Source: Planctomycetota bacterium
GTDB taxonomy: Bacteria > Planctomycetota > Planctomycetia > JALXBF01
NCBI GenBank assembly: GCA_026991575.1
Contig: JALXBF010000156.1
Span: 1 to 41,154 of the forward strand
Length of the DNA stretch: 41,154 nucleotides
Direction of reading: 5' to 3'
Translations under genes and position numbers: made by a program
Notes under the pieces: model-generated
What the model saw: only the letters and a program-made list of their open reading frames with translations
Told to the model about the DNA's origin: nothing
The model's database searches: none
Part shown: positions 1-41,154 of the stretch, piece by piece
How positions within the stretch are numbered: the first letter of the stretch is position 1
How the letters are laid out: every line of letters starts with the position of its first letter

Positions 1-1
1 A

Positions 2-106
2 GTCTCCAAGATCATCGACACCCAGGCCGATATGTACGAAGGCATGATCGTCGGCATTGTGGTCATCGCGGCCGTGGCGCTCAGTCGTCGGCGGGGGAGC
101 GAATAA
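2..106 (+). CDS. C-terminal end of a membrane-anchored protein (partial)
   Basis: The frame is open from the window edge to a TAA at 104-106, so only the last 34 residues are seen. They include a hydrophobic stretch (MIVGIVVIAAVALS) followed by a basic end (RRRGSE), which looks like one C-terminal transmembrane helix with a cytoplasmic positive tail. The stop is one base before the holA ATG, so the two genes are probably co-transcribed. Too little remains to name a family. Confidence 0.5.
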   Translation, partial: VSKIIDTQADMYEGMIVGIVVIAAVALSRRRGSE

Positions 107-107
107 C

Positions 108-1175
108 ATGCCGGCCGCCCGCAAGAAAAGCTCCGACCAGCCCAACGCTATCGCCGCGCTCCAACTGTTGACCCGACCCGGGCGACTCCCGACCGGCCGG
201 CTCTACGTGCTTCACGGGTCGGATCCTTTTCTGAAGCGCGAGTGCTGGCTCATCATCCGTAACCGTCTGCTTGGTGAAGGCGATCCCGGCTTGCAGGTGA
301 GCGAGTTTTCGGGCGATGGCGTGGAACCGCGAGACGTCTTCGATGAGCTAAACCTGCTGCCGTTCGGCGGCGGTCGCCGGATTGTACTAGTCGACAACGC
401 CGACAGCTTCCTGTCGACCTACGCCCAGGTCCTGCTGAGGCAGCTTGCCAGCCCCCGTTATCGGGGCGTGCTCGTGCTGCGCACCAACGGCTGGGACCGA
501 CGGACGAAGCTGGTCCAGCACCTGGAGAAAACCGCATGCGTGATCGACTGCAACCCGCCGCCGCCACGTTCGATCGCCGCGTGGTTGCCGGCTTGGGCGC
601 GCGAACGCTACCAGAAGAAGCTGCAGCCGAACGCCGTACAGATGCTGATGGAGTTAGTCGGCGCCGAACCGGGTCGCCTCGATCAGGAACTCGAGAAGCT
701 GTCCGTTTACGTCGGCGACCAGGCAGAGATCACGGCCGAGGATGTCGACGCGCTCGTCGTTGCCGGTCGAACGCGAACGGTGTGGGAGTTGGTCAATGCG
801 ACCGCCTCAGGTGATGCGGCAACGGCGTTGCGCATCCTGGACAAGCTGCTGTTGGCCGGGGAGTCAGCGGTCGGCATCCACGCTGCGATGGCGCTTCAGT
901 TCCGGCGGCTGGCTCGAGCTGCACGGCTCATCCTTAAGGGTACCCCGACGCCAACGGCTCTGCGCGAGGCCGGGGTGCCCGCGTTTGCCGTGCAGGCCGG
1001 CGTCGCACAGCTCCGCCACATCGGCCGGGTTCGACTGCTACGAATGTACGATCTGCTGCTGGAGGCTGATCTGCAGTTGAAAAGCAGCGATGTCGATCAG
1101 CGGCAAGTCCTGGAACGGCTTATCCTAACGCTCGCAGCGCCGGCTGACGCGGTCAGCTCGCAAGTGCTGGGTTGA
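108..1175 (+). CDS. holA: DNA polymerase III delta subunit (HolA family)
   Basis: This 355-aa protein is the clamp-loader delta subunit, which opens the beta sliding clamp during replication. Near residues 30-50 it has the family's opening strand and loop (LYVLHGSDPFLKRE), then the acidic strand RRIVLVDNAD around residue 90. The C-terminal half is all-helical as in delta: a lid-like part with EPGRLDQELEKLSVYVG, then the collar helices. Length is close to the usual 330-350 aa. I chose the ATG at 108, one base after the upstream stop, rather than the in-frame GTG-type start at 57, whose extra residues overlap the upstream gene and look like shadow translation. Its 3' end overlaps the convergent glycosyltransferase gene by 79 bases. 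Confidence 0.85.
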   Translation: MPAARKKSSDQPNAIAALQLLTRPGRLPTGRLYVLHGSDPFLKRECWLIIRNRLLGEGDPGLQVSEFSGDGVEPRDVFDELNLLPFGGGRRIVLVDNADSFLSTYAQVLLRQLASPRYRGVLVLRTNGWDRRTKLVQHLEKTACVIDCNPPPPRSIAAWLPAWARERYQKKLQPNAVQMLMELVGAEPGRLDQELEKLSVYVGDQAEITAEDVDALVVAGRTRTVWELVNATASGDAATALRILDKLLLAGESAVGIHAAMALQFRRLARAARLILKGTPTPTALREAGVPAFAVQAGVAQLRHIGRVRLLRMYDLLLEADLQLKSSDVDQRQVLERLILTLAAPADAVSSQVLG

Positions 1176-2872
1176 TCACTTTTCCGTAACTGGCTCCGTT
1201 GCGGCTTGCCCCAGGCAACGATTGCTGCGCCCGCGGTTGGTCCCCCTCCCCCGTGGGCCGGCGCGATCCAACGCCCACGCGGATGCAACGTGATGTCCAT
1301 TGACGCGGAGCGCCGCCGCCGATACAGGTGGCGAGGCAGCAGACCACTGCGGTCGTAGAAGGTCAACTGTCCTGCCGGCGCATAGGAAGCCAGAAAACGG
1401 TTGGCTGCCGTCTGGTCACGCCATTGACGCGGCTCACTGGATAGCACGATCCAGTCCGCAGCAGCCGGCGGTCGCCACTGGGGTGAGACACGCCAGCCGG
1501 GCAGCTTGAAGGCCAGGTCGCTGAAGTTTGCGAAGCCGACCTGCGGGGGGGAAGCCAACGCCCAGTAGTGTGCCACGGCGACGCTGCCGGTCACCGTCGC
1601 GACGGCACGCCGCCAGCTTGCCAGCTCACGCGCTCGTTTCCTCAGCCAACCATAGTCACGGCCGTCCGGCAGGCTGGTCACGGCGGCGGCCAGGGTAACA
1701 ACTGCCAGCGTTCCTAGCCCGAATTGGCCAAGGCGGCTTCGCAACCGGGAGCGTCCGGGAAGACCCGGTGCACCGTCGGCGGCAGTGGCAGCAGCCGCAC
1801 ACCAGGCGGTCACAAAGACTGGCAGCAGCAGATGGTTCTCGATGGCCCCCCACTTTCCCAGTGCGGCCGCTCCTGTGAAACTCGCTGCAAGGGTCGCGGC
1901 CAGCAGCCACCGGCTCTGACCGTACAGCGCCGCAATCGCCGGACCGCCTGCCAGGACCAGCCATGCCGCCGGTGGCAACGCGCACAGGGCCCTCCAGAGT
2001 CGGCCGGCACTGTAGCCGTGGTGGGCTGGCCACCGCAGCGTCCAGTAGCCGAATGCGACACCGTCGTAGTGGAGTACGACCAACGCGATGACCGATACCG
2101 TAGCGGCTAGGGCCAGGCAAGCGGCCGCTGCTGCCCTCCGGAGCGAACGGCTGTGTCGCTCTGCCGCTGCAGCTACCAGCGCGGCGACCGCGACTGGAAG
2201 TGCGGTCTGCTTCGTGCAGCAGGCCAGGCCAAAGAGCACGCCGGCCAGGGCTCCTTTCGCCTTGGCCTGCGCCGGTTTGCGCGCCGCGGCCTGCAGAGCG
2301 GCAAGCCCCCCCAGCACGAAGGCGGCCATGACCATGTCTGGTCGGGCCACGTCGTAGTACCGCGCGCACACCGGGTAGCCGATCACGACCGTCAGGATTG
2401 CACCGGCGCGTCCGGCGTGGCACCGGGCCCCCCGTACCAGAATGAGTATGGCAACCAAGAACGCGGCCAGCGAGACCGCACGTCCTGCGGTGTAACGGTT
2501 TGCCTGGGCCGGGGTAAGCCGCTGCAGTGCACCGGTGAGCCAGTAGTAGAGCGGGGGGTAGGGACTGGGAAAAAGTTCTGCTGCCGGGGGGGCGTAAGCG
2601 TGGCCGGTGCGGGCGAACCGCCATGCCCGGTAGAGCTCATAGTCCTCGAACGCATCGAGTGGGAAGGGTTGTGCAACCCGGGCCAGGACAAACGCAGCCA
2701 GCCATGCCAGGCAGGCCCAGGCGGCGATGCTCCAGGCGGTCGCGCCGATACGGACGGGCGAACCGGGGGACAGCAGAGACGCCTTCGTCAGGCTGCCCGC
2801 CGCAATGGTAGCACCGGTTCCACGCCGATCTGGTCGGCGATCTCGAACTGCACCCGCCGCTTGCGGTACCAT
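1097..2872 (-). CDS. GT-C type membrane glycosyltransferase (ArnT/PMT-like)
   Basis: This is a multi-pass membrane protein of about 590 aa resembling GT-C enzymes, which use polyprenyl-phosphate sugars on the outer face of the membrane. After the first hydrophobic helix comes the acidic loop LDAFEDYELYRAWRFARTG, then YPPLYYWLTG, typical of the first periplasmic loop of this superfamily. Many further Ala/Leu-rich helices follow, then a soluble C-terminal part. It lies directly downstream of the GT2 gene that probably makes its lipid-linked donor. The start is uncertain: no ATG, GTG or TTG lies between the GT2 stop and the first helix. I give the nearest upstream ATG (2872), which overlaps GT2 by 85 bases. 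A CTG overlapping the GT2 stop as CTGA (2791) is the alternative. The basic C-terminus runs 79 bases into holA. Confidence 0.7.
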   Translation of the reverse strand: MVPQAAGAVRDRRPDRRGTGATIAAGSLTKASLLSPGSPVRIGATAWSIAAWACLAWLAAFVLARVAQPFPLDAFEDYELYRAWRFARTGHAYAPPAAELFPSPYPPLYYWLTGALQRLTPAQANRYTAGRAVSLAAFLVAILILVRGARCHAGRAGAILTVVIGYPVCARYYDVARPDMVMAAFVLGGLAALQAAARKPAQAKAKGALAGVLFGLACCTKQTALPVAVAALVAAAAERHSRSLRRAAAAACLALAATVSVIALVVLHYDGVAFGYWTLRWPAHHGYSAGRLWRALCALPPAAWLVLAGGPAIAALYGQSRWLLAATLAASFTGAAALGKWGAIENHLLLPVFVTAWCAAAATAADGAPGLPGRSRLRSRLGQFGLGTLAVVTLAAAVTSLPDGRDYGWLRKRARELASWRRAVATVTGSVAVAHYWALASPPQVGFANFSDLAFKLPGWRVSPQWRPPAAADWIVLSSEPRQWRDQTAANRFLASYAPAGQLTFYDRSGLLPRHLYRRRRSASMDITLHPRGRWIAPAHGGGGPTAGAAIVAWGKPQRSQLRKSDQPSTCELTASAGAASVRISRSRTCR

Positions 2873-3537
2873 GCAATCGCTCTGAGGTCTTGCACTGGCT
2901 TGATCAGTCGGTTGAAGAACGTGTACTTGCTGCGTTCGCGTTGTCGCGGCCGGTGGTTGACGACCACTTCCGTGACGCGGAATCCTTCGATGCGCGCCAG
3001 AGCCGGCATGAATCGGTGCATGCCGTCGAACGGCAGGAAACGCAGCGCGAGGTCGCGGCGGATCAGTTTCAGGCCGCAGCCGGTATCGTGCACACCGTCG
3101 GCCAGCTTGCGGTTCCGCCACCAGTTGGCCAGGCGGCTGACGAGCTTCTTCCACAGCGGGTCCTTCCGGTCACGCCGCCAACCGCAGACCAGTTCCGCCT
3201 CGGCGCTGGCGCGCAGCAGCTTGGGAAGGTCGCGTGGGTCATTTTGGAGATCCGCGTCGCTGGTGACGATCCAGCGGCCCCGGGCAGTGTGGAAACCGGC
3301 GATGAGCGCGGCCGACTGACCGCTCTTGGCTGCCAGTCGGATCCCTCTCAGGTAAGGACGGTTAGCTGCAAGGCGCCGGACCTCGTCGAAGGTGCCGTCG
3401 GTTGAGCCATCGTCGACGAGGATGATTTCGAACGAGCAGCCGACCTGTCGCAGTACCTGCTCCCACTCGCACACCAGCGGCTCGATGTTACTGGCCTCGT
3501 TGTGCGCGGGGCACACGAGCGATAGTTCCACGTCCAT
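2788..3537 (-). CDS. GT2 polyprenyl-phosphate glycosyltransferase (DPM1/ArnC-like)
   Basis: A 249-aa family 2 glycosyltransferase that should move a sugar from a nucleotide donor to a polyprenyl phosphate at the inner membrane face. Key features are SLVCPAHNEASNIEPLV at the N-terminus, the nucleotide-binding VDDGSTDGT, the metal-binding DAD in VTSDADLQND, and the DPM-like HDTGCGLKLIRRD. It ends shortly after the catalytic domain and has no C-terminal membrane helices, unlike GtrB proteins. The start is the second possible Met (MDVELS): an AGGAGGG ribosome-binding site (3544-3550) sits 6 bases upstream of it and lies inside the reading frame of the longer version starting at 3561. It follows the LAB_N gene after 51 bases and precedes the GT-C gene. 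Confidence 0.87.
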   Translation of the reverse strand: MDVELSLVCPAHNEASNIEPLVCEWEQVLRQVGCSFEIILVDDGSTDGTFDEVRRLAANRPYLRGIRLAAKSGQSAALIAGFHTARGRWIVTSDADLQNDPRDLPKLLRASAEAELVCGWRRDRKDPLWKKLVSRLANWWRNRKLADGVHDTGCGLKLIRRDLALRFLPFDGMHRFMPALARIEGFRVTEVVVNHRPRQRERSKYTFFNRLIKPVQDLRAIAWYRKRRVQFEIADQIGVEPVLPLRRAA

Positions 3538-3543
3538 CCATTG

Positions 3544-3550
3544 CCCTCCT
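3544..3550 (-). promoter_or_regulatory. Ribosome-binding site deciding the GT2 start
   Basis: On the minus strand this reads AGGAGGG, a near-perfect Shine-Dalgarno, with 6 bases to the ATG at 3537. It selects that start over the in-frame ATG at 3561, which has no comparable site. Confidence 0.75.
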
Positions 3551-3588
3551 GGCTGCGCCATCGACCGTGCCTTGCCGCCGCCCGATTC

Positions 3589-3903
3589 TCAGGCAGCCTG
3601 TCTGTGGTCGGTCATCGACACGACGACCCCGCTTTCCTCGGGCCGGCGGTGCCAGAGGATTAGGTTCCGGGCATAGACCACAAAGCCGATCGATTGGCCC
3701 ACCATGAAGACCGGGTCACGTCGGATGGTCGCATAGATCAGCAGCAAGATGCTGCCGGCAAGGCTCCAGTACCAGAAAGCGAGCGGCAGGACGGATGCCT
3801 GCCGCCTCTCGGAAACGACCCATTGCCAGAGCATTCGCATGAAGTAGCAGGCCTGGCCTGCAAATCCGATTGCGAGCACAGCGATGTCGATCCAGGTGAA
3901 CAT
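3589..3903 (-). CDS. LAB_N (lipid A biosynthesis N-terminal domain) membrane protein
   Basis: A 104-aa membrane protein with about three hydrophobic helices. The residues match the LAB_N domain found at the N-terminus of some LpxB proteins and as free-standing small proteins: aromatic and Arg-rich FMRMLWQWVVSERR, then SVLPLAFWYWSLAGS, then IGFVVYARNLIL. In many bacteria such proteins are encoded beside a DPM1-like GT2 and an ArnT-like GT-C enzyme, exactly as here. The role is not firmly known; a part in handling or flipping the lipid-linked sugar is an inference. It sits 32 bases after the secreted-protein gene and 51 bases before GT2, so one operon is likely. An AGGGTGG precedes the ATG. Confidence 0.82.
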   Translation of the reverse strand: MFTWIDIAVLAIGFAGQACYFMRMLWQWVVSERRQASVLPLAFWYWSLAGSILLLIYATIRRDPVFMVGQSIGFVVYARNLILWHRRPEESGVVVSMTDHRQAA

Positions 3904-3935
3904 TCAACCACCCTTCGCACGCGATGTTGTGGGGC

Positions 3936-5600
3936 CTAGCGGCGCACGGAGTCGTCGGCCGGCGCGATGCCGGTAACCCTGGCCCGCGGACGTGACAGAT
4001 CGATCGTGATCTCGTCGCTCTGCACGAAGGTTCGGTTTCCGGCCGCGTCGATTACGTCCAGCCCAATGCGCAAGCTGGGGGGGACCTGCCCGATGGGCAG
4101 CGTCCACTCGTACAGGCCGCTGTTGGCGATCTGAGTGGCGATCGGTTTCCAGTTGCCGTTGACGCCGAAGTACAGCGACACCGGCCGCTCGGTCAGGTTG
4201 CGGTCTTCGGCCCGCCAGCGGATGATGATGCGTCCGGCGGAGCGGCCTTGACCCGGAGCGACTTCGATAAGCTGGGCCATGGGCGGGGTCCGATCGAGCT
4301 CGACCCAGATCTCTGGCTTGTCACCCGACGTGGGCGGTTCATCGCCGAGCCCGACACCGCTCTTGACCACCATCCGGAACCCGACCAGCCCATCCCGTCC
4401 GCTCAGGATCCGCGCCAGGTCAACGCGGAACGGCGGCCGACGATCCGGGTCCTCACCGTACAGCGTCCAGCTCTTGCCGCCATCCAGCGTGTACCACAGC
4501 TGGACGCTCCCAATCCCCGACGGGCCCACGTCCTCAACGGCATAGTCGATGTTCACGGCCGTGTGCCGCACGATGGTGCGGTTGGCCGGGACAATGTCCG
4601 TGGTTGGGGTCGCCGGTCCGGCAACGGGGGTTTCCATGCCGCTTTGCCGGACGGCCGGGCTACCCGCCACATCGCTGCCTGCCGGCATCGTCGGTGCGGT
4701 GCTCGGAGAAGTGCCAGGCGTGTTGGCCTGAGCCGGTGTTGGCGACTGCCGGGTTCGCCCTGACATTAGGTCTCCGAAGGACGGAAGTGTCGGCGCGGTG
4801 GGGCTGGTGTTCGACGCAGCTGCGGTCACGGGATCGGACGACTCCGTCGACGGCTCTGGCAGCTTCGGCAGCTCCGAGACAGCACGGTTCGGCTCGGTCA
4901 CCGTGTCGGGGTCGTGGGGGTGGCCGGCCGTACCGTGCGTGGCCGGGTGCGTGTCTAGCGACGTGGCCGGGATTTCTACCTGCGCGATCCCCAGGTTATG
5001 TGCCTGGTCCTCGACCTGGACGCGAACGTAGACGGTACCGGGCTGCTCCACCTCCCAGGTCGCCTCGCCGGCGATCCGGAACACGGCCGACGGAACCGGC
5101 TTCCACCGTCCCTGCTCGCCAACCCGGTACTCGATCTGGAAACTGTCAAACTTGACGTGCGGGTCCTGAATCCGCCATCGTACGCCGACTCGGTTGCCCT
5201 GGCGCGGCAGTGGGGTGAGCGTGATCTGAGGAGGCTTCGTGTCGACGATCACCCTTAGTTCGGGCTGAAGTTCGGAGATCTTGGCCGGCACTGCGTTGCC
5301 GTCGCGGTCCACGGTGCGAACCGCGAACCAGTACTCGCCGTCGCCCGATGCGCGGAACTGGAAGTACCGCTGGTCTGGATCCTTGGCAGGCGTGACACTG
5401 GTGTATAGTTCCCAGGCGCCCCGGTTCTTCGCCACATATAGCTGGATCTCCTTGATGGCGCTCACCTCGTCGCCATCGGCCATCTGGTACGGGATCCGGA
5501 AGCCTGACAGACGGGTGTAATTGGGCCGACCGGGTTGCTGCGCGAACGCCGCCGGAACGGCCAGAAGTGCTACGAGCACGGCCAACAGGACCTTGCGCAT
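3936..5600 (-). CDS. Secreted protein with Ig/Fn3-like domains and a Pro/Ser/Thr-rich linker
   Basis: A 554-aa exported protein of unknown function. It begins with a clear signal peptide (MRKVLLAVLVALLAVPAAFAQQ). Residues of about 30-240 form beta-sandwich-like segments with aromatic and Gly turns, for example YTRLSGFRIPYQMADGD and GEYWFAVRTVDRDGN. Then comes a long Pro/Ser/Thr/Ala-rich linker, followed by two more beta domains with the bacterial Ig-like signature YTLDGGKSWTLYGEDPD and VIDAAGNRTFVQSDEITID. This looks like a scaffold or binding protein outside the cytoplasm. I chose the ATG at 5600 because it starts the signal peptide and is preceded by GGAGAGGAG; the frame upstream (to 5771) has no protein-like character. 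It heads the minus-strand envelope operon. Confidence 0.72.
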   Translation of the reverse strand: MRKVLLAVLVALLAVPAAFAQQPGRPNYTRLSGFRIPYQMADGDEVSAIKEIQLYVAKNRGAWELYTSVTPAKDPDQRYFQFRASGDGEYWFAVRTVDRDGNAVPAKISELQPELRVIVDTKPPQITLTPLPRQGNRVGVRWRIQDPHVKFDSFQIEYRVGEQGRWKPVPSAVFRIAGEATWEVEQPGTVYVRVQVEDQAHNLGIAQVEIPATSLDTHPATHGTAGHPHDPDTVTEPNRAVSELPKLPEPSTESSDPVTAAASNTSPTAPTLPSFGDLMSGRTRQSPTPAQANTPGTSPSTAPTMPAGSDVAGSPAVRQSGMETPVAGPATPTTDIVPANRTIVRHTAVNIDYAVEDVGPSGIGSVQLWYTLDGGKSWTLYGEDPDRRPPFRVDLARILSGRDGLVGFRMVVKSGVGLGDEPPTSGDKPEIWVELDRTPPMAQLIEVAPGQGRSAGRIIIRWRAEDRNLTERPVSLYFGVNGNWKPIATQIANSGLYEWTLPIGQVPPSLRIGLDVIDAAGNRTFVQSDEITIDLSRPRARVTGIAPADDSVRR

Positions 5601-5715
5601 CGAACTCCTCTCCTTGCGTGTGCAGTCCGCACCTCCGTGCCGCTGGCCCATCGCAGCCACGACGCAAATGGGGCGGGGCGAGCCGACACTACCGGGGCCA
5701 GCATCACCAGCGGTT

Positions 5716-5744
5716 CCTATAGGCATTGCCGCTGCCGAATGCAA
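5716..5744 (-). promoter_or_regulatory. Candidate sigma70-type promoter for the secreted-protein operon
   Basis: On the minus strand TTGCAT (5744-5739) and TATAGG (5721-5716) are separated by 17 bases, about 115 bases upstream of the ATG at 5600. Both boxes are imperfect, and planctomycete promoters are poorly defined, so this is tentative. Confidence 0.3.
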
Positions 5745-5781
5745 GGCCAGTTTTCCGGCGTCCTGCCGCACTCGGTTGCCG

Positions 5782-5810
5782 TGGACGGTGTCGGGTTCGA
5801 CCGGTACAAT
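5782..5810 (+). promoter_or_regulatory. Candidate sigma70-type promoter for the DUF1570 lipoprotein gene
   Basis: TGGACG (5782-5787) and TACAAT (5805-5810) are 17 bases apart, and the ATG at 5840 lies 30 bases further on. The minus-box spacing and the match of five out of six in the -10 box are good; the -35 is weak. Confidence 0.4.
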
Positions 5811-5839
5811 CGCCGCATCGAATGGAAGAAGCCCCCCCG

Positions 5840-6682
5840 ATGAGCACGACCGACACCAACCCTCGTCACACTCTGTGGTTACGCACTGTTCTGGCTGCCA
5901 GCGCGGTGCTTGCGGCCGGTTGCGTCAGCCTCCACCGCGCACCGAGCTACGGCCAGCCGCCTGCCCAGACGGCCTACACCTTATGGGTCGGCCCATTTGC
6001 CGTGCGCACCCTGGAGCCGCTGGACGAGGACGGCGTCGAGGCGCGGGCGTTGCGTGAGGTGGCTGACGAGGTGGATGCGATTCTCGGCAGCCGACCGGTG
6101 CACGACCCCATCGAAGTGTTCCTGTTTTCGGACCGTGGCCGCTACGAACAGTTCCTCGCAGCGCACCGCGGCAAGCTCCCGTACCGCCGCGCCCTGTTCG
6201 TGCGTGAGGGAGCGCGGCGCAAGGTGTATGCGTACCGCAGCAGCCGCATTGCACGCGATTTGAAACACGAAGCGGCCCATGCCCTGTTGAGCGTGCGAGC
6301 CGGCACGATCCCGCTGTGGCTTGATGAGGGACTTGCCGAGTACTTCGAGCCCCCCACCGAAGACCGCCACTTGCAACCGGATCACGTGCGCGAGCTCATC
6401 CGGCTCTACGACCACCGCCTGTGGCGGCCGGATCTAGAACGTCTGGCCGCGATTGATCACGTCGCCGATTTCACCCGACGGGACTACGCCGAGGCATGGC
6501 TGTGGTGCCATCTGTTGCTGGAGGGATCGGAGACGACACGCAGGGAGGTGGTCGCGGCCATTGAACGGGACGGTGGTCGGAGTCTCCCGCAGCGCTTGGC
6601 CTTGATGGCAGAGAACTGGCCCAACCGTGTGCTGGAACATCTGGCCGGGCTGCGCGTGCTGTGCGAGCAGCTGGAACGGTAG
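5840..6682 (+). CDS. DUF1570-type lipoprotein with an HExxH metallopeptidase motif
   Basis: A 280-aa predicted lipoprotein. The lipobox VLAAGC puts the lipidated Cys at residue 28. Residues 143-147 are HEAAH, the zinc-binding HExxH motif. About 16 residues on comes WLDEGLAEYFE (residues 160-170), where Glu163 in the DEG motif would be the third zinc ligand, as in gluzincin-type and DUF1570 proteins common in planctomycetes. It is therefore probably an envelope-anchored zinc peptidase-like protein; its substrate is unknown. The ATG at 5840 is used because it gives a normal lipoprotein signal; an in-frame ATG at 5822 is possible. It is transcribed away from the minus-strand secreted-protein gene. 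Confidence 0.75.
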   Translation: MSTTDTNPRHTLWLRTVLAASAVLAAGCVSLHRAPSYGQPPAQTAYTLWVGPFAVRTLEPLDEDGVEARALREVADEVDAILGSRPVHDPIEVFLFSDRGRYEQFLAAHRGKLPYRRALFVREGARRKVYAYRSSRIARDLKHEAAHALLSVRAGTIPLWLDEGLAEYFEPPTEDRHLQPDHVRELIRLYDHRLWRPDLERLAAIDHVADFTRRDYAEAWLWCHLLLEGSETTRREVVAAIERDGGRSLPQRLALMAENWPNRVLEHLAGLRVLCEQLER

Positions 6683-6723
6683 GAAGCTCCAGGGGGGGCA
6701 CAAGGTACGGACCACGCGACGGT

Positions 6724-6729
6724 TATAAT
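6724..6729 (+). promoter_or_regulatory. TATAAT -10 element upstream of the DUF2617 gene
   Basis: A perfect TATAAT hexamer lies in GC-rich intergenic DNA 89 bases upstream of the ATG at 6818. I see no good -35 box 16-18 bases upstream, so it is only a candidate. Confidence 0.3.
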
Positions 6730-6817
6730 TGAAGCGGTCCACGAGGTAGTTGGAACGGTTGGGCGTGGTCGTGGCGGTGTTTCGCCTCAGTGCAGCTACG
6801 CAAGGGTGGCAAGTCCG

Positions 6818-7366
6818 ATGAGTACCGGGTCGATCCGCCCCAGACTGAAAGACCTCGTCTTCGCGGTCTACGCCCGACCGCTGCACCCGGAACTGTTCGA
6901 CATCCTGCAGTCTGAGCATGAGGTGCAGGAGCAGCACGAGTTCTCGGTGTGGATCACCGACTGCGGCCACGTCGTCACCTGGCGCCATGGTGACCTGTGG
7001 CTGACGGAAGTGCTCACGGCAGCCTACCGACCGCTGCCCCGGGCACGTCGCGTGCTGAGCTTTCGGGTGCATGAGGAGCGGTCGGAAAAGATCCAGTGCG
7101 CAAATGTCATGTTCCAGCTTAGCTGCGGCGTTGAGCAGTTGAAGCCGGACCTGTTCCACCGGATTGCCGACGAGTTGGAACAGGACAGCCGCGGGCGCCC
7201 TGGGGTCGTACAGCGCTTCCCGGCTCCGGACCGGCTGCACCCGTCGGCGTTCAGCTACGTTATGCCCGACTCCCGGCCCCAGCGGCTGTTAGTGTACAGC
7301 TACCACACCTTCCCCGAAGACTACGGCGTGGTCAAGACCCAGACCATCTACGAAATCCTTGATTGA
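6818..7366 (+). CDS. DUF2617-like protein of unknown function
   Basis: A 182-aa soluble protein without signal peptide or membrane helix. Features such as FAVYARPLHPELFDIL near the N-terminus, a central WITDCGHVVTW segment and the ending YSYHTFPEDYGVVKTQT resemble DUF2617, a family known from planctomycetes and actinobacteria; I recognise it from memory only. No catalytic motif is evident. I chose the ATG at 6818 over the in-frame GTG at 6806. Its stop overlaps the next ATG as TGATG (7364-7368), so it is translationally coupled to the KDPG aldolase gene. Confidence 0.62.
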   Translation: MSTGSIRPRLKDLVFAVYARPLHPELFDILQSEHEVQEQHEFSVWITDCGHVVTWRHGDLWLTEVLTAAYRPLPRARRVLSFRVHEERSEKIQCANVMFQLSCGVEQLKPDLFHRIADELEQDSRGRPGVVQRFPAPDRLHPSAFSYVMPDSRPQRLLVYSYHTFPEDYGVVKTQTIYEILD

Positions 7367-8034
7367 TGACGGCACCGAACCGACGGGCATGTTTCCAGGC
7401 GCTGGAGCAATGCGGCGTCGTAGCCGTAGTGCGTAGCGAGGATCCCCACCTGCTGGCGGAAACGGCCCGGGCCTTGGTGGACGGTGGTATAACGGCCATC
7501 GAGATCACCTTCACCGTGCCTGCCGCCCACCGGGTCATCGAGGAGGTTGTCGGCCAGGTGGGTGACCGGGCGCTGGTAGGCGCTGGGACGGTGCTGGATG
7601 CGGCCACGGCTCGTGTCGCCCTGTTGAGCGGGGCCGGCTTCGTGGTCTCGCCCATTCTGGATCGCGACACCGTCGAACTGTGCCATCGTTACGACGCACT
7701 GGTTATTCCGGGAGCGTTCACGCCTACGGAGGTGGCACAGGCCTGGCAGTTAGGCGTCGATGCGGTGAAGATCTTCCCAGCCGAAGTGGGCGGACCGCGT
7801 TACCTGAAGGCCCTCCGCGGACCGTTGCCCCAGGTACGGCTCATGCCGACCGGAGGCGTTACCGTAGAGACCGTTGCCGCTTTCTTTGAAGCCGGGGCGT
7901 GGTGCCTGGCTGCCGGCAGTTCACTTGTCCCCCCGCGCGCCATCGCCCGGCGGGCCTGGGATGAGATCCGTCAGCGGGCCGAAGCGTTCCGTGACGCGGT
8001 CGAAGCATTCCGGCAGCGCGGCCGGGCCGAGTGA
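7366..8034 (+). CDS. eda: KDPG/KHG aldolase
   Basis: A 222-aa class I aldolase that splits 2-keto-3-deoxy-6-phosphogluconate into pyruvate and glyceraldehyde 3-phosphate (Entner-Doudoroff pathway), or acts on 4-hydroxy-2-oxoglutarate. The family hallmarks are present: VVAVVRSED near the start, catalytic Glu46 in ITAIEITFT, the Schiff-base Lys135 in DAVKIFPAE, VGAGTV, and the phosphate-binding LMPTGGV. Length is typical (about 210-220 aa). The ATG at 7366 overlaps the upstream stop (TGATG); the preceding TTG is ignored. No other Entner-Doudoroff gene is in the window, so the pathway context rests on the family alone. Confidence 0.9.
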   Translation: MTAPNRRACFQALEQCGVVAVVRSEDPHLLAETARALVDGGITAIEITFTVPAAHRVIEEVVGQVGDRALVGAGTVLDAATARVALLSGAGFVVSPILDRDTVELCHRYDALVIPGAFTPTEVAQAWQLGVDAVKIFPAEVGGPRYLKALRGPLPQVRLMPTGGVTVETVAAFFEAGAWCLAAGSSLVPPRAIARRAWDEIRQRAEAFRDAVEAFRQRGRAE

Positions 8035-8067
8035 ACACGCCGTGCTGCACAGCGAGAGGACCAACCG

Positions 8068-8769
8068 TTGGGTGTGTTGGGTGGACAGGTCGAGGTAAAG
8101 ATCTGCGGGATTGTCCGGCCCCACGATGCACGCGTCGCCGAAGAGGCCGGCGCTGATGCGATTGGTCTCATCTTTGTGCCTCGCAGTCCTCGTTGTGTCA
8201 CGCCGCAGCAGGCACGCGCGATCCGGGCGACGGTGGCACGGGTCTGCTGCGTCGGCGTCTTTGCCAATGCCGACCCACGCGAACTGCTGGAGACGGTCGA
8301 CACTGTCGGACTCGATCTCGTGCAACTGCACGGGCAGGAGGACCTGCAGTACTGCCAGACGGTAGCGTCAGAACTCGGAGTCCATCGCATCATTAAGGCC
8401 ATCCGATTCACCGAGCAGGTAGACTATGAACTGCTGGCACCCTACGCCGATGCCGGCATCCGGCTGCTGGTCGACGGAGCGTTTGGCGGCGGACCGCTGC
8501 CGTGGCATCGGCTCAGTGACTGGCACACGCGGCTGGCTGTGCCGTTGATCCTTGCCGGTGGCTTGACCCCAGAGAACGTGGGCACGGCTGTCACTGTGGT
8601 GCGTCCTGCAGCGGTCGACGTAGCGCGCGGGGTGGAGGCAAGCGGAAAGTCGCGTGCAAAGGACCCGGCCAAGATCGTCCGTTTCGTGCAGGCGGCCCGA
8701 AACGCAGCGGCGTGCTCGGCCGCACCGCAGCAGACGGCGACACGTGCCTTCGTTCGCAGACACGCCTGA
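8068..8769 (+). CDS. trpF: Phosphoribosylanthranilate isomerase
   Basis: A 233-aa TIM-barrel enzyme that converts N-(5-phosphoribosyl)anthranilate to the carboxyphenylamino-ribulose phosphate in tryptophan synthesis. The catalytic Cys is in VKICG near residue 12, the general-acid Asp is in LLVDGAFGG, and phosphate-binding segments LILAGGLTPENV and DVARGVEASGKSRAKD are intact. The start is a TTG, supported by GAGAGGA seven bases upstream; there is no ATG before VKICG. The last 25 or so residues are an unusual basic, Cys/Ala-rich tail. It stands alone with no other trp gene nearby and lies 33 bases downstream of eda. Confidence 0.9.
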   Translation: MGVLGGQVEVKICGIVRPHDARVAEEAGADAIGLIFVPRSPRCVTPQQARAIRATVARVCCVGVFANADPRELLETVDTVGLDLVQLHGQEDLQYCQTVASELGVHRIIKAIRFTEQVDYELLAPYADAGIRLLVDGAFGGGPLPWHRLSDWHTRLAVPLILAGGLTPENVGTAVTVVRPAAVDVARGVEASGKSRAKDPAKIVRFVQAARNAAACSAAPQQTATRAFVRRHA

Positions 8770-8801
8770 GAAGTCTCACTCGCCATACACCGGGGCGTTC
8801 C

Positions 8802-10427
8802 ATGGCTCTAGCGCGATCGCCACTGAAGCTGGTCGGTGCGTTGCTGCTGCCTGTTGTGGCGTCTGTCACGGCAGCAGCAGCCGAGTACCTGGATACCGGC
8901 CCGGGCAGCAGACGGCCGGTGCCGACGGCGCGCGGGTTCAGCGTGCGGCGCTTTGATGCCGTGGTCGCGCAACTGCGCCAACGCTTCGGATTGACACCAG
9001 GGCCAGCGGTGGACGACGAGACCTTCGTGCGCCGGGTATTCCTGGATCTGATTGGTCGGCCGCCTACGGAGGAGGAGTGGCACCGGTTCATGCGCGATTC
9101 GCGCCGTGACAAGCGGGCACGCCTGGTGCGGGAACTGATCGGTTCAGACGAGTTCGGTTACCGATGGGCGTACTTCTGGCGCCAGGTCCTCCTGTTTCGT
9201 GTGACCGATCCGGACGACCACGTCGAGCCGCCGGTTCTGGAGCAGTGGCTTGCAGAGCGAATCAACGCCGGAGCGGCCTGGACCGAAATTGTCCGGGAGC
9301 TGGTCACGGCGCGTGGTCGCTCGGACCTGGATGGGCCCGCCAACTTCGTGCTTGCCCACATGGCGCGGCCCACGGCGCTGGCGTCGGAAACGGCGCGTGT
9401 GTTTCTGGGTGTGAACATTGCCTGTGCCGAATGCCATGATGATCCGGCCGGCCGATGGAAGCGGGAGGACTTCCATGGCTTTGCCGCGTTCTTTGCGCGC
9501 ATCGATGAGCGTCGCCTGGACCGGCCGCCGCCACCGGATCTGCCACCGGACGTCGCCCCCCCGCCTCCACCTTTCGAAATCGTTGTGCTCGACATGCTGG
9601 GCACCGAGTACAAGATGCCAGATGCTTCCGATCCGAACCGTTCGCACGTCATTCGCCGGCCTCGGCTACTGAACGGCCGGCGGGTGCCGGCAGGGTTGCC
9701 GGATGCTTACCGCCGCGGGCTACTGGCCGAATGGCTGACCCATTGGAAGAACTTCTGGTTCGCACGTGCCTATGTGAACCGCATCTGGTTCGAGTTTTTC
9801 GGCGACTGCTTCGGTCCCTCGCCCGATGACATCGGTCCGGGCAGACCGTTGCGTGCCACACGCGTGCTGTACAGCCTGGCCTCTGCGTGGCACCGGGCAG
9901 AGTTCAACGCCCGTTGGTTGCCGTACGTCCTGGCGCGATCCGATCTGTATGGCCGCCGTTGCCTGGATCCGCAGGATGAGCTGGCCTTCCTCGTCGGTGT
10001 TCCGCGCCGCCGCGTGGACGCGTACCAGTTCCTGCACAGTCTGGCCACGGCCCTGGCTGTCGATGTTCGCGCAATGCCGGAGTCGTTTCGATCGGCTGCC
10101 GAGCAAGCCTTCGGAATAGATCCGTCCGAAAGCCGTCGGTTGCTGCCGCCAACGCTGGACCAAGTCCTTCTGCTGCTCAACGATCCGGTTGTGGAGCGAT
10201 GGTTGCAGGAGCGTGCCCGTACGCTTGCGTATCGGGCAGCACGGGCGGACAAGCCGTTCGAAGCGCTCTGCACTGCCCTGTACGTCACGGCGCTTAGCCG
10301 CCGGCCGACCGAGCGCGAACGCGCTGTGACCATCGATTACCTGCGCTCCAGCAATGATCCGGCCACCGCCGCTGCCGATGTCCTCTGGGCGCTGATTAAC
10401 TCGGACGAATTCCTGTACATACCGTAA
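8802..10427 (+). CDS. Secreted DUF1549/DUF1553 protein (planctomycete PSCyt2-like)
   Basis: A 541-aa exported protein of a family greatly expanded in planctomycetes. A signal peptide (MALARSPLKLVGALLLPVVASVTAAAAE) is followed by DUF1549: FVRRVFLDLIGRPPTEEE, then a CAECH motif of the haem-binding CxxCH form in VNIACAECHDDP. A Pro-rich loop follows, then DUF1553 with FARAYVNRIWFEFFGDCFG and the C-terminal ALSRRPTERERA and INSDEFLYIP. No N-terminal cytochrome domain or discoidin-like insert is present, so it is shorter than the 894-aa copy at 30796-33480. It also lacks an adjacent DUF1501 partner. Function is unknown; a role in periplasmic breakdown of complex substrates is inferred from family context. 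The ATG at 8802 begins the signal peptide. Confidence 0.85.
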   Translation: MALARSPLKLVGALLLPVVASVTAAAAEYLDTGPGSRRPVPTARGFSVRRFDAVVAQLRQRFGLTPGPAVDDETFVRRVFLDLIGRPPTEEEWHRFMRDSRRDKRARLVRELIGSDEFGYRWAYFWRQVLLFRVTDPDDHVEPPVLEQWLAERINAGAAWTEIVRELVTARGRSDLDGPANFVLAHMARPTALASETARVFLGVNIACAECHDDPAGRWKREDFHGFAAFFARIDERRLDRPPPPDLPPDVAPPPPPFEIVVLDMLGTEYKMPDASDPNRSHVIRRPRLLNGRRVPAGLPDAYRRGLLAEWLTHWKNFWFARAYVNRIWFEFFGDCFGPSPDDIGPGRPLRATRVLYSLASAWHRAEFNARWLPYVLARSDLYGRRCLDPQDELAFLVGVPRRRVDAYQFLHSLATALAVDVRAMPESFRSAAEQAFGIDPSESRRLLPPTLDQVLLLLNDPVVERWLQERARTLAYRAARADKPFEALCTALYVTALSRRPTERERAVTIDYLRSSNDPATAAADVLWALINSDEFLYIP

Positions 10428-10461
10428 CCCCTCTTACCCGGCGTGCGGGGGCCCGCCGTCG

Positions 10462-10491
10462 TTCACGCGGCAGCGGTCTGGCACGTAGAAT
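10462..10491 (+). promoter_or_regulatory. Candidate promoter for the radC-like gene
   Basis: TTCACG (10462-10467) and TAGAAT (10486-10491) are 18 bases apart, 54 bases before the ATG at 10545. The perfect palindrome TGCACGTGCA (10491-10500) abuts the -10 box and a second one, TGCCTCAGGCA (10511-10521), follows, so a repressor site is possible. Confidence 0.35.
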
Positions 10492-10544
10492 GCACGTGCA
10501 GAATGCAGGGTGCCTCAGGCAGACAACCGTGGAGGCACTCTGGG

Positions 10545-11336
10545 ATGACGCTGCATGAAAAGCCTGCGTGCAACGGCATGGGACGCGTGTGCAGGGGGCT
10601 GGCTCCACTTGAACCCACCGTTTCGCACAGCTTTTCGCTGCTTGCCCGTCGTCTGCTGGCCGTTGGCCCGGATGGTTTGTCGGACGAGGAGCTGGCCGCA
10701 GTGGTGCTTGGTGGCGTACGTGCCGGCGAGGGTGCGATACGCCGGGCAGCGCGGGCTCTGGTCGATCTGGACCGGCTCGTCGACGGCGGTGGTCTCGTCG
10801 GAAGTGGTGCGGATGCCTCGGGCGATGAGCTCAGGCTATTGGCCGCGGTGGCGTTGGGCAGGCGGTGGATCTATCGGACCTTGCGACGACGTCGGCCAAG
10901 ACCGTCGCTCGGCGATGCCGGTGAGATCTACAGCTGGTACGGGCCGCTGCTAGCGCACCAGGTCCAGGAGCATGTGTATGCAATCGCACTGGACGCGAAG
11001 CTACGGCTAATCACCGACCAGTGCGTTTCGATCGGCACGGTGACGTCGTGTGCCGCGGACGTGCGGGATGTATTTCGGATGGCGGTGCGGGTTGCTGCGT
11101 TCGCAGTTGCGCTGGTGCACAATCATCCCAGTGGCAACGCGATGCCGTCGCCCGAAGACATGTGTCTGACGCAACACCTGGAGCATGCAGGCAGTCGGCT
11201 CGGGATTGAGTTGGTGGATCATGTGATCATCGGGCGTGGTCAGTACTACAGTTTTCGTGACGAGCGGCTGGTGGTATGTGACGAGGTGGAGGCGGGGCGC
11301 AATGAAATGAGCGGCAGCGTCAACCCAGGAAGCTGA
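10545..11336 (+). CDS. radC: RadC-like JAB/JAMM domain protein
   Basis: A 263-aa member of the RadC (UPF0758) family. The N-terminal third has the helical LLARRLLAVGPDGLSDEELAAVVL-type segment. The C-terminal half is the JAB domain, with Glu in QEHVYAIALD and the metal-binding HNHPSG followed by SPED, which together form the JAMM pattern HxH-x7-S-x2-D. The enzyme family is metal dependent but its true role is unsettled despite the repair-related name. The ATG at 10545 has GGAGG nine bases upstream; longer starts up to 10443 would cover the palindromic leader and are less likely. It converges with the HTH-receiver gene, 40 bases away. Confidence 0.83.
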   Translation: MTLHEKPACNGMGRVCRGLAPLEPTVSHSFSLLARRLLAVGPDGLSDEELAAVVLGGVRAGEGAIRRAARALVDLDRLVDGGGLVGSGADASGDELRLLAAVALGRRWIYRTLRRRRPRPSLGDAGEIYSWYGPLLAHQVQEHVYAIALDAKLRLITDQCVSIGTVTSCAADVRDVFRMAVRVAAFAVALVHNHPSGNAMPSPEDMCLTQHLEHAGSRLGIELVDHVIIGRGQYYSFRDERLVVCDEVEAGRNEMSGSVNPGS

Positions 11337-11376
11337 CGAGTGCCGCTCGAAAAGGGGTGGCTGGTTGGCGTCTGGG

Positions 11377-11955
11377 TCAGATCGCGTTCTTCTTTTCGGC
11401 GACAAGCCGCCGGACCCGCTCGGCCAGCAGGGTCACGTCGAACGGCTTGCGGAAGACTTCGTTGAACCCGGCCTTCTGGAGCAGCTCTTCGGACATCTCT
11501 TCGGCCCCGATGAGCGCTACCAGGATCGTATCTTCGTGTTCCGGGCGTTTCCGCAGGTCCTGAGCGATCTGGACCGCTTCGTTCCGCCCGATCTTGGTGT
11601 CGATGATGATACAGTCCGGGTGGAAGCCCTCGGCATGCACGCCCGCCTCGAACGCGCTCTCGGCGATCTGGAATTCGAAGCCATCGTCCTCGGGCAAGCG
11701 CTGCCGAAGCGTGGCGGTCAGCGTGCTGTCGACGCCGACCAGGAGGATCTTGTTCAGCACGTCGTCTTCCAGTTCGCCCAGCGGCATGCCGTGCTCTTTG
11801 AGGAACTGGATCAGGCTCTCTCGCGGGATCCGCCGGTCCTGCGAGCCAGGAATGCGGTATCCCTTGAGACGACCCGAGTCAAACCACTTGCTGACGGTGC
11901 GGGGCGCGACCTTGCAGATCTTCGCCACCTGCCCCGTCGTGAAGACTTTACGCAT
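11377..11955 (-). CDS. HTH (excisionase/MerR-like) plus atypical receiver-domain regulator
   Basis: A 192-aa predicted DNA-binding regulator. Residues 1-55 form a helix-turn-helix of the HTH_17/excisionase kind (FTTGQVAKICKVAPRTVSKW, then a basic RIPGSQDRRIPRE wing). Residues of about 68-188 resemble a response-regulator receiver: LLVGVD strand, Asp119 in the phospho-acceptor position of DCIIIDTKIG, and KPFD near residue 170. The receiver is unusual in keeping only one acid in the first pocket (Asp76) and in lacking the Thr/Ser switch (LVALIG). I recall that this layout recurs in planctomycetes. The ATG at 11955 is chosen for its match to the HTH start; an ATG at 11985 would add a Lys-rich MPKKKTGALS. 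Confidence 0.75.
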   Translation of the reverse strand: MRKVFTTGQVAKICKVAPRTVSKWFDSGRLKGYRIPGSQDRRIPRESLIQFLKEHGMPLGELEDDVLNKILLVGVDSTLTATLRQRLPEDDGFEFQIAESAFEAGVHAEGFHPDCIIIDTKIGRNEAVQIAQDLRKRPEHEDTILVALIGAEEMSEELLQKAGFNEVFRKPFDVTLLAERVRRLVAEKKNAI

Positions 11956-12247
11956 CGATAGGGCTCCAGTTTTTTTCTTAGGCATGGCTGGATCGACCCC
12001 TGGAAGTTCCACGGTTAGTCTTGACTCGAGGCATCAAACCGTTACCACAGGTGGCCGTGGCAGGAACAAGCGGCCTGTGTGTGCTGGCAACAAGAACGGC
12101 CTTGCTGGATTGCACCGTTGTAGCGGTAGAGCCGTTGTCATGGATCGGTTGCAGCCGCTGAGACGGGTGAGCCGATTCTGGCGGGCAAGCTACGCGCTGC
12201 CGGCGCTTACCGTCATAACCGTCACCAGCGACCGAATTCGCTCCAAG

Positions 12248-12269
12248 GGCGGGTGCTCACCGACCCGCC
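12248..12269 (+). repeat. Inverted repeat: 7-bp stem, 8-base loop
   Basis: GGCGGGT and ACCCGCC pair perfectly around GCTCACCG. A short T run (GTGTTTTTC) follows some 20 bases later, too far for a standard terminator. It could be an RNA hairpin in the leader region, or chance in GC-rich DNA. Confidence 0.3.
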
Positions 12270-12303
12270 AACCAGCAGCTCTGTGTTTTTCTTCGAACCG
12301 GCA

Positions 12304-12332
12304 TTGGCGCGAGCTTTAAGAAGCATTATGAA
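12304..12332 (+). promoter_or_regulatory. Candidate promoter for the TolC-like gene
   Basis: TTGGCG and TATGAA are spaced by 17 bases, in the most A/T-rich part of the intergenic region. It would leave a leader of about 150 bases before the GTG at 12490. Both boxes match the consensus at four of six bases. Confidence 0.3.
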
Positions 12333-12489
12333 CACTACCTTCGCACTGTCCCGCGCCGGTGCATCCTGCCGAGCAGCGGATCCAGCCGGGCGCGGCCGCT
12401 AGCACCGGTAATGCCGCTAAATCGGGCACATCCGCGCGACCGATGCTAGTAGAGACAGCAACGTCTGCGCAGCACGTGGAGAAGCGCAC

Positions 12490-14220
12490 GTGGTCCGATT
12501 GTCCAGGCTACTGCTCCTGCCTGTACTGCTGGCCGCCATTGGCCTGGCGTCCGGGTGCCGGTTCATCCGGAGCCCCGCTCGGACACGCCAACTGCTGCCG
12601 GCAGCCGACTTGACCGGCACCGTCCGTCCCGACGCCAACAACGGACTGGAACCGAAGCTCGTGGAGCTCACCGTGCCCGAGCTCCAGCCGCCCCGCACGC
12701 CGCTGGAACCAGAAGCTGCCCGAATCGAAGAACTCACGCTCCAGGCAGCGATCCACCACGCGCTGCGCAATAGCCAGGTCGTCCGGGTCGCCGTCGGCAC
12801 AACCGTCCGTCCAAGCGGATCGACCCGATACGACCAGGCAATTGCCGAGGCCCAGGTCCAGGTCCGTGAGGCAGTGTTTGACCCGCAGTTCTTTGTAACG
12901 TTGTTCTGGAACCGCAGCGACGAACCCACCGGCGTAACGTTCGGCCCCGGTATCCCCGTGCCCAACGAACGCGACACCGCCAACTTTGCTACCGCTCTGA
13001 CCAAACGCCTGGTTACCGGCGGCACCGCGTCCGTTCAGTTCCTTACCGACTATCTGTTCTTTCCTCGCGGCACGTTCTTCCGCTCCGTGAACCCGCAGTA
13101 CACCACTCGGCTGGAATTCTCTGTTTCGCAACCGTTGCTCCGCGGCGCCGGCGTCGAGTTCAATCGAGCCCCGATTGTCATCGCCCGTATCCAGTCGGAT
13201 CAATCGTACTGGCAGTGGCGTCAGTCGGTGCTTGCCCTGGTACGCAGCGTGGAGGAAGCGTACTGGAACCTGTATGCCGCCCACGTCGCGCTGCGTGCGA
13301 TCGAGCAAGTCCTGCCGTTGGCTGCGGAGGTGGTGCGCGTTGAGCAGGCCCGCCTGGAAACCGGCCAGGCCATTCCGGCCGACGTGGCCCAGGCGGAGGC
13401 GAACCTGGCCGCATTCCGTCAGCAGCGGGTTCGAGCGTTGGCGAACGTACTCGCCCAGGAAGCCAAGCTACGCAACCTTCTGGGGCTCCCCCCCAACGAC
13501 GACCGTCGCTTGATCCCCGCCGAGCTGCCACCCGAAGCCCCGGTTCAACTGGACTGGGTCGCCGCAATCGAGGCGGCCGTGAAACACCGGCCGGATATCG
13601 CGCGGCAGCGACTGGCCGTGCGGCTGAGCGAGCTGCAGATCACCATCGCGCAGAACGCACTGCAGCCCCAGCTCGACCTGCAGGCACTCTGGCGGATCAA
13701 CGGACTGGCCGATCGACTGGACGACGCCATCGACGTGCTCACGGACAACCAGTTCACCGACTGGCGGCTGGGCTTTACCTTCTCCTTCCCGATCGGATAC
13801 CGCGACGCCGCGGCCCGGCTGCGTCAGGCCAAGCTGCAGTTCCGCCGCGAGGTGGCCCTGTTGAACGAAGCCGTACACCAGGCAACCCATGAGATCGCCA
13901 ATCTGGTGCGCGAAGCGGAGACCGTCTACGGCGAGTACCTGGCCGCCCGCCAGCGGCAAGAGGCCGCAGCTCGCTGGGTAGACGGTGCGCGCGCCCGCTT
14001 CGAGAACCCGGTCGCTCCGGCACCAGGCCAGCAGAGTGCCTACTTGATCGCCCTTCAGGTCTACCTGCAGGCGTTACAGTCATGGGCAACCGCCACCACG
14101 GAAGCAGCCCGTCTGCTGGCCCAGTACCACATCACCCTCGCCAGACTTGAGGAAGCCAAGGGCACGTTGCTGGAGGTGTACAACATCCACGATCAAGCCG
14201 AACCGGAGCTGCTGTTCTGA
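12490..14220 (+). CDS. TolC-family outer membrane efflux lipoprotein
   Basis: A 576-aa outer membrane factor. The lipobox LASGC places the lipidated Cys at residue 23. After a Pro-rich linker, the protein has two repeats of long amphipathic alpha-helices and beta segments as in TolC/OprM: SRPLLRGAG-like (here SQPLLRGAG, about residue 217), then VRSVEEAYWNLYAAHVALRA, ETGQAIPADVAQAEANLAA and NLLGLPP in repeat one, and the shorter second repeat near residues 420-560. Such proteins trimerise to form the exit duct of RND or ABC pumps. No pump or adaptor gene is adjacent. The start is GTG with GGAGAAG five bases upstream. The gap to uvrC is 80 bases. Confidence 0.85.
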   Translation: MVRLSRLLLLPVLLAAIGLASGCRFIRSPARTRQLLPAADLTGTVRPDANNGLEPKLVELTVPELQPPRTPLEPEAARIEELTLQAAIHHALRNSQVVRVAVGTTVRPSGSTRYDQAIAEAQVQVREAVFDPQFFVTLFWNRSDEPTGVTFGPGIPVPNERDTANFATALTKRLVTGGTASVQFLTDYLFFPRGTFFRSVNPQYTTRLEFSVSQPLLRGAGVEFNRAPIVIARIQSDQSYWQWRQSVLALVRSVEEAYWNLYAAHVALRAIEQVLPLAAEVVRVEQARLETGQAIPADVAQAEANLAAFRQQRVRALANVLAQEAKLRNLLGLPPNDDRRLIPAELPPEAPVQLDWVAAIEAAVKHRPDIARQRLAVRLSELQITIAQNALQPQLDLQALWRINGLADRLDDAIDVLTDNQFTDWRLGFTFSFPIGYRDAAARLRQAKLQFRREVALLNEAVHQATHEIANLVREAETVYGEYLAARQRQEAAARWVDGARARFENPVAPAPGQQSAYLIALQVYLQALQSWATATTEAARLLAQYHITLARLEEAKGTLLEVYNIHDQAEPELLF

Positions 14221-14300
14221 TCAACGGACCGCGGGCGGCACGGTCCACGGAAACACGCTCGAAGCAAGCCAGGGTGGGCTGCCTCCTACAATTCAGTGCC

Positions 14301-15647
14301 ATGCCCGAGGTGCCCGATCTCGTGCAAAAGCTGCGCGAACAAGCGCGAGCGCTCCCCGATCATCCCGGCGTCTATCTGCTCAAGGACGAGCGCGGCCGGG
14401 TACTGTACGTGGGCAAAGCGCGCAGCCTGAAGAACCGTGTCCCCACCTACTTCACCGCTCAAGCACTTAGCGACCCCCGCACCAAAGACCTTGTTCCGCT
14501 GGTGCGCAGCATCGACTACCTGGAGTGCGACTCGGAGGTCGACGCCCTGCTTACCGAGGCACGGCTGATCAAGGACCTGCAGCCGCCATTCAACGATCGG
14601 CTTAAAGACGACAAGTCCTTCCCGTATTTGCAGATCCACATCCGCGAGGACTTCCCTCGGGTCGAGTTCACGCGCGAGCCGCGCTCCAGCGGCGTGAAAC
14701 TCTACGGCCCGTTTGCATCCGCCAAGGCACTGCGCGGTGCGATCCAGGTGCTGCAACGGGTCTTCAAGTTTCGAACCTGCTCGCTTGACATCCGGGAAGG
14801 CGACCCGAAATGGCGCTGGTTCCGCCCTTGCCTGCTGTACAGCATCGGCCAGTGCACGGCGCCGTGCAACATGAAGATCAGCAAAGAGGAGTACCGCAAG
14901 GACATCCAGCGGCTGCGCCTGTTCCTGGAAGGCAAACGCGAGCGGCTGTTGAAACAGATGGAACAGGAAATGAAGCAAGCCGCGGCCGAGCTTCGTTTCG
15001 AGGAAGCAGCGCGCATCCGCGACGAACTGGCTGCACTCCAGTCCTTGCACCTGCGCGGCGACCTGGAAAAGCACGTGCAACCGGAAGTCTTCTTCGTGGA
15101 TCCCAAGAAAGGCCTGGCCGGCCTACGCAAGGTCCTGCACCTGCCGGAGCAGCCCCGCACGATCGAAGGCATTGACATTGCCCACCTCGGCGGACGCGAA
15201 GTGGTCGGTTCCCTGGTCCAGTTCATCGACGGCGTGCCGTTCAAGCCCGGCTACCGCCGGTACCGGATCCGTACCGTGACGGGAATCGACGATTACGCTG
15301 CCATCCGCGAGGTGGCCGCGCGGCGGTTCCGGCGGCTGCGCCAGGAGGAATTGCCGGTGCCGGACATTTTTCTGATCGACGGCGGCAAGGGCCAGTTAAA
15401 CGCCGCGCTGGAAGGCATCCATTCCGTGGGCGCCGAGCCGAAGTGCGTCATCGCACTCGCTAAGGAAGAAGAGCTGGTTTTTGTACCCGGTCACAGCGAA
15501 CCGCTCCGGCTGAGCCGCCACTCCTTCGCACTGCGGCTCTTGCAGTACGTTCGCGATGAGGCGCACCGGTTCGCCCAGCACTATCATCACCTGCTGCGAC
15601 GCAAGCGAGTTCTTGGCGAATCGCCCCGGCAAGGCAAGTCCCGATGA
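14301..15647 (+). CDS. uvrC: Excinuclease ABC subunit UvrC, short form without helix-hairpin-helix tail
   Basis: A 448-aa UvrC homologue for nucleotide excision repair, cutting both sides of a lesion after UvrAB loading. Residues 15-95 are the GIY-YIG nuclease (GVYLLKD, VLYVGKARSLKNR, Glu86 in TEARLIK). Cys160, 177, 185 and 189 match the spacing of the reported iron-sulfur cluster of UvrC. Residues 200-245 are the UVR helical domain, and residues 290-430 the RNase H-like second nuclease (IEGIDIAHLGG, FLIDGGKGQL, RDEAHRFA). It stops about 20 residues later, so the C-terminal tandem helix-hairpin-helix of the usual 600-aa UvrC is missing. The ATG at 14301 begins MPEVPDL; the stop overlaps the next ATG as ATGA. 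Confidence 0.88.
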   Translation: MPEVPDLVQKLREQARALPDHPGVYLLKDERGRVLYVGKARSLKNRVPTYFTAQALSDPRTKDLVPLVRSIDYLECDSEVDALLTEARLIKDLQPPFNDRLKDDKSFPYLQIHIREDFPRVEFTREPRSSGVKLYGPFASAKALRGAIQVLQRVFKFRTCSLDIREGDPKWRWFRPCLLYSIGQCTAPCNMKISKEEYRKDIQRLRLFLEGKRERLLKQMEQEMKQAAAELRFEEAARIRDELAALQSLHLRGDLEKHVQPEVFFVDPKKGLAGLRKVLHLPEQPRTIEGIDIAHLGGREVVGSLVQFIDGVPFKPGYRRYRIRTVTGIDDYAAIREVAARRFRRLRQEELPVPDIFLIDGGKGQLNAALEGIHSVGAEPKCVIALAKEEELVFVPGHSEPLRLSRHSFALRLLQYVRDEAHRFAQHYHHLLRRKRVLGESPRQGKSR

Positions 15648-17248
15648 GCTCCGACGGCCCGGCCGGACAATCCGCTCCCCTTCCCCGCCGCTGGCCGGCC
15701 TGCCTGCTGATGGCCTTGACCGCCACGCTGCTCGCCGGCTGGACGCGCACGGCACCGGGCTATACGTCGGACGAGCCATTCAACGTCCTGTACGGCAAGA
15801 CGTTCGTTGCCGAGTTCGTGCAGAAGCCGTGGTTCGTGTTCGACGCCGGCGACGTGGCTCGTGTCTTTGGTCCGCGCGCCGAACACCCACCGCTGGGACG
15901 ATGGCTGATCGGGTGGACCAACTTCCTGCTCGATCCACAGTGGCGCGACACGACGAGCTTTGACCTGGACAAAGCCCGCTGGGCCCCGGCACTCTGCTAC
16001 GGCCTGCTGACCGCCCTGGTGGCCTGGGCAGCCAGCAGCTCAGGACGGCTCGCGTTGTGGTCGGCCGGCCTGTTGCTTCTGAGTCTTCCGCGATTGTTTG
16101 GACATGCCCACTTTGCCGCCCTGGAGCTGCCCTTGACCCTCTGCTACACCGCCGCCCTGGTGGCGCTGATGGCCGCCGTGCGCAGTCGCCTGGCTTACCG
16201 ATGGGTCGTCCTTGCAGGAGCCGCAGCCGGGCTAGCCATGCTCACCAAGATTCACGGCTTTCTCCTGTTGCCCACGGCCGCAGTTTGCTTCGCACGTTAC
16301 GGGCCCAAACGAGCCGCGCTGTCCACGTCCCTCTACGCGCTCGTGGCCGGCTGCGTCTGGTTCGCCGGCTGGCCATGGCTGTGGTATGCGCCGGTAGCAC
16401 ACACCGTGTCGTTCCTCTCCAGTGGCGTCGCCCGCGCAACGACCTACGTGACCTACCTGGGCACGGTGTATGCCGACCATGAAGTCCCGTGGCATTACCC
16501 GTGGGTGATGCTGGCGGCAAGCATGCCTCTGCCGCATCTGGTCCTAGCCCTTGCCGCTGCGCTCTGGCACGTGTATCGGCTCCGCGCCGATGCAGAGGCA
16601 CTTGTGCCTTTGGCTGGTTCAATTCTGCCTCTGGTCCTGTTCAGCATTCCGGGTGTCCCGGTGTATGATGGCATCCGTCTGTTCTTGATTGTTCTGCCGG
16701 CGGTTGTCTGGCTGATGGTCCGCTGGCTCGCGACCGTTGCTGCCCGGCGGTTTGCAGGTGCCGTCTGTCTGATTGCGGTGGCGTGCGCGGTGGGCTGGTA
16801 CGGCATGGTTCGAGCCGCGCCGTGCTGGCTGAGTTACTACGGTGAGCTGGTGGGAGGGTTGAAGGGGGCCGTGCGACTGGGGCTGGAACCGACCTATTGG
16901 GGGGATGCGGTCACGCCTGGGCTGCTTACACGCTGGAGCGAGCAGGCTGAGCGTGGCGCCACGCTCGAGCTTGTGCCCACCCTGTACGATCGCCATGCAG
17001 AGCTGTACCTGACAGCACGCATGATGGAGCGGGCCCAGCGGGTGGTGCCCCAGGGTGAAGCGGCCGACTACACGCTCGTCTTCCGCAGGTCGGCGTACGT
17101 TCCGGCCCATGTGCTAAGACGAGCCCAGAGTGCACCGGTCGTGGCAGAAGTGGTTGTGGAAGGCGTGTGGTTGAGCCGCATCGTGCGCAATGGGAGCAAG
17201 CGCGATGAGCCAGGAACAGCCGGAACAGCGGCTGACTCATTTCGATGA
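15644..17248 (+). CDS. GT39/PMT_2-like membrane glycosyltransferase
   Basis: A 534-aa multi-pass membrane protein. After the first helix comes an extracytoplasmic loop with [13 protein letters not shown] and then [12 protein letters not shown], matching the acidic and HPPL motifs of the ArnT/PMT-type GT-C superfamily. About ten further hydrophobic helices are visible up to residue 420, then a soluble C-terminal region. It would transfer a sugar from a polyprenyl-phosphate donor outside the membrane; the acceptor is unknown. It overlaps uvrC by four bases (ATGA, 15644-15647), showing translational coupling, and its 3' end overlaps moaC by 44 bases. Confidence 0.75.
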
Positions 17249-17699
17249 CCAGGGCGGGAGCCGGATGGTTGATGTGAGCGGCAAGCCGGTGACGGTCCGC
17301 ACGGCCCGTGCGCGCGGCACCGTGCGGCTGAAGCCCGAAACGGTCCGATTGATCCGCGACCGGCAGATTACCAAGGGGGATGTCCTCGAGGTTGCCCGAC
17401 TGGCCGGGATCATGGCGGCTAAGCGGACAGGCGAACTGATCCCGCTGTGCCATCCCCTGAGCCTCGACAGCGTCCAGCTGGCACTCGGCTTTGCCGACGA
17501 TCGCACCGTTTTGATCGAGGCGTGTGTGAAGACGTCGGCCCGAACGGGGGTGGAGATGGAAGCCCTGACGGCAGTAGCCATAGCCGGGCTGACTGTCTAC
17601 GACATGTGCAAGGCAGTGGACCGCACGATCGAAATCGGCCCGATTTACCTGGTGGAGAAGACCGGTGGCACGCGAGGCGACTTCCGACGTGACCGTTAG
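17205..17699 (+). CDS. moaC: Cyclic pyranopterin monophosphate synthase (MoaC)
   Basis: A 164-aa enzyme of molybdenum cofactor synthesis that, with MoaA, turns GTP into cyclic pyranopterin monophosphate. The family blocks are all present: [17 protein letters not shown] at the start, [34 protein letters not shown], and the catalytic MCKAVD near the end. Length is typical (about 160 aa). The ATG at 17205 has GGGAG eight bases upstream; an ATG at 17190 is less likely. It is the only Mo-cofactor gene in the window and converges, by a four-base overlap, with the minus-strand 95-aa gene. Confidence 0.93.
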
Positions 17700-17983
17700 C
17701 GGCGTGCGCCAGCCCGTCTGAGCATCTCTTGCATGACCTGTTCGAGTTGTTGGAGCCGCTCGCGAGCGTACTTCTCCGAGTCGTACACGCGGCGGATGCT
17801 GTTGGCCACCGTAACGTCAGCTACGTCAATCTCGCCGCCTGCGCGTGGCGTCAACAGCCGCTGCAGCTCGCGTAATCGCGGCACATAGTCGGTCCGGTAA
17901 TGCTCGCCCAGCTCCCTGCAGATCCGCTCACAGTGAGTGAGCAGCTGCCAGAGGGTCATGCGTTGGAGGGCTGGCTCCGGCAC
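17696..17983 (-). CDS. Small helical protein of unknown function, 95 aa
   Basis: I do not recognise this gene. It encodes a mostly helical, charged protein with heptad-like segments in its second half ([30 protein letters not shown]), possibly a short coiled coil. The GTG start at 17983 is preceded by a GGGGG run; the ATG at 17959 is an alternative. The same frame stays open upstream to a TAG at 18101-18103 and reads plausibly ([18 protein letters not shown]), but I see no start codon there. It lies downstream of the NrdD-like gene and converges with moaC. Confidence 0.5.
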
Positions 17984-18059
17984 GTGGCGTTCCCCCGCAA
18001 GTAAGTCGTCCGCGCCGGCTCGGTACTCATTTGTATTCTCAACGACCTTTCTCCGCCTG

Positions 18060-18414
18060 TCAATGAGGACTCCCGGACAGCCGAGCCGCCAGGCAGGCCG
18101 CTAGTTCCGCTTGCCTTCGGATGTACCACATCGGCCTGCCATCCACGAGCACGCGCCCCGCGCGCGTGGTCGTTTCGATCGCGTGAATCCACGGTCAGCC
18201 TTCCGCAGGTGCTGGCCAATTGGCACGACGGAGGATAGCCTGTGCCGATGAGCTTCGAACTGGACTCCGCCGGGTTGCGGCGTGGGCTGGCCTTCATGCT
18301 CGATAGGCCACACGGCAAGTTCTCCTCACGTCCCCCAGGTGCCGAGAGCCGGCTCACATTCACCCGACGGGACACGTCCGCCGGCAGTTGTCCCCGTTCG
18401 AGGCTCACGGTCAC
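18060..18414 (-). pseudogene. Possible frameshifted small gene after the NrdD-like gene
   Basis: No intact frame fills this stretch, but three frames in turn look protein-like. One begins with GTG overlapping the upstream stop as GTGA (18414). A second begins at a GTG (18313) with GAGGAG about 8 bases upstream and reads WPIEHEGQPTPQPGG until TAG at 18101. A third, open from about 18194 to a TGA at 18060, reads AIETTTRAGRVLVDGRPMWY. GC-rich third positions hold in each. Joining them needs at least one frameshift near 18160-18194. This may be a decayed gene, a base-calling error, or chance; no function is assigned. The flanking bases 17984-18059 show nothing else. Confidence 0.3.
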
Positions 18415-20381
18415 CTGCCCGCGTCGCGCCAGAGCGGCTCCTCGGAACTGACGTGTGGCACGAACTGGATGCGAACCACGGAGCTCGTTTCATACGCCCA
18501 GTTCAGCGCCTCTGAGACTGTCTCCGGCGCCCACGCTCCAGGCCTGGGCAGCGGCACAAGGAGCGTCCCCCCCTTGGCTCTACGGTGCACCTGACCAGTC
18601 CTATAGATCTGCTCGCGCAGCCCCCGACCGATCCCCCAGGACGTCACCCCCGCCAGGCACTCTTCAAGCCGTTCGCCCGTAGCCACCGCGGTCGGCCGAG
18701 CGCGATCAATGCGTACAGGCACCGCGTAGGCGTTGCCCAGTCGCTCCGCCAGTCGACGCAGCGCGTCGACGTAGGCCACGGCAGCAGCCATGCCGGTGGG
18801 GTGGTCCGCAATCCCGTAGCCAGTCAGGCGACGCACCGCGGCGTCTAACCCCACCGGGCACAGCAGCAGAGCAGCTTGCTGGAGCCGCCGCCCGGCGGCC
18901 AGTTCTAGGGGAAGCTGCTCACGGAGCTGCTCACGACGGCGGACCGCGGCCCGGAGCGTCAACTCGCACATCGGTTCGAACCGACCGCGGAGCAATTCCC
19001 CCGGATCACCTTCGGAATCCAGGAGCAGCCGGCACATGTCGAGGTGAACGACCAGCAGGCTCGTGCCGGCGATGCCCGACAGCAGCCCGTCACCGGCCGT
19101 GGACACGTACCGGTCCAGCACGAAGCGCAACCGACCGCCGGTCAGCGCGATGGCCAGAGCCGCGTGAGCGGGACGGTCCAGCCGATCGGGCACCTCCGGA
19201 ACCCAGTGAAAGTCGAACGTTAACCGCGGCAGGTTATGGCACTCGTCCCGGAAGCGGTCCAGGAGGACGGTCGCTGCCGAGCGGACACGCCGCAGGAGCT
19301 GCTGATCGGGCGCGGCGCGGAACAGCGGCCCCGGCGCAACGTGGGGGTGCGCCCGTGGCGGAACGCGCGCGTAGAGGTTGACGATGAGGTCAACGGGTGA
19401 GTGCACCGCCAGCGTCTGCAGCTCGGCCCAAACGGCCTCGGCCAACTCATAGGCCTCGTCCTCCGACGACGTGCACAGCCCGATGGCCACGTCGACCAGG
19501 TCCATGGCGAGCAGCCGGCCGGCGTATGGCCGCAACTCTGCGAGCGCGCGGCCAAGTGCCGGCAGGAATTCTGCCGGCGACGCAGCCTGACGCGTTAGAG
19601 CCGCTGCATCGAACGTCACACCAGCTAACTGGCCAGGCACCCATGGCCCCTCGAGCTGCACGGTGGCTTGTTGGTGGAGCGCGATGACATCTGCCGGAAG
19701 CTCGTGGGCAAGCGATTGCTCGCGCCAGAACGTCTCCGCCACCGCCCACGCCGCCGCCTCTGGCCCACCGCGCTGGCTTCGGTCTCGCGGGGCAACCTTC
19801 AGGTATACCGTGCCAGGTGGTGTGATTCGCGCCGAGAAGTCAAGCCGCCGAAGTTCAACATTGGCAAGTGCACAGATAAGCTCGTCGCTGACCTCGGTCG
19901 CTTCCATTCGCACCAGGGCACGTTCTACCCGGCGGGCCACCAGCGCACAGTCCTCTGCGGACAGCGTCGTCCGCTCCTCCAACAGCCGCCGCAGCCAGCC
20001 TTTGTCCCAGCCTTCGGCCGGCACGTCCGCCGGCTCACCATCCCGATGCCAGCGCACCCGTGCTCGGAACGCGGCACGCCGCCGGGCGAAATCGTCGTAG
20101 GCCTCCGCCAGTTCGTGCTGGCCGGTGTTCTCCAGGGACTTGACCACCCAGTCGGCCAGCTCTTCGGAGTCGACCGTGCCACCGTCGCTGGCCTTGGCTG
20201 CCATGAACAGCACCAGGCTGGTCAGCTCCTCGGCTTCCTCGATCGCCAGTGGCCGGCCTGCATCTTCGGACGCAGCCAGAATGGCGTCGCGGAGGCGGTT
20301 GCGATCACAGGGAGCGAGCGTCTGGTCGCGTTTGCGTACCCAGCGGATCGTTTCGCTGTCGTGCATCGGTTCTGACGTCAT
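18411..20381 (-). CDS. NrdD-like ATP-cone protein lacking the glycyl-radical domain
   Basis: A 656-aa protein. Residues 13-100 are an ATP cone (WVRKRDQTLAPCDRNRLRDA, ending AEAYDDFARRR). The rest follows class III ribonucleotide reductase (NrdD) block by block: ELPADVIALHQQATVQLEG (about 227-245) where NrdD has its HIHDLD segment; LPRLTFDF near 385; LLVVHLDMCRLLL near 445 matching the INLPRL-type strand; VGLDAAVRRLTGYG near 510; and GGTLLVPLP near 605. It ends where NrdD has the zinc-binding CxxC pairs and the glycyl-radical loop, and the MGCR-type thiyl-cysteine site is absent. It is therefore probably not a reductase; a nucleotide-sensing role is inferred. The ATG follows nrdR by 14 bases. 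Confidence 0.65.
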   Translation of the reverse strand: MTSEPMHDSETIRWVRKRDQTLAPCDRNRLRDAILAASEDAGRPLAIEEAEELTSLVLFMAAKASDGGTVDSEELADWVVKSLENTGQHELAEAYDDFARRRAAFRARVRWHRDGEPADVPAEGWDKGWLRRLLEERTTLSAEDCALVARRVERALVRMEATEVSDELICALANVELRRLDFSARITPPGTVYLKVAPRDRSQRGGPEAAAWAVAETFWREQSLAHELPADVIALHQQATVQLEGPWVPGQLAGVTFDAAALTRQAASPAEFLPALGRALAELRPYAGRLLAMDLVDVAIGLCTSSEDEAYELAEAVWAELQTLAVHSPVDLIVNLYARVPPRAHPHVAPGPLFRAAPDQQLLRRVRSAATVLLDRFRDECHNLPRLTFDFHWVPEVPDRLDRPAHAALAIALTGGRLRFVLDRYVSTAGDGLLSGIAGTSLLVVHLDMCRLLLDSEGDPGELLRGRFEPMCELTLRAAVRRREQLREQLPLELAAGRRLQQAALLLCPVGLDAAVRRLTGYGIADHPTGMAAAVAYVDALRRLAERLGNAYAVPVRIDRARPTAVATGERLEECLAGVTSWGIGRGLREQIYRTGQVHRRAKGGTLLVPLPRPGAWAPETVSEALNWAYETSSVVRIQFVPHVSSEEPLWRDAGR

Positions 20382-20395
20382 CGGGCACCTGGGCC

Positions 20396-20887
20396 TCAGC
20401 TCCCCCGTTTGCCCCCAGCGGAACGGCGACGCGAGCGACGGTCCAGGAACGGTTTCAGCTCATCCACGAAGTCGGTCACGTCTTGGAACTCACGGTACAC
20501 CGATGCAAACCGCACGTAAGCGACACTGTCCAGCGCACGCAGACGGTCAATCACCAGCTCACCGATGACCTGCGACGGCACTTCGCGATCAAAACGGCGG
20601 TACACCTCCTGCTCCACCTCGGCCACCAACTGTTCGATCTGCTCGGCACTCACCGGCCGTTTCTCACACGCCTTTTCCAACCCGATTCGGATCTTCTCGC
20701 GATCGAACGCCACGCGGCGGCCGTCCTTCTTGATTACCTTCAACGGCCGACGCTCGATCCGCTCGTAGGTCGTATAGCGCGCGCCGCAGGCAAGGCACTC
20801 GCGGCGCCGCCGGATTGCCGTGCCGTCGTCGGTTGTCTGAGTATCGATCACCCGGTCACGGTTTTCGTGGCAACTGGGGCACTTCAC
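20396..20887 (-). CDS. nrdR: Transcriptional repressor NrdR
   Basis: A 163-aa repressor of ribonucleotide reductase genes that senses ATP/dATP. The N-terminal zinc ribbon is complete (KCPSCHENRD ... RRRECLACGARYTTYER), followed by the ATP cone (VIKKDGRRVAFDREKIRIGLEKACEKRPV) and the family C-terminus DSVAYVRFASVYREFQDV. The start is the GTG at 20887, giving the canonical beginning KCPSC; the open frame further upstream is not NrdR-like. A Lys/Arg-rich tail ends the protein. It sits 29 bases after pncA and 14 bases before the NrdD-like gene. I saw no NrdR box in the window. Confidence 0.95.
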   Translation of the reverse strand: MKCPSCHENRDRVIDTQTTDDGTAIRRRRECLACGARYTTYERIERRPLKVIKKDGRRVAFDREKIRIGLEKACEKRPVSAEQIEQLVAEVEQEVYRRFDREVPSQVIGELVIDRLRALDSVAYVRFASVYREFQDVTDFVDELKPFLDRRSRRRSAGGKRGS

Positions 20888-20916
20888 TGCCGCTCGGGTT
20901 TCCTCGGCAAGGGCTC

Positions 20917-21576
20917 CTAGACCAGGACCACCTCCTCGGCACAGACCAGCTCGATGCCGGCGTCGCGATAGCGCCGGCAACACGCGTCGAATTGACCAGG
21001 GTCCACCGCTCGGGTCAAATCGGCGACGATGCACACACGAAAGCCTTCGGCGCGCGCATCCAGGGCTGACCAGCCCACACAGTAATCGAACGCCAACCCC
21101 CAGACTACAACGCGCTCAACGCCCTTCTCCCGCAGGTAACCCGCAAGGCCTGTAGCGATGCGTTTGCCATCCGGTCCGTAATTCTCGCGGAAAGCGCTGT
21201 AGCTGTCCCGGTCCCGGTGGAATCCTTTCCGCAAGATGAGCACGAAGCGGTCCAGAGGCAACCCGGGATGGATGCGCGCCGTCTCGCTGCCCTGCACCGC
21301 ATGGTCAGGCCAGAGCGTTTGCGGATGACCGTACAGGTCGATCGTCTCGAAGGGTCGCTTGCCCGGATGGCTGCTGGCGAACGAGACGTGGCCCGGCGGA
21401 TGCCAGTCCTGCGTAACCACGGCCTGAACCGGCTCGAGCCGTTCCAGGAACCGCCGGCCCGGTTCGACGATCCTGTCCCCCTCGGGCACCGCAAGCTCCC
21501 CTCCTGGCATGAACGTCAGCTGCGGATCCACCACGAGGATGACCGTATCGTCCGGGTTGACCTCAAACCGTGCCAC
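20917..21576 (-). CDS. pncA: Nicotinamidase (isochorismatase-like, PncA family)
   Basis: A 219-aa amidase that should convert nicotinamide to nicotinate for NAD salvage. The catalytic triad is visible as Asp17 (VVDPQLTF), Lys117 (ILRKGF) and Cys166 (GLAFDYCV). Metal ligands Asp57 and His59 (QDWHPPGH) and His92 (LWPDHAVQG) are also present, which distinguishes it from generic isochorismatases. Length is typical. It is the first gene of the minus-strand group with nrdR and the NrdD-like gene, and is divergent from the amidohydrolase gene across about 160 bases. Confidence 0.92.
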   Translation of the reverse strand: MARFEVNPDDTVILVVDPQLTFMPGGELAVPEGDRIVEPGRRFLERLEPVQAVVTQDWHPPGHVSFASSHPGKRPFETIDLYGHPQTLWPDHAVQGSETARIHPGLPLDRFVLILRKGFHRDRDSYSAFRENYGPDGKRIATGLAGYLREKGVERVVVWGLAFDYCVGWSALDARAEGFRVCIVADLTRAVDPGQFDACCRRYRDAGIELVCAEEVVLV

Positions 21577-21735
21577 GACCGCCCTCCGTTGTCGTCACTC
21601 CGGTACCATATTGTTTCGGCGTGCATGCTTAGCGGCAACGAGACGAGCCCGTTCGCGCAGCCTGCCCTCGGTTGCCACTCGCAAACCGTAACCGGTCTGC
21701 AACACCAAACGACCGCACCAGCCGGAGACGCATCC

Positions 21736-22725
21736 ATGAACCGAGACTGGTCACGCAGGGACTTCTTGCGGGGGGCCGTGGCAGCAACGGCGGCCATGGC
21801 CGCGAGCCGCACTGTTGCTGACGCGGCTGCGCAGGAAACTGGCGCCGCCGACCTGCGGCGCAAGTATCGCATCATCGATGTCCACTGCCACCCGCGGTGG
21901 CTCGGGCACAATGGGCGCAAGATGGTCGAAAACATGGACGCTCTTGGCATCGAGAAGGCCTGGTTGCTCAGCTGGGAAGCGCCGGCACGCGAGATATCAC
22001 CCGGCTACCACGATCGACTCAACCCACTGGCACTCAGGATCCGCTTTGAGGATGTGATCGCGGTTTCTGAGGCCTATCCGGACCGGTTCATCCCGGGCAC
22101 GACCATGGATCCCCAGGAGCCTTACGCGCCCCAGAAGTTGAAGTCGGCAGTTGACATCTTCGGCGTGCGTGTTTTCGGCGAATTCAAACGGCGACTCCGA
22201 TACGACAACCCGGACTGCCTACGCCTGTTCCACTACTGCGGCGAACTCGGGCTGCCGGTCCTGTTCCACCTGGACATCGTGCTGCCACCCGGCACTCTTC
22301 AACAGCGCTGGCAGTGGTGGTATGGCGGCGACATCACGGCAGTGGAAACGGCGTTGAGGATGTGTCCCAACACGGTTTTCATCGGCCATGCCCCCGGCTT
22401 CTGGCGCGAGATCTCTGGCGATGCCGACCAGGAACGGAGCTCGTACCCGGCTGGCAAGCCGATCCAGCCGGGCGGCCGGCTCATCCGGCTGCTGGAGCAG
22501 TACGACAATCTCTACTGCGATATCTCCGCCGGATCGGGCTACACGGCGTTGACACGCGACCTGGAGTTCACCAAGAAGTTCCTGATCGACTTCCAGGACC
22601 GGATTCTCTTCGGTCGCGACGAGTTTTCCAGCCGTCACCTCGACCTGCTGTTTTCGCTCGAGTTGCCTGAGGCCGTGCTCCGGAAGATCCTCGGCGACAA
22701 CGCACGCAAGCTCGTGCCCGCTTAG
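21736..22725 (+). CDS. Tat-exported amidohydrolase (amidohydrolase-2 family)
   Basis: A 329-aa protein with a twin-arginine signal (SRRDFLRGAVAATAAMAA). The mature part is a metal-dependent TIM barrel of the amidohydrolase-2 type: IIDVHCHPRW supplies the first HxH-like ligands, VLFHLDIV and FIGHAPGFW further His residues, and ILFGRDEFSS the late Asp. Relatives are decarboxylases and lactonases; the substrate cannot be told here. GGAG lies nine bases before the ATG at 21736. Longer in-frame starts back to 21217 would run antisense through pncA and are rejected. Confidence 0.83.
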   Translation: MNRDWSRRDFLRGAVAATAAMAASRTVADAAAQETGAADLRRKYRIIDVHCHPRWLGHNGRKMVENMDALGIEKAWLLSWEAPAREISPGYHDRLNPLALRIRFEDVIAVSEAYPDRFIPGTTMDPQEPYAPQKLKSAVDIFGVRVFGEFKRRLRYDNPDCLRLFHYCGELGLPVLFHLDIVLPPGTLQQRWQWWYGGDITAVETALRMCPNTVFIGHAPGFWREISGDADQERSSYPAGKPIQPGGRLIRLLEQYDNLYCDISAGSGYTALTRDLEFTKKFLIDFQDRILFGRDEFSSRHLDLLFSLELPEAVLRKILGDNARKLVPA

Positions 22726-23468
22726 GCGGTGACGGCGAGCGAGCTAAGGCGGCTATCCCGCGCCGCAGCCACGCCCACGGCCAATCGTTCGGAGGGTCGG
22801 TGAAGACGGACTAGCGCGGAGGCTTGAGCAGCTCGAAGCCCGCTAGCGGAACAACCGTGGCGTCGGTTCGGCCGTGCTGGGCCCGCGCAGACCGGCATCG
22901 CTGGCCATAATGCTGGCCCGAGCACGACAGCGAACAACCGAGCAGTGTGGCCATCGTCCGTCTGGTTGGTCGGGAAGATTCCGAACTGCCTGGCAGCGGC
23001 GCCATCTCGCGGCCAATTCGTTCCTCGAAACAGCTTCCCTACCTGGATTCGCGGGACGACCTGCCGATGCCGCTGCCAGACTGCATCGTCCGATCGGCCA
23101 TCCGCTTCTAGGCCGCTCAGGCGTATACGCAGTTTCCGGTGCCGGGCGATCTAGGCCGATCGACGTCGGTCCTGCCACCTGGCCAGACGGAAGCCGGTCG
23201 ATTTGCACCTTCGCCGTACGGCCTGTGGCACGCGGGCCGGCTGCATCCGGCGTCGCTGTCGCACGCGGCCGTTGAGCAGCTGGTGCTGACGCGCGCGAGA
23301 CGACCGCTGCCTAGCGGAATCGGCCGTGCCCTGCGTGGCTGCAACGCCATGCTCCCTGCGACAGGGCAAGCGACCCCGGGTCGTAGCAAGCCGTTCCGCG
23401 TTGTCGCAGTGGCCGGCAGCAAGCTGCCCTCGCACACGTCTGTGCGGCTCTCCAGGACGGTCCCGGTG
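22726..23468. other. Gene-poor region with a possible decayed plus-strand frame
   Basis: About 740 bases without a convincing gene, between convergent amidohydrolase and argH. One plus-strand frame is open from 22911 to 23531 except for a single TAG at 23109-23111, has strongly GC-rich third positions, and reads partly protein-like (GREDSELPGSGAISRPIRS before the stop). It could be the remains of a gene or chance in GC-rich DNA. The last 60 bases overlap argH. I see no repeat, terminator or RNA. Confidence 0.35.
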
Positions 23469-24848
23469 TCAGACACCGAGACGGCTGCTCCAGCGCTTCA
23501 GTTGTTCGCGTACGAGCTCAGGATTGGTTGAGCCTACGCTGCGGAACGCTTGGACGGCTTTCTCCGGGCCGAGAATCCCGAGCACGTCCTCGTCGAACGC
23601 CGGGCAGATGCTGCGCAACTCGGTCAGCGTCAATTCCGGAAGTCGCTTGTTGTGGTCCTCGCAGTACCGCACCAACCGCCCCACGAGTTCGTGAGCTGTT
23701 CTCATCGGCACCCCCTTACCGATAAGGTACTCCATCAAGGTCGTCGCCTCGAGGAACCCCTCCTGGACGGCCTGACGGATGCGAGCTTCGTCGAGTTCGG
23801 CGGCAGCGACAATCGGCGCGGCCAACTGGAGCGTGTCCATCACCGTCCGGGTCGCCTCAAACACGGGCGGTTTGTCCTCCTGTAGGTCTCGGTTGTACGT
23901 CAGTGGCAGCCCTTTGAGCACGGTAGCAACGGTGACCAGTGCGCCGAGCACCTTGCCTGTCCGCCCGCGGGTCAGTTCGAGGACGTCGGGGTTTTTTTTC
24001 TGGGGCATAATCGACGAACCGGTGCAGAACCGGTCAGGTAGTGTCAGGAACCCCCATGTCGCTGAGTTCCAGATCACCCATTCCTCGGCCCATCCGCTCA
24101 AGTGCAGCGCGACGGTCGTCAGACAGGCCAGGTACTCGATGCAGAAGTCTCTGGCGCTGACCGCATCGAGCGAATTTGCCATAAGTGTGTCGAAGCCCAG
24201 CTTCTGGCGGACGAGCTCACGGTCGATCGGCAGAGAGGTGCCCGCCATGGCAGCTGCTCCCAGGGGCAGCTCGTTCACCCGGCGTCTGCAGTCGCGCAGC
24301 CGATCGCGGTCGCGTTGGAACTTCTCCACGTAAGCCAGGCAGTAGTGCGGGAACAGCACCGGCTGTGCTGGCTGCAGATGGGTATAGCCAGGGATCACCA
24401 CCTGCTGGTAGCGGCGGGCCAGCTGCAGCCACGCGCGCTGCAGTTCGGCGAGCAGGGAGTCCAGTCGGTCGATCGCCTCGCGGATCCAGAGCCGAAAGTC
24501 GGTTACCACCTGATCGTTGCGGCTTCGTGCGGTATGGAGCTTTCGGCCCACGTCGCCGAGCCGCTCGATCAAGGCGGCCTCGATGTTCATGTGAATGTCC
24601 TCACGGGCTGGGTCGAGTGGGAATGTGCCCTGGCGCAGCTCGTCGCGTATCCGTTCCAGTTCGGTCACGAGCAGGGTAGCTTCCTCGCCGCTGATCAGGC
24701 CGACCGCTGCCAGCATCTCGGCGTGCGCGATCGACGCGGTGATGTCCTGCTCGAACATCGCCACGTCCACGTCGAGCGAGCAGCCGAAGGCTTCCACCCG
24801 CCGGTCCAGATCCTCACGGAAGCGGCCGCTCCACGCTTTCTTGCTCAT
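23469..24848 (-). CDS. argH: Argininosuccinate lyase
   Basis: A 459-aa enzyme of the fumarase/aspartase superfamily that splits argininosuccinate into arginine and fumarate, the last step of arginine synthesis. The signature GSSIMPQKKNPD is intact with its catalytic Ser on the mobile loop, as are the N-terminal KKAWSGRFRE, the middle TARSRNDQVVTDFRLW and GYTHLQPAQPV. Length is typical (about 460 aa). I chose the ATG at 24848, preceded by GAGGA and giving MSKKAWSGRF; the longer frame to 24902 is not conserved. It diverges from carB over 194 bases, so the two arginine genes may share control. Confidence 0.97.
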   Translation of the reverse strand: MSKKAWSGRFREDLDRRVEAFGCSLDVDVAMFEQDITASIAHAEMLAAVGLISGEEATLLVTELERIRDELRQGTFPLDPAREDIHMNIEAALIERLGDVGRKLHTARSRNDQVVTDFRLWIREAIDRLDSLLAELQRAWLQLARRYQQVVIPGYTHLQPAQPVLFPHYCLAYVEKFQRDRDRLRDCRRRVNELPLGAAAMAGTSLPIDRELVRQKLGFDTLMANSLDAVSARDFCIEYLACLTTVALHLSGWAEEWVIWNSATWGFLTLPDRFCTGSSIMPQKKNPDVLELTRGRTGKVLGALVTVATVLKGLPLTYNRDLQEDKPPVFEATRTVMDTLQLAAPIVAAAELDEARIRQAVQEGFLEATTLMEYLIGKGVPMRTAHELVGRLVRYCEDHNKRLPELTLTELRSICPAFDEDVLGILGPEKAVQAFRSVGSTNPELVREQLKRWSSRLGV

Positions 24849-24981
24849 GATCCGGTCCTCGTCGTCTCGGACGCCCGCACGAATCGCCGCCGCTGTCGTC
24901 ACAACCGGCTAATTATCGGCGCAAGCGACGAGAGAGCGCCGGAACGGATACGCGGAAGCCGTCCGCTGGGAGGGCCGGTCG

Positions 24982-24987
24982 TAGAAT
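24982..24987 (+). promoter_or_regulatory. TAGAAT -10-like element upstream of carB
   Basis: Five of six bases match TATAAT, 55 bases before the carB start, in the argH-carB divergent region. No clear -35 box is seen. A GATAAT lies on the opposite strand near 24911-24916 and could serve argH. Confidence 0.25.
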
Positions 24988-25042
24988 AGGACCGAAGGTT
25001 TCGGCCGCACGCAGGGGCCGTGTGAGGTCAGCTGGAGGAACA

Positions 25043-28000
25043 GTGCCGAAGCGAACCGACATCCGCCGCATCCTCATCATCGGGTCGGGGCCGATCGTCA
25101 TCGGCCAGGCATGCGAATTTGACTATTCGGGCAGTCAGGCGTGTAAGGCCCTACGCGAAGAGGGCTACGAAGTTGTCCTGGTCAATTCCAATCCCGCCAC
25201 GATCATGACCGATCCGGACATGGCGGATCGGACCTACATTGAGCCGTTGCGGTGGGACATCGTGGCGCGTGTCATTGAGCGGGAACGGCCTGACGCGCTC
25301 TTGCCGACGCTAGGGGGCCAGACCGGTCTGAACGTCTCGCTCGAGCTGCACCAGAAGGGGGTCCTGCAGCGCTATGGCGTCGAGATGATCGGCGCTCGGC
25401 CCGAGGTGATCGAGAAAGCCGAGCGGCGCGAGCTGTTCCGCGCAGCCATGGAACGCATCGGCCTGAAGGTGCCGCGCAGCGTGCTGGTCACCAGCCTGAA
25501 CGAAGCGCGCGACGCTCTCGACCATGTCGGGCTCCCTTGCGTGCTGCGGCCCAGCCTGACGCTGGGCGGAACCGGCGGTGCCATTGCGTACAACCGGGAC
25601 GAGTTCGAGGAACTGGTTCGCCGGGCCCTGCACCTGTCCCCTGTGCATGAAGTGCTCATCGAACAGTCGGTCCTTGGCTGGAAGGAATACGAGCTGGAGG
25701 TGATGCGGGACCGGGCAGACAACGTGGTGATCGTCTGCACGATCGAGAACTTCGACCCGATGGGCGTCCATACGGGGGACTCGATCACGGTCGCACCAGC
25801 TCAGACACTCACCGACAAGGAATACCAGCGGATGCGCGACGCGGCGATCGCCGTCATGCGCGAGATCGGGGTGGAGACCGGCGGGTCAAACATCCAGTTT
25901 GCCGTCAACCCGGAAAACGGCGACATGGTCGTTATCGAGATGAACCCGCGGGTCAGCCGCTCCTCAGCGCTGGCGTCCAAGGCGACCGGCTTCCCGATCG
26001 CCAAGATCGCCGCGAAGTTGGCGGTTGGGTACCGCCTGGACGAACTGCCCAACGACATCACGCGTGAGACGGTGGCATGCTTCGAGCCGACCATCGACTA
26101 CGTTGTCACGAAGGTGCCGCGGTGGGCATTCGAGAAGTTCCCGGATGCCAGCCCGGAGCTGACGACCCAGATGAAGTCGGTCGGGGAGGTGATGGCCATC
26201 GGGCGCACGTTCAAGGAGTCACTTCAGAAGGCGCTGCGCAGCCTGGAGATCGGCCGCCATGGCCTCGGCTGTGACCCCAAGGACCTGTGGGGCACGGAGC
26301 GGCAGCCTACTGTTGATGAGATCCGGGCGAAGCTGGCAACCCCTAACCCGGACCGAATCTGGTACATCCGCTACGCGTTAAAGGCCGGGATCCCGCTCAG
26401 CAAGATCCACGAACTGACAGCCATCGACCCGTGGTTCTTGGACCAGATCCAGCAGATCGTCGCATTCGAGGATGAGCTGGCGCGGGTGGACCTGAGAACA
26501 GCGAGTGTGGAGTTGGTCAGACGGGCCAAGCAGTTCGGCTTCTCGGACAAGCAACTGGCCACACTCTGGGGGGTCAGCGAGCGTGAAGTCCGGCAGTGGC
26601 GGCAGGCGCACGGCATCACGGCAACGTACAAGCTCGTTGACACCTGCGCGGCCGAATTCGAGGCCTACACACCCTACTACTACAGCACGCATGAACGGGA
26701 AGACGAAACACGCCCGCCCAGGAAGCCGCGGATCATGGTCCTGGGCGGCGGGCCCAACCGGATCGGTCAGGGTATCGAGTTTGACTACTGCTGCTGCCAG
26801 GCCGCATATGCGTTGCGGGAGGCAGGCTATGAGGTCATCATGGTCAACTCCAACCCGGAAACCGTCTCCACAGATTACGACACCTCCGACCATCTGTTCT
26901 TCGAGCCATTAACCGTGGAGGATGTCATCGAAATCTGGCGACGGACCCGGCCCGAGGGGGCCATTGTCCAGTTTGGCGGCCAAACCCCCTTGAACCTGGC
27001 TCGGGCGCTGGTGGCCGAAGGGGTCCGGATCATCGGCACTTCGGTCGATTCCATCGAGATGGCCGAGGACCGCGGGCAGTTCGAGGCGCTGCTGGAGCGG
27101 CTCAAGCTGAAACGGCCGCCGGCAGGCATTGCCCGCTCGGTGGATGAAGCCAAGCATATCGCACGCCAGATCGGTTATCCCGTATTGGTCCGTCCTAGCT
27201 TCGTGCTGGGGGGGCGGGCCATGGAGATCGTGTACGACGAAGGCACGCTGGTGCGGTACATGGAAGAAGCTGCCGATGCGTCTCCGGACCGCCCGGTGCT
27301 GATCGATAAGTTCCTGGAGGATGCCATCGAGGTCGACGTCGATGCCGTCTCCGACGGACATCATACGGTCGTTGCGGGCGTGATGCAGCACATCGAAGAG
27401 GCCGGTGTGCATTCGGGCGATTCTGCCTGTGCGATCCCGCCGTATAACCTGCCCGAAGCGACGATCGCTGAGCTGAAAGACGCGACTCGCAAGCTCGCCC
27501 GGGCGCTGAACGTGTGCGGCCTGATGAATGTGCAGTTTGCGATCAAGGATGGTGAGGTGTATGTGCTGGAGGTCAACCCGCGCGCCAGCCGCACGGTACC
27601 GTTCGTGTCCAAGGCTGTCGGCTTGCCGCTTGCCCGTATTGCCGCACTGTGCATGGTGGGCAAGACGCTGGCCGAGCAGGGCGTTACTGAGGATCCGAAG
27701 CCGACACACTTCTCGGTCAAGGAAAGCGTGTTCCCGTTCATTAAGTTCCCCGGGGTCGATATCGTGCTTGGCCCGGAGATGCGCTCGACGGGCGAAGTGA
27801 TGGGTATTGACGATGACTTTGCTATGGCATTTGCCAAGAGCCAGATCGCAGCGGGCAGTGACCTGCCGCTGGAGGGCACGATCTTCGTCAGCGTGGCTAA
27901 TCCGCATAAGGCAGCGGTGGTACCGATCGCCAAGCGGCTGTCGGAACTGGGCTATGCACTCGTGGCAACGGCCGGCACGGCGCGCGTGTTGGAGCAGAAC

Positions 28001-28306
28001 GGCATCCCATGCCGACGCGTGCGGAAACTGCAGGAGGGGCGACCGAACGTGCTGGATCTAATGGCCAACAACGAAATCGCGCTCGTGATCAACACTCCCA
28101 GCGGTAAGGGGGCGCGGACAGACGAAGGGCGCATCAGGGCGGCCGCCACGGCGCGTGGCATTCCGTGCATCACGACGATCGCTGCGGCACGTGTCGCCGT
28201 ATTAGCCATCGAGGCGCTTCGCCGGGGGGAGATTTCGGTGAGCTGTCTGCAGGAGCGGTTCGCCGGAGCTGGCCCCCCGTCCGCTCAAGCAGCGTCCGCA
28301 CGCTAA
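25043..28306 (+). CDS. carB: Carbamoyl-phosphate synthase large subunit
   Basis: A 1087-aa enzyme that makes carbamoyl phosphate from bicarbonate, ammonia and two ATP for arginine and pyrimidine synthesis. It starts with [20 protein letters not shown] and has the first ATP-grasp domain (to about residue 400), the oligomerisation domain, a second ATP-grasp domain opening with [18 protein letters not shown], and a C-terminal MGS-like allosteric domain ([17 protein letters not shown] ... [15 protein letters not shown]). Length is normal (about 1070 aa). The GTG at 25043 has GGAGGA just upstream and gives the canonical MPKRTDI start. The gene is divergent from argH; carA is not in the window. Confidence 0.97.
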
Positions 28307-28336
28307 GGCTAAGCATCGACCCGGAACGGGATCGCC

Positions 28337-29350
28337 ATGCGCTACTATGCTGCCTGCTGCCAAACGGCGTTCGATTGCCCGCGCAGTAGCGCCGAAATCG
28401 GCGCACGCGTCGACCAGATGCTGACGATGGTCGACCACGCTGTCCAGGGCTACGAGCCTTTCTTCCCGGTGCGGCTCGTGGTATTTCCCGAGTTCGCGCA
28501 CGCGGCCCCGATCTACTTCGACGTCGCCACCCTGCGTGCGAAACTCGCCGTGCCAATCCCCAACGAATACACGGACCGATACCAGCGCAAGGCAGCCCAG
28601 CTGGGAATCTACATCCAGACCGGCACCTTCATCGAGCGTCACGACGACTTTCCCGACGCGCTGTTCAACACCACCTGCCTCATCGGCCCGGATGGCATCA
28701 TCACCGTCTACCGCAAGACGCACCCCTGGATCCCGTGGGAGGTGCACGCCAGCCCACACGACTTGCCTGACTGCCCGTTCGATCCGTTTCCGGTGGCTGA
28801 TACGGAAATCGGCAAGCTTGGCGTAGCGATCTGCTACGACTGGCTGTTCCCCGAGGTTCTGCGTCAATATGCGGCTCGGGGAGCCGAGGTGCTCGTGCGT
28901 GTGTCGGCGTACATGGATCCCTGGGGCACGCAGCAACCGATGGACTGGTGGACCATCGTCAATCGGTGCCGCGCCCTGGAAAACGTCGCGTACGTGGTTG
29001 CATGCAACCAGGGGGCAGACTACCGGCAGTACCCGCCGTTCAGCTGGCCGGGTGGCAGCATGATCGTCGACTTCGACGGCCGCATCCTGGCACAGGCTGA
29101 ATCGGGGCCCGGGGAGCGGATCGTTGTAGGGCCAATCGACTTGGACGCCCTTCGCCGGGAGCGCCGGCGGCGCGAGGGCCACCTGATGCCCGCGCATCTG
29201 CGGACCGAGCTGTACCGCTGCTACCGTGAGCGGTTCTACCCGCCTGCGGCCACCCGCCATGCCGGGCCGCTATCGATCGAGGCCAACCGGGCAGCCATCC
29301 GGGAAGCTCGCGAACGATGGCTCGGCCTTACGCCAGAATCTCGTGGATGA
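28337..29350 (+). CDS. Carbon-nitrogen hydrolase (nitrilase superfamily)
   Basis: A 337-aa enzyme of the nitrilase/amidase superfamily, which cleaves C-N bonds other than peptide bonds. The Glu-Lys-Cys triad is visible as Glu52 (VVFPEFAHA), Lys127 (VYRKTHPW) and Cys166 (VAICYDWLFPE). The surrounding sequence resembles amidase/N-carbamoyl-type members more than nitrile-specific ones, but the substrate cannot be fixed. The C-terminal tail of some 50 residues is Arg-rich. It lies 30 bases after carB on the same strand, so co-transcription is likely. Its end overlaps the convergent DUF1501 gene by 23 bases. Confidence 0.85.
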   Translation: MRYYAACCQTAFDCPRSSAEIGARVDQMLTMVDHAVQGYEPFFPVRLVVFPEFAHAAPIYFDVATLRAKLAVPIPNEYTDRYQRKAAQLGIYIQTGTFIERHDDFPDALFNTTCLIGPDGIITVYRKTHPWIPWEVHASPHDLPDCPFDPFPVADTEIGKLGVAICYDWLFPEVLRQYAARGAEVLVRVSAYMDPWGTQQPMDWWTIVNRCRALENVAYVVACNQGADYRQYPPFSWPGGSMIVDFDGRILAQAESGPGERIVVGPIDLDALRRERRRREGHLMPAHLRTELYRCYRERFYPPAATRHAGPLSIEANRAAIREARERWLGLTPESRG

Positions 29351-30782
29351 CATGGCCGTGCACGTCGGTCAAGCGCCGATCGGTGCCATTGTGTCGGAAG
29401 GTCAAGCGTCGGTGGTCGATCCCGAGCAAGTGCAGGATCGTGGCGTGCACGTCATAGCCCCACGTGACGTGATTTGGATCGGCCGGCTTGAAGGACCACT
29501 CGTCCGATTCGCCATACGTCACCCCTCCCTTTATCCCGCCGCCGGCCAGCCAGTTCGTAAAGACGAACGGATTGTGATCGCGTCCTTTGCTGCCTTGACT
29601 GCACGGCATCCGCCCGAACTCGGTAGTCCAATACACGATCGTCTCATCCAGCAGGCCGCGCCACTTCAGGTCCGTGATCAACGCGCGCACAGCCCGGGCC
29701 ATTGCCCGCGCCAGCGGCCAGTGGTCGCGGCGGATGTCCTCATGCGAGTCCCAGTTGCGGCGCGGAAAACCGTTGTCGGCGCCGGACCAAACCTGCACGA
29801 ACCGTACCCCCCGCTCCACCAGCCTGCGCGCGATCAGGCAGTTCAGCCCAAAGTACCTCAGCTCACGTCCCTCATTCATCGGCCCGTCCCAGTCGACATC
29901 CGGCGCCGTGATTCCGTACATGTCAAGGATGTAGCGTGGTTCGCCCGAAATGTCGAGCACCTCCGGCGCCGAGAGCTGCATCCTGGCAGCCAGCTCGTAC
30001 GAGCGGATACGAGCCTCGAGCCGGGCGTCTTCCGGCCGCATTGCCAGGTGCGCCCGGTTCAGCCGGGTCAACACCTCCAGCGCAGCGCGATCGCCTTCCG
30101 GAGTCGCAAACGAACCAGGTGGCGGAAACAGATCGTGCACCGGCGTACGTGACGACGGCCGGATTACCGTCCCTTGATGCACAGCAGGCAGAAAGCCGGC
30201 GGACCAGTTTCGCGGCCCGTTTGGTGCAAAGCCGCGTGGATCGGGCAACACGACAAAGGTCGGCAAGTTATCACTTTCGCGACCAAGTCCATAGCTGATC
30301 CAGGCACCCATCGACGGGAAACCAGGCAAGGTGAAACCGGTGGTCTGCAAAAAGGTGGCCGGCCCATGCACGTTGGATTTCGAAACCATGTTGTGGATGA
30401 ACGCGATCTCATCCACGACGTCACCCATGGGCGCGACGGCATCGCTCAGCCACTTACCGCACTCCCCATAGCGACGCCAGCCCCATGGAGCAGCCATGGT
30501 GTGTCCGGGCGTCGATTGAAACAGTTCCACCTTCTCACCCGGGTTCCACGGCTTGCCGTGCTCACGAATGAGCCGCGGCTTGTAGTCGAACAGATCGCAC
30601 TGGCTAGCCCCCCCTGACATGAACAGCTGAATGACGTACCGTGCCTTGGGCGGCCGGTGTGGTAAAGGCTGATCAGATCGGTCGTCCGCCGCAAGTAAAC
30701 CGTCCCTTGCCAGCAGCGCGGCCAGGGCAATGCCACCAAGCCCACCGCCGGAACGCCACAGAAACTCACGCCTGCTGAACAT
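29328..30782 (-). CDS. Tat-exported DUF1501 protein (sulfatase-like fold)
   Basis: A 484-aa protein that starts with a Tat signal (SRREFLWRSGGGLGGIALAALLA). The DUF1501 signature segments are present: FMSGGASQCDLFDYKPRL, LSDAVAPMGDVVDEIAFIHNM, YWTTEFGRMPCSQGSKGRDHN, and a C-terminal TVHGHVIHEIL-like end (here DVHGHVIHEILA). DUF1501 proteins are typically paired with DUF1549/DUF1553 partners in planctomycetes, as here, with the partner 13 bases upstream. Function is unproven; membership of the alkaline phosphatase superfamily suggests hydrolysis of an esterified, possibly sulfated, substrate. Confidence 0.9.
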   Translation of the reverse strand: MFSRREFLWRSGGGLGGIALAALLARDGLLAADDRSDQPLPHRPPKARYVIQLFMSGGASQCDLFDYKPRLIREHGKPWNPGEKVELFQSTPGHTMAAPWGWRRYGECGKWLSDAVAPMGDVVDEIAFIHNMVSKSNVHGPATFLQTTGFTLPGFPSMGAWISYGLGRESDNLPTFVVLPDPRGFAPNGPRNWSAGFLPAVHQGTVIRPSSRTPVHDLFPPPGSFATPEGDRAALEVLTRLNRAHLAMRPEDARLEARIRSYELAARMQLSAPEVLDISGEPRYILDMYGITAPDVDWDGPMNEGRELRYFGLNCLIARRLVERGVRFVQVWSGADNGFPRRNWDSHEDIRRDHWPLARAMARAVRALITDLKWRGLLDETIVYWTTEFGRMPCSQGSKGRDHNPFVFTNWLAGGGIKGGVTYGESDEWSFKPADPNHVTWGYDVHATILHLLGIDHRRLTFRHNGTDRRLTDVHGHVIHEILA

Positions 30783-30795
30783 CGCGCCGCTCTCG

Positions 30796-33480
30796 CTAGT
30801 CGACGAAGAGAAACTCGTTTAGGTTAAGCAGCACGCGGCAGAGGTAGGCCGTGCCGTGGTCGCGCACCAGGTCCGACAACAGCTCCAGCTCCTCAGGCGA
30901 TGGATCTCGGCCCAGAGCCTCACGAGTGGCCGCGACCACCAGACTTGCTGGATCACTCCACTGCCGCTCCAGTCGCTCCGCCCATTTCTCGGCCACATAA
31001 AGGATGAACGGGTCGTTGAACAGCACAAGGGACTGCAGCGGGGTCAACGTCTCGTTGCGCCGCCCAGTGACCACGGCCGGGTCCGGGAAGTCGAACACCT
31101 CCATGAACGGATCCGGCACGGAACGCACGACGAAACGGTAGATGCTCCGACGCCGAGTTTCCATGGTGGCCGGGTCATAGTCGTGGTACAGGTAATGAGG
31201 CGAGTGGTCATCGATGAACTTGAAATTGCGATACGGCGGCCCCCCCATACGCCGATCCAGGATATCTGCCACCGCCAGCGCGGCATCGCGGACGACCTCC
31301 GCCTCCAGCCGCCGCCGATTCATGCGCCAGAGTAGCCGGTTCTGAGCATCAAGCCTCTGAGCCCGTCTGGCCATCGGCCCGACCACAAAACTGGTCTGCC
31401 TGTACGTCGTACTGGTCACCAGCAGATAGTGCAGCCGTTTGAGCGACTGGCCTGCTTGGTCACGGAACCACACAGCCAGCCAATCCAGCAGTTCCGGATG
31501 CGACGGGCGTTCCCCCATGCGGCCAAAGTCGTCAGGTGTGGCCACGATGCCGACACCGAAGTGATACTGCCAGATGCGATTGACGATACTTCGCCACGTC
31601 AGCGGATTGTCGCGGTGCGCGATCCAGCGAGCCAGGGCAGCTCGCCGTTGGCCTTCGGGCGTTTCGTTCGTGATCCCCAGCTCGCGTGGCATGCCGGCAA
31701 GACACCCGATCGCCCCGGGCACAGCCGGCTCTACCGGCTGTTTTACATCACCGCGGCGGAGCACGTAAACTGGCCTTGGGCGGCCACGTGTCGGCACGAA
31801 ATTGCCGATGGGCTTGAAGTCCGTGGCCGCGGCGAAGACAAGCTGCTGGGCGGGTAAGGCGGCCAGCTGCTGTTGCACCTCGGCCAGCTCCGCAGCAAGC
31901 GACGCTCGTTGTTGCCGGAGCCGCACCACCTCTGCTCGGGCCAGCGCACGCCGACTGGCCTTCTGCAGTGCCGCTAGCTGCCGCAGACGCTCCACCGACC
32001 ACTCCCCCACGTAGATACCGTCGACCAGATTGCTAACCCGCCACCGCGGTGGCCCCTCAACCCAATCCAGCGCACGCACGCTCGCCCCCCGTGCCACGTT
32101 GCGGCCTTCCGCGTCCAACACAATCAGCTCGGCTAGCGCGAAAATGAAATCGTTGCGCCGGCGCCGCTCGGCAAGCTTTGTGGCGGTCACCCGCACGTAC
32201 CGTGCAACGACGGGCGGCTCCAGGACGACGGCCTGGGGCACCAGCCCGGGATTGGGCTGGTCCGTCTCGGTCAGGTCCAAGAGGACAGTAGCGTTCCGGA
32301 ACTGCGGATCATCGGCCACTTCAACTCGATACCGGGGCGGGAAGCCGAAACCGGCCCCGATGCCGGCGAAGTCGTCGTGGCAAGGCACCAGGGCGATCAA
32401 ATGAATCGGCACGGCACGTCCGAGGTCCACCTGTACCCACTTCTCTTTCCACGGCTCGCGCTCAATGGCACTGTGGTACCCGAACTCGGGCCGCTTGCCT
32501 TCGGCGGTGATCCCCGCCATCAGTCGGTCGAGCTCGCGCCGGAGTGGCTCAAGCACCGGCCGAAGACGCTCGTGGATAGTCCGGTCCAGCCGTGCCACGG
32601 CCTGTTGAAGGCTCTCGGCGCGACGCGTCAGTTCACGGCGTTTGGCGGCGACTTTCGGGTCTGGATCGTACGGCCGGTCGGCACGGTCGATTGCAGCGAA
32701 GATCGCCTGCAGACCGTAGTACTCCTCCTGAGAGATCGGATCGAACTTGTGCTCGTGGCAGCGGGCACACTGGATCGTGGTGCTCAGGAAAGCATTGAAC
32801 ACGGTCGTGACCATGTCGTCCCGGTCCAGGTTGCGCACCCGCTTCTTCTCGACCGTGCCGTTGCGCACCTCGATTTGACCGACCCAGTCAAACGGCCCAG
32901 CAACCAGGAAACCAGTCGCCACCACGCCGTCCGGGCTGTCGGGGAAGAGCACATCGCCGGCGATCTGCTCCATGACAAAACGGCCGTACGGCTTGTCCTG
33001 ATTGAACGATCGGATCACATAATCCCGATACGGCCACGCGTTCAGTCGGACTTTGTCCTTGTCAAACCCGTGCGTGTCGGCGTAATGCGCCACGTCGAGC
33101 CAGTGCCGGGCCCACCGCTCACCGTAGTGTGGCGACGCCAGCAACCGGTCCACAAGCCGCTCGTAAGCGGCCGGGTGCCGATCATGCACAAACCGCTGGA
33201 CATCGTCGTAGCTGGGTGGCAGCCCGAGCAGGTCGATGTAGAGTCGGCGGATAAGCGTCCGGCGGTCGGCCTCGGGCGAAAAGCCCAGCCCGCGATCTTG
33301 CAGCCTGCGTGCCACAAAGGCATCGACCGGATTGCGGAGCTGAGCGTCCGACGCGGTTTGAAGAACAGGCACGGGGAAAGGGCGCAGCGGCCGGTATGCC
33401 CACCAGGTCTCGCCGGCAACGCCGGCCGCCGCGACCAGGAGCGTCAGGGTCAGGGCGCATGGGCGGCGCAGATCCGTCAC
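30796..33480 (-). CDS. Secreted DUF1549/DUF1553 protein with discoidin-like insert
   Basis: An 894-aa exported protein. After a signal peptide (about residues 1-23), DUF1549 covers roughly residues 45-260 and includes a haem-like CARCH motif in QCARCHEHKFDPISQEEYYG. Residues of about 330-490 look like an F5/8 type C (discoidin) domain, with GYHSAIEREPWKEKWVQVDLG and YVRVTATKLAERR, which often binds carbohydrate. A coiled-coil-like stretch (490-540) follows, then DUF1553 with NPLTWRSIVNRIWQYHFG and the final NLNEFLFVD. The start is GTG; its GGGAGG lies inside the last codons of the upstream Gfo/Idh gene, five bases away, so translation is coupled. Confidence 0.9.
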   Translation of the reverse strand: MTDLRRPCALTLTLLVAAAGVAGETWWAYRPLRPFPVPVLQTASDAQLRNPVDAFVARRLQDRGLGFSPEADRRTLIRRLYIDLLGLPPSYDDVQRFVHDRHPAAYERLVDRLLASPHYGERWARHWLDVAHYADTHGFDKDKVRLNAWPYRDYVIRSFNQDKPYGRFVMEQIAGDVLFPDSPDGVVATGFLVAGPFDWVGQIEVRNGTVEKKRVRNLDRDDMVTTVFNAFLSTTIQCARCHEHKFDPISQEEYYGLQAIFAAIDRADRPYDPDPKVAAKRRELTRRAESLQQAVARLDRTIHERLRPVLEPLRRELDRLMAGITAEGKRPEFGYHSAIEREPWKEKWVQVDLGRAVPIHLIALVPCHDDFAGIGAGFGFPPRYRVEVADDPQFRNATVLLDLTETDQPNPGLVPQAVVLEPPVVARYVRVTATKLAERRRRNDFIFALAELIVLDAEGRNVARGASVRALDWVEGPPRWRVSNLVDGIYVGEWSVERLRQLAALQKASRRALARAEVVRLRQQRASLAAELAEVQQQLAALPAQQLVFAAATDFKPIGNFVPTRGRPRPVYVLRRGDVKQPVEPAVPGAIGCLAGMPRELGITNETPEGQRRAALARWIAHRDNPLTWRSIVNRIWQYHFGVGIVATPDDFGRMGERPSHPELLDWLAVWFRDQAGQSLKRLHYLLVTSTTYRQTSFVVGPMARRAQRLDAQNRLLWRMNRRRLEAEVVRDAALAVADILDRRMGGPPYRNFKFIDDHSPHYLYHDYDPATMETRRRSIYRFVVRSVPDPFMEVFDFPDPAVVTGRRNETLTPLQSLVLFNDPFILYVAEKWAERLERQWSDPASLVVAATREALGRDPSPEELELLSDLVRDHGTAYLCRVLLNLNEFLFVD

Positions 33481-33485
33481 CGTGC

Positions 33486-34856
33486 TTACACCTCCCTTGG
33501 GACGACATACGGGGCACGGTACTCCGGTTCATTCAACAGCCGGTCCGCTTCCTCGTCGCCGATCACTCGTTCACTGTCCGGATCGAACCGCAGGGGCCGA
33601 CGCAGCTCGTAGGAGGTACGCGCCAGCAGCGAGAGCACCATGGACTTGTGGCCCTCTTCAATGTCGGCCGTCAGCACGCGGTGGTCTCGGGCACGCATGG
33701 CGTGCAACCAGTTCTCCAGGTGATCGGCATCTTTCATCGGGTGGCCTTCCTCGGCCTTGCATGGCCCGGGTTCGTACTTTGGCCCGAGGAACGTGTAGTA
33801 GCTGCTGTAGTCCGGAAAGATCAGATACCCTTCGGTGCCCAGGAAGATCGTTCCCACCGGGAACCTGGGCTGAACGAACTTGTACCGGTCCCGGAAACCG
33901 GCTTCTGTGTTCGTGTACCAGGAGCGATGCTCGTAGGTGACCAGCGGCTCGTCATCGTCCCAGCGATAATGCCAGGCCGCATGGGTCGGAGAGGTACGAT
34001 CATCATGGTGGACAAACTTGCCGCCGATGGCGCTGACGTAAGTGGGATGGCGATCGAGCCGCAAGCCCCACCGTAGGATGTCCAGCTCATGGATGGCCTG
34101 ATTGGCAAAGCATCCGCTAGCCAGATCCAGGAAGAAATGCCACCGATAGTGGACCATCTTGCTGTACGGACGCATCTTCTTCGGACCGATCCACGCATCC
34201 CAGTTCAGTCCCTTGGGCACCGGCTCGGGGACAATCTTGCCGAAGTTCGGTCGGATCTTGAAATCGATACCGCGTGCCGCGTACACGCGACCAATGACGC
34301 CCTCATGCAGCTTCTGGATGCCCTCGCGAATGTTCGGGCTGGATCGGTTCTGGGTGCCGTGCTGCACCATCCGGTTGTACTTGCGGGCAGCGGCCACCAT
34401 CTGCCGCCCTTCGAAAAGGTTGTGCGTGCCCGGTTTCTCCACGTACACGTCCTTGCCGGCCTGGCACGCCCAGATCGTCGCCAGCGCATGCCAGCGATCA
34501 CCGGTGGCAATGACGACGCCATCAATGGAAGCATCGTCGAACAGCTTCCTCATGTCGTCGTAGACGACAAACTTCAGGTCCTTCAGCTCCTTGTAACCCT
34601 TCGGTATCGCGTCGATCCGATTCTGGTCGCAGTCACAAACAGCCGCAATCTCAACGTTGGCCTTCTCACGGAGCTCGACCAGCGCCCGGGCCAGGGCCCT
34701 CATGCGATTGCCCATGCCCAACAGCCCGACGCGGACGCGGTCGTTGGCTGATCGCCGCGTGCGCGCAAGCGCAGGGGCCGCCCAACCGAGCGCGGCGCCG
34801 GCGCCAGCCGCCTGCAGGGACTGCTTCAAGAAGCCTCGACGACTGGAAGCGGTCAT
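33486..34856 (-). CDS. Tat-exported Gfo/Idh/MocA family oxidoreductase
   Basis: A 456-aa NAD(P)-dependent sugar-type oxidoreductase. The Tat motif SRRGFLKQSLQAAGAGAALG is followed by the Rossmann fold start VGLLGMGNRM and by the family motif EKPGTHN near residue 135. The C-terminal domain has ANQAIHELDILRWGL. Export through Tat with bound cofactor is a recognised feature of the glucose-fructose oxidoreductase-like members in this group. The substrate is unknown. GGAGGTG precedes the ATG. It lies 283 bases downstream of the PQQ-like gene, and its stop is five bases before the DUF1549 start. Confidence 0.9.
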   Translation of the reverse strand: MTASSRRGFLKQSLQAAGAGAALGWAAPALARTRRSANDRVRVGLLGMGNRMRALARALVELREKANVEIAAVCDCDQNRIDAIPKGYKELKDLKFVVYDDMRKLFDDASIDGVVIATGDRWHALATIWACQAGKDVYVEKPGTHNLFEGRQMVAAARKYNRMVQHGTQNRSSPNIREGIQKLHEGVIGRVYAARGIDFKIRPNFGKIVPEPVPKGLNWDAWIGPKKMRPYSKMVHYRWHFFLDLASGCFANQAIHELDILRWGLRLDRHPTYVSAIGGKFVHHDDRTSPTHAAWHYRWDDDEPLVTYEHRSWYTNTEAGFRDRYKFVQPRFPVGTIFLGTEGYLIFPDYSSYYTFLGPKYEPGPCKAEEGHPMKDADHLENWLHAMRARDHRVLTADIEEGHKSMVLSLLARTSYELRRPLRFDPDSERVIGDEEADRLLNEPEYRAPYVVPREV

Positions 34857-35139
34857 GGCTACACCTCCAACAGCCAGGCGTGCGTGCGGGCAGCCAGCCG
34901 CTGCTATGATAGCAAAGGATCAGTTTTTCCGGAGGGACCGGGGCCAAAGCAAAGACTTTGCCGGTGGACACCGCCCGCCATGCGGCGGCTCGGTCAGCGT
35001 TCGAGCCCCGCTTGCATCGCCACCGCCTTGCTGCGACCGCCTGCACCAGGCAGTGGCAGCAGCCGGGCCTGGAACCGACCTCGAACGCTGCCTTTGGGCG
35101 GCCGTTCAGCGGGCACGGACCGGCAGTGTGGCGCCAGCC
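34857..35139. other. Leader region with 13-base palindrome upstream of Gfo/Idh
   Basis: This 283-base gap contains TGCTATGATAGCA (34902-34914), a perfect palindrome 46 bases from the Gfo/Idh start. On the minus strand it carries TATCAT, a five-of-six -10 match without a clear -35. It may mark an operator or an internal promoter splitting the minus-strand cluster in two. No coding frame is convincing. Confidence 0.35.
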
Positions 35140-36387
35140 TCAGCGGCGGCCGATGCACCAGAGCTGCTTATACGTGCGAAGGAACAATCGCCCGTCGGAG
35201 ACGGCGATGGAGGCTCGGGTGATTTCGCCGAGCGGGTTGCGGGCGACGATGTCTAGCTTCTCCGGATCGGCCCGGAAGACAAACGTTTCCCCGGCCTGAT
35301 CGACCGAGTAGATCAGGCCGTCGGCGGTCAGCACGCACGAGCTCCAGCAGCGCGCGCCAAGCCGGCCGCGCCAGCGCGTCTTGCCTGTACGCAGCTCGAT
35401 GCACTGCGCCACCCCCGGTTCGTTCACCAGGTACACGTAGCCGTCTTTGATCACGCCGGAACCGATTCGCTGGGGGTTCCGCGACACGCGCCAGAGCTGA
35501 CTCGCCGCAAGCCGAGTGCCGTCGCGGCTCAGCTCAACGGCGGCAGCGGGTCCCATGTAGCCGTACATGCCCACGACCACGTCCTCTGCTGCCAGTGGGC
35601 TGGTGTAGCAGAGTCGTCCCAGGCCGTCGTGCCGCCAGAGTTCCTTGCCCGTGGCAATATCAAAGCCCTGGATGCGAAGCGGGAAGGTCATTACGATCTG
35701 GCGCACACCACCCAACCTAGCAATCAGCGGCGTGCTCCAGGAGCCGATCCAGGTTCGCGAATTGCCCCCCTCCAGACCGCCAGGAATATCCACTCGCCAC
35801 ACCGTCTCACCCGTGTGCTTGTTCAGTGCGATGAGAAATGTCCTCGGCCCCGGACCGCAGTTCAGGATCACCAGTTCGTCCACGATGACCGGTGAGGAGG
35901 CATTGCCCCAGATGTGGCGAAACGGCCCCAGGTCCCGTCGCCACAGCTCGTTCCCAGCCATGTCGTAGCATACAACGCCCGCGGATCCGTGCCAGGCCAC
36001 CACCCGCTCACCATCGGTTACCGGCGATTGCGAGCAGTAGGGGTTGTCGCGGTGCGTCGGCTCGTCGCCAGTGAAGAGCACGTAGCGTTCCCAGAGCAGC
36101 TTGCCTGTGTCGCGGTCAAAGCAGAGCACCCCGCGCTTCTGACCATCTTCGATCGCTTGGGTGATAAACAGCTTCTTCCCCCAGACGATCGGGGTTGAGT
36201 TCCCCGGGCCGGGAAGTGGCACGTGCCAGAGCACGTTCTTGCTTGTCGACCACTCGACCGGTAGGTTCGCTTCGTACGTAATCCCCTGCCCCGTGGGGCC
36301 ACGCCACGCGGGCCAGTTATCGGCCGGCGCGTCGACCGGTGGCAAACACGCAATGATGACGGCTGCAAGCAGTGCAATCCGGCGCAT
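35140..36387 (-). CDS. Secreted PQQ-like beta-propeller protein
   Basis: A 415-aa exported beta-propeller. The signal peptide (MRRIALLAAVIIACLPPVDA) is followed by NWPAWRGPTGQGI, the typical opening of planctomycete PQQ-like repeat proteins. The repeated blades carry VLCFDRDTGKLLWERYV, LIALNKHTGETVWRVDI, GFDIATGKELWRHDG and CIELRTGKTRWRG-type motifs, where a Trp closes each propeller blade. No PQQ-enzyme catalytic residues can be named, so a binding or assembly role (BamB-like) is as likely as catalysis. The start has AGGAGG in the last codons of the upstream gene, only two bases away. Confidence 0.85.
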   Translation of the reverse strand: MRRIALLAAVIIACLPPVDAPADNWPAWRGPTGQGITYEANLPVEWSTSKNVLWHVPLPGPGNSTPIVWGKKLFITQAIEDGQKRGVLCFDRDTGKLLWERYVLFTGDEPTHRDNPYCSQSPVTDGERVVAWHGSAGVVCYDMAGNELWRRDLGPFRHIWGNASSPVIVDELVILNCGPGPRTFLIALNKHTGETVWRVDIPGGLEGGNSRTWIGSWSTPLIARLGGVRQIVMTFPLRIQGFDIATGKELWRHDGLGRLCYTSPLAAEDVVVGMYGYMGPAAAVELSRDGTRLAASQLWRVSRNPQRIGSGVIKDGYVYLVNEPGVAQCIELRTGKTRWRGRLGARCWSSCVLTADGLIYSVDQAGETFVFRADPEKLDIVARNPLGEITRASIAVSDGRLFLRTYKQLWCIGRR

Positions 36388-36389
36388 GA

Positions 36390-39215
36390 CTACTCATCCT
36401 CCTGCCGTGGCACGATCCAGATCGGGCTGGCCCAGGCAAGCTGACCATCTCGTTGCTCGACACGCACGTAGTAGTACGACCGGCCGTCTGGGGGAGCCAT
36501 GTCCTCGTACGTGAACTCGGCCGTCGGACCGCTGCCTTTCCAGGCATAGACCACTTCACCGTTACGAACCACGACGATCCGAGCAATCGGAGCCGTGCCG
36601 ACGACACGGACGCCTAGCCGCACCGGGCCGTCGTGGCGAAGTTCGGAGCCAAGCGGCAGAATGCGGTCGCCGTCGAACGTGTAGAACTGGACCAGGATAT
36701 TGTCCGTGGCACCGTAAGCAAGGCGCCGGCGCATGGCATTCATCAGTCCTTCGCGCGAAAAGTCCGCAGCGTACAGGCACGAGTAGGACATATGCGTGCT
36801 GCGGTGGTCCGAAGAAGACTGAAACCCGAGGCGATATCCCTTGGCCAGCGCACGAACGACGAAGCCCGGCGCAAACTGGCCTGGCTGCCTCGCCGCTCGC
36901 GGCGCGCCCACCATTTCGTACGAAAGGCGGCAGCCCTGATAGATCTCCACGAGGGGCTCGACGTCCGGGTCGTAGAACGACCAGTCTGTGCCCATACCGG
37001 TGGCCGTCGTATGGGCCATGGCCAGCGATCCGGTCTTCTTCAGCGCCTGGTACAGCCGTTTTGTGTCGTCCGGCAGGATCCTCCCCAGCGGGTCCAGGAA
37101 GGCCATCACCGGAGGAATGCCGCGGCGCGGTTGAATGATGTTGCGGTGGCCGAACGGGTAATGCATCGACCGTTCGTAGGCGTAGAGGGGCAGGAAGTAG
37201 CCCGGCCGGTAGAAGACATCGCAGAACTGCTCGTTTCGCCACCAGGCGTAACGCTGGTTGCCCCGCTCAGCGCTGCCCCAGCCCACGTGCTCCGTGCTGG
37301 CAATGAAGTCGAGGTCGGCAGCATCCAGCGCGTAGCGGTACATGTCCATCAACGATCCGTCGCCGGCCCCATCCCAGGACCAGTCCGTGTGCCGATGGAG
37401 GTCACCGCGGTACAGCGCCAGCGTCTCGTTGCCCAGCCGCCAGCGTGCCTGCCGCATGCGGGCCACGTCGGCCTTCTCGGTTGGGTGGATCACCACCGGC
37501 GTCGGAATCTGACGCGGCTTGCGCGGCTGCCAGCGAGCTGCCCCGCCGCCGGCAAGTTGCCAGTCGATGCGTGCCGTCCGGATGCGCCGCTGCATGATCA
37601 CCGGCCGCCGCCACGGCCGTCCGTCCGTGCACCATGCCAGCCACAGGCCGGTACCGTCCAGGCTGACGGCCGGCCGAACGCCTGGACCAGCCGCGCTGGC
37701 CGGCAGCAACGACGCCGAACGCCAGCCATCGTCGGTCAGCACCGTGAAGTACAGCTCCCAGATGCCACGTTGCCAGGGGTAATGGTACTTGAGGTGACGC
37801 TTCTGGAACACGAGCCACAGTCGTCCTCGGTGATCGAACACGATATGCGGCTGTCCGAGAAACTGCCGCCACTTTTCCGGCAGCGCCGTTGAGGGCGGCT
37901 CGGGCGGCTCATACCAGTTCCCACCCTGCAAGATCGCCACACGAAGGTCACGAGACGGATAAAGTCCGGTCGTGCCCCGCTTCGGGCCAAGCTGGCCGAA
38001 GTCCTTGCCCCAGTTCGGTCCCGACTCCTCCCACGCCACCGCCACGGCACCATTCGGTCCGAGCGCGACGGTAGCGTTTGCCTCAAACAGAGGCGTCGCT
38101 GCCACATCGTGACGAGTCAAACTACCGTCGCTCTTCCAGTGAGCAAGGCGCACGTCATACGAACCGGTGGCGTAGAGGTCATACGCAATCCACGCTCCCC
38201 CGGAGCCGTCCGGACAGACTGACGGGAACCACTGATTCACCGGCGTGTCGTCCACTTCAATCGGATCAGACGCCGACCCGTTCGCCAACAGCCGCGCCGC
38301 CATGATGCGGCTCTTGCCCCCCACGGTTCCCATCCAAACCACAACTGCCGCATCATCGCTGACTCGGGCCGCACGCGGGAACACGTCCTGCCCGTCGGAG
38401 CGACTGATGCGTACGGGAGCAGACCAGCTGCTACCGTCGTAAAAGCTACCATACAAGTCGAAATTCCCTTCCCGCTGCTCGCTCCATACACACCACAGCC
38501 TCTCACCGACTGCCACCAGCGCCGTGCCGACGATGTCCCCCGGCTTGCTGATCGCGACCGGCGCGGACCAGCCCTTACCGTCGAAGTGGCTGACCCGCAC
38601 CTCGACCCGGCCGTCGAAGTAACTATTCCAGGCCACCCACGGAGTGCCGTCACCGGCTAGAGCTATCGAGGGGTAATCTTCCTGGGAGTTGCCATCATGC
38701 CGTTGATCCATGACCGGTGGCACGACGTGTAATCCCGGCAGCAGAGGCGGATCCTCGGGCTCCGGTGCGACGCTTCGGGCTGGCAGCTGCCAGGTCAGTG
38801 GCACCCGACTCAAGGAGACATTACCGTCGGCCGCGGTACGAGCTTCCGCGTACCCCAGCTCACGCAAGGATGCCGTCACGCTGCCGCGGTTCGTCCTCAC
38901 GGTCACCACGGTCGTCGGCGTCCCGTCGACCACGATGAACAAGCCGTTGGCCAGCACGGGTCCGCGCGCACCGGGACCGCGGCGGCGCGTGCGGCAAACG
39001 AACCGGCTGCCATTGGCCTGGTCCCCGTGTTCGAACCTCCAGCCGTGCATGGCAACCAGTCGGCCGTTTTCAACGGTGACCTGACCCTGCCACAGCCTAG
39101 GGGTTCGATCGCGCAGGCCAACACGTAGCCAAAGCGCGACCGGCTCTGCTGCTGCCCCTGCGCCGCAGAACATGCCTACGAGAAAGGCAGCAAGCTGCAG
39201 TCGCAGTCGACTCAT
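36390..39215 (-). CDS. Secreted protein: beta-propeller fused to a PHP/DUF3604-like domain
   Basis: A 941-aa exported protein. Signal peptide residues 1-22, then a region to about residue 165 with beta character. Residues of about 165-560 contain repeats such as PSIALAGDGTPWVAWNSY and RVSHFDGKGWSAPVAISK, typical of sialidase-like propellers. Near residue 600, YRGDLHRHTDWSWDG, then DFIASTEH, AMAHTTATG and FQSSSDHRSTH give the His/Asp metal ligands of a PHP-like phosphoesterase (DUF3604 type). A final beta domain (about 840-935) follows. It is the first gene of the exported cluster, with GGGAG seven bases before its ATG. The substrate is unknown; domain names are from motif recognition only. 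Confidence 0.75.
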   Translation of the reverse strand: MSRLRLQLAAFLVGMFCGAGAAAEPVALWLRVGLRDRTPRLWQGQVTVENGRLVAMHGWRFEHGDQANGSRFVCRTRRRGPGARGPVLANGLFIVVDGTPTTVVTVRTNRGSVTASLRELGYAEARTAADGNVSLSRVPLTWQLPARSVAPEPEDPPLLPGLHVVPPVMDQRHDGNSQEDYPSIALAGDGTPWVAWNSYFDGRVEVRVSHFDGKGWSAPVAISKPGDIVGTALVAVGERLWCVWSEQREGNFDLYGSFYDGSSWSAPVRISRSDGQDVFPRAARVSDDAAVVVWMGTVGGKSRIMAARLLANGSASDPIEVDDTPVNQWFPSVCPDGSGGAWIAYDLYATGSYDVRLAHWKSDGSLTRHDVAATPLFEANATVALGPNGAVAVAWEESGPNWGKDFGQLGPKRGTTGLYPSRDLRVAILQGGNWYEPPEPPSTALPEKWRQFLGQPHIVFDHRGRLWLVFQKRHLKYHYPWQRGIWELYFTVLTDDGWRSASLLPASAAGPGVRPAVSLDGTGLWLAWCTDGRPWRRPVIMQRRIRTARIDWQLAGGGAARWQPRKPRQIPTPVVIHPTEKADVARMRQARWRLGNETLALYRGDLHRHTDWSWDGAGDGSLMDMYRYALDAADLDFIASTEHVGWGSAERGNQRYAWWRNEQFCDVFYRPGYFLPLYAYERSMHYPFGHRNIIQPRRGIPPVMAFLDPLGRILPDDTKRLYQALKKTGSLAMAHTTATGMGTDWSFYDPDVEPLVEIYQGCRLSYEMVGAPRAARQPGQFAPGFVVRALAKGYRLGFQSSSDHRSTHMSYSCLYAADFSREGLMNAMRRRLAYGATDNILVQFYTFDGDRILPLGSELRHDGPVRLGVRVVGTAPIARIVVVRNGEVVYAWKGSGPTAEFTYEDMAPPDGRSYYYVRVEQRDGQLAWASPIWIVPRQEDE

Positions 39216-39413
39216 AGGCTGACTCCCGATAAGCGTGGCATCGGAGACAGGCAGGCGAGCCTACATTGTCGGAGATTCCCAGATGCAGGACAACCGTCAG
39301 TCCGATGCCAGCATGGCCACACGATAGGCGTGTGCGTCACCGCCGCGCCGCTCTGCGTAGCTTCGCCATCTTGCCGGCCAAAGGCAACCTGTGTTCAGTC
39401 CCGAATAATCGAA

Positions 39414-39443
39414 AGAGGAGCCATGTACCTGAGCACTCGATGA
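39414..39443 (+). promoter_or_regulatory. RBS and six-codon mini-ORF coupled to the YkgJ-like start
   Basis: AGAGGAG (39414-39420) is followed two bases later by ATG (39423) and a six-codon frame MYLSTR whose TGA (39441-39443) overlaps the next ATG (39440-39442) as ATGA. The Shine-Dalgarno is unusually close to the mini-ORF start and 19 bases from the real gene's ATG, so the short frame may serve as a translational coupler. It could be coincidence. Confidence 0.35.
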
Positions 39444-40759
39444 CAGGTTCCCAAAAGCTGCGGTCAATACGCTTGCCGGTCGCCCAGTCCTGGTCCTGCC
39501 ACCGGTCCGGCGGATGCTGTCGCGAACACCGGATCGTCATTACCCGGGCAGAGGCCTCTCAGATCGAAGCACAGGGCTGGGAGCAGACGCCTGAGTTGGC
39601 CGGGCAGCGGCTGCTAGTCCCCGCGGACCGTTCGGGTCAGAGTTACGTGCTGGCACAACGTAACGACGGCAGCTGCGTGTTCCTGGACGAGCGCGGGTTG
39701 TGTCGGATTCACGCCCGCTATGGCGAGGCGGCCAAGCCGCTGGCCTGTCGGCTGTTCCCATATGTTTTCGTTCCACTTGGCAACCAGACCCGGCTGTCGC
39801 TTCGCTTCAGCTGCCCGTCCGTGGTACGCAACCGGGGCGAGGGGCTCGAAACGCAGGCGCGGACATTGGCAAAGCTGTGGCGGGAACTCGCTCCGAGCGC
39901 GCCGACGCCCACTCAGGCCTCTGGTCCACCCTGCGCAACCCCCGGCGTCGCAGCGGCATCCTGGGAAACGCTGGTCATTTACCTGGACACGGCCGCGCGG
40001 CTGTTCGCCGAACCACGCGGCGACTTCCGACTCCAGGCACTTCGGCTGGCTGCCTGGCATGCCCGTGCCCTGCCGGCGCTGCTGCTGCCGGCCCGTGAGG
40101 CAGCGGAAGCATGTGACCGCGCGGCGATCGAGGTGGTAACGGGCGTCAGCCACGAGGCACTCGTGCAGCCGGCACCGGGAAGGCTGGGGCGTGTCATCCT
40201 GCGTGTGACCGCTGCGCGCGTGGCCCGCCGAGACCGGCTGGCCGACCGTGGCCCGGTGCGTGCCGTCCGTCGGGCGGCGAAGGTGGTTCGCCTAGCAGTG
40301 TGGCCGCGAAAGCTACCGGCACTGGGAGAGTTTCCATCCGCGCAGCTTGCCGACATCCGTAGCGTCCATGCGTCCATCACGGACCACGCAGCCGAGCCGT
40401 TGTTCCGCTATGCCCGCATCAAGCTGTGGTCCGGCCAGTTCTGCGGCGCGGCGTTCTTCGGACTAAGTGTCCATGAGGGGCTGGTGAACCTGCTTTTTCT
40501 GCTCGCCTTGGCTATCTGGTTGGCACGCTGGCACGCTGCGGGCCGTAGCCTCACGGCCATCGACGAGGCAGCCGTCGAAGCGGCCTTGCGGCACGTTGAT
40601 CATCACTTCGGGTTCGATCCTTTTCTTGCGTCGAGCGGGCACCGGATGCGGTTGCGGTACTTGTGGACCAGTGGCGAGCTGCTCCGTTTAATTGCGCACG
40701 GTGGCGATATGGCCCCCCTCACCGAAACGCCGCCGAACCAGGCGGCGTCCGAACGATGA
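39440..40759 (+). CDS. YkgJ-type cysteine-cluster protein, extended
   Basis: A 439-aa protein. Its N-terminal 130 residues carry a Cys pattern of the YkgJ/CxxCxxCC family: Cys20, 26 and 27 (SWSCHRSGGCC), Cys79, 88, 103 (KPLACRLFPY) and 125. These probably bind an Fe-S cluster or zinc. The C-terminal 300 residues are not part of the standard family; they contain one hydrophobic helix (LVNLLFLLALAIWLARW). This layout recalls FliB-like lysine methylases, but I cannot claim that function. The in-frame start at 39440 is the only ATG before the Cys-rich block. It precedes a protoporphyrinogen oxidase gene by 31 bases. Confidence 0.7.
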   Translation: MTGSQKLRSIRLPVAQSWSCHRSGGCCREHRIVITRAEASQIEAQGWEQTPELAGQRLLVPADRSGQSYVLAQRNDGSCVFLDERGLCRIHARYGEAAKPLACRLFPYVFVPLGNQTRLSLRFSCPSVVRNRGEGLETQARTLAKLWRELAPSAPTPTQASGPPCATPGVAAASWETLVIYLDTAARLFAEPRGDFRLQALRLAAWHARALPALLLPAREAAEACDRAAIEVVTGVSHEALVQPAPGRLGRVILRVTAARVARRDRLADRGPVRAVRRAAKVVRLAVWPRKLPALGEFPSAQLADIRSVHASITDHAAEPLFRYARIKLWSGQFCGAAFFGLSVHEGLVNLLFLLALAIWLARWHAAGRSLTAIDEAAVEAALRHVDHHFGFDPFLASSGHRMRLRYLWTSGELLRLIAHGGDMAPLTETPPNQAASER

Positions 40760-40790
40760 GACGAACAGCAGCCTAGTCGGAGGCAGTAGC

Positions 40791-41154
40791 GTGCGGATCA
40801 CGGTCGTGGGCGGAGGCGTCAGCGGCCTCGCTTACGCCTACTACGTTCACCGGGCAGCCCGCGAGCGGAAGCTTCCGGTACAGCTCACAGTGCTCGAGGA
40901 AGCAGCCCAGGTCGGCGGCCGCGTGCGCACGGCGCGCGAGGGGGGCTACTTGGTTGAATATGGTGCCAACGGAGTGCTGGGCAGCAAACCTGCGGCGATT
41001 GCGCTGGCATGCGAACTCGGGCTAGCGGATCAGCTTGTCCGAGCTGCTCCGGAGGCTCGATGGCGGTACATCTATCGCGATGGCGTGCTGAAACCCTTGC
41101 CGTTGGGGCTCATCCAGTTCGCGCGCAGCTCGCTGCTAAGTTGGTCTGCGAAAG
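40791..41154 (+). CDS. hemY: Protoporphyrinogen oxidase, N-terminal part (partial)
   Basis: The first 121 codons of an FAD-dependent oxidase run to the window edge. The FAD-binding Rossmann motif VVGGGVSGLAYAYYVHRAA starts at residue 5, the acidic strand end LTVLEE follows, then VGGRVRTAREGGYLVEYGAN and LGSKPAAIALACELGL, which match HemY/HemG-type protoporphyrinogen oxidases (haem synthesis). A generic amine oxidase is the main alternative, but the VEYGANGVL block favours the oxidase of haem synthesis. The GTG start has GGAGG seven bases upstream. Confidence 0.85.
   Translation, partial: MRITVVGGGVSGLAYAYYVHRAARERKLPVQLTVLEEAAQVGGRVRTAREGGYLVEYGANGVLGSKPAAIALACELGLADQLVRAAPEARWRYIYRDGVLKPLPLGLIQFARSSLLSWSAK

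Follow-up and report, generated by a model that had tools for sequence, protein, structure and literature searches.

The window (the whole stretch of 41,154 nucleotides of a planctomycete genome that was analysed) carries on its minus strand a gene for a protein of 656 residues, directly behind nrdR (table 1). Because the nrdR stop codon occupies 20396–20398, only 14 bp separate it from the ORF downstream. An earlier note, made from the bare letters, had described the same spacing and had given both products an ATP-cone; each point holds. The isochorismatase-family gene upstream is a possible operon start for nrdR and the gene of interest, and downstream lies a MoaC gene in convergent orientation.

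Table 1. Features of the locus, in coordinates of the window.
Feature	Position	Strand	Match
Gene for pseudoenzyme, almost certainly NrdD-derived (656 aa, ATG start)	18411..20381	(-)	
nrdR (GTG start; zinc ribbon + ATP-cone)	20396..20887	(-)	TIGR00244, 195 bits
Isochorismatase-family hydrolase, upstream of nrdR, same strand	20917..21576	(-)	PF00857, 63.4 bits
ATP-cone 1, residues ~13–108	20058..20345	(-)	PF03477
Second ATP-cone-like domain, residues ~124–186, without KRDG hairpin	19824..20012	(-)	hhalign vs cone 1
NrdD barrel-like region, residues ~205–642, about ten alternating strands in model	18456..19769	(-)	
Stretch without the NrdD thiyl-cysteine loop (CCR), residues ~387–440; exact position alignment-dependent	19062..19223	(-)	
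Counterpart of the NLPR strand, VVHLDMCRL, Asn → Asp448	19023..19049	(-)	

Ancestry of the 656-residue protein

Plain HMM scans of the protein recognise one domain only, an ATP-cone at residues 15–95 (PF03477, 45.4 bits against a curated cut-off of 25.8), and a sequence search of the PDB chains with it gives no relevant match. Residues ~124–186 align with this first cone (hhalign probability 90.6, E 1.3e-6) and form a second, degenerate ATP-cone-like domain, which the catalytic NrdDs of planctomycetes have too.

If the scans see nothing beyond the cone, what is the remainder? To answer this we compared a barrel-only profile, built from residue 205 onwards of the window protein and its three orthologues, with the barrels of 27 catalytic-type NrdDs. 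The two align over 412 collinear columns with a probability of 97.6 and E of 4.1e-12; the reversed control gave 0.5 and 0.12. As a single sequence the window barrel reaches E 0.065 against the NrdD profile, too weak when taken alone. AlphaFold models were made for the window protein (pLDDT 69.6, pTM 0.58) and for one orthologue (pLDDT 73.3, pTM 0.63), both of moderate confidence, from an alignment of the four dead proteins with no catalytic NrdD in it. Searched against the PDB, the window model has class III NrdD as all of its top 22 matches (E 1.1e-14) and the orthologue model as its top 28 (E 9.4e-12), while class I and II enzymes rank lower in both searches; TM-scores are modest, about 0.4–0.6. 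The NrdD barrel that the earlier note had expected of a structure prediction is thus found, with some ten alternating strands.

The alignment with a catalytic NrdD (L009) bears out the segment-by-segment likeness that had been noticed by eye. HIHDL stands opposite VQLEG, VTLNMTRL opposite VVHLDMCRL, IGLNGMNE opposite PVGLDAAV and TGGT opposite KGGT; the CCR cysteine loop faces a gap, and the C-terminus falls where the zinc/glycyl-radical domain of L009 begins. Might only the cone be homologous, residues 205–642 being an unrelated domain? The HMMER result and the weak single-sequence score would suit that reading. It is nonetheless ruled out, for practical purposes, by the collinear four-orthologue profile and the two fold searches, and intermediates in the same gene position (G345, 1.8e-25; G320, 8.4e-22) lie above the PF13597 cut-off. 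Across the window genome PF13597 matches neither the 656-residue protein nor any other protein, so that another NrdD elsewhere in it was discarded. We conclude that descent from class III ribonucleotide reductase, an anaerobic enzyme sensitive to oxygen, is near certain.

Loss of catalytic parts across the phylum

Among 59 related genomes, full-length orthologues occur in three of the class (one is Planctomycetes bacterium Pan216, CP036279), at 24–28% identity and each directly after nrdR. The four-orthologue profile finds matches in 287 of the 392 genomes of the phylum, some of the weakest being probably the ATP-cones of other proteins. The loci inspected are of two kinds. Catalytic-type NrdDs have HIHD, the CCR cysteine and four zinc cysteines; the other proteins, mostly of 600–850 residues, are without the catalytic parts, and these proteins we call dead. 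A further 60 loci were taken, giving an alignment of 94 proteins. In a quick tree 58 full-length dead proteins, from 22 family-level groups, form one group (SH-aLRT 100) whose branches are very long. Since three other dead proteins (L019, L051 and L052) branch outside it, the number of losses lies between one and three.

What has been lost? The thiyl cysteine of the finger loop (the position of T4 C290), the second active-site cysteine (C79) and the NxN substrate flap (PMC11226230) are each present in 27 of 27 catalytic-type NrdDs and in none of the 58 dead proteins. The window protein stops ahead of both the four zinc cysteines and the glycyl-radical loop, and the three orthologues and 58 relatives have the same end or unrelated tails. 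A frameshift or truncation artefact at the 3' end, a doubt left standing by the earlier note, is thereby ruled out; the missing thiyl-cysteine site and the stop at the zinc/glycyl-radical part, both claimed there, are confirmed. The activase has gone as well: to go by the compared gene positions, nrdD is followed closely by an NrdG-like radical SAM gene in 27 of 27 genomes where the NrdD is of catalytic type, and in one of 41 where it is dead. To judge from these residues, the 656-residue protein, a class III NrdD homologue, would be devoid of radical chemistry.

Several individual cases may be recorded here. The single exception among the 41 is G218, where an NrdG2 gene (TIGR02495, 149 bits; L067 4076–4876) adjoins the dead nrdD. 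The sole NrdG-like match in the window genome (contig C32; L102 2962–3666) scores 91 bits, below the cut-off, and lies near no nrdD, that of the 656-residue protein included; its neighbour is a gene for an AAA-type ATPase, named from sequence, and we rejected it as an activase. Four of the 58 (group f31: L087, L091, L094 and L095) still have all four zinc cysteines, and their genes do not lie beside nrdR. L019 and L051 (group f57) have kept the zinc cysteines and lost the thiyl cysteine, with Gly replaced by Asp (RIADYF); they may be an intermediate stage or an independent loss. QxxLF-like motifs (QPRLFD, VQEDLFS, GQKTLF) resembling those that bind the sliding clamp end eight proteins, the four of f31 together with L006, L007, L086 and L093; the window protein has none.

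Are the dead proteins still under selection? In five close pairs, drawn from relatives and excluding the window gene, whose nearest relatives are 24–26% identical to it, dN/dS is 0.17–0.35 overall and broadly similar in cone, middle and barrel (single-part values 0.09–0.48). Four pairs of catalytic NrdDs give 0.02–0.04, so that selection on the dead form is roughly ten times weaker. The ratios in these relatives therefore indicate purifying selection and functional proteins, though less constrained ones. Conservation across the dead clade is highest in the cone, with its KRDG motif (K 86%, R 88%, D 90%), and in the middle domain. The lysine and arginine correspond to K50 and R51 of Streptomyces coelicolor NrdR, which contact the nucleotides (PMC9110341). 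Conserved positions are few in the barrel and for the most part structural; among them are Gly511 (100%) and the Asn of NLPR (90%), in place of which the window protein has Asp. The column table of the dead clade reveals no new conserved polar cluster. The window cone retains V15, K17, R18 and D19 and departs from the family at G20 (to Q), F25 (to C) and K29 (to R), which makes nucleotide binding less sure for this protein than for its family.

These data bear on two further readings. A decaying nrdD relic, functionless and open by chance, would account for the weaker selection and the very long branches; it is very improbable in the face of 58 full-length frames in 22 family-level groups, of the dN/dS values and of a strongly conserved cone motif. 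That the barrel serves a new enzyme, reused for some other nucleotide reaction, gains from selection on it being as strong as on the cone; the scarcity of conserved barrel positions, their mostly structural nature and the absence of a new polar cluster make this improbable too, if less so.

Pairing with nrdR and a possible sensor role

In about 53 of the 58 (52 by locus reading, plus G240) nrdR lies directly upstream, so that the nrdR-neighbour pair proposed for survey is widespread in the phylum. The exceptions are the four f31 loci, with nrdR elsewhere, and G139, in which no nrdR was found. Catalytic nrdD in the phylum also follows nrdR. The pairing is thus ancestral, the adjacency may be inherited rather than functional, and as evidence of partnership it is weakened accordingly. 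On the other hand, the survival of the pair through such divergence suggests a role shared with nrdR.

Which reductase would such a pair serve? A single large-subunit reductase occurs in the window genome: NrdJ, of class II (NF005122, 1433 bits) and lacking an ATP-cone. Its promoter holds two palindromes, CCCCAAGATATTGGGG and CCCAATATCTGGGG, 32 bp apart from start to start (L099 4970–5016), just after a TTGACA and upstream of the likely nrdJ start. NrdR boxes have a known consensus and spacing, and since the pair resembles this arrangement NrdR probably represses nrdJ. Within the window we found no NrdR boxes beyond chance. A strict paired-box pattern gave no match in the whole genome, although as written it would miss the nrdJ pair too.

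What, then, might a reductase without catalysis do beside nrdR? We propose, with a probability of about 0.6, that it is a pseudoenzyme of NrdD descent which senses ATP/dATP within the circuit of NrdR. The ancestor would have been a class III reductase in an nrdR–nrdD–nrdG gene set. Comparison shows what its descendant has retained, namely the N-terminal cone, the cone-like domain that follows and the scaffold of the barrel; the thiyl cysteine and its partner cysteine have disappeared, as have the NxN flap, which covers the substrate, the zinc/glycyl-radical domain and the activase. The cone would bind ATP or dATP, and the protein would associate with itself, or with NrdR, in a nucleotide-dependent manner. 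By contact with NrdR, or by competing with it for nucleotide, it would report the dATP:ATP state within the circuit, change how much dATP it takes to repress nrdJ and tune the repression of this class II gene. For this sensor mechanism taken alone we put the odds a little short of even. That the phylum holds a whole family of such pseudoenzymes, a second dATP/ATP sensor beside NrdR through which a former reductase controls the expression or activity of its successor, we offer still more tentatively. The NrdD homology, the loss of catalysis and the pairing with nrdR claimed in the earlier note stand, through profile–profile comparison, fold search, residue counts, synteny and the missing NrdG; the role it proposed, nucleotide sensor or regulator, would be in keeping with an ATP-cone that has been retained and is under selection.

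In the main rival reading the dead NrdD acts directly on NrdJ, binding ATP or dATP and contacting the class I or II reductase as a trans-acting allosteric subunit, and has itself no direct role at NrdR. Such a subunit could supply the activity switch that the cone-less NrdJ of the window genome lacks, and a PF02867 reductase occurs in nearly all checked genomes with the dead form. Yet the gene sits with nrdR and not with nrdJ (contigs C156 and C58 of the window genome, G000), and we know of no class II enzyme of the NrdJ type controlled by a trans-acting ATP-cone subunit; we consider this rival unlikely. Could the protein still be a reductase, its radical supplied otherwise, for instance by a glycyl-radical domain in trans? 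The phylum does have stand-alone proteins with that domain, beside NrdDs that are otherwise catalytic and lack the glycyl loop (see below). Not one of the 42 genomes with a dead form has such a protein, 40 of 41 have no NrdG neighbour, and C79 and the NxN flap are gone; without a thiyl cysteine reductase activity is improbable from the outset, and in our estimate it has next to no chance. A part in a defence system was dismissed, as PADLOC gave no match.

How does the proposed sensor compare with known systems? With class III NrdD (PF13597, TIGR02487; Prevotella copri 8P23/8P28, S. thermophilus 9D3X, T. maritima 4COI) it shares the N-terminal cone, the barrel order, the layout of strands and helices and the position after nrdR; the differences are the losses listed above. 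It is like NrdR (TIGR00244) in having an ATP-cone with the KR nucleotide contacts and in belonging to the same gene pair; unlike NrdR, it has a reductase barrel in place of a zinc ribbon or DNA-binding domain. Betaherpesvirus R1 homologues are likewise relatives of a reductase large subunit and turned to a different function on losing catalysis, but they are class I viral proteins of an unrelated lineage with no ATP-cone sensor role. In class I enzymes with an ATP-cone on NrdB, the cone is again carried by a component that itself reduces no nucleotides; unlike the pseudoenzyme, that component generates the radical for its own enzyme (PMC5794259).

If the proposal is right, a bacterial regulator has been derived from a ribonucleotide reductase that was no longer catalytic but was kept for its cone and scaffold, and the reading of dATP levels by the NrdR circuit becomes testable in planctomycetes. 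In the literature searched, which left out most subscription journals, we found neither a description of this pseudoenzyme nor a study of NrdR in this phylum.

A glycyl loop on a separate small protein

In some NrdDs of the phylum the RxxGY loop is the single catalytic part to have been lost (as in RRLVSHDK or SNSCCS; L111–L132, L036). Of the 22 genomes with a loop-less NrdD, 21 encode a separate small protein whose C-terminal end carries an intact glycyl loop of the NrdD type (TRIVGYYSRVNNWNKSK.GEL.DR..G.Y); the 22nd genome, in which none was matched, is 73% complete. The open frames of these small proteins (L133–L152) are mostly of 115–190 residues, and seven of eight genomes have one beside an intact NrdD as well. 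It looks as if the small protein either furnishes the glycyl radical of a class III reductase in trans or serves as a spare part in the way that GrcA does for pyruvate formate-lyase. This pairing is separate from the pseudoenzyme finding.
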